DNA of 48,792 nt from [Clostridium] symbiosum (lineage in GTDB: Bacteria > Bacillota > Clostridia > Lachnospirales > Lachnospiraceae): NCBI GenBank assembly GCA_021769625.1, contig JAETSN010000030.1, positions 1-48,792 of the forward strand, read 5' to 3'. The notes beneath the pieces were generated by a model. That model searched no databases. It was given only the letters and a program-made list of their open reading frames with translations, and was not told the origin of the DNA. The translations under genes and the position numbers were made by a program. Below, piece by piece: positions 1 through 48,792 of this stretch; position 1 is the first letter of the stretch; each line of letters begins with the position of its first letter.

Positions 1-103
1 GGCTGTTCAGTACAAGATACAATGACTGTCATACACTTTTGGCTCTGTTTTATGAGGTAACTATTTAAAGAAAAGCCTGAAAAATCAATGATTTAGGGCT
101 TGA

Positions 104-211
104 CATTATAGGAAGGGAAATAACAGGATTAAGATCGTTGCTGGTGAAAATACACAGTTTGATATCGATTTTACAATTTCACAAGGCGGCGGGCTGAAGG
201 AGTTAGGCTGA
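104..211 (+). pseudogene. possible C-terminal remnant of an unidentified protein
   Basis: This stretch is open in one frame and ends in TGA at 209-211. It reads as a plausible protein tail with an alternating polar/hydrophobic strand and a Gly-Gly-Gly segment (GENTQFDIDF, then QGGGLKELG). It has no start codon or ribosome site, and an in-frame stop at 101-103 closes it upstream. I do not recognise the family. It could be the decayed end of a gene or chance. The rest of 1-256 holds no gene I can support. Confidence 0.2.
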
Positions 212-256
212 GTTGGAAAAGGAGTTTGACAAATTACGGACAAAGAGAGAACTGCT

Positions 257-1186
257 ATGAAAGATTACATGGTAAGAGGAACTGCGGCGAATGCCCAGCT
301 CAGAATATTTGCGGCGACAACAAGAAATACGGTGGAGACGGCGAGGGCGGCACATGATACCAGCCCGGTGATGACGGCGGCGCTGGGGCGGCTTCTGACG
401 GCGGGCGCCATGATGGGCAGTATGATGAAGGGGGAGGAGGATATCCTGACCCTGCAGATCCGGGGGGAAGGTCCGGGCAGGGGGCTGACTGTGACCGCGG
501 ATTCCAGAGGAAACGTCAAAGGGTACGCGCTGGTGCCGCAGGTGATCCTGCCCGCGAATGAGAAGGGAAAGCTGGATGTAGGCGGCGCGTTGATGGGCAG
601 GGAATTTTATGGGAGTACCGGGGAAACGGAGCAGGCGGCGCCTGTGGGCGGCATGCTCAGCGTGATCAAGGATCTGGGTATGAAAGAACCCTATGTGGGG
701 CAGACTGCATTACAGACAGGGGAGATCGCGGAGGATCTGACCTATTACTTTGCGGTCTCGGAGCAGACGCCGTCCTCTGTGGGGCTGGGTGTGTTGATGG
801 AGAAAAACAACACGGTGAAGCAGGCGGGCGGTTTTATCGTCCAGTTGATGCCCTATGCGGAGGATGCGGTGATCGAAAAGCTGGAGCAGAATCTGCAGCG
901 CATCAAATCCGTGACCACCATGCTGGAGGAAGGACTGACGCCGGAGGGGATTCTGGAAACGGTGCTGGAGGGTCTGGATATCGAGTGGACAGATACGCTG
1001 CCGGTGCAGTTTTACTGCAACTGCAGTAAGGAGCGGGTGGAAAAGGCGCTTGTCAGTATCGGGAAAAAGGAACTGACGGATATCATTGCGGATGGGAAAC
1101 CCATAGAGGTGAAGTGCCATTTCTGCAACCACGCCTATGAATTTACGGTGGAGGATATGAAGGAACTGCTGAAGCAGGCGGAGTAA
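257..1186 (+). CDS. hslO: Hsp33 redox-regulated holdase chaperone
   Basis: Hsp33 is a cytosolic chaperone that is switched on by oxidation and heat and holds unfolding proteins. The 309-residue product is close to the family's usual length of about 290. The N-terminal substrate-binding domain carries the family-like GGMLSVIKDLG and YVGQTALQTGEIAED segments. The C-terminal zinc/redox switch is complete: C254 and C256 form CxC, and C287 and C290 form CxxC about 30 residues later. These four cysteines bind zinc when reduced and form disulfides when oxidised. The start is the first ATG, preceded only by a weak purine-rich site. It lies about 150 bases upstream of nadE on the same strand with no terminator seen between them. 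Identification is secure. Confidence 0.95.
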   Translation: MKDYMVRGTAANAQLRIFAATTRNTVETARAAHDTSPVMTAALGRLLTAGAMMGSMMKGEEDILTLQIRGEGPGRGLTVTADSRGNVKGYALVPQVILPANEKGKLDVGGALMGREFYGSTGETEQAAPVGGMLSVIKDLGMKEPYVGQTALQTGEIAEDLTYYFAVSEQTPSSVGLGVLMEKNNTVKQAGGFIVQLMPYAEDAVIEKLEQNLQRIKSVTTMLEEGLTPEGILETVLEGLDIEWTDTLPVQFYCNCSKERVEKALVSIGKKELTDIIADGKPIEVKCHFCNHAYEFTVEDMKELLKQAE

Positions 1187-1339
1187 GCGGCAGATGCCGC
1201 GGACAGGATGCAAATCCATCTACAGGCGGGAAGCACCGGAATCTGTTTTGCAGCGGGGGTTCCGGAAGGACATCTGCGGAACCAAAACACAGAGTAGAAG
1301 AGCAGTTTCCATAGAACGATAAATCAGGGGGAAATTTTC

Positions 1340-3256
1340 ATGCGGCACGGATTTATAAAAGCGGCGGCGGTGACGCCGAAGATCAAGGTGGCAGACCCGG
1401 CCTATAATGCCGGGCAGATCTGCGAAAAACTGAAGGAGGCTTATGAGCGGAGGGCGAAGATCATTGTCTTTCCGGAACTTTGTATCACGGGCTATACCTG
1501 TCAGGATCTGTTTTTGGAGGAACTTTTGCTGCAGGAGGCGCTGCATGCTTTAAAAAGGATCGCGGAGGCAACGAAGGGGGAAGATGCCCTTGTCTTTGTG
1601 GGGCTGCCCGTGGTGCGGCATCAGAAGCTGTACAATGTGGCGGCAGTGCTGAGGGACGGGAAGATACTGGGGATGATCCCGAAGACTTATATTCCGAATT
1701 ACGGGGAATTTTATGAGGCAAGGCATTTTACGCCGGGAAACGGGGAAGCGGTGGATATCCTGATCGACGGGGAGAAGATACCTTTTGGGACAAAGCTGCT
1801 CTTTGCCTGTGAGGAGATGCCTTCTCTGCTGGTGGGCTGTGAGATCTGTGAGGATATGTGGGCGGCGACGACGCCGGGGACGTCCCATGCGTTGGCGGGG
1901 GCGACGGTGTTAGTCAATCTCTCCGCCTCCAACGAGACGGTGACAAAGGACGAGTACCGGAAGATGCTGATCGAGTCCGGCAGCGCAAGGCTGGTCTGCG
2001 GCTATGTTTATGCCAGCGCTGGGGAGGGGGAATCCACGCAGGATCTTGTATTTTCCGGGCATAATATGGTCGCGGAGAACGGCAGCATTTTGGCGGAAGC
2101 GGAACGTTTTTCCTGCGAGAGTGTGTACAGTGAGCTGGATATTGAGAGGCTGGCGGAGGAGAGACGGCGGCTGAATACGTTCCTGACAAGGGATGACGGC
2201 GGCTATACGATCATACCCTTTTCCCTGAAGCAGGAAGAGACTAAACTGACCAGGAAATTTGACAGGGCGCCCTTTGTGCCCGCGGAAGCGGCGACAAGGA
2301 ACAAACGCTGTGACGATATATTGAAACTGCAGAGTTTCGGACTGAAAAAGCGGTTCGAGCATACCGGCGCGAAGACAGCGGTGATCGGCGTCTCCGGCGG
2401 GCTCGATTCCACGCTGGCGCTGCTTGTGACGGCGAGATGTTTTGATCTTCTGGGGAGGGAGAGGAGCGGTATGATCGCGGTGACCATGCCCTGCTTTGGC
2501 ACCACGGACAGAACCTATCAGAATGCCTGCAAGCTGGCGAAGACGCTGGGGGCGGTGCTGAGGGAAGTGGATATCAAACGTTCGGTGACGCAGCATTTCG
2601 AGGATATCGGACAGGATATCGATAATCATGATGTGACTTATGAGAACGGGCAGGCGAGGGAGCGGACGCAGGTGCTGATGGATATTGCAAACCAGAGCGG
2701 CGGCCTCGTGATCGGTACGGGGGATATGTCGGAGCTGGCGTTAGGGTGGGCTACTTACAACGGCGACCATATGTCGATGTATGGTGTCAATGCCGGCGTG
2801 CCCAAAACGCTGGTGCGCTATCTGGTGCAGTATTTTGCGGACACCTGCAACGATCAGGAGCTGGCGGATGTTCTGCGGGATGTGCTGGACACGCCGGTGT
2901 CACCGGAGCTCTTGCCGCCGGTGGACGGTGTGATTTCCCAGAAGACGGAGAATCTCGTGGGACCTTATGAACTGCACGATTTCTTCTTATATTATGTGCT
3001 CCGCCTGCATTTTTCCCCGTCAAAGGTCTACAGGCTTGCGCGGGAGGCCTTCGGCGGCGTGTATGCTTACGAAGAAATATTGAAGTGGCTGAAAACATTC
3101 TACAAAAGGTTCTTTTCCCAGCAGTTCAAGCGCTCCTGCCTGCCGGACGGCCCGAAGGTCGGCAGCGTCGCAGTCTCGCCCAGAGGGGATCTGCGGATGC
3201 CGTCGGATGCGTCGGCAGGGGTGTGGATGAAAGAGGTGGAGGCGCTGAAACCCTGA
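1340..3256 (+). CDS. nadE: glutamine-dependent NAD(+) synthetase
   Basis: It makes NAD+ from nicotinic acid adenine dinucleotide, ATP and ammonia released from glutamine. At 638 residues it is the long two-domain form. The N-terminal nitrilase-like glutaminase (about 1-290) shows the Glu (FPELCITGY), Lys ([14 protein letters not shown]) and Cys (C170 in CEICEDMW) regions of the nitrilase triad. The C-terminal ammonia-dependent synthetase has the PP-loop SGGLDST at about 351-357 and the [11 protein letters not shown] segment. The start follows an AGGGGGAA ribosome site. The gene ends next to structured element 3271-3412, which separates it from the convergent gene at 3455-3931. Confidence 0.96.
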
Positions 3257-3270
3257 GGAAGAAGTTGTGA

Positions 3271-3412
3271 GGTGCCGTGGAAAAGTCATATATCCTGTTC
3301 AGACACGCTCTCGCTTGAAGAAAAACGCAGCGGTACTAGGCTCGAAAAGACCTCGCCAAGTGCCGGCGTTTTTCTACAGTCTTCACAGGATATATGACTT
3401 TCCCACGGCACC
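3271..3412. repeat. structured intergenic element, family 1, copy A
   Basis: A 142-base element lies between the convergent genes nadE and 3455-3931. Its ends are 27-base inverted arms (3271-3297 and 3386-3412) that pair at 26 of 27 positions. Inside are CGCTCTCGCT (3306-3315), ACGCAGCGG (3325-3333), a CTAGGCTCG segment followed by AAAGACC, and TGCCGGCGTTTTT (3361-3373). CGGTACT can pair with AGTGCCG and AAACGC with GCGTTT, giving an inner stem. The same core recurs at 7613-7800 with entirely different arms. It could act as a two-way terminator, a structured RNA or a non-coding mobile element. The arms are much longer than in an ordinary terminator. Confidence 0.75.
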
Positions 3413-3454
3413 GCGAAGGTTGTGGTGGTCAGGGTTTGACGCGCGGGATATTTG

Positions 3455-3931
3455 TCAGGGCGCCTGTATTTTGGCGAGAGTGTCACCGATGACTTCCAAT
3501 AATAGTTCGGAAGTGTAGGTGGCCTCCTCGGCGTAGGTGAGGTTTTCGAGAGACTGATTTACACAGATCTGCTCGGAAAGGGTGTTGAAGGAGGGTTCCA
3601 GCAGGGGATACAGGGTGGAGATCTTATCGCTTGGGGGCGTCATGGTCAGTGAGACGATCTGTGTTTCGTCCACGGTGAGGTTGATCTCCACGGCCTCATC
3701 TTCCAGATAGAGGGCGCTTCTGTAGGCGCCGGGCTGGTAGATGGGAGTCTGTGTGCCATCCTCCGTCCCCGTCTCTGTTTCAGGCGTTTTCGGCGTGTCT
3801 TCCGGGGTTTCTTTATCGGAACGGAACATGATGAAAAGGAGTATGATAAAAAGAATACCCAGAATGGCAAATATGCCTGTATAAATTAATTCTTTCAGGT
3901 GCAGTACGACGATTTTTGTTTTGGAACTCAT
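3455..3931 (-). CDS. unrecognised single-pass membrane protein with extracellular domain
   Basis: The 158-residue product has a short positive N-terminus, one strongly hydrophobic segment at about 17-36 (IFAILGILFIILLFIMF), an acidic Pro/Thr/Glu-rich linker at about 38-65, and a small soluble domain. That domain (about 66-158, starting YQPGAYRSALYLEDEAVEINL) looks like a compact beta domain with paired short strands. Topology predicts a membrane-anchored outer-face domain. I do not recognise the family. It is transcribed alone, convergent with nadE and divergent from 4048-5415. A GGGAGAG ribosome site precedes the ATG. Function is unknown. Confidence 0.75.
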   Translation of the reverse strand: MSSKTKIVVLHLKELIYTGIFAILGILFIILLFIMFRSDKETPEDTPKTPETETGTEDGTQTPIYQPGAYRSALYLEDEAVEINLTVDETQIVSLTMTPPSDKISTLYPLLEPSFNTLSEQICVNQSLENLTYAEEATYTSELLLEVIGDTLAKIQAP

Positions 3932-4047
3932 AGGCTCTCCCAGGGTTATAACTAATGCTTTGTACTATCATATTAGGGTCGGGACGAAATTATGACTGGA
4001 AGAGGGCTGCGTCGCGGCAAATGTATAAATGATCAGGGTAAATACAT

Positions 4048-5415
4048 ATGAAAAAGTACTTTTCGTTTTTTTCTGTTTTGGGCGGTGTGGCAGAGCTGGG
4101 GATCGCGGCGGTTTACACCGTATTTTCCATACTCTTTCTGATCTTTGGCTATAAGGATTATCTGATAAACCGGAGATGGATCGTTCCGCTCGGGTGTTTT
4201 TGTGTGATCACGTCATTTCATTTTCTCACCGGCATGGCAATCAGGAATGTGAGCAGATATTTTGAGCGCTGTCCGGTTCTTTTTGGGGAAGTGGGATGCA
4301 GTATTGGAATAGCAGGCATTATGGTATGGGAAATGCTGGCATGGCTTATCGATATACTTCAGGTAAAAGGGGCAGAAGGTTTTATGGTCTTTGCGGTATT
4401 TCTGCTCCTTCTTCATCAGCGGATCTGCCTTTGTTATCTTTTTAAAAATTATGGAAAGAGCGGAGCAATGTTTTATCTGCTTATGTATGCTGCCAGTGCT
4501 TTGGTGCTGGTAACGGATGAAGTGACGGATGAGGTGCTGCGTTCGTACAGGGGAAACTGGATGATGATCTGGCGTGTAGTTCCCATTTGGCTGATCGGTA
4601 CATTTCTGCTCGGCCTTTTGGGACATCTGCCCTCCGCCGCTTTTAGAAAAAAGAAGGGGGAGTTTTGGGAGGGGCAGAACCGTCATCGAAGAGTGTGCAT
4701 GGGAGTTCTGAGCGGAGGTATCGTGTGTTTTCTCTTTATGGTTGTTTCAAGGGAAACGGCTGATAATATGCTCTCGCCATCCCCGCGCAGGGACGAGGAT
4801 GGATATTATCTGTTGTGCTCGCGGGAGGGATTTGAGTGGTTTATCGACCGGACAGGCAGCGGGGATGAGGAGCGGGATATCAACGTCAGGCTGGCTGCGG
4901 ATATTGTGCTCAATGATACTTCCGACTGGGAGGGTGCGAAGGAGAAGATCAGGGAGAGCGCCAGGCTCTACTGCGGCGAGGGGATCGAAGGCCTACGGTT
5001 TTACAGGTATGGGCTGGACGGGGATGAATTCCTCTATGGGTATTCTTTCCGGCTGTATGCCGGCCGGTGCCCTTTTGAGAGTACGCTTCGCAGCGGGGCG
5101 GGCGGACAGGATCCGGTCAGGATACCGGAAGCTTTGAACTGCGCGGTGTTTTACCGGGTGCGGGAGGGGCTTGTGGCGGAGTTTATCGGCATCGAGCCCG
5201 TGTCCGAGAATATGCATGTGCTGGAGCGGACGAGGTATCTTGCCGCCAGGGTCGCGGACGGTCCGGCGCTTTTCGGCAGAAAATATTCACCGACGGAATT
5301 TTATGGCTGGGAGGGCTGGGCGTTTGGAAGGCTGCACAATCCATTTGCGGTGGCGCTGGAGTGCAGCCCGGATGCGGAATGTGCACCCTTAAGGATGGCA
5401 AAGGGGCCGCAGTGA
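4048..5415 (+). CDS. unrecognised multi-pass membrane protein with soluble C-terminal half
   Basis: The 455-residue product has about seven hydrophobic segments in its first 240 residues (roughly 10-32, 45-65, 85-104, 110-128, 138-155, 173-193, 222-240). A hydrophilic domain of about 210 residues follows. Near its start this domain has a pattern (FEWFIDRTGSGD, then NVRLAADIVLND) that resembles modules in clostridial surface proteins where an aromatic WF/N-G segment precedes an L..DI.LN strand. That similarity is judged by eye and is tentative. No catalytic motif is visible. The ribosome site is weak, so the exact start is uncertain. It is divergent from 3455-3931 and precedes the glnA promoter. 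Confidence 0.7.
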   Translation: MKKYFSFFSVLGGVAELGIAAVYTVFSILFLIFGYKDYLINRRWIVPLGCFCVITSFHFLTGMAIRNVSRYFERCPVLFGEVGCSIGIAGIMVWEMLAWLIDILQVKGAEGFMVFAVFLLLLHQRICLCYLFKNYGKSGAMFYLLMYAASALVLVTDEVTDEVLRSYRGNWMMIWRVVPIWLIGTFLLGLLGHLPSAAFRKKKGEFWEGQNRHRRVCMGVLSGGIVCFLFMVVSRETADNMLSPSPRRDEDGYYLLCSREGFEWFIDRTGSGDEERDINVRLAADIVLNDTSDWEGAKEKIRESARLYCGEGIEGLRFYRYGLDGDEFLYGYSFRLYAGRCPFESTLRSGAGGQDPVRIPEALNCAVFYRVREGLVAEFIGIEPVSENMHVLERTRYLAARVADGPALFGRKYSPTEFYGWEGWAFGRLHNPFAVALECSPDAECAPLRMAKGPQ

Positions 5416-5470
5416 AAGACAAACTGTCGCGAAAATGGACCACTGCGGAAACCGGGGCAAAAATCCGGGA

Positions 5471-5499
5471 TTGACAAATAGCGGCAGATTGGGTATGAT
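5471..5499 (+). promoter_or_regulatory. glnA promoter
   Basis: TTGACA at 5471-5476 and TATGAT at 5494-5499 are 17 bases apart, a close match to the sigma-A consensus. Transcription would start near 5506, only about ten bases before a terminator-like hairpin. The leader to glnA would be about 140 bases long. Confidence 0.8.
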
Positions 5500-5515
5500 T
5501 TTTGAGAAAGACAAA

Positions 5516-5551
5516 GGCGTTCTTATACTAAGGGGTAAGAGCGCCCTTTTT
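5516..5551 (+). terminator. terminator-like hairpin in the glnA leader
   Basis: GGCGTTCTTA (5516-5525) pairs with TAAGAGCGCC (5536-5545), with one G-U pair, and a CTTTTT tract follows. It lies inside the predicted glnA leader, downstream of the promoter, so it is an attenuator candidate rather than an end-of-operon terminator. An ANTAR protein, a class known to act at such hairpins, is encoded directly after glnA. A second possible hairpin (GTATCA with TGATAC, about 5568-5613) sits between this site and the start codon. Confidence 0.65.
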
Positions 5552-5643
5552 GGATATTTATAAACGGTATCAGCCGAAACAGGATGCGGTATGCGCACTG
5601 TGCGGGATGATACGAAGCGGGAATGGAATCAGGAGAAACAGGG

Positions 5644-6975
5644 ATGAACAATTTAACGAAGCAGGATATCATGAATCTTGTAGCGGAGGAGGATGTGGAA
5701 TTTATCCGGCTGCAGTTTACGGATATTTTCGGGAATCTGAAAAATGTGGCGGTGACGTCGAGCCAGCTCGAGAGGGCGCTGAACAACGAGTGCATGTTTG
5801 ACGGCTCTTCCATAGAGGGGTTCACCGGCAGGGTGGAATCGGATATGTATCTGTATCCGGATCTGGATACGATGACGATCTTTCCGTGGCGTCCAAGACA
5901 GGGCAGGGTGGCGAGGCTGATCTGCGATATCTACAGGCCGAACGGATCGCCTTTCGAGGGAGATCCGCGGTACATTCTGAAAAAAGCGATTCGGGAAGCG
6001 GCGGATATGGGCTACACCTTTGACGTGGGGCCGGAGTGTGAGTTTTTCCTGTTCGATATGGATGAGAACGGGGCGCCGACCACCCACACAAGGGAGCAGG
6101 CAGGTTATTTTGACATGGGGACGGTGGACTTCGGGGAGAACGCCAGAAGGGATATGATCCTGACGCTGGAGGAGATGGGGTTTACGGTGGAGTCCTCCCA
6201 CCACGGGAAGGCGCCGGCGCAGCATGAGATCGATTTCCAGTACGGCGAGGCGCTCCATGTGGCGGACAATATCATGACGTTCAAGCTGACGGTAAAGACC
6301 ATAGCGAAGCAGCACGGCCTGCACGCGACGTTTATGCCGAAGCCGAAATTCGGTGTGACGGGTTCCGGCATGCATATCAATATGTCGTTAAACCGGGATG
6401 GCGAGAATATTTTCGGGGATGCTTCCGATAAGAACGGACTGAGCAGGGAGGCGTATTATTTTATCGGCGGCATCATGAAGCATTTAAAGGGAATGACTGC
6501 CATCACAAATCCCCTCGTAAACTCCTATAAGCGGTTGGTGCCGGGGTATGACGCGCCGGTGCATATCGCATGGAGCATCGGCAACAGGAGCCCGCTGATC
6601 CGGGTGCCGGCAACGGACTTAAGGCACGCCAGGATCGAACTGCGCAATCCGGATCCCTGTGCGAATCCGTATCTGGCGCTGGCTGTGTGTCTGAGCGCCG
6701 GGCTGGACGGCATCAGGAATCATATCATGCCGCCGGAGAGCGTAGATAAGAATATACAGGAAATGTCCAGAGAGGATGTTCAGCGGGAGGGGATCGAGTC
6801 TATTCCCGCGACGCTGCTGGACGCGTTGAATGAGCTGGAGAAGGATCCCCTTGTGATGCAGACATTGGGCGAGCATGTGACCCGCAATTATGTCAGCGCC
6901 AAGAGGGAAGAGTGGAGAGACTATATTTCTGATGTCTCCGAGTGGGAGATCAGACGTTATCTGCTGAACTGTTAA
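5644..6975 (+). CDS. glnA: glutamine synthetase, type I
   Basis: It forms glutamine from glutamate, ammonia and ATP and is the main ammonium-assimilating enzyme. The 443-residue product has the normal length of the short GSI form. Visible signatures are the N-terminal beta-grasp region with FDGSSIEGF, the catalytic segment GPECEFFLF, the ammonium/metal region with HHGKAPAQHEIDFQ, the ATP-binding KPKFGVTGSGMHINMS and the RSPLIRVPA loop. There is no adenylylation-type extension. The start at 5644 is preferred over the in-frame ATG at 5623 because AGGAG at 5631-5635 sits 8 bases before it. Regulation is probably by leader attenuation through the ANTAR protein encoded next. Confidence 0.96.
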   Translation: MNNLTKQDIMNLVAEEDVEFIRLQFTDIFGNLKNVAVTSSQLERALNNECMFDGSSIEGFTGRVESDMYLYPDLDTMTIFPWRPRQGRVARLICDIYRPNGSPFEGDPRYILKKAIREAADMGYTFDVGPECEFFLFDMDENGAPTTHTREQAGYFDMGTVDFGENARRDMILTLEEMGFTVESSHHGKAPAQHEIDFQYGEALHVADNIMTFKLTVKTIAKQHGLHATFMPKPKFGVTGSGMHINMSLNRDGENIFGDASDKNGLSREAYYFIGGIMKHLKGMTAITNPLVNSYKRLVPGYDAPVHIAWSIGNRSPLIRVPATDLRHARIELRNPDPCANPYLALAVCLSAGLDGIRNHIMPPESVDKNIQEMSREDVQREGIESIPATLLDALNELEKDPLVMQTLGEHVTRNYVSAKREEWRDYISDVSEWEIRRYLLNC

Positions 6976-7052
6976 GGGTTCTTTCAGGAGACGATATTGT
7001 AAGATGAACTGCCGCAGGCAAAGGCTTTTGGCACCGGAAAGGGGGTGGGCGC

Positions 7053-7592
7053 ATGACCGGTATCGTGGTGGTTTTTCCCCGTCTGGAAGATGCCAGAGGA
7101 ATCAGGAATATTCTCGTCAGAAGCGGTTTTTCGGTACATGCGGCCTGCACCACCGGCGCGCAGGCGATCAGTTCTCTGGATGATTTAAATGACGGGATCG
7201 TCATAAGCGGCTATAAGCTGGCAGATATGATGTATCTGGAACTGAAGGAGTGTCTGCCGGCGGGGATAACAATGCTGCTCCTCGCCACAAGACAGCATCT
7301 GTCGGACTGTGACGGGGAGGATATCATGTTTCTGCCGATGCCCCTGAAGGCGTATGAGCTGGTGGATGCGGTGCATACACTTTTAAGGCAGTGCGAGAGA
7401 TCCCGCAGAAAACGGCGGGAGGCGCCGAGGGAAAAGAGCCCGGAGGAGATGGAGCTGATCGAGCGGGCAAAGGCACTTTTGGTGGAGAAGAAATCCATGA
7501 CGGAGATGCAGGCGCACAAATATCTGCAGAAGTGCAGTATGGACAGCGGCAGGAGTATTGTGGAGTCGGCGCAGATGATACTGATGATGTGA
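7053..7592 (+). CDS. ANTAR-domain RNA-binding regulator with degenerate receiver
   Basis: The 179-residue product has an N-terminal receiver-like domain (about 1-115), a basic hinge and a C-terminal ANTAR domain (about 128-179, with IERAKALLVEKK and the conserved alanines). ANTAR domains bind paired hairpins in leader RNAs and block termination. The receiver lacks the usual chemistry: the acidic pair is replaced (VFPRLED), the phospho-acceptor Asp is absent (GIVISGYKL), and the Lys before Pro is missing (FLPMPL). It is thus unlikely to be phosphorylated in the normal way. A glnA gene followed by an ANTAR regulator is known in clostridia as glnA-nitR. The start follows an AAGGGGG site. Confidence 0.88.
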   Translation: MTGIVVVFPRLEDARGIRNILVRSGFSVHAACTTGAQAISSLDDLNDGIVISGYKLADMMYLELKECLPAGITMLLLATRQHLSDCDGEDIMFLPMPLKAYELVDAVHTLLRQCERSRRKRREAPREKSPEEMELIERAKALLVEKKSMTEMQAHKYLQKCSMDSGRSIVESAQMILMM

Positions 7593-7612
7593 TCTGCTCT
7601 GTGTTGCCGGAC

Positions 7613-7800
7613 GCCGGGAGGAAAATCAAATCCTCCGTCGCCGCGCTCTCGCTGGCTCTGTTTTTCAAGAGCCTGTGAAACAACGCAGCGGACACTAAGC
7701 TCGTGAAAGACCATGTGAAATTTGTTTTTTAAATTTCACATTGGCTAAATGTGCCGGCGTTTTTTAAGGGGCTCCTTGAGGATTTGATTTTCCTCCCGGC
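7613..7800. repeat. structured intergenic element, family 1, copy B
   Basis: This 188-base element shares its core with 3271-3412: CGCTCTCGCT (7643-7652), ACGCAGCGG, CTAAGCTCG, AAAGACC and TGCCGGCGTTTTTT. Its outer arms (7613-7635 and 7778-7800) are 23-base perfect inverted repeats of unrelated sequence. Two extra internal hairpins are present: GGCTCT with AGAGCC near 7653-7672, and GTGAAATTTG with AAATTTCAC near 7715-7739. CGG-ACA pairs with TGT-G-CCG at the position where copy A pairs CGGTACT with AGTGCCG. It fills most of the gap between the ANTAR gene and the dapF promoter. Confidence 0.75.
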
Positions 7801-7826
7801 TGGATAAAGGCATCGATAGAATGATA

Positions 7827-7856
7827 TTGACTGCGTTTTGTGTGGGTTTGTATAAT
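7827..7856 (+). promoter_or_regulatory. dapF operon promoter
   Basis: TTGACT (7827-7832) and TATAAT (7851-7856) are separated by 18 bases. This is a strong sigma-A-type promoter about 64 bases before dapF. It probably drives dapF, dapL and aspS. Confidence 0.75.
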
Positions 7857-7919
7857 AGCCATATGAAATAAGCGGAGGAATAAGAGAAAAAACGGAAATG
7901 GCGAGAAAGGCGGGATTGT

Positions 7920-8765
7920 ATGAAATTTACAAAAATGCACGGGTGCGGCAACGATTATATTTATGTGAACGGGATGGAGGAAAAGATAGAGCCGGAGAAA
8001 AAGCCCGAGCTTGTCAGGAGGATGAGCGAGCGGCATTTCGGGGTCGGCGCGGACGGCGTGATCTTTATCAATGCTTCGGATGAAGCAGATTTTGAGATGG
8101 AGATGTGGAACGCCGACGGCACAAGGGGCGAGATGTGCGGGAACGGTATCCGGTGCGTGGCAAAGTATGTGTATGATAAAGGACTCACGGATAAAACCGA
8201 GTTGAGCATTGTCAGCGGCGGGCAGATCAAGTATCTGGAGCTGCAGGTGCGGGACGGGAAAATGCTGACCGCAAGAGTCAATATGGGAAAACCTGTATTT
8301 GATCCGGAAAAGATACCGGTGGTGATGCCTGAAGGCGGGAAGAGCGCGGTGGATGCGCCGATCGTGGTAAACGGTGAGGAATATCATATGACATGTGTGT
8401 CAATGGGAAATCCGCATACTGTCATATTTATGGATGACGTGTCAGGTCTTGAGATCGAGAAGTTGGGACCCTGTTTTGAGAATCATGAGCGGTTTCCCAA
8501 GCGGGTCAATACGGAGTTTGTGAAAGTGCTGGACAGGAATCATGTGGAGATGCGCGTCTGGGAGCGGGGCAGCGGAGAGACCCTCGCCTGCGGTACGGGG
8601 AGCTGTGCCACAGTGGCTGCCTGTGTCTTAAACGGTTTGACTGACACTGCCGTAACTGTTACACTGTTAGGTGGTGAACTGCTGATAGAATGGGACCGGG
8701 AGTCGGATCTGATCTATATGGCCGGGCCTGCGTCCACAGTCTATGAGGGAGAGTATACGATTTAA
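7920..8765 (+). CDS. dapF: diaminopimelate epimerase
   Basis: It interconverts LL- and meso-diaminopimelate, the step between DapL and both peptidoglycan cross-links and lysine. The 281-residue length is typical. The N-terminus has FTKMHGCGNDYIY. The two catalytic cysteines sit in mirror motifs, MCGNGIRC in the first half and ACGTGSCA in the second, which act as the proton donor/acceptor pair. It starts at an ATG just behind the promoter at 7827-7856. It ends 16 bases before dapL, so the two enzymes of the aminotransferase variant of the lysine pathway are encoded side by side. Confidence 0.96.
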   Translation: MKFTKMHGCGNDYIYVNGMEEKIEPEKKPELVRRMSERHFGVGADGVIFINASDEADFEMEMWNADGTRGEMCGNGIRCVAKYVYDKGLTDKTELSIVSGGQIKYLELQVRDGKMLTARVNMGKPVFDPEKIPVVMPEGGKSAVDAPIVVNGEEYHMTCVSMGNPHTVIFMDDVSGLEIEKLGPCFENHERFPKRVNTEFVKVLDRNHVEMRVWERGSGETLACGTGSCATVAACVLNGLTDTAVTVTLLGGELLIEWDRESDLIYMAGPASTVYEGEYTI

Positions 8766-8781
8766 ACAGGAGGATCATGTA

Positions 8782-9996
8782 ATGTATAAGATTAATGAAG
8801 ATTATCTGAAACTGCCGGGGAGCTATCTATTTGCCACGATCGGGAAAAAGACAAACGCTTATAAGGCGCAGCATCCGGAAAAGGATCTTGTGAGGATGGG
8901 CATCGGGGATGTGACACAGCCCCTTGCGCCGGTGATCATCGAGGCGCTGCATAAGGCGGTGGACGAGATGGGAAATGCGGAGACTTTCCACGGCTATGCG
9001 CCGGATCTGGGCTATGAATTTCTGAGAAACGCCATTGTGAAAAATGATTATCAGGCGAGGGGCTGTGATATTGCGGCGGATGAGATATTTGTTTCCGACG
9101 GCGCGAAGTGCGACTGCGGCAATATTCAGGAGATCTTCAGCCGGGACAATAAAATTGCGGTCTGTGATCCGGTATATCCGGTCTATGTGGACACCAATGT
9201 GATGGCGGGCAGGACGGGTACCTATGATGCGGCAAAAGAGACCTGGAGCGATGTGATCTATATGCCCTGTACGGCGGAAAACGGTTTTTCGCCGGAACTG
9301 CCGGAGAGGACGCCGGATCTGATCTATCTGTGCTATCCGAACAATCCCACTGGCAGCGCGATCACGAAAGAGGAGCTTCAGGTGTGGGTGGATTATGCGA
9401 ATAAAGTCGGGGCTGTCATTATTTATGACGCCGCCTATGAGGCTTATATTTCTGAAGAAAATGTACCGCACAGTATTTATGAGTGCGAGGGCGCGAGGAG
9501 CTGTGCGATCGAGATCCGTTCCTTCTCGAAGAACGCGGGCTTTACCGGCGTAAGGCTTGGCTTCACCGTGATTCCGAAGGATCTGGAAGCCGGGGGGACA
9601 AAACTGCATACGCTCTGGGCACGCCGCCACGGTACAAAGTATAACGGGGCGCCCTATATCATACAGAAGGCGGGAGAAGCTGTTTACTCGGAGGAGGGAA
9701 AGAAGCAGCTTGCCGGGCAGGTGGCTTACTATATGAACAATGCGAAGTATGTCAGAGAGGAATTGAAGGCGGCGGGCTATGAAGTCTACGGCGGTATGAA
9801 CGCGCCTTACATCTGGATGAAGACGACAGGTAATATGACGAGCTGGGAATTCTTTGACTACCTGCTGGAGAAAGCGAATGTGATCGGTACGCCTGGTTCA
9901 GGGTTCGGTCCCAGCGGGGAAGGGTATTTCAGGCTGACTGCGTTCGGGACTTATGAGAACGCGGTGGAGGCTGTCAGGAGGATCAAGGCGTTGTAA
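8782..9996 (+). CDS. dapL: LL-diaminopimelate aminotransferase
   Basis: It is a PLP enzyme that converts tetrahydrodipicolinate straight to LL-diaminopimelate with glutamate as donor, bypassing the acylated DapD/DapE steps. The product has 404 residues. The start at 8782 is preferred over the upstream ATG inside dapF because AGGAGG (8768-8773) is placed correctly. Signatures are the glycine-rich IGDVTQPL, the CYPNNPTGSA segment, YDAAYEAYI, and the PLP-lysine motif SFSKNAGFTG with RLGF next to it. The arrangement dapF-dapL is consistent with use of this pathway variant in clostridia. Confidence 0.95.
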   Translation: MYKINEDYLKLPGSYLFATIGKKTNAYKAQHPEKDLVRMGIGDVTQPLAPVIIEALHKAVDEMGNAETFHGYAPDLGYEFLRNAIVKNDYQARGCDIAADEIFVSDGAKCDCGNIQEIFSRDNKIAVCDPVYPVYVDTNVMAGRTGTYDAAKETWSDVIYMPCTAENGFSPELPERTPDLIYLCYPNNPTGSAITKEELQVWVDYANKVGAVIIYDAAYEAYISEENVPHSIYECEGARSCAIEIRSFSKNAGFTGVRLGFTVIPKDLEAGGTKLHTLWARRHGTKYNGAPYIIQKAGEAVYSEEGKKQLAGQVAYYMNNAKYVREELKAAGYEVYGGMNAPYIWMKTTGNMTSWEFFDYLLEKANVIGTPGSGFGPSGEGYFRLTAFGTYENAVEAVRRIKAL

Positions 9997-10028
9997 GAGC
10001 AACTGCGGTACTGGAATTGGAGGAGATT

Positions 10029-11771
10029 ATGAAAAATTGTTATCGGGATTTGAATGTGGGTGAGATCAGCGAGGCATGTATCGGGAGGACCGTCCGGGTT
10101 GCCGGGTGGGTGGAAAATATCAGGGATCACGGCGGGGTGTCTTTTATTGATCTGCGGGATATGTACGGCGTTTTGCAGGTGGTGCTGCGGGATACGGGGC
10201 TGCTTGCAGGGATCGTAAAAGAACAGGCGTTATCTATTGAGGGACCGATACAGAAGCGGGATGAGGAGACTTATAATCCGAAGATTCCCACCGGGACGAT
10301 CGAGTTGGAGGCCCACAGCATTGATATACTCGGAAAAGTTTATAAGCAGCTTCCGTTCGAGATCCAGACGTCCAAAGAGACAAGGGAGGATATCCGGCTG
10401 AAGTACCGGTACCTGGATCTGAGAAACAGCAAGGTGAAGGACAGTATTATTTTCCGTTCGCAGGTCATCGCTTTCCTGCGGGAAAAGATGACGGAGATGG
10501 GATTTTTGGAGATCCAGACGCCAATCCTTTCGGCTTCTTCGCCGGAGGGGGCGAGGGATTATATCGTGCCTTCCAGAAAATATAAGGGGAAATTTTATGC
10601 GCTGCCCCAGGCGCCCCAGCAGTACAAACAGCTTCTGATGGCGGCGGGGTTTGACAAATATTTTCAGATCGCGCCCTGTTTCAGGGACGAGGATGCCAGA
10701 GCGGACCGCTCGCCGGGGGAGTTTTATCAGCTTGACTTTGAGATGAGCTTTGCCACACAGGAGGATGTATTCCGGGTGGGCGAGGAGGTGCTGACAGCGA
10801 CATTTGAAAAGTTTGCGCCGGAAGGGTATGAAGTGACAAAAGTGCCGTATCCGGTCATCAGCTACCAGCAGGCGATGCTGGAGTTTGGAACGGATAAGCC
10901 GGATCTGCGCAATCCGCTGCGGATCATCGACCTGACGGAATTTTTCCAGTCCTGCAGCTTTAAACCGTTTATCGGCAGGACGGTTCGGGCTATCCGGGTG
11001 AAAGAGCCTATGTCGAAGGGATTCCATGAAAAGCTTTTGTCTTTTGCGACAGGGCTCGGCATGGGCGGCCTGGGCTATCTGGAGGTGGCGGAGGATTTCA
11101 GCTACAAAGGGCCTATTGATAAGTTTATCCCGGAGGAGAAGAAGCCGGAACTTAAAAAGATCGCTTCCCTGGAGGCGGGAGATACGATCTTCTTTATTGC
11201 GGATAAAGAGAAAAAGGCGGCATATTATGCGGGGCAGATCCGGAAGGAGTTGGGCGAGAAGCTGGATCTGTGTGAAAAGAATGCCTACAGGTTCTGCTAT
11301 GTCAACGATTTTCCGATGTTTGAGACGGACGAGGAGACAAAGCAGATCGGGTTTACCCACAATCCGTTTTCCATGCCGCAGGGCGGTTTAAAAGCGTTGC
11401 AGGAAGAGGATCCGCTCAAGGTGCTGGCCTATCAGTATGACATTGTGTGCAACGGCGTGGAGCTTTCCTCCGGGGCGGTCAGAAACCATGATATTCAGGT
11501 GATGGAGGAGGCGTTCCGGATCGCAGGGTATGATAAAGAGACGCTGGAGAAGAAGTTCGGCGCACTGTATCAGGCGTTCCAGTTCGGTGCGCCGCCTCAT
11601 GCGGGGATGGCGCCGGGCGTGGACAGGATGATCATGCTGCTTAGGAACGAGGAGAACATCAGGGAGGTCATCGCTTTCCCGATGAGCGGTTCGGCGCAGG
11701 ACCTGATGAACGGTGCGCCGGGGGATGTGACGGAGCAGCAGCTTAGGGAAGTGCATATTAAGATCAGGTGA
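10029..11771 (+). CDS. aspS: aspartyl-tRNA synthetase
   Basis: It is a class II synthetase that charges tRNA-Asp. The 580-residue product has the bacterial layout: N-terminal OB anticodon-binding domain (with VRVAGWVENIRDHGG), catalytic core with motif 2 (FRDEDARADRSPGEFYQLD), an inserted GAD-type domain (about 280-410), and motif 3 near the end (GMAPGVDRMIMLL). The ATG at 10029 fits GGAGG at 10019-10023 better than the in-frame TTG at 10017. Whether it also misacylates tRNA-Asn, which GatCAB could then correct, cannot be judged from the sequence here. Confidence 0.95.
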   Translation: MKNCYRDLNVGEISEACIGRTVRVAGWVENIRDHGGVSFIDLRDMYGVLQVVLRDTGLLAGIVKEQALSIEGPIQKRDEETYNPKIPTGTIELEAHSIDILGKVYKQLPFEIQTSKETREDIRLKYRYLDLRNSKVKDSIIFRSQVIAFLREKMTEMGFLEIQTPILSASSPEGARDYIVPSRKYKGKFYALPQAPQQYKQLLMAAGFDKYFQIAPCFRDEDARADRSPGEFYQLDFEMSFATQEDVFRVGEEVLTATFEKFAPEGYEVTKVPYPVISYQQAMLEFGTDKPDLRNPLRIIDLTEFFQSCSFKPFIGRTVRAIRVKEPMSKGFHEKLLSFATGLGMGGLGYLEVAEDFSYKGPIDKFIPEEKKPELKKIASLEAGDTIFFIADKEKKAAYYAGQIRKELGEKLDLCEKNAYRFCYVNDFPMFETDEETKQIGFTHNPFSMPQGGLKALQEEDPLKVLAYQYDIVCNGVELSSGAVRNHDIQVMEEAFRIAGYDKETLEKKFGALYQAFQFGAPPHAGMAPGVDRMIMLLRNEENIREVIAFPMSGSAQDLMNGAPGDVTEQQLREVHIKIR

Positions 11772-11838
11772 TTTATAAAATGTAAATGCGGATGTCACAA
11801 TTATGTAAATGTTGTAAGGTATTTTTGGAATAATGCAG

Positions 11839-11877
11839 TTGAGACTATGGGATAATTATGGTATGATTTATCCATAA
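11839..11877 (+). promoter_or_regulatory. promoter with overlapping palindrome for the toxin-antitoxin pair
   Basis: TTGAGA (11839-11844) and TATGAT (11862-11867) are 17 bases apart. The -10 box is flanked by inverted repeats TTATGG (11856-11861) and CCATAA (11872-11877). This is a good position for autorepression by the antitoxin encoded from 11892, as known for Phd/YefM systems. An AAAGGAGG ribosome site follows. Confidence 0.65.
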
Positions 11878-11891
11878 AAGGAGGAAGAAAA

Positions 11892-12152
11892 ATGCCACAG
11901 ATTATACCTATTAAGGATTTAAAAAATACGTCAGAGATTTCTGATATGTGTCATAAGGCAGATGAGCCTATTTATATTACTAAAAATGGATACGGGGATA
12001 TGGTGATCATGAGCATGGAAATATATGAAAGTACCATGAGGCAGTTTTCCATGTATCGAAATATTGAAGTATCTGAAAAACAGATTGAAAAGGGACAAGT
12101 AAAGGATGCCAGAACTGCTTTGGCGGGGATGAGGGCAAAATATGGCTTATAG
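11892..12152 (+). CDS. type II antitoxin, Phd/YefM family
   Basis: The 86-residue product has the Phd/YefM pattern: an N-terminal segment (IPIKDLKNTSEISDMC) that would form the DNA-binding fold, a central PIYITKNGYGDMVIMSMEIYE strand-helix signature, and a variable helical tail that normally wraps the toxin. The gene overlaps the following toxin gene by 11 bases, so the two are translationally coupled. The palindrome over its own promoter suggests autoregulation. Base composition is more AT-rich than the neighbouring housekeeping genes, which fits a mobile accessory pair inserted between aspS and gatC. Confidence 0.88.
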   Translation: MPQIIPIKDLKNTSEISDMCHKADEPIYITKNGYGDMVIMSMEIYESTMRQFSMYRNIEVSEKQIEKGQVKDARTALAGMRAKYGL

Positions 12153-12453
12153 ACTGGTTGTTACGGAACGGGCAGATGAACTGCTTGACGGTCTTGTGTA
12201 TCATTTACTATATCGGTTAAAAAGTGAGCAGGCCGCCCGCCATTTGTTGGATGGAATAGAAAAAGTGTATGAACGTCTGGAAGAAAACCCTTTGCAATTT
12301 CCACTTAGTCGAGATGAGTATTTAGCAGGTAAGGATTATCATGAAGCAATTGTGCCGCAGATGGATTATATTGTTATTTTTAGCTTGAAAGCGGATGTTG
12401 TAAATGTGGCTGGTGTGTTTCACCAGTTAGAGAACTATCGAAGAAAGATATAA
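12142..12453 (+). CDS. type II toxin, RelE/ParE superfamily
   Basis: The 103-residue product has the RelE/ParE fold pattern: YRLVVTERADELLDGLVYHL at the start, a helical pair, a central FPLSRDEYLAGKDYHEAIV strand region, and the final strand YIVIFSLKADVVNVAGVFH. Members either cut mRNA on the ribosome (RelE) or poison gyrase (ParE). The sequence alone does not decide which; the helix pair and lack of a clear RelE catalytic Arg/Lys/Tyr set lean towards ParE-like. It overlaps the antitoxin gene and ends 36 bases before gatC. Confidence 0.85.
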   Translation: MAYRLVVTERADELLDGLVYHLLYRLKSEQAARHLLDGIEKVYERLEENPLQFPLSRDEYLAGKDYHEAIVPQMDYIVIFSLKADVVNVAGVFHQLENYRRKI

Positions 12454-12489
12454 AAAAGAAGACAAGGGGCTGAAAGGGGAAACAGGAAA

Positions 12490-12783
12490 ATGGCAAATGT
12501 GATAGATGATGCGACGATCGAATATGTGGGGATTCTGGCGAAGCTGGAGCTTTCGGATGAGGAGAAGGAAGCGGCAAAGAAGGATATGGGACGGATGTTG
12601 GACTATATCGATCAGTTAAATGAGCTGGATACTTCGGGGGTGGAACCAATGTCCCATGTGCTGCCCGCGCGGAATGTGTTCCGGGAGGATGTGGTCACAA
12701 ACGGGGACGGCAGGGAGGAGACTTTGCTGAACGCGCCGGAGCGGAAGGATGATATGTTTGTGGTGCCGAAGACGTTTGAATAA
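12490..12783 (+). CDS. gatC: Asp/Glu-tRNA amidotransferase subunit C
   Basis: GatC is the small subunit that tethers GatA to GatB in the enzyme converting Glu-tRNA-Gln or Asp-tRNA-Asn to the amide form. The 97-residue product shows the helical N-terminus ([17 protein letters not shown]), the short [11 protein letters not shown] helix and the extended belt with VEPMSHVLP and NVFREDVV. gatC, gatA and gatB are usually adjacent. Here about 1 kb carrying three unrelated reading frames lies between gatC and gatA. The start follows a purine-rich site. Confidence 0.93.
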
Positions 12784-12895
12784 ACAATTGAAGTTATTGT
12801 TGGCATGGATGGCAATCCATGAAGAAGAGCTTCGGGCAAATTGGAAGCTATTGAGTGATGGAGATGGTTATTTTAAAATCGAACCATTGCGTTAG
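12782..12895 (+). pseudogene. truncated DUF4160 gene (C-terminal end only)
   Basis: Directly after the gatC stop an open frame encodes about 37 residues ending in TAG at 12893-12895. It includes AWMAIHEEELRANWKLL and then FKIEPLR. This matches the C-terminal end of the DUF4160 family as I know it (a W..HxEEL..NW helix and a final IEPL). The N-terminal half of the domain and a start codon are missing. The next gene is DUF2442, the usual partner of DUF4160. This is therefore a broken half of a two-gene module. Confidence 0.7.
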
Positions 12896-12912
12896 GCAAT
12901 TGGAGGGGGATT

Positions 12913-13155
12913 ATGTTGAGACCGACTGCAGTTCGTGCGGAAGCAATTTGTGCCTATCAGATATTAGTAGAATTTGATAATGGAGAAAAGAAATATTTTG
13001 ATGTTGAACCATATATAAAGGGGGAATGGTATGGTCAACTGAGGTTTTTTGAATATTTTAAACGTGTCACTACAGACGGATATACGGTTGTATGGCCTGA
13101 CGGGCAGGATATATGTCCGGATGAATTGTATGATTTTGGAAAGCTGGTGTTATAG
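12913..13155 (+). CDS. DUF2442 protein
   Basis: The 80-residue product matches the small DUF2442 fold: an N-terminal strand with LVEFDNGEKKYFDVEPY, a central linker, and the C-terminal VVWPDGQDICPDELYDFG motif. Such genes normally follow a DUF4160 gene and the pair is often listed with putative toxin-antitoxin modules; no biochemical role is firmly known to me. It has a strong GGAGGGGG site. The upstream DUF4160 partner is truncated here, so this gene may be an orphan. It is AT-rich compared with gatC and gatA. Confidence 0.8.
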   Translation: MLRPTAVRAEAICAYQILVEFDNGEKKYFDVEPYIKGEWYGQLRFFEYFKRVTTDGYTVVWPDGQDICPDELYDFGKLVL

Positions 13156-13191
13156 AACTGGCGGAAAGCAAAACGGACAGAGAGGAACAGC

Positions 13192-13698
13192 ATGGAGCAT
13201 ATTGAGATACGGGAAGTGATGCCCGGGGATGCGGAAGAATTGATCGCCTGTGTGAAAAGGATGGGCGGAGAGACGGACAATCTGACTTTCGGGGAGGAAG
13301 GGCTCCCTGTCACGATAGAACAGGAGCGTGCGTATCTGGAACAGATGCACTGTGGAGAAAGATCAGTCTTTTACGGTGCATGGAAAGACGGGAAGCTGGT
13401 GGGCAACGGCAGTTTAAACGGCCTGCCGCGCCGGATGAGCCATTATGCCGATATGGCTCTGGCGGTGGTGAAGGCGCAGTGGAATCAGGGAATCGGCGGT
13501 ATGCTTCTTGAGAAGCTGATCGAATACGCACATCAGGCAGGGATCGAGGTCATCAGGCTTGAGGTGCGGAGCGATAACGCGGGTGCGATCCATTTATATG
13601 AGAAGTATGGATTTCAGCGTGTGGGCAGGCTGCCGGCATATTTTAAAATGGGAACGGAGTATATTGATTTTGAGATCATGTGTCTCGATCTGAGATAG
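13192..13698 (+). CDS. GNAT-family N-acetyltransferase
   Basis: The 168-residue product has the GNAT fold. The acetyl-CoA loop appears at about 95-105 (KAQWNQGIGGMLLEKL, the Q/R-x-x-G-x-G/A pattern), preceded by the strand DMALAVV. The C-terminal half has IEVIRLEVRSDNAGAIHLYEK followed by YGFQRVGRLPAYFKMG, which is typical of the RimI/ribosomal and small-molecule acetyltransferases. The substrate cannot be told. It lies between DUF2442 and gatA on the same strand and is probably cotranscribed. Confidence 0.88.
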   Translation: MEHIEIREVMPGDAEELIACVKRMGGETDNLTFGEEGLPVTIEQERAYLEQMHCGERSVFYGAWKDGKLVGNGSLNGLPRRMSHYADMALAVVKAQWNQGIGGMLLEKLIEYAHQAGIEVIRLEVRSDNAGAIHLYEKYGFQRVGRLPAYFKMGTEYIDFEIMCLDLR

Positions 13699-13802
13699 AT
13701 TGCCGGGCGGCGAAATGGGAAGGCGGCAGCAGACGAGTGAGGCATGATATTGGCAGCAGACGGACGGATCATGAAAACTGAGACAGACAGGGAGAACGGA
13801 TC

Positions 13803-15254
13803 ATGAGTAGTATTCTGAACTGTACGGCGGTGGAACTTTCGGGAAAGATAAAAGCCGGCGAGTGTACCGCGGTGGAAGCGATGGAGGCGGTGTTTGAGCG
13901 CATCGGGGAAAAAGAGGAGGCGTATCACTGCTATATTACAGTGGATAGAGAGCGGGCGCTTAACAGGGCAAAGGAGGTACAAAAGAGGATCGAGGCGGGG
14001 GAGCTGACAGGCCCTTTGGCGGGGGTGCCTGTGGCGGTGAAGGACAACCTTTGTACAAAGGGTGTGCTGACAAGCTGTGCATCGAAGATCCTGGAGAATT
14101 TTGTGCCGGCTTATTCCGCGACGGCGGTGGAAAATCTGGAAAAGGCGGGGGCGGTGATGATCGGTAAGGCCAACATGGACGAGTTTGCCATGGGGTCCAC
14201 GACCGAGACTTCCTATTATGGCGTGACGAAAAACCCCGTGGACCCGGCGCATGTACCGGGAGGCTCTTCCGGCGGTTCGGCGGCGGCGGTGGCACTCTCG
14301 GAGTGTTTTATGGCGCTGGGGTCGGATACCGGCGGTTCCATCAGACAGCCCGCTTCCTACTGCGGGGTAGTGGGACTGAAGCCCACTTACGGCATGGTTT
14401 CCAGATACGGGCTGGTGGCATACGCCTCTTCGCTGGACCAGATCGGGCCGCTCACAAAGAATGTGGCGGATGCGGCATATCTGCTGGAAGCCATCGCATC
14501 CTACGACGAGAAGGATTCCACTTCCGTGCCGGATGCGGAGCGGGATTTCACAAATGCCCTGACGGAAGATGTGGCAGGGATGCGGATCGGCATTCCGCGG
14601 GACTATTTCGGGGCAGGGCTGGATCAGGAAGTAAAGGCGGCTGTGCTGGCGGCGGCCGAAGTGCTGAAAAGCGCCGGCGCGGTGGTGGAAGAGTTCGATC
14701 TGGGCATGGTGGAATACGCGATCCCCGCCTACTATACGATCGCGACGGCGGAGGCGAGTTCCAATCTGGAGCGGTTTGACGGGATCAAATACGGATACCG
14801 GACAAAGGACTTTGAGGGACTTCACAATATGTATAAGAAGACGCGCTCGGAAGGGTTCGGCGAGGAGGTAAAGCGCCGGATCATGCTGGGCAGTTTTGTG
14901 CTCAGTTCCGGTTATTATGATGCCTACTATCTGAAGGCGCTGCGCACAAAGGCGCTGATCAAAAGGGCTTTTGACGAGGCTTTCGCAAAATATGATCTGA
15001 TCCTGGGACCGGTGGCGCCTTCCACGGCGCCGAAACTGGGGGAGAGTTTGTCCGATCCTCTGAAGATGTATCTCGGGGACATTTATACGATCTCCGTGAA
15101 TCTGGCGGGGCTTCCGGGGATCTCCCTGCCCTGCGGGAAGGATGGGAGAGGACTGCCCATCGGGCTGCAGCTTATCGGGGACTGCTTTACGGAGAAGAAA
15201 CTGATCCGGGCGGCGTATACCTATGAAAAGAGAAAGGCGGGGGCGGATGCATGA
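13803..15254 (+). CDS. gatA: Asp/Glu-tRNA amidotransferase subunit A
   Basis: GatA is the glutaminase/amidase subunit that releases ammonia from glutamine for GatB. The 483-residue product has the amidase-signature Ser-cisSer-Lys triad: K80 (VAVKDNL), S155 in GGSSGGSAAAV and S179 in GSDTGGSIRQPAS. The later GLPGISLPCG segment is also conserved. A well-placed ATG follows GGAGAACGGATC. The 3' end overlaps gatB by four bases (ATGA), which indicates translational coupling of A and B. Confidence 0.96.
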   Translation: MSSILNCTAVELSGKIKAGECTAVEAMEAVFERIGEKEEAYHCYITVDRERALNRAKEVQKRIEAGELTGPLAGVPVAVKDNLCTKGVLTSCASKILENFVPAYSATAVENLEKAGAVMIGKANMDEFAMGSTTETSYYGVTKNPVDPAHVPGGSSGGSAAAVALSECFMALGSDTGGSIRQPASYCGVVGLKPTYGMVSRYGLVAYASSLDQIGPLTKNVADAAYLLEAIASYDEKDSTSVPDAERDFTNALTEDVAGMRIGIPRDYFGAGLDQEVKAAVLAAAEVLKSAGAVVEEFDLGMVEYAIPAYYTIATAEASSNLERFDGIKYGYRTKDFEGLHNMYKKTRSEGFGEEVKRRIMLGSFVLSSGYYDAYYLKALRTKALIKRAFDEAFAKYDLILGPVAPSTAPKLGESLSDPLKMYLGDIYTISVNLAGLPGISLPCGKDGRGLPIGLQLIGDCFTEKKLIRAAYTYEKRKAGADA

Positions 15255-16684
15255 GCAAACAATATGAAACCGTTATAGGACTGGAAGTGCATGTGGAGCT
15301 TGCCACAAAGACAAAGATATTCTGCGGCTGTTCCACCGCCTTCGGCGGAGCGCCCAACAGTCATACCTGTCCGGTCTGCACCGGTATGCCGGGTTCCCTT
15401 CCCGTGCTGAACAGGCAGGTGCTGGAATACGCGATCGCGGTGGGGCTTGCCACAAACTGCGAGATCACAAGGGATGCCAAGTTTGACCGGAAGAACTATT
15501 TTTATCCGGATAATCCGCAGAATTATCAGATTTCCCAGCTCTATCTGCCGATCTGCAGAAACGGGAAAGTGGAGATAGAGACGGAGAGTGGGAAGAAGTT
15601 TGTGGGCATCCACGAGATCCATATGGAGGAGGACGCCGGAAAGCTGATCCACGACGAGTGGGAGGACTGCTCTCTGGTGGATTATAACCGTTCCGGCGTG
15701 CCGCTGATCGAGATCGTCTCGGAACCGGATATGCGCAGTGCGGAGGAAGTGATCGCCTATCTGGAGATGCTGCGGATGCTGATCCAGTATCTGGGAGCTT
15801 CCGACTGTAAGCTGCAGGAGGGTTCCATGCGGGCGGATGTGAATCTGTCTGTCAGGGAAGCCGGAACAGAAAAGTTCGGGACGAGAACCGAGATGAAGAA
15901 TCTGAATTCTTTCCGGGCTATCATGCATGCCATTGAAAATGAGACGGAGCGGCAGATCGACCTTCTCGAGGAGGGGAAGGAAGTCGTGCAGGAGACCAGA
16001 AGATGGGATGACAATAGGGGGTATTCCTATGCGATGCGGAGCAAGGAGGACGCTCAGGATTACCGGTATTTTCCGGATCCTGACCTGATGCCGGTGCATG
16101 TGACGGATGACATGCTGGAAGAGATCAGGGCAAAGCAGCCGGAGTTTCGGACGGAGAAGATAGAACGCTACAAACGGGAATTTGATATTCCGGAATATGA
16201 TATCGGCATTATCACGGAGACGAAGCATATGGCGGATCTGTTCGAGGAGACGACGGCTCTCTGCGGACAGCCGAAGAAGGTTTCCAACTGGCTGATGGGG
16301 GAGACGCTCCGGCTGTTGAAGGAGAAAAATGCGGACCCGGAGGATATCCGGTTTTCGCCCGGACATCTGGCGGCGCTGATCTCCCTTGTGGACAGCAAGG
16401 CGATCACGGGACCTGTGGCGAAGGATGTCTTTGAGAAGATGTTTGAGGAGGATATTGACCCGGAGGCCTATGTGGAAGAGCATGGATTAAAGACTGTGAA
16501 CGATGAAGGGGCTCTTCGGGCGACGGTGGAGAAAGTGCTTGCGGAAAATCCGCAGTCGGTGGCGGATTACAAGGGCGGAAAACAGAAGGCCATCGGTTTC
16601 CTTGTGGGGCAGACGATGAAAGCCATGCAGGGGAAGGCGGATCCGGGGCTGGTGAACCGGATGTTGAAGGAATTGCTTGGGTAG
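15251..16684 (+). CDS. gatB: Asp/Glu-tRNA amidotransferase subunit B
   Basis: GatB binds the misacylated tRNA, phosphorylates the side chain and transfers ammonia. The 477-residue product has the GatB catalytic cradle (YETVIGLEVHVELATKTK, the zinc-type cysteines in FCGCS and HTCPVCTGMPGSLPVLN, and the DRKNYFYPDNPQNYQISQ segment) and the C-terminal helical and YqeY-like tail ending VNRMLKELLG. It overlaps gatA by four bases and is followed by a hairpin terminator at 16731-16780. A GlnRS is also encoded in this window, so GatCAB may serve mainly tRNA-Asn. Confidence 0.96.
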   Translation: MSKQYETVIGLEVHVELATKTKIFCGCSTAFGGAPNSHTCPVCTGMPGSLPVLNRQVLEYAIAVGLATNCEITRDAKFDRKNYFYPDNPQNYQISQLYLPICRNGKVEIETESGKKFVGIHEIHMEEDAGKLIHDEWEDCSLVDYNRSGVPLIEIVSEPDMRSAEEVIAYLEMLRMLIQYLGASDCKLQEGSMRADVNLSVREAGTEKFGTRTEMKNLNSFRAIMHAIENETERQIDLLEEGKEVVQETRRWDDNRGYSYAMRSKEDAQDYRYFPDPDLMPVHVTDDMLEEIRAKQPEFRTEKIERYKREFDIPEYDIGIITETKHMADLFEETTALCGQPKKVSNWLMGETLRLLKEKNADPEDIRFSPGHLAALISLVDSKAITGPVAKDVFEKMFEEDIDPEAYVEEHGLKTVNDEGALRATVEKVLAENPQSVADYKGGKQKAIGFLVGQTMKAMQGKADPGLVNRMLKELLG

Positions 16685-16730
16685 GAAGCAGCCATGTGTT
16701 CCCTGTCCGCGTTATAGGGTGAAATGGATA

Positions 16731-16780
16731 AAAGGCAGCGAGATTATTGGAAATTGTATCGATAATTTCACTGCCTTTTG
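16731..16780 (+). terminator. terminator after gatB
   Basis: Arms at 16731-16747 and 16762-16778 pair over 17 positions with one mismatch and one G-U pair, and the 3' side ends in TTTT. It marks the end of the gat operon. Confidence 0.7.
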
Positions 16781-16802
16781 AATTGAAATCCTCTCAAAAG
16801 GG

Positions 16803-16832
16803 TTGCAGATGTGTTTGTGGCCAGAGTATAAT
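16803..16832 (+). promoter_or_regulatory. promoter for the Gfo/Idh gene
   Basis: TTGCAG (16803-16808) and TATAAT (16827-16832) are 18 bases apart, just after the gatB terminator. The leader would be about 130 bases. I see no known riboswitch in it. Confidence 0.55.
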
Positions 16833-16969
16833 ATCGTCAGATATTGTACGATGCAGGGCAATGTGAGTGTGCACTGTGAGGCGCTCGTCATGTCCGGAAG
16901 GCTGAGTATAGTAAGAATATCATCGGAAAGACTGTTGTGTTACAAAATTCAGTAAGGAGGCTGCGGAAA

Positions 16970-17953
16970 ATGAGAAAAGTGAAGTGGGGCGTTCTGGGCA
17001 CGGCATACATTTTTGAGAGAGATACGGCGGAAGGGATGCAGCAGGCGGAAAACTGCGAACTTTACGCGATCGCCGGGCGAAGTATGGAAAAGTCGGAGAG
17101 TTTCAGGGAAAAATACGGTTTTCAGAAGGTATATGGGAGCTATGAGGAGCTTCTTGCGGATCCCGGTGTCGAAGCGGTTTATATCCCGCTGCCGAACACG
17201 ATGCACTATGAGTGGACATTGAAGGCGCTGCGGGCAAAGAAGCATGTGCTCTGCGAAAAGCCGATCGCGCCGACAGCCCGGGAGACGCGGGAGATGTTTG
17301 AAACGGCAAGGGAAAACGGGGTTTATCTGATGGAGGCGTTTGCCTATCAGCACAGTCCGTATATCGCCGCGCTCTGTGAGGAGGTTGGGAAAGGTACGAT
17401 CGGGGAGGTTCGATATATGGAAGCGGCGCTGATCACCTCCGACTATGTGCCGGGCAATATCAGGATGCGCCGGGAGACGCTCGGAGGCTGCACCTATGAT
17501 CTGGGGGTGTACTGCAGCAGCCTGATCCTCCGCGTTCTGCATAAAGAGCCTGAGAGAATACAGGCGGTCAGCACGTTTTCGCCGGAGGGGATCGACCTGT
17601 ATACAACGGTTCTGATGGAATATGATAACGGGGCGAAGGCGAACTTCGTCTGCGGGATGGTTCTCGCCACAGAAAAAAATGCCTGTCTGGACCGGTTCCA
17701 GATTCATGGAACGCTGGGATCTATAGAGTCCGTGAATTTCGGATTTAACGCACCGGGTGAACTGAGTTACCGTGTCAGGACTTTTGACGGAACGGACGAG
17801 GTGCGGACGGTGCCGGTGCTCCAGAATTACCGTCTGGAGGTGGAACAGATGGGGCGGTGTATTGCGGAGAATGAGGCGCCGGCTGTCTCCGAAACGTTCT
17901 CCATTCAAAATGCGGGGATCATCGATCGGATTTTAAAAGAGATTGGCTATTGA
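16970..17953 (+). CDS. Gfo/Idh/MocA-family oxidoreductase
   Basis: The 327-residue product is an NAD(P)-dependent sugar or inositol-type dehydrogenase. The N-terminal Rossmann fold starts VKWGVLGTAYIFERD. The conserved signatures AVYIPLPNTMHYEW and then HVLCEKPIAPTARE follow, the second with the family's EKP lysine. The C-terminal domain contains GGCTYDLGVYC, which carries the usual G.D.G.Y pattern. The start at 16970 is chosen over a GTG at 16937 because AAGGAGG lies about ten bases upstream. The substrate is unknown; maf follows on the same strand. Confidence 0.9.
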   Translation: MRKVKWGVLGTAYIFERDTAEGMQQAENCELYAIAGRSMEKSESFREKYGFQKVYGSYEELLADPGVEAVYIPLPNTMHYEWTLKALRAKKHVLCEKPIAPTARETREMFETARENGVYLMEAFAYQHSPYIAALCEEVGKGTIGEVRYMEAALITSDYVPGNIRMRRETLGGCTYDLGVYCSSLILRVLHKEPERIQAVSTFSPEGIDLYTTVLMEYDNGAKANFVCGMVLATEKNACLDRFQIHGTLGSIESVNFGFNAPGELSYRVRTFDGTDEVRTVPVLQNYRLEVEQMGRCIAENEAPAVSETFSIQNAGIIDRILKEIGY

Positions 17954-18013
17954 ACAGGTTCTGAGAAAGCTGTATTGTGGTAATATCGCAGACAGAAACA
18001 GAGGAGGAAATGT

Positions 18014-18730
18014 ATGAAGAAGATCATATTGGCGTCAGCGTCCCCGAGAAGAAAGGAACTTCTGGCACAGATCGGACTGAAATTTGAGGTAATGCCCAGC
18101 GAGGTGGAGGAAAATCCGGAGAGCACACTGCCGCAGGATATTGTGATAGAGCTGTCAAAACAGAAAGCCAGAGATGTCTGGGGGAAGATCACGGAGGGTG
18201 ACATGAGTGTCACAACGGGTGATGCCGGTGCCGGAGCAGGCGACACTGATGCCGGAGCGGAAGACAGTCGGGGTGACAGTGGAATGGACGGTCAGGTGAA
18301 AGATGAAAGCAGCTGTCAGGTGAGCGGCAGAGATGACAGTCTTGTGATCAGTGCCGATACGGTTGTCGCCATTGAGGGAGAAATTTTAGGAAAACCGAAA
18401 GACGAGGAAGACGCAGCGCGCATGCTCGGCCTGCTCTCCGGAAAGGAGCATCAGGTTTACACCGGCGTTACGATGATCTGGATCAATGAAGAGGGAAAGC
18501 AGGAAGAGTATTCGTTCTATGTATGCACAGGTGTCCTGATGTACCGCATGAACAGGGCGGAGATCATGGAGTATGTCTGCAGCGGCGAGCCCATGGACAA
18601 GGCGGGCGCCTACGCCGTGCAGGGCAGGGCGGCGGCATATATCAAATCGATCCGGGGCGAGTACAGCAACGTGGTGGGTTTGCCGGTGGGAAGGCTTTAT
18701 CAGGAGATGAAGGCGTGGGATCTGGCGTAA
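18014..18730 (+). CDS. maf: Maf-family nucleotide pyrophosphatase with an unusual insertion
   Basis: Maf proteins hydrolyse non-canonical or excess nucleoside triphosphates (dTTP/UTP types) and have been linked to septum inhibition. The N-terminus IILASASPRRKELLAQIG, the ISADTVVA catalytic Asp segment, the LSGKEHQVYTGVT motif and the GEPMDKAGAYAVQG segment are all present. The protein has 238 residues where about 190 is usual. The excess is a Gly/Asp/Ala/Ser-rich stretch at about 60-112 (DNA about 18195-18342), placed just before the catalytic SADT. The reading frame is intact through it. AGGAGG precedes the ATG. Confidence 0.93.
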   Translation: MKKIILASASPRRKELLAQIGLKFEVMPSEVEENPESTLPQDIVIELSKQKARDVWGKITEGDMSVTTGDAGAGAGDTDAGAEDSRGDSGMDGQVKDESSCQVSGRDDSLVISADTVVAIEGEILGKPKDEEDAARMLGLLSGKEHQVYTGVTMIWINEEGKQEEYSFYVCTGVLMYRMNRAEIMEYVCSGEPMDKAGAYAVQGRAAAYIKSIRGEYSNVVGLPVGRLYQEMKAWDLA

Positions 18731-18809
18731 GCGTCCGGCCATCGGCGACGGGACGACATTGGAGCCGGCGCAGGATCTTCAGTAAATCGGCATAGCGGAA
18801 AATACGAAG

Positions 18810-18845
18810 ACACAGCAGGAGGACAGTTTTCTGCTGTGTTTTTGT
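18810..18845 (+). terminator. terminator after maf
   Basis: ACACAGCAG (18810-18818) pairs perfectly with CTGCTGTGT (18831-18839) and runs into TTTTTG. It closes the Gfo/Idh-maf unit. The 150 bases between this site and the regulator gene hold no clear sigma-54 promoter; a TATACT at about 18875 is a possible -10 box. Confidence 0.8.
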
Positions 18846-18991
18846 ATGTCCTTAATTTCGGGCAATTTCGGGCTATACTCTATTAGGACATTATTTTGAT
18901 TTAGTGTCGAAAAGAGAGGGGGAAGTGTCGGAAATTTTGTAGACAGTGAGAAAAATGTCAGACAGAACCCAAAAGAAAGGCAGGATTATGT

Positions 18992-21787
18992 ATGATGGCA
19001 ACACAGGGAAAGGAGTGCGGCGTGAATATTAGAACGAAAGAAGAGATCGTACAATATATGATCAAATATACGGAAAAATTTCGGATGAACTCTGATCTAA
19101 CGCCCTTTACTACCCATGTAGCAGCAGATGAGATCAGGATAAGCCGGAATCTGGCATCTTCTTATCTGAACGATTTGGTAAAGGAGGGGGTGTTGGTCAA
19201 AGCGGGAGGAAGGCCGGTTTATTTTTTTCACAAGAAGACGCTGGAGAAGAAATATCGTCTGCAGTTGGAGGAAAATGAGTTTGATTATCCGGAGGATTTA
19301 TGGGAAATCCTGGCGGAGAGGATAGAGGGAAAAGATGAGGAAAATGTGATCGGATTTTCAGCCACGTTAAACTACTGCATCACACAGTGCAAATCGGCAG
19401 TGAAATATCCGGGATGCGGCGTCCCTGTCCTGATCTGGGGAGAGGCGGGAACGGGAAAGAGTTATCTTGCAAACTATCTTTATCATTATGCCATAGAAAA
19501 CGAAAGTATTGAGGGAAATGCACCGTACAAGATCCTGGAATGCAACGAGACGGATGGAGAAAGCGGGAAAGATGTCGCAAAACTTTGCGGAATGGCGGGA
19601 AGCGCTGGAAAAAGAAGCGGTATGCTGAGAGAGGCGGCGGGAGGTGTTCTGCTTATCAACAATATAGACCGTCTCAGCAAAAAGGGGCAGGAGGCTCTGG
19701 CGGGATATCTGGAGGAGCGGACTTCCAAAAATGATGAAAGAGAGGCAAAGCTGATCATGACGACGAGAAAGAACCCGTCTCTGGTCCTGTCGGAAGCTCT
19801 TTTGTCGCAGATCCCGGTCATCAGTTTTTTGCCGCCCCTGAGGGAGAGAAGCCTGCTGGAAAAAAGGCTTCTGCTGGCACATTTTTTTGAAAAAGAGGAA
19901 AAACATCTGGGATGCCATATCGCGATCAGCAGCAATGTATACAGGATCTTTATGAAATATCCTTTTGAGGGAAACCTGAAAGAGTTAAAAAGCTGTATCA
20001 AAGTGATCTGCGCCAACGCCTTTTTACAGGCGGACAAGCCGAAAGAACTGGAGATAAAAAGCTATCATCTGCCCGGTGAACTGATCTCCTCCGCGGAGCC
20101 GGAAGAAGAGGCGGGCGGCGATTTCGGCAAAATACAGGTCTCTAATCTTGCTATACAGGAGGAAGACAATTATCTGCTGCCTTTTTTGAAGCGGATCCTG
20201 AATGTTTATGACGAATACAGGAAAAATGAGATATCCGAGAAGGATCTGATGCGGAAAGGGAACGAATGGCTGAATGAGTTTTATGATTTCATCGTTTATG
20301 AGAAAAAGTACTCCAACGCAAAGATAACAGCGCTGACGGAAGTCACCGGCAAAGTGCTCGCGAAAGTCAGCAAAAAGCATGAGATATTTCTTCCCACAAA
20401 CTGTGAGTTTGTGCTGGCGAGACTTTTGTATGTCATGACCGGAGATAACACATCCCTGATCAAGTGGCTCAGAAAGAAGGAAGAACCCATCAGGGAATTT
20501 TTGCTCCTGCTTGGGGAGGAGTATCCCGCGGAAGCCTTTATGGCGAAGGAGATGAAACGGTCGCTGGAAGAGGTGCTGGATGTGGAGCTCGAAGACATCA
20601 ACCTGATCTTTCTGATACTGAACATCAAATTTTATAACAGAAAATCGGCGGGCATCAACTATACGGGTATTGTGGCGGCGCATGGATATTCCACGGCGAG
20701 CTCCATCGCAGACGCGGTGAACAAACTGCTTGGGAAGCGGGTGCTGGATGCTTTTGATATGCCGCTCGCGACGGATGTCAATGATATCATACTGAAGATA
20801 AAGGAGGGGCTTTCGGAGGGGAGATTTACGGACAATCTGATCCTGCTGGTGGATATGGGGACGTTGGAAGAGCTGGGGAACATCATCAGTGAATGCAGTT
20901 CGGCCCACATAGGGGTCATCAACAATATTTCCACCAAAACGGCGCTGAGCGTAGGGGAGGGGATCTTAAACGGCGAGAGGACAGAGGATATTTTGAGGAG
21001 AGCCTGTGAGGAGGCAAAAATAGAATATCGGCTGTATGACAATGCGCAAAGAGACGCGGCGATCTTGTTTACCAGCGAATCAGGAACCCCTATGACAAAC
21101 AGGGTCCTGCAGATCTTCAAGGACAGTTTCCCGAAAAAAATGAGAGTGAAGCTGATCGCGGTGGACTGTTCGGGAGGGCTTCACATGGAGATGGAGGCGC
21201 TGTGTGCCCGGTATGAGATCCTGTTCATATCAGGCACGATGGATCCGCAGCTGCCGGACATTCCCTATATCAGTCTGGAGGATATTATAACCAGCGAGTC
21301 CATGGAGGACATAAACAGGCTGCTGAAGCGTTATATGAGCTGGGAGGAACTGAAAATTTTTGATGAAAAACTGGTACAGAATTTTACGTTGCAGAATGTT
21401 TTGCAGTATCTGACGATACTGGATGCGGACAAACTGCTCAGCTATATCAAGATTGCCGTGGATCAGCTTCAGGACAGAATGGATTGTCATTTTTCCGTCA
21501 AGACGATCATCGGCATTTACATCCATATCTGCTGCCTGATGGAACGGCTGGTGACGAAAACGCCGATCACCGATTACGAAAATCTGGAAAATTTCATGAG
21601 GGAGCAGCAGGAGTTTATTCATCTTCTGACGGAGAGTTTCCGGGAACTTACCTCGCAGTATAATGTGGAGCTTCCGATCAGTGAGATCGCGTATTTGCAT
21701 GACTATGTCGGACATGATGCGAACGTGACGGCAAAGGAAGGGGAGAAGAAAGGAGAAATCGGATATGACATTGATGAATTGCATTGA
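18992..21787 (+). CDS. LevR/GfrR-type PTS operon regulator (AAA+, EII and PRD domains)
   Basis: The 931-residue product begins with a winged-helix DNA-binding region (about 10-75), then an AAA+ domain with Walker A GEAGTGKS (about 151-158). A PTS IIA(Man)-like domain follows, with the phosphorylatable H564 in VAAHGYSTASS, then an IIB-like region and a C-terminal PRD with H845 (IYIHICCLMERL) and H903. LevR-family proteins normally activate sigma-54 promoters and respond to phosphorylation by their PTS. Here the GAFTGA loop is absent (AGSAGKRSG at about 200) and the Walker B DE pair reads LINNID. A GTG at 19022 with AGGAG at 19011-19015 is an equally good start. It overlaps the next gene by 23 bases. 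Confidence 0.88.
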   Translation: MMATQGKECGVNIRTKEEIVQYMIKYTEKFRMNSDLTPFTTHVAADEIRISRNLASSYLNDLVKEGVLVKAGGRPVYFFHKKTLEKKYRLQLEENEFDYPEDLWEILAERIEGKDEENVIGFSATLNYCITQCKSAVKYPGCGVPVLIWGEAGTGKSYLANYLYHYAIENESIEGNAPYKILECNETDGESGKDVAKLCGMAGSAGKRSGMLREAAGGVLLINNIDRLSKKGQEALAGYLEERTSKNDEREAKLIMTTRKNPSLVLSEALLSQIPVISFLPPLRERSLLEKRLLLAHFFEKEEKHLGCHIAISSNVYRIFMKYPFEGNLKELKSCIKVICANAFLQADKPKELEIKSYHLPGELISSAEPEEEAGGDFGKIQVSNLAIQEEDNYLLPFLKRILNVYDEYRKNEISEKDLMRKGNEWLNEFYDFIVYEKKYSNAKITALTEVTGKVLAKVSKKHEIFLPTNCEFVLARLLYVMTGDNTSLIKWLRKKEEPIREFLLLLGEEYPAEAFMAKEMKRSLEEVLDVELEDINLIFLILNIKFYNRKSAGINYTGIVAAHGYSTASSIADAVNKLLGKRVLDAFDMPLATDVNDIILKIKEGLSEGRFTDNLILLVDMGTLEELGNIISECSSAHIGVINNISTKTALSVGEGILNGERTEDILRRACEEAKIEYRLYDNAQRDAAILFTSESGTPMTNRVLQIFKDSFPKKMRVKLIAVDCSGGLHMEMEALCARYEILFISGTMDPQLPDIPYISLEDIITSESMEDINRLLKRYMSWEELKIFDEKLVQNFTLQNVLQYLTILDADKLLSYIKIAVDQLQDRMDCHFSVKTIIGIYIHICCLMERLVTKTPITDYENLENFMREQQEFIHLLTESFRELTSQYNVELPISEIAYLHDYVGHDANVTAKEGEKKGEIGYDIDELH

Positions 21788-22823
21788 AAGGATTCCCGAA
21801 AAGCTGGTGGAGATTTCGGAAAGAAAGTTCGGCGGCTGCCCTGTAGGCGGGGGTGCCGGGGAGATCGTTATCGTGGCGAGCGGATCCTCCTACAACGCGG
21901 CGTTTACGGCAAAGATGTTTCTGGAAAACACCTGCGGATTCAGGGTGACATTGATGTACCCGAATATTTTTGTAAACTATGCCCCCTGTATCCGAAAAGA
22001 GGCCCTGTATCTGTTTATCTCCCAGGGAGGACAGACCAGGCTGGTATACGAAGGGCTGCTTCTGGCAAAAGAGGCAGGGTGCATCACATATGCGATGACG
22101 GCGGAAAGGGACTGTGTCATCGCGGAGGCGGCAGATCATTTTGTGGATATGGGCTGCGGTGAGGAGGAATATCTGTACCGCACGATAGGATTTTCGGCAA
22201 CCGCGGCATCTGTGATGATGCTGGGAGCGTACCTTGCGCTGGAACAGGGAAGGATCGGGGAAGAAAAACTGGAGGAGATAAAAGAAGACTTATGCCGGGC
22301 GGCAGGGAATCTGGAACAGATAAAACGGGATACGCTTGGCTGGTATGAGGCGAACAGGTTTTCCCTGTTGAGACGCAACACGATGCTTGTCTCCGCAACG
22401 GGGGATCTCTGGCCGATCGCGCAGGAGTCGGATATCAAGGCGATGGAGATGGTGCCCATGATGACGAAGAGCTACGAGCTGGAGGAGTTCATCCATGGCC
22501 CCCAGAATGCATTCCATGACGGTATGCTGTTTATCCTGTATTCCAAGGAGGGAGAAGATGAGGAGAAAGTAAGGAAAATAGCAGCTTTTCTGAAAAAGGA
22601 GATCGGATTTTGCGCAGTGGTGGGAAAGGCGGCGGATGAGGAGGACAAAAGGGACATGGCGTTATCCGCGAAGAGCAGGTATTTTGCCCCGCTGGAATAT
22701 ATCACCTTTATGCAGGTGGCGGCGTTTAAGATGGCGGATGCAAGGGGAAGAGACCTGTCGAGAGGTGTGAACAGTGTCATTGGACAATATATTCAGAAAA
22801 CAGTGGAGAGGAAAAACAGATGA
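21765..22823 (+). CDS. SIS-domain sugar-phosphate deglycase/isomerase (GfrF/FrlB-like)
   Basis: The 352-residue product has two SIS domains like the isomerase half of GlmS and like FrlB/GfrE/GfrF. The first has VIVASGSSYNAAF and LFISQGGQTRLVYE; the second has MLVSATGD and the conserved SYELEEFIHGPQNAF, in which Glu and His are the expected catalytic residues. Known relatives split 6-phospho-fructoselysine or 6-phospho-glucoselysine into sugar phosphate and lysine. Its place between a LevR-type regulator and a mannose-type PTS matches the Salmonella gfr layout, though only one deglycase is present here. The substrate is inferred, not shown. Confidence 0.82.
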   Translation: MTLMNCIERIPEKLVEISERKFGGCPVGGGAGEIVIVASGSSYNAAFTAKMFLENTCGFRVTLMYPNIFVNYAPCIRKEALYLFISQGGQTRLVYEGLLLAKEAGCITYAMTAERDCVIAEAADHFVDMGCGEEEYLYRTIGFSATAASVMMLGAYLALEQGRIGEEKLEEIKEDLCRAAGNLEQIKRDTLGWYEANRFSLLRRNTMLVSATGDLWPIAQESDIKAMEMVPMMTKSYELEEFIHGPQNAFHDGMLFILYSKEGEDEEKVRKIAAFLKKEIGFCAVVGKAADEEDKRDMALSAKSRYFAPLEYITFMQVAAFKMADARGRDLSRGVNSVIGQYIQKTVERKNR

Positions 22824-23227
22824 AAAAGATTTTGATCGCGACACATGCAACCTATGCGGCGGGGATCAGGGCGGCGGCGGAGCTCATCTTAGGCCCGCAG
22901 CCCGGGATAACGACGATCTGTGCCTATACGGAGGGGGTCATTCTGGAAAAGGCACTGGAGGAATATTTTGATGCCTGTATGCCGGACGAGGAGGTGGTCG
23001 TGCTGACCGATATTTACGGCGGCAGTGTCAATCAGGCATGTATGAAATATATGGAGAGGCCCGGGGTGCACCTTCTGACCGGCGTCAATCTGGCGCTTTT
23101 GCTGCAGGTGATAACCACGGAGGATATGGAGGAGCTTCAGGAAGCGGTAAATGAGGCAAGGGAACAGATCAGTTATGTGAATGAAACGATGACTGTATCA
23201 GTCAACGATGATTTTGCGGATCTGTAA
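22820..23227 (+). CDS. PTS mannose-family EIIA component
   Basis: The 135-residue product takes phosphate from HPr and passes it to EIIB. H9 in LIATHATYAAGI is the expected phosphorylation site, and the VVVLTDIYGGSVNQ strand-loop is the usual interface region of EIIA(Man). It is a single-domain IIA, not the IIAB fusion. It overlaps the SIS gene by four bases (ATGA), showing tight coupling. Confidence 0.92.
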   Translation: MKKILIATHATYAAGIRAAAELILGPQPGITTICAYTEGVILEKALEEYFDACMPDEEVVVLTDIYGGSVNQACMKYMERPGVHLLTGVNLALLLQVITTEDMEELQEAVNEAREQISYVNETMTVSVNDDFADL

Positions 23228-23254
23228 AGAGATAAAAGAAAAGGAGGGGTAAAA

Positions 23255-23740
23255 ATGATACTGAAAATCAGGATTGACGACAGGCTGCTGCATGGGCAGG
23301 TGGCGTACAGTTGGAAATCCGCATTGAGTTACGATGCCATTGTGATCGTGAGCGACAGCGCAGCGAAGGATGAGATGAGAAAGACCGCCTTAAAATTGTG
23401 CTGTCCGGATGGGGTGAAGCTGGCGACCAGGACCGTGGAGGCGGGAGCGGAACTGCTGAAAAATCCCAAGCTGAAGAACATGCGGGTATTTGTGATCGCG
23501 CCGGACCCGGAGACGGTCTACCGGCTTGTGGGACTTCTGGAAGAAAAACCGGCGGTCAACATAGGCGGTATGCAGATGCATGAGGGGAAAAGGATGTTTT
23601 CCAAGGCAGTGTATGTGGACAGCGAAGATGTGGAGTATATGGATAAGCTTGTGGAGATGGGGTATAAGCTGGAGATCCAGGAAGTGCCCGCCACACCCGT
23701 ATCCGAGTATCAGACTGTAAGAAAGAATTGGAGGGATTAA
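23255..23740 (+). CDS. PTS mannose/fructose/sorbose-family EIIB component
   Basis: The 161-residue product is a typical IIB of the mannose family. H13 in RIDDRLLHGQVA is the active-site histidine that is phosphorylated by EIIA and donates to the sugar. The later ALKLCCPDGVKL and VNIGGMQM segments fit the family. It has a strong AAGGAGGGG site and is followed almost without gap by EIIC. Confidence 0.94.
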   Translation: MILKIRIDDRLLHGQVAYSWKSALSYDAIVIVSDSAAKDEMRKTALKLCCPDGVKLATRTVEAGAELLKNPKLKNMRVFVIAPDPETVYRLVGLLEEKPAVNIGGMQMHEGKRMFSKAVYVDSEDVEYMDKLVEMGYKLEIQEVPATPVSEYQTVRKNWRD

Positions 23741-23742
23741 AA

Positions 23743-24528
23743 ATGTATGAAGCTTTGATAGTAGGCCTTATTTTGGGCGCACTATGGTTTGTGGAGAAAT
23801 TTTTTGGGACATGTATGGTGATAAGGCCGCTCGTGGTATCTCCCCTTGTGGGGCTTGCGCTGGGAGACCTGCAGACAGGGGTTATCATCGGCGCGACACT
23901 GGAACTGGTGTTTATGGGAGCGATCCAGATCGGAGGAGCTGTGCCGCCGGATGCGCTGGTGGGCGCAGGACTGGGCACCGCGTTTGCCATCCTGACCGAT
24001 CAGGGGCCGGAAATTGCGTTGACGCTGGCGCTGCCCATCGCTATTTTGGCACAGTCCATCAAAGTGCTGCTCTTTATCATCCGAAGCGGTTTTATGACAC
24101 CGGCGATGAAATATGCGGCGGCGGGCGATATCAAAAAGATGAAGATGCTGAACTACGGAGGACTTTTGCTGCAGTGCCTTATGTATTTCGCGGTAGCCTT
24201 TGTGGCGATCATGTTTGGCTCGGCGGCAGTGGAAGCTTTTGTCAATCATATCCCGGAGAATATCATGCAGGGACTGAATGTGGCGGGCGGCCTGCTTCCG
24301 GCGGTAGGTTTTGCACTTTTGCTGCTCCCGATGATGAATGTGAAGAACGTGATCTATTTTGTGTTCGGTTTCATTCTGATATCCTATTTAAACCTGCCGA
24401 TCATGGCGGTGACGATCTGCGGCCTTGTGCTTGCCTTTATCGTTACATATGAGAAGGGAATGATGCAGCCAAAGACGGCGGCAGTGTCAGGAAACAGTGA
24501 TGGAGAGGAGGATTTATTCGATGAGTAA
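23743..24528 (+). CDS. PTS mannose-family EIIC component
   Basis: This is the sugar-conducting membrane subunit. The 261-residue product has about seven to eight hydrophobic segments and the family's PLVVSPLVGLALGDLQTG and ELVFMGAIQIGGAVPPD signatures. The start at 23743 is preferred to the in-frame ATG at 23728 because GGAGGG lies eight bases upstream and the shorter start avoids the overlap with EIIB. Its end overlaps EIID by eight bases. Confidence 0.93.
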   Translation: MYEALIVGLILGALWFVEKFFGTCMVIRPLVVSPLVGLALGDLQTGVIIGATLELVFMGAIQIGGAVPPDALVGAGLGTAFAILTDQGPEIALTLALPIAILAQSIKVLLFIIRSGFMTPAMKYAAAGDIKKMKMLNYGGLLLQCLMYFAVAFVAIMFGSAAVEAFVNHIPENIMQGLNVAGGLLPAVGFALLLLPMMNVKNVIYFVFGFILISYLNLPIMAVTICGLVLAFIVTYEKGMMQPKTAAVSGNSDGEEDLFDE

Positions 24529-25336
24529 GGAAGCATTGTCAAAAGAAGATAAAAAATTAGTGATGGAGTTATTTAAAAGCTCCTTCATGCTGGAAGGCTG
24601 CTACAATTATGAGAGACAGCAGGCTCTTGGATATGCCATTGCGATATGGCCGGCGATCAAAACTTTTTACCATACAAAGGAAGTGCAGGCAAAAGCGCTG
24701 GTAAGACATATGGAGATCTTCAATACGACGCCCCATGTGCTCACGGCGATCACCGGTGTAAACGCGGCGCTGGAAAAAGAGGCGAGCAGCAACCCGGATT
24801 TTGATACGACATCCATCAACAGCATCAAAGTGGGACTGATGGGGCCTTTTGCGGGAATCGGAGATTCGTTCTTCTGGGGGACACTGCGCATTATCGCAGT
24901 GGCGATCGGCATCTCCCTGGCGCAGCAGGGCAGTGCCTTCGGGTTTATCCTGTTCCTTCTGCTGTTCAATATACCGCATGTGATCATCAAATACTATCTG
25001 ACGGTGGCGGGTTATAAATTCGGAACAGGGCTGATGGGGAACGCGAAGGAGAGCGGCATCCTGCAGATGATCAGCAAAGGGGCGACCATAGTAGGCCTGA
25101 TGGTGGTCGGCGGAATGAGCGCGTCGATGGTAAGCCTGAGCACACCGCTGGAAGTAACGTTGGGAGAGACCTCCTTTGCCATTCAGGGATATCTGGATCA
25201 GATTTTCCCGCTTCTGCTGCCGTTCCTCTATGTGCTGGCGATGTTCGGTCTTTTGAAAAAGGGCGTCAGCGCCACCCGGATCCTGCTGATCACGATAGCG
25301 GTGGGCATTGTCGGAGCGTTGATCGGTATATTTTAA
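24521..25336 (+). CDS. PTS mannose-family EIID component
   Basis: EIID is the partner membrane subunit found only in the mannose family. The 271-residue product has the N-terminal amphipathic region with SFMLEGCYNYERQQALGYA and the HMEIFNTTPHVLTAITGVNAALE signature, the GLMGPFAGIGDSFFWGTLR motif and a hydrophobic C-terminus. The start at 24521 is supported by GGAGAGGAGG upstream. With EIIA, B and C it makes a complete four-gene transporter. The stop codon directly abuts the YitT start. Confidence 0.94.
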   Translation: MSKEALSKEDKKLVMELFKSSFMLEGCYNYERQQALGYAIAIWPAIKTFYHTKEVQAKALVRHMEIFNTTPHVLTAITGVNAALEKEASSNPDFDTTSINSIKVGLMGPFAGIGDSFFWGTLRIIAVAIGISLAQQGSAFGFILFLLLFNIPHVIIKYYLTVAGYKFGTGLMGNAKESGILQMISKGATIVGLMVVGGMSASMVSLSTPLEVTLGETSFAIQGYLDQIFPLLLPFLYVLAMFGLLKKGVSATRILLITIAVGIVGALIGIF

Positions 25337-26197
25337 ATGAAGAAGAATTTTATAAAAACCCACGCGGGGATTGTTATAGGGGCCTTTCTGTATACGGCCC
25401 CTTATAATCTGCTTACCACGCCGATGGGCTTGTACAGCGGATATCTGACGGGGGTGGCGCAGATCATCCGCACGGTCCTTTCAGAACTCTTGCGGATTCC
25501 CATGACCTTCGACTGGACAGGGATCATTTTGTATATGATGAATATTCCGCTGCTGCTTTTGGCCTATAAGACCTTCGGGAAACGTTTCTTTGCAGAGACG
25601 ATCTTTACCGTGACGCTGACAGCGATCTTCTTTTCCGTGCTGCCGGTTCCGGGAAAACTGCTGATAGAGGATAAACTTACCGCCTGTCTGATCGCAGGCG
25701 CCGTCAGCGGATACGGGGCGGGACTTATTTTGAGATGCGGCAGTTCGGGCGGCGGCATGGACATCATAGGGATGTATTTCCTGAAAAAGAATCCGAATTT
25801 CGGCGTGGGAAAGATATCCATGTTTGTGGCGGTGTTCGTGTTTCTTTATTGCGCGGTGTTCTATGAACTGGAGACGGTGGTCTATTCTGTGATCTTTACG
25901 GCGGCGGGAACGATGGTCATGGACAGGGTGCATTATCAGAATGTAAAGATGTCTGTGGTGATCATCACAAAGTCCGCCTACATAGGGGATCTGATCACCT
26001 GTTCTTTGGGAAGAAGCGCTACGTTCTGGAAGGGGACAGGCGCCTACAGTTTGGAAGAGTTTTATGTGTATGTGACGGCAGTGTCAAAATATGAGGCGGG
26101 CAGGCTGCAGAACGAGATAAAAGAAGTGGATGAAAACGCGTTTATTATCTTTCAGAATGTGCAGGCGGTGGCAGGGCATTTTGAGAGTCATTTGTAG
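25337..26197 (+). CDS. YitT-family membrane protein
   Basis: The 286-residue product has about five hydrophobic segments in its first 190 residues (with ITFGAFLYT-like helix one and LITTP-like NLLTTPMGLYSGYLTG) and a soluble DUF2179 domain at the end (about 205-286, with LGRSATFWKGTGAYS). YitT proteins are widespread in Firmicutes and their role is unclear; some genomes place them with transport genes. The ATG follows the EIID stop with no gap and no clear ribosome site, so translation is probably coupled. A terminator follows at once. Confidence 0.88.
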   Translation: MKKNFIKTHAGIVIGAFLYTAPYNLLTTPMGLYSGYLTGVAQIIRTVLSELLRIPMTFDWTGIILYMMNIPLLLLAYKTFGKRFFAETIFTVTLTAIFFSVLPVPGKLLIEDKLTACLIAGAVSGYGAGLILRCGSSGGGMDIIGMYFLKKNPNFGVGKISMFVAVFVFLYCAVFYELETVVYSVIFTAAGTMVMDRVHYQNVKMSVVIITKSAYIGDLITCSLGRSATFWKGTGAYSLEEFYVYVTAVSKYEAGRLQNEIKEVDENAFIIFQNVQAVAGHFESHL

Positions 26198-26220
26198 GGG
26201 AGCGGGAAGCTCCCCTTTTA
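26197..26220 (+). terminator. terminator of the PTS operon
   Basis: GGGGAGC (26197-26203) pairs perfectly with GCTCCCC (26209-26215) over a five-base loop, and TTTT follows. The hairpin begins at the last base of the YitT stop codon. Confidence 0.9.
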
Positions 26221-26280
26221 AGATAGCCGCGGATTATTATGGACAGACTGCTCTTGAGAGGAGAGAAAGTTTTGAACGTC

Positions 26281-27300
26281 CTACACCCCGCCCTTCGGTG
26301 TGGTGGATTCCCTGATGATAAGCTCCGACTGTAGCTTGATATGCTGTGCTATGGAATCCGGATTCTGGATCCGGTCGATCAGCAGTTCCGCGGCGGTGTA
26401 ACCGAGCTGATATTTCGGCGTATTGATCGTTGTGATCGGCGGCGAGGATATGGTCGCGTAGTCCACGTTGTCATAGCCGATCACCATAAGGTCATCGGGC
26501 ACGCGGAGCTTTAACTGCCTCGCGGCGTTGATGACAGCGCAGGCGTAGAGGTCGGAGATGGTCAGGAAAGCATCCGGGCGGTAGGCCTGCGAGAGGAGCT
26601 GTGTGGCGGAGGAAAACGCCATATTATAGTTGATCTCCGGGAGATTGACGATCCAGCGCAGCGTCGGTTTGATGCCGGCTGCCTGCAGTGTCTTCAAGTA
26701 GCCCTCCTGCCGGACATAATTGTCGCGGTATTTCAGGGAACCGGAGATAAAAGCGATCTTCCTGCGGCCGTGGGAGATCAGATGGTTGATGGCGGTGGAC
26801 GCCATTTTAAAGTCGTCAAAGCTGACGGACGAGACGGTTTTGCTGTTTAGGTCATAATCGCAGCACTGTACGACCGGAACGATGCTGCTCAGGGTATGCA
26901 TCAACTGGGCGTTCAGGTGGTTCAGGCAGATGACGCCTGATATTTTGGTATGCCTTATAAGCTGCTCAAAAGAGGAAAAAGTGTTGCTGCCGAGCTGCTC
27001 CTGCAGGATCATCATCGTGTAGCCGTGCTGGAGGGCGGATGCCTTTGCGCCCTTGATGATCTCGTTAAAGAAAGAATTGAACTCAAAGGGCAGGACAAAG
27101 AGAAGGAGCCTGCCGGAGGAGGGGGCCTGTGCAATATACTCGTTGGGGTTCAGCCCCCGCTCTTCCAGTACATGATATACTTTTTCTATCAGGCCTGCCT
27201 TTACGTTGCTCTGCCCGTTTAGGACACGGGATACGGTAGCGGCGGAAACGCCGGCTTCCTCTGCGATTTCCGAAAAGGAAAATGGATACTTTCTGCGCAT
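26281..27300 (-). CDS. LacI-family transcriptional repressor
   Basis: The 339-residue product has the LacI helix-turn-helix at about 7-35 (FSEIAEEAGVSAATVSRVLNG) with the hinge helix after it, then a periplasmic-binding-type effector domain (about 65-330, with the YDNVDYATISSPPITTINTP segment). It is divergent from the sugar ABC operon starting at 27570, and a perfect palindrome lies between them at 27459-27483. The likely effector is the sugar taken up by that operon or its phosphate. It is convergent with the PTS operon. Confidence 0.92.
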   Translation of the reverse strand: MRRKYPFSFSEIAEEAGVSAATVSRVLNGQSNVKAGLIEKVYHVLEERGLNPNEYIAQAPSSGRLLLFVLPFEFNSFFNEIIKGAKASALQHGYTMMILQEQLGSNTFSSFEQLIRHTKISGVICLNHLNAQLMHTLSSIVPVVQCCDYDLNSKTVSSVSFDDFKMASTAINHLISHGRRKIAFISGSLKYRDNYVRQEGYLKTLQAAGIKPTLRWIVNLPEINYNMAFSSATQLLSQAYRPDAFLTISDLYACAVINAARQLKLRVPDDLMVIGYDNVDYATISSPPITTINTPKYQLGYTAAELLIDRIQNPDSIAQHIKLQSELIIRESTTPKGGV

Positions 27301-27458
27301 ATTTTCTCCTTTGCATACAGAGGGATCATCGTACCCACTGTTTTATGCGTTTCAGTATAGCACATTTCAGGCAAATTTCAAGGATTTTGGATGTTATTTC
27401 TGAAATAAAAAGTCGAACTTGTCATATTTGTATAAAAATAGACAGAGAAATGGCGGGG

Positions 27459-27483
27459 ATTATTGTAAATATTTTACAATAAT
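27459..27483. promoter_or_regulatory. candidate LacI-family operator
   Basis: ATTATTGTAAA (27459-27469) and TTTACAATAAT (27473-27483) are perfect 11-base inverted repeats around TAT. The TTGTAAA half sites resemble known LacI/CcpA-family operators, though the usual central CG is missing. It lies just upstream of the -35 box of the sugar operon. Confidence 0.65.
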
Positions 27484-27504
27484 ATATATTCTGACACTGT
27501 TGCG

Positions 27505-27533
27505 TTGACAATCAATCTGAAATTACATACGCT
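27505..27533 (+). promoter_or_regulatory. promoter of the sugar ABC operon
   Basis: TTGACA (27505-27510) is a perfect -35 box; TACGCT (27528-27533) is an acceptable -10 box 17 bases away. The predicted operator lies 22 bases upstream. Confidence 0.55.
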
Positions 27534-27569
27534 GATTACAGAAATAAATAAGAGAAAGGGGGGATGCGG

Positions 27570-28709
27570 ATGCGGTGTATTTTGCAGTTGAGCACAGGAA
27601 GCTTTAACCGCTCCGCATGCAGAGCGGAGGAAGCGGTAAAGACGCTGGAGTACTGCATGCAGGTTCTGGATGTGGAAAAAGTGATATTCGGCTGGGCTGC
27701 GGATATCGCATTAAATCAGGAGATCAGCCGTATGCTGGATCGATATCCGGTGGAAAAGTATCTGTGGCTTCCGGTGTTCGCTGAAATTCAGGACAGGGAA
27801 GGAGTTTGGCAGAACAAGAATATTTCGGATCAGAAAAGACAGGAGATCAACACCTGTAAAGAGGACGCATTTGACTTTGTCTGCCAGTCATCCCGGGAAA
27901 ATATGACATACGCGGTGGAAGTATTTGACAGGTTGACAGAGGGCTGTCGTATGGACGGCGTATTTCTGGACAGGATACGGTACGCTTCCGCGGCGGGAGG
28001 AAGCAGCGCGTTGTATGGATGCTGGTGTCCGCACTGTCAGGATATCTATGAGAAAAATGGAGTGGATACAGAACGGGTCAGGGCGATGGCAGAGGAAGAA
28101 AATATGGAACGGTTCATACCATCGGCGCTTGAACGGGGTATCTACCGCTATGGGGATCAGGATATTGACAGGCTTATGGCGGCAAAGCGGCAGATCATCA
28201 CTTCCCAGGTGGGGGCGCTCTGTGAGCGGTTTCACAGCCGGGGGCTGAAAGTCGGCGCGGATACCTTTGCACCTTCCATTGCGGATTTTGTCGGACAGGA
28301 TATCGACGCGCTGGCAGAAAAGGTGGATTTTATAAAACCGATGGCCTATATTCGGACCGATGCGCCGGCGGGCATTCCCTTTGAACTGCGCGCTCTCGGA
28401 AGCAGCATAAAGAAGCGGATCGATGAACTGTGGGAAGAGGATACGGGAAGCATGGAAACATTGGTCCGGCAGATGCAGGAGCTGAAAGGCAGAGGTTACG
28501 CAGTGGCGCCGGGAATCGACGCAAACCGGATCGAGGGCATCTGCGATGCGGATGCTGCTTATGTCAAAGAGTTTCTGCGGAAACTGGACTTAGCAGGTAT
28601 CGACAGGGCTGTCCTTTCGTGGAACATCATGCAGATATCAAAAGAAACGATCAGAGAACTGGCGGATGTTATGCCCGCTTCCTCAAAAGGAAACGGGATA
28701 GCAATATAA
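27570..28709 (+). CDS. unrecognised TIM-barrel-like protein, possible glycosidase
   Basis: The 379-residue product has a strand/helix rhythm that suggests a (beta/alpha)8 barrel. MDGVFLDRIRYAS at about 130-142 resembles the GHL10/DUF187-type and related glycosidase strand ending D.IRY, and GLKVGADTFAPS and VDFIKPMAYIRTD look like later barrel strands. A CxxC pair is present (CWCPHC). It has no signal peptide, so it acts inside the cell. It heads a sugar ABC operon and may process the imported sugar. The ATG at 27570 suits the AAAGGGGGG site better than 27564. The family assignment is tentative. Confidence 0.6.
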   Translation: MRCILQLSTGSFNRSACRAEEAVKTLEYCMQVLDVEKVIFGWAADIALNQEISRMLDRYPVEKYLWLPVFAEIQDREGVWQNKNISDQKRQEINTCKEDAFDFVCQSSRENMTYAVEVFDRLTEGCRMDGVFLDRIRYASAAGGSSALYGCWCPHCQDIYEKNGVDTERVRAMAEEENMERFIPSALERGIYRYGDQDIDRLMAAKRQIITSQVGALCERFHSRGLKVGADTFAPSIADFVGQDIDALAEKVDFIKPMAYIRTDAPAGIPFELRALGSSIKKRIDELWEEDTGSMETLVRQMQELKGRGYAVAPGIDANRIEGICDADAAYVKEFLRKLDLAGIDRAVLSWNIMQISKETIRELADVMPASSKGNGIAI

Positions 28710-28738
28710 AAGCAAAGAATTCTAAAGGAGGAAAAAAC

Positions 28739-29794
28739 ATGAAAAGGAAATTAATGGTAACTGTTTTGGCGGCATCGCTGGCATTTGGCCTTGCGGCATG
28801 CGGGAACGCTGCAGGCGGGGAAACGGCACCGGAAGAGGCGGCAGCAGAAGAGGCAGCTCCTGCCGAGGAAGAAGCTCCCGCAGAGGAAACGCCGGCTAAG
28901 GAAGAGGCGGAACCTGCGGCAGAGGAGGGAAAGACATTAAAAGTTGCATATATCCCGAATTCCATGTCAAACGAAATGAATGCATACGGCTATAAGATCA
29001 TGGAAGAACACCAGGGCGATTATAATATGGAAGTGACCGCTTTTGACGGACAGTATGATTCCCAGACGGAGACAGCGGCGATCACAAACTGTATCGGGCA
29101 GGGCTATGATGCGCTGATTCTGTGTCCCAGTGATATCAACGCCGTGATTCCTTCTGTGATGCAGGCAAAAGAGGCGGGGATCATCGTGGCGATGTACTCC
29201 GCAGATCTGCCGGAGGAATACCGTGAGTACCGTGATATCTTTGTTGGAGTGGACGACACAGAAGCGGGAAAAAATGCGGCGAAGGCATTTATCGATCAGT
29301 TCCCCGACGGCGCGAAGGTGATCGAGGTCGGCGGCACGGCGGGAACGGACGCGCAGATTCGCAGACATGACGGATTCAACGCAGGGCTGGAAGGCTCCAA
29401 TATCGAAGTGCTGGACTATCAGGCGACGGATAGCTGGTCTTCCAATGAGACGATGGCGATCACGGAGGATATGATCGTAAAATACGGCGACGAGATCCAG
29501 GGCATCTTCTGTCATTGGGACGGCGGCGCGACAGGATGTATCGAGGCGCTGAAGAACGCGGGGATCGAAGGCACTTACATTGTGGCGATCGACGGCAGCA
29601 GGAGCGGTTTTGACCAGGTGAAGGACGGCACACAGAATGTCTGCATCAGCCAGAACGTTGTAAATATTTCCCTGAAAGCGCTGGAAGTGATCCGCAATGC
29701 GGCGGACGGCAAGAATTTTGAGGCGGAAAACTATGTGCCCCTCGATATGGTGACTTTAGACAACGTGGAAGAATTGCCGTATCCGGAGTGGTAA
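28739..29794 (+). CDS. sugar ABC transporter substrate-binding lipoprotein (RbsB type)
   Basis: The 351-residue product has a lipoprotein signal with lipobox LAACG, cut before the Cys at about position 21. An Ala/Glu/Pro-rich spacer (about 26-60) follows, then a ribose-type periplasmic-binding fold beginning LKVAYIPNSMSNEMN, with the FVGVDDTEAGKNAA and VAIDGSRSGFDQV segments. It would capture the sugar at the outer membrane face and deliver it to the permeases. AAAGGAGG lies before the ATG at 28739; the longer in-frame extension to 28430 lies inside the previous gene and is not real. Confidence 0.93.
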   Translation: MKRKLMVTVLAASLAFGLAACGNAAGGETAPEEAAAEEAAPAEEEAPAEETPAKEEAEPAAEEGKTLKVAYIPNSMSNEMNAYGYKIMEEHQGDYNMEVTAFDGQYDSQTETAAITNCIGQGYDALILCPSDINAVIPSVMQAKEAGIIVAMYSADLPEEYREYRDIFVGVDDTEAGKNAAKAFIDQFPDGAKVIEVGGTAGTDAQIRRHDGFNAGLEGSNIEVLDYQATDSWSSNETMAITEDMIVKYGDEIQGIFCHWDGGATGCIEALKNAGIEGTYIVAIDGSRSGFDQVKDGTQNVCISQNVVNISLKALEVIRNAADGKNFEAENYVPLDMVTLDNVEELPYPEW

Positions 29795-29927
29795 AGTGTA
29801 AGAAGATGTTCTAAGACAGCAAAATACGCTGTCTAAGAACATCTAAATCTTACACAAAAGAACGCAAAAGCAGCGTTCTTTGCAGATCGTTTGTGCCGCT
29901 GGGAGCGGCATGGTAGTAAAGTGTAAG
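29791..29927 (+). ncRNA. structured intergenic element, family 2, copy 1
   Basis: The element starts at the stop of the binding-protein gene. Stem 1 pairs 29796-29820 with 29828-29855, with an A-A mismatch and an AAA bulge. Stem 2 pairs AAGAACGC (29858-29865) with GCGTTCTT (29873-29880). Stem 3 pairs TGCCGCT (29894-29900) with AGCGGCA (29904-29910). A 12-base direct repeat, GTAAAGTGTAAG, marks both ends (29791-29802 and 29916-29927). A further hairpin lies at 29936-29965. The same structure recurs at 46216-46355 with compensatory changes. The strand is inferred from the adjacent gene. The site within an operon suggests a role in transcript processing or partial termination. Confidence 0.7.
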
Positions 29928-30038
29928 CATGGCGAATTGCAGCGCAGGTAAATCTGCGTTGCAATCCGCATTCGGGTTGTATACAATTTAGGTAAAAGAA
30001 ACAGGAACGATGGAGTTTGAAACAGGAGGGTAAACAGG

Positions 30039-31520
30039 ATGGATAAACAGCTTTCCGATGTGATCCTGTCCGTGGAGCATGTCAGCAAGGCCTTTCCGGG
30101 CGTGAAAGCGCTGGATGATGTATCGCTGCAGGTGGGGCGCGGCGTTGTGCATGGCATCGTAGGGGAAAACGGGGCGGGCAAGTCCACGCTCATGAAGATA
30201 CTGTCCGGCGTTTATACAAAGGACGCCGGCACGGTTGTATTTGACGGGCAGAAGATAGAGAAGACGACGCCGATGGAATCGCTGCGCAGGGGACTCAGCA
30301 TCATCTATCAGGAATTCAGCCTGATCTCCTCCATGACGGTAGGGGAAAATATCTTTCTGGGAAGGTTCAGGGAAGCCGGCGGTATGCGGGGAACTCACCA
30401 GAAGGCGAAGGAACTGCTGGAACAGATCGGTTCTTCCATCCATACCCACAGCTATGTGTCGGAATTGAGCACTTCGGAAAAACAGATGGTGGAGATCGCG
30501 AAAGCGCTCTCCTTCCGGTCGAAGCTCATCATCATGGATGAGCCTTCCAGCAGCCTGACCGAAGAAGAACTTGCGAAACTGGGGGATATCATCCGCCAGA
30601 TGAAGAGCGAAGGGATATCCATCCTGTATATCAGCCATAAGCTGGACGAGATCTTTGAGTACTGTGATTTTGTGACAGTCATGCGGGACGGACATGTGAT
30701 CGATACCCGTCCTGTCTCCGAGTTAGGACGCAGGGAAATGGTGGGCATGATGGTAGGCAGGACGATAGAGAACGAATACCCGGAACGTCCTCATTTTGTC
30801 GGAGAGCCGTTGATGAAGGTGGAGCATCTGACCACCAATAAGCTGAAAGATATTTCGTTTACCTTGAATCGCGGAGAAATCCTCGGGTTTGTGGGCCTGG
30901 TGGGGGCAGGCAGGACGGAGATCGTCCGTGCGATCTACGGTGCAGACAAGGTGAAACGGAAAGAAATACGGATCGAAGGGGAGGCGGTAAAGATAATAAG
31001 CCCCCAGGACGGGAAAAAGCATGGGATGGCATTTGTGCCGGAGGACCGCAAACAACAGGGGCTGGTGCTGCCGTTTTCCGTGGAGTCCAACATTTCCATG
31101 GCGAATCTGAAAAAGCTGAAAAAGGGCATGTTCCTCTCGGGGGAGAGAGAGCGGAAGATGGCAAAGGACAAGATAAACGAACTGCTCATTAAGACGCCGT
31201 CCCCCACTTCCGTTATCGAAAATCTCTCGGGCGGCAATCAGCAGAAATGCATTATCGGAAGATGGCTGGAGACGGAACCGAAGATCCTGATCATGGACGA
31301 ACCCACAAGGGGGATCGATGTGGGCGCGAAATATGAGATCTATATGCTGATGAAAAAGGCGGTGGAGGCGGGAAGCTCCATTATCCTGATCTCCTCGGAA
31401 CTGCCGGAAGTGCTGCATATGAGCAACCGTGTGCTGACCATAGCGGACGGGCGCATCACGGGGGAATTTGATCCGGAGAAAGTGTCCGCGCAGGAGATCA
31501 TGAACAGGGCGATAGGATAG
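30039..31520 (+). CDS. sugar ABC transporter ATP-binding protein (RbsA/MglA type)
   Basis: The 493-residue product has two ABC cassettes in tandem, as usual for ribose/galactose-type importers. Cassette one has Walker A GENGAGKS and Walker B LIIMDEPSSSL, with a signature that is weak (VSELSTSEKQ). Cassette two has a degenerate Walker A (GLVGAGRTE), the signature ENLSGGNQQK and Walker B ILIMDEPTRGID. This asymmetry is normal in the family. It energises the two permeases that follow. Confidence 0.95.
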   Translation: MDKQLSDVILSVEHVSKAFPGVKALDDVSLQVGRGVVHGIVGENGAGKSTLMKILSGVYTKDAGTVVFDGQKIEKTTPMESLRRGLSIIYQEFSLISSMTVGENIFLGRFREAGGMRGTHQKAKELLEQIGSSIHTHSYVSELSTSEKQMVEIAKALSFRSKLIIMDEPSSSLTEEELAKLGDIIRQMKSEGISILYISHKLDEIFEYCDFVTVMRDGHVIDTRPVSELGRREMVGMMVGRTIENEYPERPHFVGEPLMKVEHLTTNKLKDISFTLNRGEILGFVGLVGAGRTEIVRAIYGADKVKRKEIRIEGEAVKIISPQDGKKHGMAFVPEDRKQQGLVLPFSVESNISMANLKKLKKGMFLSGERERKMAKDKINELLIKTPSPTSVIENLSGGNQQKCIIGRWLETEPKILIMDEPTRGIDVGAKYEIYMLMKKAVEAGSSIILISSELPEVLHMSNRVLTIADGRITGEFDPEKVSAQEIMNRAIG

Positions 31521-31540
31521 GGAAAGAAAGGGAAGAACAG

Positions 31541-32503
31541 ATGGATGCAAAAACTCGCATCGGATATTTTGTGAAAAATAATCTGGTTTTAGTGACAATT
31601 ATGATATTGGCGGCAGCGACTGCCCTGATAGAACCGAAATTCCTCACGGTTGCCAATCTGGGAAACCTGATGAACCAGTTCGGTCCCTTAAGCTTCGTTG
31701 CGCTCGGCATGACGTTAGCTATCATCGGGGGATTTATCGATCTTTCCGTGGCGGGCATCGTATCTTTGAGCGCGGTATTTACCATCTCCATGATCGATGT
31801 GCTGGGGCAGGGCGGCGCGCTGATCGCAGGGCTGATCGCGGGCGCGGCGATGGGGCTTTTGAACGCGCTCATTGTCGTGAGCTGCGGGGCGCTGACACAG
31901 GCGAAGGCGCTTTTTATCACATACGGGCTCAGCGCGGTGTACAGCGCGGCGGCGCTGCTCTACACGGACGGGGCGACACAGCATATGTCGCATCTGACAA
32001 ACCGGACGGATCTTTTTAAAGCCATCGGCTCCGGCAGGGCAGGCTTCGTCCCGGCATCCTTTTTACTGTTTATCGTCATCATGGCGCTGCTGCATATTTT
32101 CCTCGCGCACACCCAGACAGGGCGGGAGATCTGTCTGGCAGGCGCCAATATCACGGCGGCTGATCTCTCCGGCATACCGGTAAAAAGGCGCATCACGCTG
32201 GTGTTTGTGCTGTCCGGCGTGTTGTCCGCTTTCGGGGCGATCGTGCTGTTTTCCCGCATCACGACGGCATCCCCGCTTCTGGGGGCGAACTATGAGACAA
32301 ACGCGATACTGGCGGTGGTGGTGGGCGGCACGTCCCTTGCCGGCGGGCGGGGAAGCGTGGTCAGGACGATGCTGGGCGTTATGCTTGTTATTTTACTGTC
32401 CAACTGCCTGAATCTTCTGGGCGTGTCAACCTATCTGCAGTCGGTATGTAAAGGCGCGGTCCTGATCATCGCGATCTGGCTCGACCGGCGCAGGGTAAAG
32501 TGA
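31541..32503 (+). CDS. sugar ABC transporter permease (RbsC type), first
   Basis: The 320-residue membrane protein has eight or more hydrophobic segments and the RbsC-family signatures GMTLAIIGGFIDLSVAGIVSLS and VVGGTSLAGGRGSVVRT, the second being the cytoplasmic loop that docks on the ATPase. It is 20 bases after the ATPase gene and 10 before the second permease. Having two different permeases suggests a heterodimeric channel. Confidence 0.94.
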   Translation: MDAKTRIGYFVKNNLVLVTIMILAAATALIEPKFLTVANLGNLMNQFGPLSFVALGMTLAIIGGFIDLSVAGIVSLSAVFTISMIDVLGQGGALIAGLIAGAAMGLLNALIVVSCGALTQAKALFITYGLSAVYSAAALLYTDGATQHMSHLTNRTDLFKAIGSGRAGFVPASFLLFIVIMALLHIFLAHTQTGREICLAGANITAADLSGIPVKRRITLVFVLSGVLSAFGAIVLFSRITTASPLLGANYETNAILAVVVGGTSLAGGRGSVVRTMLGVMLVILLSNCLNLLGVSTYLQSVCKGAVLIIAIWLDRRRVK

Positions 32504-32512
32504 GGTGGAGAG

Positions 32513-33469
32513 ATGAGTGTTGTCAGAAAAGTGGTAAAGGAGATCGAAAAACGTAAAGCGCTGACAGCGATATTGCTGATGTTGTTTATGATGCTGTTTT
32601 TTGATACGAGATTTTATACGGCATACAACCTGCTGGATATGTTGAACTCGGCGGCGATCCTTGAGATGCTCGCCTTTGGAGTAACACTTGTTATTATATG
32701 CGGCGGATGTGATTTTTCCATCGGCGCTATGATGAGCCTTGCGGGGATCATCACGATCAAACTGATGGACCATGTGCCTTTGGGGATCGCGATCTGCGCC
32801 GCCATCGCCTGCGGCGCGCTGGTGGGCTTCATCAACGGTTTTCTGGTGGTGAAACAGAAGACGGAGCCGTTTATCATCACCCTCGGCATGGGGATGCTGC
32901 TGAAAGGGATCGCCCAGCAGATCACGGACGCCCATCCGGTTCCGGCAAAAAATCTTTCCTACATGAAGATCGCAAACGGAAAGGTGCTTTTTAATATACC
33001 GAATCTGATCATCATCATGGTCGTCATGCTGCTGTTATTTTACTATATTCTGCGGTATACTCCTTTTGGAAGGAACTGTTATGCGGTGGGCGGAGACTAC
33101 CATGTGGCATCCCAGTCCGGCATCCGGGCGGAGCGGATCAAATGGTCGGCTTTTGTGATCTGTGGCGCCATGGCGGCATTCTGCGGGGTGCTGCTCTCAT
33201 CGAAGCTGAATACGGGGTCCTCCATCTACGGGGATTCCACAGCCCTGTCCGTCAACTGCGGCTGCGTTGTGGGCGGTACGTCCTTCGCGGGCGGCGTGGG
33301 CGGCATTCCGCAGTCCTTTATCGGGCTGCTGGCGATACAGGTTCTGGAGAACTGCATGAATATGCTGGGTATCAGCGCCTATGTGCAGCAGGTCTGCGAG
33401 GGGATCATCATTCTGCTGATCCTGTGGTTTGACAATTATGCGCAGAAGCGGAAGGAAGAGGCGGTATGA
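32513..33469 (+). CDS. sugar ABC transporter permease (RbsC type), second
   Basis: The 318-residue membrane protein has the same plan as its neighbour: VTLVIICGGCDFSIGAMMSLAG in the first half, VGGDYHVASQSGIRAERIKW before the last helices and VVGGTSFAGGVGGIPQ as the ATPase-contact loop. The two permeases are clearly paralogous but well diverged. The last bases overlap the kinase start by four. Confidence 0.94.
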   Translation: MSVVRKVVKEIEKRKALTAILLMLFMMLFFDTRFYTAYNLLDMLNSAAILEMLAFGVTLVIICGGCDFSIGAMMSLAGIITIKLMDHVPLGIAICAAIACGALVGFINGFLVVKQKTEPFIITLGMGMLLKGIAQQITDAHPVPAKNLSYMKIANGKVLFNIPNLIIIMVVMLLLFYYILRYTPFGRNCYAVGGDYHVASQSGIRAERIKWSAFVICGAMAAFCGVLLSSKLNTGSSIYGDSTALSVNCGCVVGGTSFAGGVGGIPQSFIGLLAIQVLENCMNMLGISAYVQQVCEGIIILLILWFDNYAQKRKEEAV

Positions 33470-34407
33470 TGTATCTTGCGATAGACGGCGGGGGGACAAA
33501 AACAGAATATCTGCTGCTGGACGAGGGGTTCCAAATAGTGGAACGGCATCTCGGGGGTTGTGTGAACCATGATTTTCTGGCGGACAGCTGGGAAGGGACA
33601 AAGCGGGAGCTGCAGCGGGGAGTGGAGGCTGTGCTTGCGAAAACGGGACTGGGGATCTTTGCTGTCAAAAATGTGGTGGCGGGCTTATCCGGCGTTGACA
33701 ACAGCAGGGATAAGGAGCGGATGGAGGAGATATTCCGGGAGATCGGGTTTAAGGAATTTCTTGTCTGCAACGACGGTTTCCTGACGGTCTGGGCGGAATG
33801 CCCGTCGGGCGTCGGGATCGCCTACAACTGCGGCACAGGGGTCTGCTGCGCGGGGATCGATGAAGCGGGCGGCATGGAAAAAACAGCGGGGCTTGATGAG
33901 TGGTCCGGGGATGCGGGCGGCGGGATCTGGATCGTGCAGAATGTGTTCCGGCTTGTCTACAGAAGTGTGATATTATATAGGGAAGAGACACCTCTTGCGG
34001 CGGCGTATAAAAGGAAGTTCTCGCTGGAGACGGAGGATGCTGTTTTAAATTCCTGGAATATGCTGAAAGACCCGGCAGCGTATCCGGAATGGCCAAAAGA
34101 TGTGATAGGGCTGTTTTTTGCGCGGCTGGAAGCAGGAGATGGGGAAGTGCGGGAGCTGGCGCGGCAGATGGTGCTCTGTGCGGCGGAGAATGTAAGGGCG
34201 GTCATGGAGCGGCTTTCGTTTTTGGAAGAGCCAGTGACGGTAGTCCTGACGGGCTCCGTTCACACAAAGGCGGCAAATGAAACTTATCTTGCGCTGCTCA
34301 AAGAGAGGATGAAGGAGGAGATCACCGTGCCTTTTCGGCTTGTTATGGCGTCAAAGGCGCCTGTGGAAGGGGCGGTTTTAAAGTTGAAGGTGATGTGGGG
34401 GAAGTAA
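33466..34407 (+). CDS. BadF/BcrA/NagK-family kinase, probable sugar kinase
   Basis: The 313-residue product belongs to the ASKHA kinase fold. The phosphate-1 motif is LAIDGGGTKTEYLLLD at the N-terminus. The adenosine/phosphate-2 region (NCGTGVCCAG) and WSGDAGGGIWI follow, as in N-acetylglucosamine kinase-type members. In bacteria such kinases at the end of sugar operons phosphorylate imported amino sugars or other sugars. The overlap with the permease gene shows coupling. The BadF family also includes activators of dehydratases, but the context here favours a sugar kinase. Confidence 0.82.
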   Translation: MMYLAIDGGGTKTEYLLLDEGFQIVERHLGGCVNHDFLADSWEGTKRELQRGVEAVLAKTGLGIFAVKNVVAGLSGVDNSRDKERMEEIFREIGFKEFLVCNDGFLTVWAECPSGVGIAYNCGTGVCCAGIDEAGGMEKTAGLDEWSGDAGGGIWIVQNVFRLVYRSVILYREETPLAAAYKRKFSLETEDAVLNSWNMLKDPAAYPEWPKDVIGLFFARLEAGDGEVRELARQMVLCAAENVRAVMERLSFLEEPVTVVLTGSVHTKAANETYLALLKERMKEEITVPFRLVMASKAPVEGAVLKLKVMWGK

Positions 34408-34464
34408 TACCCATGCCTGATAAAAAATTTGCAAAAAATATTTGTTTTTTGCATAATCTGCTGG

Positions 34465-34493
34465 TTGAATAAGTTGGACAAATATATTATGAT
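34465..34493 (+). promoter_or_regulatory. promoter upstream of 34605
   Basis: TTGAAT (34465-34470) and TATGAT (34488-34493) are 17 bases apart. A terminator-type hairpin starts at the next base, so the predicted transcription start lies inside its left arm. This may be promoter and terminator overlap rather than a leader attenuator. Confidence 0.5.
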
Positions 34494-34539
34494 AATCTGT
34501 AATACAATTCTTCAGGAGGATCGTATTACAGATTTTTTT
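34494..34539 (+). terminator. terminator of the sugar ABC operon
   Basis: AATCTGTAATAC (34494-34505) pairs perfectly with GTATTACAGATT (34523-34534) and a seven-T run follows. It ends the operon that closes with the kinase gene. Confidence 0.85.
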
Positions 34540-34604
34540 GACCGTAAGACTGTCTGTGAAGCATACAGTCATCGGTTCTATTTACAGAGAAATGGAGGTG
34601 GCGT

Positions 34605-35102
34605 ATGAGTGAATCTTATGTAGAATGCCTTGTGAAACATAAGACGCCGACGGTAAAGTTATTTTTGAGGATACTGTTTACCGTGCTGACCGTGCTGTTT
34701 GTACTGCTCTTTTTTATGGCAGGGCTGCTGGCGCTTATCATGGCGGTGGTGTGCGGTGTGCTGAGTTATTTCATGTCGTTGGAATGTAATGTGGAATACG
34801 AATATCTGTATGTGGACAGGGAGATCAGCATTGACAAGATCAGCGCACAGAGGAAGCGGAAGACAGTAGAAAAACTGAATACGGAAAAGATTGAGATCCT
34901 GGCACCTGTAAATTCATGGCATCTGGACGAATATAAGAACAGAGAGCTGAAACAGAGGGATTACAGTATTGGCTATGAGGCGCAGCCGGATCAGCGATAT
35001 GTGCTGATTTATAATAATGAAATGAAAGTGTTGCTCTCACCCAGTCCTGCCTTTGTGGCTGCTGTTAAAAGCATCACACCCAGAAAAGTATTTACAGATT
35101 GA
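34605..35102 (+). CDS. small two-helix membrane protein, function unknown
   Basis: The 165-residue product has a hydrophobic hairpin at about 19-62 (two helices with LFVLLFFMAGLLAL in the middle). A cytoplasmic or PH-like domain of about 100 residues follows, with EYEYLYVDREISIDKISAQRK and QRYVLIYNNEMKVLLSPS. I believe it belongs to the DUF6106 group of Lachnospiraceae proteins, but cannot be certain. GGAGGTGG precedes the ATG. It is 40 bases before guaB and likely cotranscribed. Confidence 0.72.
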   Translation: MSESYVECLVKHKTPTVKLFLRILFTVLTVLFVLLFFMAGLLALIMAVVCGVLSYFMSLECNVEYEYLYVDREISIDKISAQRKRKTVEKLNTEKIEILAPVNSWHLDEYKNRELKQRDYSIGYEAQPDQRYVLIYNNEMKVLLSPSPAFVAAVKSITPRKVFTD

Positions 35103-35142
35103 CAGGATTTTTATAAACAAAATTTAAACAGGAGGAAAGTAA

Positions 35143-36600
<1,458 letters not shown>

Positions 36601-36604
36601 GGGA

Positions 36605-36796
36605 AATTACGCCTGATGGCGTAATTTCCCGCTACTTCTCGACGAGCAGAGCGAGTTGAGAAGTTTCCCGTGAGGATAATTACGCCTGATGGCGTAATTT
36701 CCCGCTGCTTCTCGACGAGCAGAGCGAGTTGAGAAGTTTCCCGTGAGGATAATTACGCCTGATGGCGTAATTTCCCGCTGCTTCTCGACGAGCAGA
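36605..36796 (+). repeat. 73-bp tandem repeat, about 2.6 copies
   Basis: Units start at 36605, 36678 and 36751 (period 73); the third ends at 36796. Units one and two differ at a single base (CTACTT against CTGCTT). Each full unit holds two hairpins: AATTACGCC with GGCGTAATT (four-base loop), and CTTCTCGAC with GTTGAGAAG. In the first unit the stem extends to 13 pairs (36601-36613 with 36618-36630) and begins right after the guaB stop. No T-run follows any of the hairpins. Confidence 0.9.
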
Positions 36797-36813
36797 AAGA
36801 ATGAGGAGAGAAT

Positions 36814-37542
36814 ATGGAAATAAGATCATTGCAGGATGAATTGAAGGGTAATCCGTATCCGGGGCGTGGTATCGTGATAGGAAGGACAGCTGACGGAAAA
36901 TATGCGGTGGCTGCTTATTTTATTATGGGCAGGAGTGTGAACAGCCGCAACAGGGTCTTTGTGGAGGATGGCGAAGGCATTCGCACGGAGGCGTTTGACC
37001 CTTCCAAACTGAGCGATCCCAGCCTTATCATTTACGCGCCGGTGCGTGTATTAAAGAATCGGACGATCGTGACAAACGGCGATCAGACGGATACGGTCTA
37101 TGAGGGTCTGGCGGGTGGAAAGAGCTTTGAGGAGGCGCTTGCGGAAAGGGAGTTTGAGCCGGACGCGCCGAACTATACGCCGAGAATATCAGGTGTTATG
37201 GAAATAGAAGGGGGTGCGTTCTCCTATGAGATGTCTATCTTAAAGAGCGCGGACGGCGACCCTTCCTGCTGTAACAGATATACTTTTTCCTATGACAATC
37301 CGCCGGCGGGGGAGGGTCGTTTTATCCATACCTATCAGAACGATGGGGATCCTCTGCCCAGTTTTGAGGGTGAACCCGAGCGTATTCTGATCGGGAATGA
37401 GGATATTGACAGTTTTGCAGAACATATATGGGAGAGTCTGGACGAGGAGAATAAAGTATCTTTGTTTGTGCGGTATATCGAGGTTGAAACCGGGAAATAT
37501 GAGAGCAGGATCCTGAACAAAAACATAAAGCAAGGGAACTGA
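36814..37542 (+). CDS. IMP cyclohydrolase, PurO-like
   Basis: It closes FAICAR to IMP, the last step of purine synthesis. The 242-residue product resembles the archaeal-type PurO family, not the N-terminal domain of PurH. The N-terminus has GNPYPGRGIVIGRTADGKYAV and YFIMGRSVNSRNR. The mid-part has PNYTPRISGVM. Its gene is followed within 50 bases by a separate AICAR transformylase gene, which supplies its substrate. A GAGGAGA ribosome site precedes the ATG. It lies between the tandem repeat and the transformylase. Confidence 0.88.
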   Translation: MEIRSLQDELKGNPYPGRGIVIGRTADGKYAVAAYFIMGRSVNSRNRVFVEDGEGIRTEAFDPSKLSDPSLIIYAPVRVLKNRTIVTNGDQTDTVYEGLAGGKSFEEALAEREFEPDAPNYTPRISGVMEIEGGAFSYEMSILKSADGDPSCCNRYTFSYDNPPAGEGRFIHTYQNDGDPLPSFEGEPERILIGNEDIDSFAEHIWESLDEENKVSLFVRYIEVETGKYESRILNKNIKQGN

Positions 37543-37587
37543 AGGCATATCGTCAGTGCTTATCCGGGAGTGGAAAGGAAAAGATAT

Positions 37588-38766
37588 ATGAACGAATTAG
37601 AGTTAAAATATGGCTGTAACCCAAATCAAAAGCCGTCTCGTATCTATATGGAAAACGGGAAGGCACTTCCGATAGAGGTTTTGAACGGAAGGCCAGGCTA
37701 TATCAATCTGCTGGATGCTTTTAACGGATGGCAGCTCGTCCGGGAATTAAAGGCGGCGGCAGGGCTTCCTGCGGCAACTTCTTTCAAACATGTATCTCCG
37801 GCGGGGGCGGCGGTAGGCCGGCCGCTGACAGAACTGGAAAGGAAAATCTACTGGGTGGATGAAAAAGCGGAGCTGACGCCGCTTGCAAGCGCCTATGCGA
37901 GGGCAAGAGGGGCGGATAGGATGTCCTCTTTCGGCGATTTCATCGCGCTCTCGGATGTCTGCGATAAGGAGACGGCACTGCTGATCAAGCGGGAAGTTTC
38001 CGACGGCATCATTGCGCCGGGTTATGAACCAGAAGCTTTGGAAATACTGAAAGCAAAGAAAAAAGGCGGTTACAATATTATTCAGGTCGACCCGGACTAT
38101 GAACCGGAGAAGATAGAGCATAAGCAGGTCTTCGGTGTGACTTTTGAACAGGGCAGGAATGATCTGAAGATAGATGAAGCGCTGTTTCAGAATATGGTGA
38201 CAAAAAATCGGGAACTGCCCAAAGAGGCGGTGATCGATCTGATGATCGCTATGATCACGCTGAAATATACCCAGAGCAATTCGGTCTGCTATGTCAAAAA
38301 CGGACAGGCGATCGGGATCGGCGCAGGACAGCAGTCGAGGATCCACTGCACAAGGCTTGCCGGGAATAAGGCGGATAACTGGTATCTGCGTCAGGCACCG
38401 AAGGTGCTGGAGCTTTCCTTTGTGGAGGGCATCGGCAGGGCGGACCGGGATAACTGTATCGATCTGTATATCGGCAATGAGTACGAGGATATTCTGACGG
38501 AAGGGACCTGGCAGAAGTTTTTCAGGGAGAAACCGCCTGTCTTTGCGAGAGAGGAAAAAGAGGCCTGGCTTTCCGGAAATACGGATGTGGCGCTGGGGTC
38601 GGATGCGTTTTTCCCGTTCGGGGATAATATTGAAAGGGCGCATAAGAGCGGCGTGAAATATGTGGCCGAGCCGGGAGGATCCATCCGGGATGACAATGTG
38701 ATCGAGACATGCGATAAATACGGTATGGTGATGTGCTTTACGGGGATCAGGTTGTTCCACCACTAA
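37588..38766 (+). CDS. AICAR transformylase, stand-alone PurH C-domain
   Basis: It transfers a formyl group from 10-formyl-THF to AICAR. The 392-residue product corresponds to the transformylase part of PurH only: LKYGCNPNQKPS at the start, ATSFKHVSPAGAAVG with the catalytic Lys-His, LKYTQSNSVCYVKNGQAIGIGAGQQSRIHC, and DAFFPFGDNIERA near the end. The MGS-like cyclohydrolase domain is missing and replaced by the PurO-like gene just upstream. The ATG at 37588 is preferred over a GTG at 37570 on the basis of the AAAGGAAAAG site. Confidence 0.93.
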   Translation: MNELELKYGCNPNQKPSRIYMENGKALPIEVLNGRPGYINLLDAFNGWQLVRELKAAAGLPAATSFKHVSPAGAAVGRPLTELERKIYWVDEKAELTPLASAYARARGADRMSSFGDFIALSDVCDKETALLIKREVSDGIIAPGYEPEALEILKAKKKGGYNIIQVDPDYEPEKIEHKQVFGVTFEQGRNDLKIDEALFQNMVTKNRELPKEAVIDLMIAMITLKYTQSNSVCYVKNGQAIGIGAGQQSRIHCTRLAGNKADNWYLRQAPKVLELSFVEGIGRADRDNCIDLYIGNEYEDILTEGTWQKFFREKPPVFAREEKEAWLSGNTDVALGSDAFFPFGDNIERAHKSGVKYVAEPGGSIRDDNVIETCDKYGMVMCFTGIRLFHH

Positions 38767-38799
38767 AAATATATTATTTTTAACGGGAGATATTGCAAT

Positions 38800-40467
38800 A
38801 TGGCTGAAGAAGTTATTTCAAGGAATTTTATAGAGCAGGAGATCGATAAGGATCTGGCGGAGGGGGTGTATACGTCTGTCTGTACGAGATTTCCGCCGGA
38901 GCCCAACGGGTATCTGCATATCGGGCATGCGAAGAGTATTCTTCTCAATTACGGGCTGGCACAGCAGTATGGGGGGAAATTTAATCTGCGGTTTGACGAT
39001 ACGAATCCGACGAAAGAGAAGACGGAGTTTGTGGAGTCCATCATTGAGGATGTGAAATGGCTGGGGGCGGACTATGAGGACAGGCTGTTCTTTGCCTCCA
39101 ACTATTTTGAGAAGATGTATGAGGGCGCGGTGAAGCTGATCAAAAAGGGAAAGGCGTATGTGTCGGATCTGACGGCGGATCAGATGCGGGAGTACAGGGG
39201 GACGTTAACTGAAGCAGGGAAGGAAGACCCGAGCAGAAATCGCAGCACGGAAGAAAATCTGGCACTGTTTGAGGCGATGAAGAACGGTGTGTTTGCGGAC
39301 GGGGAAAAGACGCTGCGGGCAAAGATCGATATGGCTTCTCCCAACATGAACATGCGCGATCCGATCATCTACAGGGTGGCGCATATGTCCCACCACAACA
39401 CAGGGGATAAGTGGTGCATTTATCCGATGTACGATTATGCCCATCCCATCGAGGATGCGGAGGAGGGAGTGACCCACTCCATCTGTACGCTGGAGTTTGA
39501 GGACCACAGGCCCCTTTACGACTGGGTGCTCCGTGAACTGGAATATGAGACGCCGCCCCGCCAGATCGAGTTTGCAAAAATGTACCTGACTAATGTGGTC
39601 ACAGGAAAACGATATATCAAGAAGCTGGTGGAGGAAGGCATTGTGGACGGCTGGGACGACCCGAGGCTGGTATCCATTGCCGCTCTGAGGAGGCGTGGGT
39701 TTACGCCGGAGTCCATCAGGCGGTTTGTGGATCTGTGCGGTGTGTCCAAGGCACAGTCCTCTGCGGAATACTCCATGCTGGAGTACTGTATCAGGGAGGA
39801 TCTGAAGCTGAAAAGGCCCCGCGTGATGGCGGTCTTAGATCCAGTAAAACTGGTGATCGACAATTATCCGGAGGGGGAGACGGAAGAGCTGGAAGTGGCG
39901 AACAATTTGGAGAATCCGGAGCTCGGCACAAGGAAAATACCTTTCGGGCGGGAGCTTTATATTGAGCGGGATGATTTTATGGAGGAGCCGCCTAAAAAAT
40001 ATTTCAGGATGTTCCCCGGCAATGAGGTGCGGCTGATGCATGCCTACTTCGTGAAATGTACAGGCTGTGAAAAGGATGAAAACGGCAGGATCACTGTGGT
40101 GCACGGAACCTATGACCCCGCCAGCAAGGGCGGCAACAGTCCGGACGGCAGGAAAGTAAAGGGGACGATCCACTGGGTGAACGCGCAGACGGCGGTGCAG
40201 GCGGAAGTGCGCCTGTATGAGAACATTGTGGACGAGGAAAAAGGCGTATATAATGAAGACGGTTCTTTGAATCTGAATCCCGATTCCCTGAGGGTCCTGA
40301 AAAACTGCTACATGGAGCCGGCTCTGAAAGAGGCGAAGGCGCCGGAGAGTTTTCAGTTTGTGAGACAGGGATTTTTCTGTGTAGACAGTAAGGATTCTGG
40401 GGCAGGCAGGCCTGTGTTTAACAGGATCGTATCCTTAAAGAGTTCATTTGTGCTGCCAAAGGGGTGA
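38800..40467 (+). CDS. glnS: glutaminyl-tRNA synthetase
   Basis: It is a class I synthetase that charges tRNA-Gln directly. The 555-residue product has the HIGH region [24 protein letters not shown], the DPIIYRVAH and [13 protein letters not shown] core segments, and [17 protein letters not shown]. The KMSKS-equivalent loop appears as VTGKRYIKK, a divergent form. The C-terminal beta-barrel anticodon domain follows. It coexists with GatCAB in this window, so the amidotransferase is not obviously needed for Gln-tRNA. It lies 33 bases after the transformylase gene. Confidence 0.95.
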
Positions 40468-40515
40468 CAAATCACCTGTAAAAGTATAAAATAATAACAG
40501 GGTGATGATTAGTTT

Positions 40516-43074
40516 ATGAAAGAAAAAACTGGGAAAAAAGTAAAACGCGGCGGGAAATTCCTGCTTGTCTCCATCGTACTGATTTTTTGTGTACTGGGGA
40601 CTATCGTATATGCGGTTTCCCGGAAAATATCCCGGGAGATGTCTGCAGCGGCGATTCAGAACCTGAGCGAAAGCCTGGATCTGATCCAGTATACCTTTGA
40701 GGCCATTTTGGAGAACGAGGCGGAGTTTCAGGCGCTGATAGCCAAGGAAGTGGCGCGTTCCGATGATCCGGAGGAATATATACGCACCTATGAAAAGAAC
40801 CAGACAATGGTGAAGATGTCGTTTATTCCTGTGGGAGAGGTGCAGGGTGTGTCCAATACAGGCGAATCTTTTACCGGGGAAGAATTGAATTTTTCTGCGG
40901 GAGGAACCATTAAGGATATGCCGGTTTCCCAGTCCTATGTGAATTATATGGGGGCGTGGGCCTATACGATCAAATGCCCTGTTGAGCGCGACGGAAAAGA
41001 AATGGGGACACTCTATGTGGAATATATTTATGATGCCATTGAAAGGTCGCTTCCCGATGGATTTTATGATAAGCAGGCGTCTTTGTATGTGATGGATGCC
41101 GAGAGCGAACGGTTTATTCTGAAGCCGAAAGGAATGGGAAAGAGGAGTGCCGGCCATCTGAATCTGGATGATTTTTACCGCGCCAACGATATCCGGGATG
41201 GGGAGATCCGGGCGGAGGTGGCCAAATGTCTGGAGAATGGGAAGAATCTTTTGTTCTACCATGACATCAGAGGCGAGGAGGCCCTGAATTATATGTGGGC
41301 CCTAAACGGCGGAACAGCCTTTCTGATAGGATATGTGCCCGTCGAGGCGATCCAGCAGGAGGGGAGTACGGTCAACCAGAATATCGTGCTTCTCATTGTT
41401 GCCATGCTGGTGGCGTTTTTTCTGTGTGTCCTGTTGTACTATATCAACTGGAGGGCACAGGATAGGCTGAGAAAGGAGCAGGAACAGGAGCGGAAGATCC
41501 ATAATGAACAGCTTGCGGAAGCGCTGCAGGCGGCCCAGATCGCCAGCGAATCCAAGACGATGTTTCTCTCCAATATGTCCCATGATATCCGGACACCGAT
41601 GAATGCAGTGCTGGGCTTTGCCAATCTTTTGCTGGTGGATGCGGATAATCCGGTTAAAGTGCGGGAATACACGAAAAAGATCACAGCATCCGGGCAGCAC
41701 CTTCTGCGGTTGATCAATGATGTCCTGGATGTCTCCAAGATAGAGAGCGGTAAAGTTGTACTAAATTATGAGGAATTTTCACTGAGCGATGTGGTGGCTT
41801 CCGTGGAGGCGATCATTGTGCCGATGGCAAAGCAGAAGCGGCAGGAGTTTCATTTGGAAGTGTCCGGCATCAGGCATGAATATCTGGTGGGGGATGAGAC
41901 GAGGATTAATCAGGTACTGCTCAACCTTCTCTCCAATGCTGTAAAATATACGCAGGAGGGCGGCCATATCTGTATGCGCATCATGGGATTGGAACAACGT
42001 TCCGCCCAGTATGAACATATACGGATCGAAGTGGAAGATGACGGTTACGGTATGACGCCGGAATATCTGAAAACGATCTTCGATGCTTTTACCAGAGCGG
42101 AAAACAGCACGACGAACAAGGTGCAGGGCACAGGCTTAGGTATGGCGATCACCAAGAGCATCGTAGAGCTTATGGGCGGAACGATAGATGTTGCCAGCGA
42201 GGTGGATAAAGGATCACTTTTCAGGGTCGAACTGGAACTGCGCATTCAGGAAGGACAGGAGGATAAGCAGTTCTGGAGCAACAGGGGAATATCCCGGATC
42301 CTGGCGGTGGATGAAGACGCAGAAAACTGTGAGAATATGCGGGAACTCATGGGAGAGACCGGTGTCTGCCTGGAGGCGGCGGGATTGGAAGAGGCCCTGC
42401 AGCGGCTGACGGACGACAGGGAGGCATTCCAGCTTGTGCTGTTTGACTGGGATATTCCGGAGTCAGACGGCATAAAGGCTGTCAAAAAACTGCGGGAAGC
42501 GCTGCCGGGGAGGGTTCCCATCCTGCTTCTGGCAGAATATAATGCGGAAGGGATGGAGGAGGCGCTTCAAACAGAAAATACGGCTGTTTTGGCAAAACCG
42601 TTCTTTGCTTCCGCGCTGCGTGCCAAAATTGCAGAAATGCAGGAGGATGCGGGGGAAGAAACGGAAGGGGAAGCTCAAAATGCGGATTCTCTGGAGGGGC
42701 TGCGTTTTCTTGCGGCTGAGGATAATGAGATCAATGCGGAGATCCTGACAGAGGTTTTGAAGATGGAGGGCGCTTCCTGTGAGATCGTTGAAAACGGTTT
42801 ACTGGCAGTAGAACGTTTTGAGCACGCGGCGGAAGGAGAGTTCGATGCGATCCTGATGGACGTCCAGATGCCGGTGATGAACGGTTATGACGCGGCGAGA
42901 GCCATCCGTTCTCTGGAGAGGGAGGATGCGCAGAGGATTCCCGTCATTGCCATGACGGCGAACGCCTTTGCCGAGGACGAAAAAGCGGCGCTTGCTTCCG
43001 GCATGAACGCCCATGTGGCGAAACCGTTGGATGTGGCGCTGCTGAAAAAGGTGATCAGACAATATGTGAGATAA
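40516..43074 (+). CDS. hybrid sensor histidine kinase with two receiver domains
   Basis: The 852-residue product has a membrane helix at about 14-35, an outer sensor domain (about 36-288, Cache-like in size), a second helix (about 290-312), and a coiled segment. The HisKA domain has H356 in NMSHDIRTPMNAVLG. The ATPase domain follows, with LLNLLSNAVKYT, DDGYGM and GTGLGMAI. The first receiver has D644 in LFDWDIPESDG and a poor acidic pocket; the second, complete one has D782 in ILMDVQMPVMNG and the KP lysine. There is no HPt or DNA-binding domain. A solute-binding lipoprotein gene follows after 11 bases. Confidence 0.94.
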   Translation: MKEKTGKKVKRGGKFLLVSIVLIFCVLGTIVYAVSRKISREMSAAAIQNLSESLDLIQYTFEAILENEAEFQALIAKEVARSDDPEEYIRTYEKNQTMVKMSFIPVGEVQGVSNTGESFTGEELNFSAGGTIKDMPVSQSYVNYMGAWAYTIKCPVERDGKEMGTLYVEYIYDAIERSLPDGFYDKQASLYVMDAESERFILKPKGMGKRSAGHLNLDDFYRANDIRDGEIRAEVAKCLENGKNLLFYHDIRGEEALNYMWALNGGTAFLIGYVPVEAIQQEGSTVNQNIVLLIVAMLVAFFLCVLLYYINWRAQDRLRKEQEQERKIHNEQLAEALQAAQIASESKTMFLSNMSHDIRTPMNAVLGFANLLLVDADNPVKVREYTKKITASGQHLLRLINDVLDVSKIESGKVVLNYEEFSLSDVVASVEAIIVPMAKQKRQEFHLEVSGIRHEYLVGDETRINQVLLNLLSNAVKYTQEGGHICMRIMGLEQRSAQYEHIRIEVEDDGYGMTPEYLKTIFDAFTRAENSTTNKVQGTGLGMAITKSIVELMGGTIDVASEVDKGSLFRVELELRIQEGQEDKQFWSNRGISRILAVDEDAENCENMRELMGETGVCLEAAGLEEALQRLTDDREAFQLVLFDWDIPESDGIKAVKKLREALPGRVPILLLAEYNAEGMEEALQTENTAVLAKPFFASALRAKIAEMQEDAGEETEGEAQNADSLEGLRFLAAEDNEINAEILTEVLKMEGASCEIVENGLLAVERFEHAAEGEFDAILMDVQMPVMNGYDAARAIRSLEREDAQRIPVIAMTANAFAEDEKAALASGMNAHVAKPLDVALLKKVIRQYVR

Positions 43075-43085
43075 GAGGAGCTGTT

Positions 43086-44405
43086 ATGAGAAAGAATGGG
43101 AAAAATTGGATCGGGAGATGGACGGCAGCCTGTCTGATGGGGATCACGGCGCTGGTGCTCGTATCCTGCGGAAGCGATAAAGGGCTGGAAAATCTGGTCC
43201 AGGATACAGAGGAGGAAGAGCGGGTGGTCAATTTGTTCACTCCTATGGAAAAGGTCAGTCCGGATACGGAAAATGTTGCGAGAAGCGCGGCAGATCTGAC
43301 GATGGCGATGGCGGAAGAGCAGTTGGGTGTGACTGTCGCCTATAAAACCTATACGGCGGAAGACTATCAGGATAAGACCTATGATGATGTTGCCCTTGAG
43401 AGAGCGCGCAATAACATGGATGATATCTATCAGCTCAATCCGGATGTCACCCTGAAGCTGGGGGCGGAGGGAAAGCTGATGGATCTGTCGGGGCTTGAGA
43501 GCGCAAAGAATCTGCGGGAGATCATCAGGACGGCGAATACGGTGGACGGAAAGCTGGTGGCGATTCCGCAGGAGGTGGTGGCGTACGGACTGTTTGTCAA
43601 TAAAGATATGTTTGATCAGTACGGGCTTGAGCTGCCAGAGACGCCGGAAGAGTTTCTGGAATGCTGCAGGGTTTTTCAGGAGAACGGCATTGAAACGCCC
43701 GTCGGCGCAAACCGCTGGTGGCTGGAGACTTTCGTCTTTGCCCAGGCTTACGCGGATCTGTACAACGGCCAAAATACGGAGGCGGAGATTGCCGCGCTCA
43801 ACAGCGGGGAAGCCAGATACAGCGATTATATGCGGCCGGGCTTTGAATTTTTGAAAGAGATGATGGATCTGGGTTATATCGACGCGGAGAAGGCCCTTGT
43901 CAGTGAGGCGATCGAAGGGGAGGGGGAGGATTTTCTCTCCGGGAAGACGCCCATTGTGATGGCCTACTGGGGAGCGGCAAACACGGAGACGGCTTACGGG
44001 AAGACGGACTTCGAGATGCAGGTCATCGGCTTTCCAAGCCACAGGGGGCAGATGCCGGTGATGCCGATGACGGGATACGCGGTCGGTGCGGAGGCGGAAC
44101 ATGCGGAGGATGCGCTGGCGGTGCTGGATATCATACTTTCCGATGAGGCGCTTCAGGTTTATTCCGAGACAAACCGGGTGATCTCTCCGTCTAAAAATGT
44201 GTCGGTGGAGTGTGTTCCCGCTTTAAAACCGTTGAACGAGCGGATCGAGGAGGGCGTCTATGTGCTGGGCTCCAACGCGGGCATGAAGGTGGAGCAGTGG
44301 GGAAATACCTGCCTGATCGTGCGCGAGCTGCTGGGCGGCGCCACGGTGGATGAGTGTATGGCGGCGTTCGATAAGCTGCAGGATGAGACGCTGGGAGGAG
44401 AGTGA
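43086..44405 (+). CDS. extracellular solute-binding lipoprotein (family 1)
   Basis: The 439-residue product has a lipoprotein signal with lipobox LVSCG (Cys about 28). The binding-protein fold follows: a lobe with LTMAMAEEQLGVTVAYKTY, and the middle FVNKDMFDQYGLELPETPEEFLECC segment typical of sugar/oligosaccharide binding proteins. No permease or ATPase gene is nearby. Its gene is 11 bases behind the hybrid kinase, so it may present a ligand to the kinase sensor domain instead of feeding a transporter. Confidence 0.9.
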   Translation: MRKNGKNWIGRWTAACLMGITALVLVSCGSDKGLENLVQDTEEEERVVNLFTPMEKVSPDTENVARSAADLTMAMAEEQLGVTVAYKTYTAEDYQDKTYDDVALERARNNMDDIYQLNPDVTLKLGAEGKLMDLSGLESAKNLREIIRTANTVDGKLVAIPQEVVAYGLFVNKDMFDQYGLELPETPEEFLECCRVFQENGIETPVGANRWWLETFVFAQAYADLYNGQNTEAEIAALNSGEARYSDYMRPGFEFLKEMMDLGYIDAEKALVSEAIEGEGEDFLSGKTPIVMAYWGAANTETAYGKTDFEMQVIGFPSHRGQMPVMPMTGYAVGAEAEHAEDALAVLDIILSDEALQVYSETNRVISPSKNVSVECVPALKPLNERIEEGVYVLGSNAGMKVEQWGNTCLIVRELLGGATVDECMAAFDKLQDETLGGE

Positions 44406-44457
44406 GATCTTTAGTGCAGTAAGGGGATTGTCAAAGTAAAACGTTTCTCGGTGTACC

Positions 44458-44486
44458 TTGAAATTGGTGGGATTTGATCGTATGCT
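44458..44486 (+). promoter_or_regulatory. promoter for the AAA/PD-(D/E)XK gene
   Basis: TTGAAA (44458-44463) and TATGCT (44481-44486) are 17 bases apart, about 40 bases before the coding region. It suggests that this gene is transcribed separately from the kinase operon. Confidence 0.5.
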
Positions 44487-44527
44487 AAAGGCAGTTCAGG
44501 AAACGAAGCCATGAAAGGAGTATGGAT

Positions 44528-46207
44528 ATGGCAAGAACCGTAGGAATCGGGATACAGAGCTTTGAAGATATTAGGAAAAATGATTGCTTCTATGTGGATA
44601 AGACAATGTTTATTAAGGAGTGGTGGGAAAATAGGGACAGCGTAACTTTGATCACCCGTCCCCGCCGTTTCGGAAAAACATTGGCAATGAGTATGCTGGA
44701 ACAGTTTTTTTCGGTGAAATATGCAGGCAGGAGAGAGCTGTTTGAGGGGCTTGCCATCTGGGAGGAGAAGGAGTACCGGGAGCTTCAGGGGACGTATCCG
44801 GTACTCTTTCTTAGCTTTGCAGGAGTGAAGGAAACTTCTTTTTTGCAGGCGAGGAAAAAGATTTGTCAATACATTAAGGAACAGTACAACAAGTGTGATT
44901 TTTTGCTGAAGGGAGATTGCCTGAATGACGGTGAAAAGGAACAATATGGAAAGGTTTCAGCAGAGATGGAAGACTATGCGGCTTCCGATTCGCTGAAAAA
45001 CCTTTCCGATTACCTGTGCCGTTATTACGGGAGGAAAGTCATCATTCTTCTGGACGAGTATGATACGCCCATGCAGGAGGCTTATGTAAACGGGTACTGG
45101 GAGGAGATGGTTGCTTTTATCAGGGGCTTGTTTAACGCTGCCTTTAAGACGAACCCCTATCTGGAACGTGCCGTTATGACGGGTATCACCAGGGTCAGCA
45201 AGGAATCTGTCTTCTCGGATCTCAATAACCTGGAGGTGGTGACAACCACCTCGGAGAAATATATGGATGCCTTTGGGTTTACGGAGGAGGAGGTCTTTCG
45301 GTCTTTGGAGGAGTATGGGCTTTCGGATCAAAGGGAGGCGGTACGAGATTGGTATGACGGGTTTATCTTCGGAAGCAAAAAGGATATTTACAACCCCTGG
45401 TCAATCTTAAATTATCTTGACAAGAGAAAGTTTTCCACCTACTGGGCCAACACCAGCAGCAACAGCCTGGCCGGGAAGCTGATCCGGGAGGGAAGCTCTG
45501 ACATCAAGATCATCATGGAGGATCTTCTGCAGGGGAAATCCTTTTCCGTAAAGCTTGACGAGCAGATCGTATTCAGCCAGCTTGGAAACAGTGAGAGCGC
45601 CATCTGGAGCCTTCTTTTGGCCAGCGGCTATCTGAAGGCGAAGAGCTACGTCATAAAGGGAGGAAAAACCATATGCCAGCTTGTGCTGACCAATATGGAG
45701 GTTCGCCTGATGTTTGAGGAAATGGTGGAGGGGTGGTTTGCAGACTTTACACCGGCGTATAATGGGTTTGTGAAAGCTCTGCTGAGGAATGATAAGAAGG
45801 AAATGAACATCTACATGAATAAGGTTGCCCTGGCCACATTCAGCTATTTTGACACGGGGGCAGGGTCATCGGAGCACAGCGAGCCGGAACGGTTCTACCA
45901 CGGGTTCGTTCTGGGGCTTCTGGTGGACCTTCGGGAGTGCTATACTCTGACATCCAATCGTGAGAGCGGCTACGGCCGGTACGATGTGATGCTGGAGCCG
46001 TTGAAGGGAGAAGGGGACGCCATCATTATGGAATTCAAGGTTCACGATCCGGGGGAGGAGAGTACGCTTAAGGATACGGTGGAGGCGGCCCTGGCCCAGA
46101 TCGAGGGAAGGGGTTATGGGGCTTACCTGGAAGCTAAGGGAATCTCTCCAGAGCGGATAAGGAAGTACGGCTTTGCCTTTGAGGGAAAGAAGGTCCTCAT
46201 CGGGTGA
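44528..46207 (+). CDS. AAA-ATPase-like/PD-(D/E)XK nuclease-like protein (DUF1703 type)
   Basis: The 559-residue product belongs to a family expanded in gut clostridia and Bacteroidetes. The N-terminus ([21 protein letters not shown]) and the P-loop-like [15 protein letters not shown] are characteristic, as is LLDEYDTPM at about 175. The C-terminal PD-(D/E)XK-type domain shows [11 protein letters not shown] and then [11 protein letters not shown] (about 480-505), where D and the ExK residues would form the metal site. The function is uncertain; defence or mobile-element roles are proposed for relatives. The ATG at 44528 fits the AAAGGAG site better than 44522. Confidence 0.88.
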
Positions 46208-46215
46208 AGAGACGG

Positions 46216-46355
46216 GGGAAGTGTGAAAAGATTTTCTAAGCGGTCAGAGGACACCCGCTAAGAAAATCTAAGTTTCACACTGAAGAATGCCAGGGACAGG
46301 CATTCTTCTCGCAGATTGTTTATGCCGCTGATGGCGGCATGTCGGGAAGTGTGAG
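46216..46355 (+). ncRNA. structured intergenic element, family 2, copy 2
   Basis: It starts ten bases after the AAA/nuclease stop. Stem 1 pairs 46221-46243 with 46255-46280, with the A-A mismatch and a three-base bulge (AAG) at the same places as copy 1. Stem 2 pairs AAGAATGCC (46283-46291) with GGCATTCTT (46299-46307). Stem 3 pairs ATGCCGC (46322-46328) with GCGGCAT (46334-46340). The linker GCAGATTGTTT is conserved. The direct repeat GGGAAGTGTGA marks both ends (46216-46226 and 46344-46354). The strand is inferred from the gene in front. The convergent sensor-kinase gene ends at 46403. Confidence 0.7.
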
Positions 46356-46402
46356 CAGATTCGCTGGAGTTGCAGGAAGAGTCTCTGCCGGAAAGTGCCG
46401 GA

Positions 46403-47785
46403 TCATACAGCGGCATGCTTTAAGCTGATGATGGTGTGGAAGGCTGCCACATCATCTTTGTAGTACATCTTTATATCCCCGTTGTATTTGCCGACCGCCT
46501 TCCGTATGCTTTTTATGCCGAATCCATGCTTCTTTTTATCGGGTTTGGAAGTGAAGGGCATACGGCGTTGGAAGGACGGTTGTTCAGAAAACGGGTTGCT
46601 GCGGCAGGAGTTGATCATGGTTATGACGACAAAGGGGGTATTTTCTTTTTTCTGAACAGTCATTTCTATAGATGCCCCGGGGATGCCCGTGCAGGCTTCC
46701 ACGGCATTATCGAGCAGATTGCAGAACAGAGAGGTGACATCATTGTCAGCCATAAAATTTACGGTGCCGCTCCGGATATCAGTGAGAAACGATATCTGCA
46801 GCGAGAGGCACTGTTTTTTATAGCGGCAGAGGATCGCGTTTAATAGCGCATGGTCGCATACTCTTGTGCTCTCTTTCAGGTCGGAGGAAAGCAGAAGCTG
46901 TTTTATATAAGCGGAAATCTTTTCATGATCACGCTGATCGTTTAACAGGGCGATGGACTGCAGGTGTTTTTTGATGTCGTGGATCAGGATGCTCTGGTTA
47001 TCGTGCTGGGTGAGCAGCATTTCGTAGTATTTTGCGGTGTCCGATTCCTTTTGGAGAAGGAGGAGCGTTTCGGCGTATTCGGAGTGCTTTTTTTGGTTAT
47101 ACTGGTTCAAACCGAAGACAAGCAGGCTGATGCCAAGAAGGAGTATGGCGCTTAGTGTGATCATCCAGTCTGATGTCCGGGGAAGGGCAGTGTTTTCACC
47201 GATGTTGATAAAAGTAGTTATTATGAAAGTGGCAGTGATCGGGATAATGCTGAGCAAAAAAACCGAGATATTTTGAGATGAATTATGAGAGTTTCTTCCC
47301 TTTAAAAGATGGATAAGGATATATATGATTAAATAAAATGAAATTTTACTGAAAGCCGACAAAATAGCAAGATTTCGGAAATAGGAAGTCTCGGCAAAAA
47401 AATGCGGAGAATATCGCAAAAGAATACCAAATGGGATCAGTTCACATGCGCCCATAATAGCGGTCAGTATGGAGGAATGGAATAGGGCTGAGAGCCATTT
47501 TAACTGATATTGGGAATATAAATATATAAAATTCGCTAAAAAATATAGTAAACTATTCAACCATGTTATTTCCGCTATCGATACTGCAAATAAGAACAGA
47601 TATAGAAGGGCAAGTATCAATACGCGTTTTTTTGCCGGTGCTTTTTGGAAACTTGCAGATTGAAAAGAAGTAGGTACAGATTCGTTATCTGCGGCAAGAA
47701 AAAGACTGGAAGAATACTGCCAGAGAATAACAGCTTCTGTAAATAATCCAAGAGAATAACAAATTGCATTATTCATTATAATCAC
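46403..47785 (-). CDS. AgrC-like GHKL sensor histidine kinase
   Basis: The 460-residue product has about six hydrophobic segments in its first 228 residues (roughly 54-72, 76-92, 98-123, 138-160, 173-195, 207-227). The kinase core follows: H269 in ILIHDIKKHL, N360 in LFCNLLDNAVEAC and the G-box GFGIKSIRKAV at about 421-431. This is the plan of peptide-sensing AgrC/ComD kinases. It overlaps the response-regulator gene by four bases. No AgrB or AgrD gene is seen inside the window; the signal source could lie beyond 48792 or elsewhere. Confidence 0.93.
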   Translation of the reverse strand: MIIMNNAICYSLGLFTEAVILWQYSSSLFLAADNESVPTSFQSASFQKAPAKKRVLILALLYLFLFAVSIAEITWLNSLLYFLANFIYLYSQYQLKWLSALFHSSILTAIMGACELIPFGILLRYSPHFFAETSYFRNLAILSAFSKISFYLIIYILIHLLKGRNSHNSSQNISVFLLSIIPITATFIITTFINIGENTALPRTSDWMITLSAILLLGISLLVFGLNQYNQKKHSEYAETLLLLQKESDTAKYYEMLLTQHDNQSILIHDIKKHLQSIALLNDQRDHEKISAYIKQLLLSSDLKESTRVCDHALLNAILCRYKKQCLSLQISFLTDIRSGTVNFMADNDVTSLFCNLLDNAVEACTGIPGASIEMTVQKKENTPFVVITMINSCRSNPFSEQPSFQRRMPFTSKPDKKKHGFGIKSIRKAVGKYNGDIKMYYKDDVAAFHTIISLKHAAV

Positions 47786-48489
47786 CTCAAACTTTCCAGA
47801 TAGAGAAGATAAGCTTCCTTAAAAGAAGTATATTTTCTTCTTGTGAGATAAGCGGTAAGTCGTCCACCGCCTAAATGTATGGTGGAATGGTCAAAATCCG
47901 AAATATGGTCAAAGTTTACGATAAAACTCCGGTGTGTCCGGATAAAACGGTTTTTGGGAAGGATATCTTCCCAGTACTGCATCGTATGGACGGATTCAAA
48001 ATCCTGCCGGGAGGTATGGACGATGACTTTTCTACCCAGAGATTCTACAGCTATGATAGAAGATGCAGGCAGAGTATGTATGCCCTGTCTCGTTTCAACG
48101 GGGAGGGTTCTGGTCAGGTTATGGTATAAGTCGACGGCATCTTTTATATTGCGGAAAAAGCGCTGTTTATCCAACGGTTTGGACAGATAACGAAATACAT
48201 GAAAGCGCATGGCATCATCAAGATACTCTATATAGGATGTAATGATCAGGATGATAATATTGTGATTTCTTTTTTTCAGTTCGCTGCCCACATAAATGCC
48301 ATTCATCCCAGGCATTTCCACATCGAGGAAGAGTATGTCAATATCCCCCTGATCTGCAAACAGGGATTCACCGCTGCGAAAACATGCTGTTTCAGGGCAT
48401 TTTATATGGGCGCTGGCAAAATAAGATCTGATGTATTTTTGTATCTGTTTTATGATCAGATCATCGTCGTCACAGATGCAGATTCGCAT
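47782..48489 (-). CDS. LytTR-family response regulator (AgrA-like)
   Basis: The 235-residue product has a receiver domain with acidic residues D7-D10, phospho-acceptor D56 in LFLDVEMPGMNG and K104 in LSKPLDK. A LytTR DNA-binding domain (about 130-235, with NRFIRTHRSFIVNFDHI) follows. It probably activates genes through paired direct repeats. An AAGGAAA site precedes the ATG and a good promoter lies at 48591-48619 on the same strand. It is transcribed with the kinase gene after it. Confidence 0.94.
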   Translation of the reverse strand: MRICICDDDDLIIKQIQKYIRSYFASAHIKCPETACFRSGESLFADQGDIDILFLDVEMPGMNGIYVGSELKKRNHNIIILIITSYIEYLDDAMRFHVFRYLSKPLDKQRFFRNIKDAVDLYHNLTRTLPVETRQGIHTLPASSIIAVESLGRKVIVHTSRQDFESVHTMQYWEDILPKNRFIRTHRSFIVNFDHISDFDHSTIHLGGGRLTAYLTRRKYTSFKEAYLLYLESLR

Positions 48490-48590
48490 GGCTTTTGGTT
48501 TCCTTTTTTGTCTCTATTTCCGCAGGCAATGAGCCAGACAGACATATTTGCATATATATATATTTGGCGAATGCCGCGAAGTCAGTCTAT

Positions 48591-48619
48591 ATTATATATC
48601 GGGGCATATGGAATTGCAA
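48591..48619 (-). promoter_or_regulatory. promoter for the AgrA/AgrC-like operon
   Basis: On the minus strand TTGCAA (48619-48614) and TATAAT (48596-48591) are 17 bases apart, about 100 bases before the regulator start. An alternating TA tract (about 48552-48562) lies in the leader. Confidence 0.6.
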
Positions 48620-48629
48620 AGGGATTTGT

Positions 48630-48792
48630 ATGAAAAGACATTTTTTTGCTTTATTTGGTTATTTTTCAGGTTGGAAACGGGTGTTTGACAGCTACATAAA
48701 GGAAAAAAGTTCTCAGGCCGCATCAGGCCTGGATTTTTTTGTCAATTTAATTGTTGCATTATATAGTATTATATGGTATTATATAGATATAT
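48630..48792 (+). CDS. possible small ORF running off the window end
   Basis: From ATG 48630, after an AAAGGGA site, a frame stays open for 54 codons to the end of the window. The product would have a positively charged N-terminus (MKRHFFALFGYFSGWKRVFD) and a hydrophobic end rich in Ile, Leu and Tyr. This could be a small membrane peptide next to the Agr-type genes. However, a hairpin with T-runs on both sides (48714-48740) lies inside it, which argues for an intergenic terminator. Weak candidate only. Confidence 0.2.
   Translation, partial: MKRHFFALFGYFSGWKRVFDSYIKEKSSQAASGLDFFVNLIVALYSIIWYYIDI
48714..48740. terminator. two-way terminator hairpin
   Basis: CAGGCC (48714-48719) pairs with GGCCTG (48726-48731). 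A seven-T run follows on the plus strand (48734-48740), and on the minus strand six T lie five bases beyond the stem (48703-48708). It could end transcripts from either side. Confidence 0.55.

Follow-up and report, generated by a model that had tools for sequence, protein, structure and literature searches.

A family of small, structured and probably mobile non-coding elements lying in sense at gene ends in Lachnospiraceae

What is the three-hairpin structure that occurs twice in the window (the whole 48,792-nucleotide stretch of [Clostridium] symbiosum DNA analysed here), and is it a fixed class of RNA or something that moves? The original prediction placed copies of such an element at 29791-29927 and 46216-46355, and both are there; the strings quoted for them read back from the window, and each has the stem 1 with its A-A mismatch and three-base bulge, the stem 2 and the stem 3 that were claimed. 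Absent from that description was the exact 11-base direct repeat that bounds each window copy.

Copy 1 (29792-29927, plus strand) consists of three hairpins between the left repeat TAAAGTGTAAG (29792-29802) and an identical right repeat TAAAGTGTAAG (29917-29927). The TAA stop (29792-29794) of the upstream gene, which encodes a periplasmic sugar-binding protein (28430-29794, plus strand, 28430 being the first possible start and the true start not fixed; Pfam match on 28631-29791), sits within the left repeat. Stem 1 (29796-29855), placed by folding, covariation and reading back the sequence, has an outer helix GTGTAAGA/TCTTACAC (29796-29803/29848-29855) and an inner helix (29804-29820/29828-29844) broken by the A.A mismatch (29813/29835), with the bulge AAA at 29845-29847 and the loop AAAATAC at 29821-29827; within it AGATGTTCT pairs with AGAACATCT. 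Stem 2, AAAGAACGC/GCGTTCTTT (29857-29881), the linker GCAGATCGTTTG (29882-29893) and stem 3, TGCCGCT/AGCGGCA (29894-29910), follow on the same strand, with no T-run after stem 3, and the next gene, also on the plus strand, encodes an ABC transporter ATPase by Pfam (30039-31520).

Copy 2 (46216-46354, plus strand) is built in the same way between left and right repeats GGGAAGTGTGA (46216-46226 and, identical to it, 46344-46354), the left one separated by 8 bases from the TGA stop (46205-46207) of a plus-strand gene with AAA-ATPase_like and PDDEXK_9 domains in Pfam (44522-46207). Its stem 1 (46221-46280), placed on the same three grounds, has the outer helix GTGTGAAA/TTTCACAC (46221-46228/46273-46280), the inner helix (46229-46243/46255-46269), the A.A mismatch (46238/46260) and the bulge AAG (46270-46272), followed by stem 2, GAAGAATGCC/GGCATTCTTC (46282-46308), and stem 3, TGCCGCT/GGCGGCA (46323-46339); the gene after this copy is on the opposite strand. 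Both copies fold far better than their dinucleotide shuffles (z of -7.6 for copy 1 and -7.9 for copy 2, with 0 of 200 shuffles folding as well). We rejected the identity of the element as an intrinsic terminator, since a consensus scan of the two window copies for a GC hairpin with a T-run found none in the region of copy 1, and the sole terminator near copy 2 (46430-46456) lies outside it.

The linker pattern led to more places in the genome that carries the window, and the model search that the original prediction called for turned up many further copies, both in this genome and in genomes of the family. A covariance model made from 12 copies (R1) gave 49 rows in the own genome at E <= 1; an alignment gap had misplaced its stem 2, and it was used for locating copies only. 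With a second model (R2), of stem 1 alone and built from 30 own-genome copies, 44 rows came in at E <= 0.01; 35 of them, all at E <= 2.9e-8, are distinct matches, eight are reverse-strand echoes and the last is a further weak place. Four of the 35 lie at contig ends, as two left parts and two right parts with about 105 identical overlapping bases, and may be the halves of as few as two copies, so that the genome holds 33-35 stem-1 copies, besides places reduced to stem 3 or bearing inner deletions. Thus the claim that the element is present twice is true of the window alone and not of the genome, and the linker GCAGATYGTTT stands as the variant of the window while ACGGATTGTTTGTGCCGC is commoner genome-wide. 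The contig-end pieces are near-identical (L051 on C9, L052 on C123, L039 on C31 and L038 on C125), which indicates that the repeat breaks the assembly, and further copies may have been collapsed in it. Near-identical copies also stand at unrelated places, for example L034 and L035.

Beyond this genome, R2 matched in 5 of 9 genomes of the genus and in 28 of 348 drawn from the family of the window, the own genome included in both counts, and in none of 397 other genomes drawn from the phylum (the own genome alone matched among the 398), the family-wide and phylum-wide searches having used stricter filters under which weak matches are lost. In a scan of records with the core pattern, covering 80 of 115 stretches, most named records are Lachnospiraceae (e.g., Parablautia muri D42-62 and Lachnospiraceae bacterium COE1, both with copies), which we therefore take as the host family; a few bear other genus names among the matches listed. 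The core pattern is also present in one IMG/VR viral contig; plasmid records queried with copy 1 and phage records queried with copy 2 gave no match. The element is shorter than 200 bp, non-coding and present in many copies.

That the element belongs to no known RNA class was borne out by Rfam, which had no match in the window and, over ten element loci searched at E up to 1, no model above its gathering cut-off on the element itself. Two miRNA-precursor models touched its antisense strand at 27.2 and 25.3 bits, where the cut-offs are 66 and 69, and a sub-threshold match to a plastid intron (L122, 4672-4756) falls outside it. At the dapA-dapB locus, which carries a copy, a lysine riboswitch was found above its cut-off, away from the element (L034, 182-355). 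Our literature searches turned up no such element for Lachnospiraceae; the candidate lists of a survey reporting, in the part of it available, thousands of structured RNAs in human microbiomes (PMC8040213) could hold it.

The covariation that had been seen between the two window copies is upheld across the family. In the 30 own-genome copies, 92.3% of the cells pair, double-sided changes occur in 21 of the 24 pairs, and the covariation score is 0.464 as against 0.175 +/- 0.013 after shuffling. A set of 81 distinct sequences, drawn almost entirely from relatives, has 94.9% of its cells paired and double changes in 23 of the 24 pairs, and it scores 0.571 against 0.181, this alignment having been fitted to the model and hence leaning towards it; in both alignments, versions of the structure slid along the sequence pair in at most 47% of the cells. 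Copies in which pairing was lost were to have counted against the element, and the outcome is in its favor. In the outer helix 97.8% of the cells are paired, with double changes in all 8 pairs across genomes. The unpaired positions are conserved as well, the two mismatched bases being A in 98% and 95% of the 81 sequences, in which the loop AAARNAC and the bulge AAR are also kept. Covariation taken by itself does not prove selection on structure, as had been proposed, since template switching is an alternative source of it; the conserved A.A mismatch and bulge, read from the alignments, do argue for a constraint on the shape of stem 1.

Full elements have stems 1, 2 and 3 in a body of about 110-125 bases, and around this plan there is a good deal of variation: stems 1 and 3 only (L048-L050), stems 1 and 2 only (some elements, e.g., in genome G203), a doubled stem 1 (L057), tandem elements with one common repeat (L033), the stem-3 end only (L069 and L070) and deletions of hairpin interiors (L063, L065 and L071). 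Stem 1 appears to be the conserved core module, while stem 2, stem 3 and a hairpin in the bulge would come and go. This last hairpin, a small extra one seen by eye in the place of the three-base bulge, occurs in L293, L309, L351, L353, L304, L325, L340 and L356, and both flanking helices are kept where it does. Stem 1 is also found inside a different repeated composite (L058, L059, L061, L062 and L064). This second dispersed repeat, of about 190 bases and with stem 1 nested, by eye, in another hairpin, has those five members in the own genome and two in the genus (L078 and L083); a sequence in the ispG-polC gap of genome G008 (L156) resembles it by eye without the stem 1. A structured element of no known class is well founded on the covariation and the Rfam result, but a fixed RNA class with a few members is not, the element being mobile and modular instead.

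Mobility is argued by the comparison of eight own-genome sites (ispG, dapA, rng, udk, sbp, htrA, rsmE and mrp) with their counterparts in relatives. The ispG site is empty in G001 and G007, reading TGGGAAGGGTGAAAC; the occupied site shows TGGGAAGTGTGA at its left end and CTGGAAGTTTGAAAC at its right end. At dapA all 8 genus relatives are empty, G005 reading AAAAGCGTAAGCTTACAAC, and the filled site has AAAAGCGTGA on the left and GGGAAGCGTGAGTTTACAAC on the right, the GCG variant of the target occurring in each of the two repeats. For rng, with TGGAAAATGTGAG as the left and GGGAAATGTGAGGGAAAC as the right sequence, G005 has a decayed copy and the five other compared relatives are empty; at sbp, where window copy 1 lies, the decayed copy is again in G005, with G008 and G004 empty; and at htrA (TGAAGTGTGA left, GGTAGTGTGA right) six relatives are empty. 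Direct repeats of the kind left by target site duplication are thus present at ispG, dapA, rng, sbp and htrA. At udk eight relatives are empty, and the native ends of G002 and G004, CAAAGTGTGAG, equal the left arm of the copy; on its right the copy in G000 continues into a second element. The rsmE site is empty in relatives and the two ends of its copy disagree; the mrp copy, without stem 3, showed no repeat, and the elements with stems 1 and 2 only (e.g., in G203) have no clear right repeat.

Direct repeats of some 7-11 bases bound most copies, whose targets are purine-rich sites such as AAGTGTGA at gene ends. The left and right repeats agree within copies at 110 of 144 positions against 102.1 +/- 2.9 between copies (285 of 20000 shuffles reach this; 18 own-genome copies, hand-aligned), a modest correlation. 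The empty relatives show that the element is an insertion at a native stop codon, and together with the agreement of the repeats within copies they imply that the left repeat is host sequence. This left repeat makes up most of the outer helix's 5' arm and, at udk and dapA, still encodes the last native residues of the protein. In the outer helix of stem 1, the end of the gene itself is predicted to pair with an internal strand of the element, and the assignment of stem 1 to the element needs correcting to that extent: the 5' arm of its outer helix belongs to the end of the target gene and not to the element body. We found no terminal inverted repeats: comparison of the first 25 body bases with the last 25, reverse-complemented, did not set any of the 8 copies examined apart from its shuffles (89 to 471 of 500 reach the score). 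In G346 and G271 (L126, L128, L129 and L134) the target motif is repeated just before the element, and it looks as if these copies had inserted beside an older end.

The copies are also strongly oriented. In a first set of 108 places, which rests on heuristic gene calls and includes reduced and composite copies, the arrangement is '++' at 72, '-+' at 13, '+-' at 10 and '--' at 5, with one side unknown at 8. A second set, taken from a different collection at 81 loci (the 80 of 115 stretches and the IMG/VR viral contig), comprises 83 of 90 matches, the seven dropped being mostly partial or cut off, and gave '++' 51, '+-' 8, '-+' 8 and '--' 2, with at least one side unknown at 14; its species may overlap those of the first set, and a few of its rows repeat one site across related genomes. 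Between two genes of the same direction, the pooled counts are 123 in sense ('++') and 7 in antisense ('--'), for a nominal p of 1.6e-28, the true value being larger because some rows are the same site in related genomes. Where the upstream gene is in sense, a stop codon falls at -12 to +15 of the model start at 57 of 85 and 35 of 62 places in the two sets; these distances are heuristic, as an insertion inside a gene would also make an early stop in the element, and our sole reason for believing them is that native gene ends are seen at the sites for which relatives were compared. Copies stand behind stop codons in operons which, from their protein sequences, we take to be ispG-polC, dapA-dapB, rpsH-rplF and rpsK. 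One copy lies between tRNA genes, identified by eye, and not behind a protein gene (L109, 139-205).

The ends of rpsH, metG and rpsK, named by eye or from the query, bear the element in more than one genome. For rpsH (by eye: L084, L098, L307, L311, L351 and L358) and for metG (L145, L247, L256 and L257) the stem sequences are quite different from one genome to the next, and this recurrence would point to hot spots or to fast turnover of an old insertion. Part of the placement and of the sense bias would come from a purine-rich target that often contains the stop, together with the loss of insertions elsewhere, and the placement behind stop codons with its sense bias is not proof of an RNA function.

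The interpretation that we consider probable is that Lachnospiraceae harbor a new family of small mobile elements, non-coding and non-autonomous, which insert at gene ends and lie there almost always in sense. The comparison of sequences establishes the family, its structure and covariation, the insertion with its repeats, and the placement and sense bias. The element would insert at purine-rich gene ends, mostly with direct repeats of about 7-11 bases, and run almost always in sense from the upstream stop codon to before the next gene, the left repeat, contributed by the host, serving as the 5' arm of the outer helix and pairing with a strand inside the element. A helper encoded elsewhere could recognise stem 1 in its folded state, either on single-stranded DNA or on RNA. 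Copies would survive where they lie in sense just behind a stop, and, since they would be co-transcribed there, their hairpins might incidentally protect the message of the upstream gene or contribute to its processing.

It can also be supposed that the host keeps the element for its own benefit, as a cis-acting RNA for intercistronic processing or stability that is bound by a dedicated protein or RNase and selected at gene ends. The very strong covariation with the conserved unpaired A.A, loop AAARNAC and bulge AAR would fit such an RNA, as would the sense orientation, the recurrent sites at rpsH, metG and rpsK in different genomes and the change from bulge to small hairpin in some copies, which is how RNAs evolve; yet its sporadic presence (28 of 348 genomes), the flanking direct repeats, neighbor genes that are mostly unrelated, the near-identical recent copies and the decay of the copies at two orthologous sites (L196 and L221) make this explanation unlikely in our judgment. 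That single copies are kept for a host function is not supported by the comparisons here. Nevertheless, the sense bias seems to exceed what a mere parasite would require and could reflect a function at the RNA level, and the elements at the rpsH, metG and rpsK ends in several genomes could reflect retention instead of repeated insertion. The covariation itself could have a mainly mutational origin, if template switching during replication copied one hairpin arm onto the other after insertion. Switching that makes hairpin arms alike has been described (parts of PMC8794818 and PMC8604942), hairpin interiors are deleted in L063, L065 and L071, and it is the left arm and not the right repeat that matches the inner strand, a', at 114 of 120 positions against 97.2 +/- 3.2 in shuffles (reached by 0 of 20000). 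Homogenisation without constraint would have erased the A.A (98% and 95% A) and the AAR bulge, which persist in 81 sequences, and at ispG a' fits the native target better by eye than it fits the present left arm; we thus give this origin some weight while regarding it as somewhat unlikely.

The match of the left arm to a' also bears on a bolder proposal, that the insertion is self-guided, with a' pairing to the target in the manner of EBS-IBS or IGS guides and picking complementary gene ends. The outer helix (97.8% paired, double changes in 8 of 8 pairs across genomes) is consistent with it, and so are, by eye, the uninserted udk ends, which match the element strand at 8 of 8 bases in G004 and 7 of 8 in G002, and the ispG ends of G001 and G007, which match it at 7 of 7. 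That 7-base fit to the native target at ispG also speaks against pure copying, as does L044, which has the target AATGTGAG on both sides while its a' is TTTCACAC, unlike that target, so that a' is not simply a copy of it. However, the right repeat, which lies outside the hairpin, does not track a' within copies, either over all the positions compared (75 of 120 against 73.6 +/- 2.3, reached by 6999 of 20000 shuffles) or over its first six bases (64 of 90 against 61.7 +/- 1.4, reached by 2314 of 20000), in the 15 own-genome copies on which all the a' counts were made after three with another a' type had been left out. The dapA and rng targets match a' only partly, and there is neither a catalytic RNA core nor a known helper. 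The a' counts are explained better by maintenance of the hairpin once it has been inserted, whether through selection or through template switching, than by a choice of target through a', and the negative result for the right repeat lowered our estimate of self-guided insertion, which we now think distinctly improbable. In the same improbable case, a mobile element would find a gene end by pairing through its internal strand and insert in sense, the host sequence becoming the closing helix of the core hairpin, and element and target would together form one structured intercistronic RNA, guided there by base pairing.

As for the helper that mobility would call for, nine element-rich genomes (at least 12 matches in the family search) were compared with nine others, one of which (G020) has 5 element matches itself. 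A REP-like element moved by a RAYT or Y1 (HUH) transposase, or a relic of IS200/IS605, would be in keeping with the ability of Y1 enzymes to recognise hairpins with mismatches or bulges (part of PMC8266576) and with Y1_Tnp matches in 5 of the 9 rich genomes, but 6 of the 9 others have one too and four of the rich genomes, all drafts (G050, G095, G203 and G340), have none. The single Y1 gene of the own genome has ends unlike the element by eye, and in this comparison, made with that one gene only, the likeness to an IS end that would have told against the original prediction did not appear. Direct repeats flank the element, and to our knowledge IS200/IS605 elements make none; we regard a Y1-based origin as highly improbable. 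Retro-insertion after the manner of SINEs, with a reverse transcriptase supplied in trans, would account for repeats of variable length, the sense bias and the places with only the 3' hairpin (L069 and L070), and RVT_1 matches occur in 6 of the 9 rich genomes; against this, 8 of the 9 others match as well, and three of the rich ones (G050, G095 and G340) have no match, an absence that is not certain in drafts 93-96% complete, and we think it very unlikely. Neither a Y1 transposase nor a reverse transcriptase is universal in the element-rich genomes, and both were rejected as the helper. Among the ORFs around 113 places, compared all against all, we found no autonomous copy or helper, and in the 25 largest groups the one recurrent neighbor was an ABC-type group at 11 loci, the others reaching at most 4. 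On contig C134 about 3 kb separate a stem-1 copy from a stem-3 remnant of the same strand; this pair was considered as an autonomous copy and rejected, since no transposase is enclosed and the gene in between is presumably of the HSP90 type.

The element has likenesses to several known repeats. The BOX elements of S. pneumoniae (boxA-boxB-boxC), judged parasitic and likely to affect co-transcribed genes, are also short, intergenic, modular, folded and in many copies, but they have terminal inverted repeats and a proposed IS partner (part of PMC3049150). Our element has no terminal inverted repeats, sits in sense at stop codons and takes part of its first stem from the host. YPAL or RU-2 of Yersinia, 168 bp long with no TA at its termini and with target duplications of 3-26 bp, shares the empty and filled sites, the varying duplications and a possible effect on the upstream message; it differs in its host and in its internal inverted repeats, and three hairpins with a conserved mismatch, bulge and loop are unreported in the available part of its description, which sets it apart as described (part of PMC2229807). 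ERIC, IRU or RU-1 (RU-1 being 127 bp) are likewise short intergenic mobile repeats with an orientation-dependent action in mRNA (part of PMC2229807), whereas they have terminal inverted repeats with TA ends and belong to another phylum. In REP and BIME sequences, too, an enzyme, TnpA-REP (RAYT), recognises palindromes that fold with a mismatch or bulge (part of PMC8266576), but four of nine rich genomes lack a Y1 match, direct repeats flank our element, and the GTAG expected before the hairpin was not seen, the bases 5' of stem 1 being a varied A-rich target. We do not file the element with BOX, ERIC or YPAL, as it lacks terminal inverted repeats, has a distinct structure and was confined in our samples to a single host family; by analogy, it may work as they do. 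In group I and group II introns, host sequence 5' of the insertion pairs with an internal strand, as here; the element is far too short for their catalytic core. It is moreover flanked by target repeats, and no intron model in Rfam, whether for domain V or for P3-P9, matched over it.

If our preferred reading of a mobile, non-autonomous family is right, the repertoire of Lachnospiraceae, which are common gut bacteria, gains a group of mobile repeats with an RNA structure. The first helix being common to the end of the host gene and to the element, it would offer a clean natural case in which the causes of covariation, namely selection on RNA shape, mutation by template switching and guided insertion, can be separated, and copies placed after the stop codons of genes in central operons may well influence expression in strains that can be cultured. 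Elsewhere in the window, at 36600-36818, a 73-base repeat with two palindromes occurs three times in tandem directly before the gene that starts at 36814.
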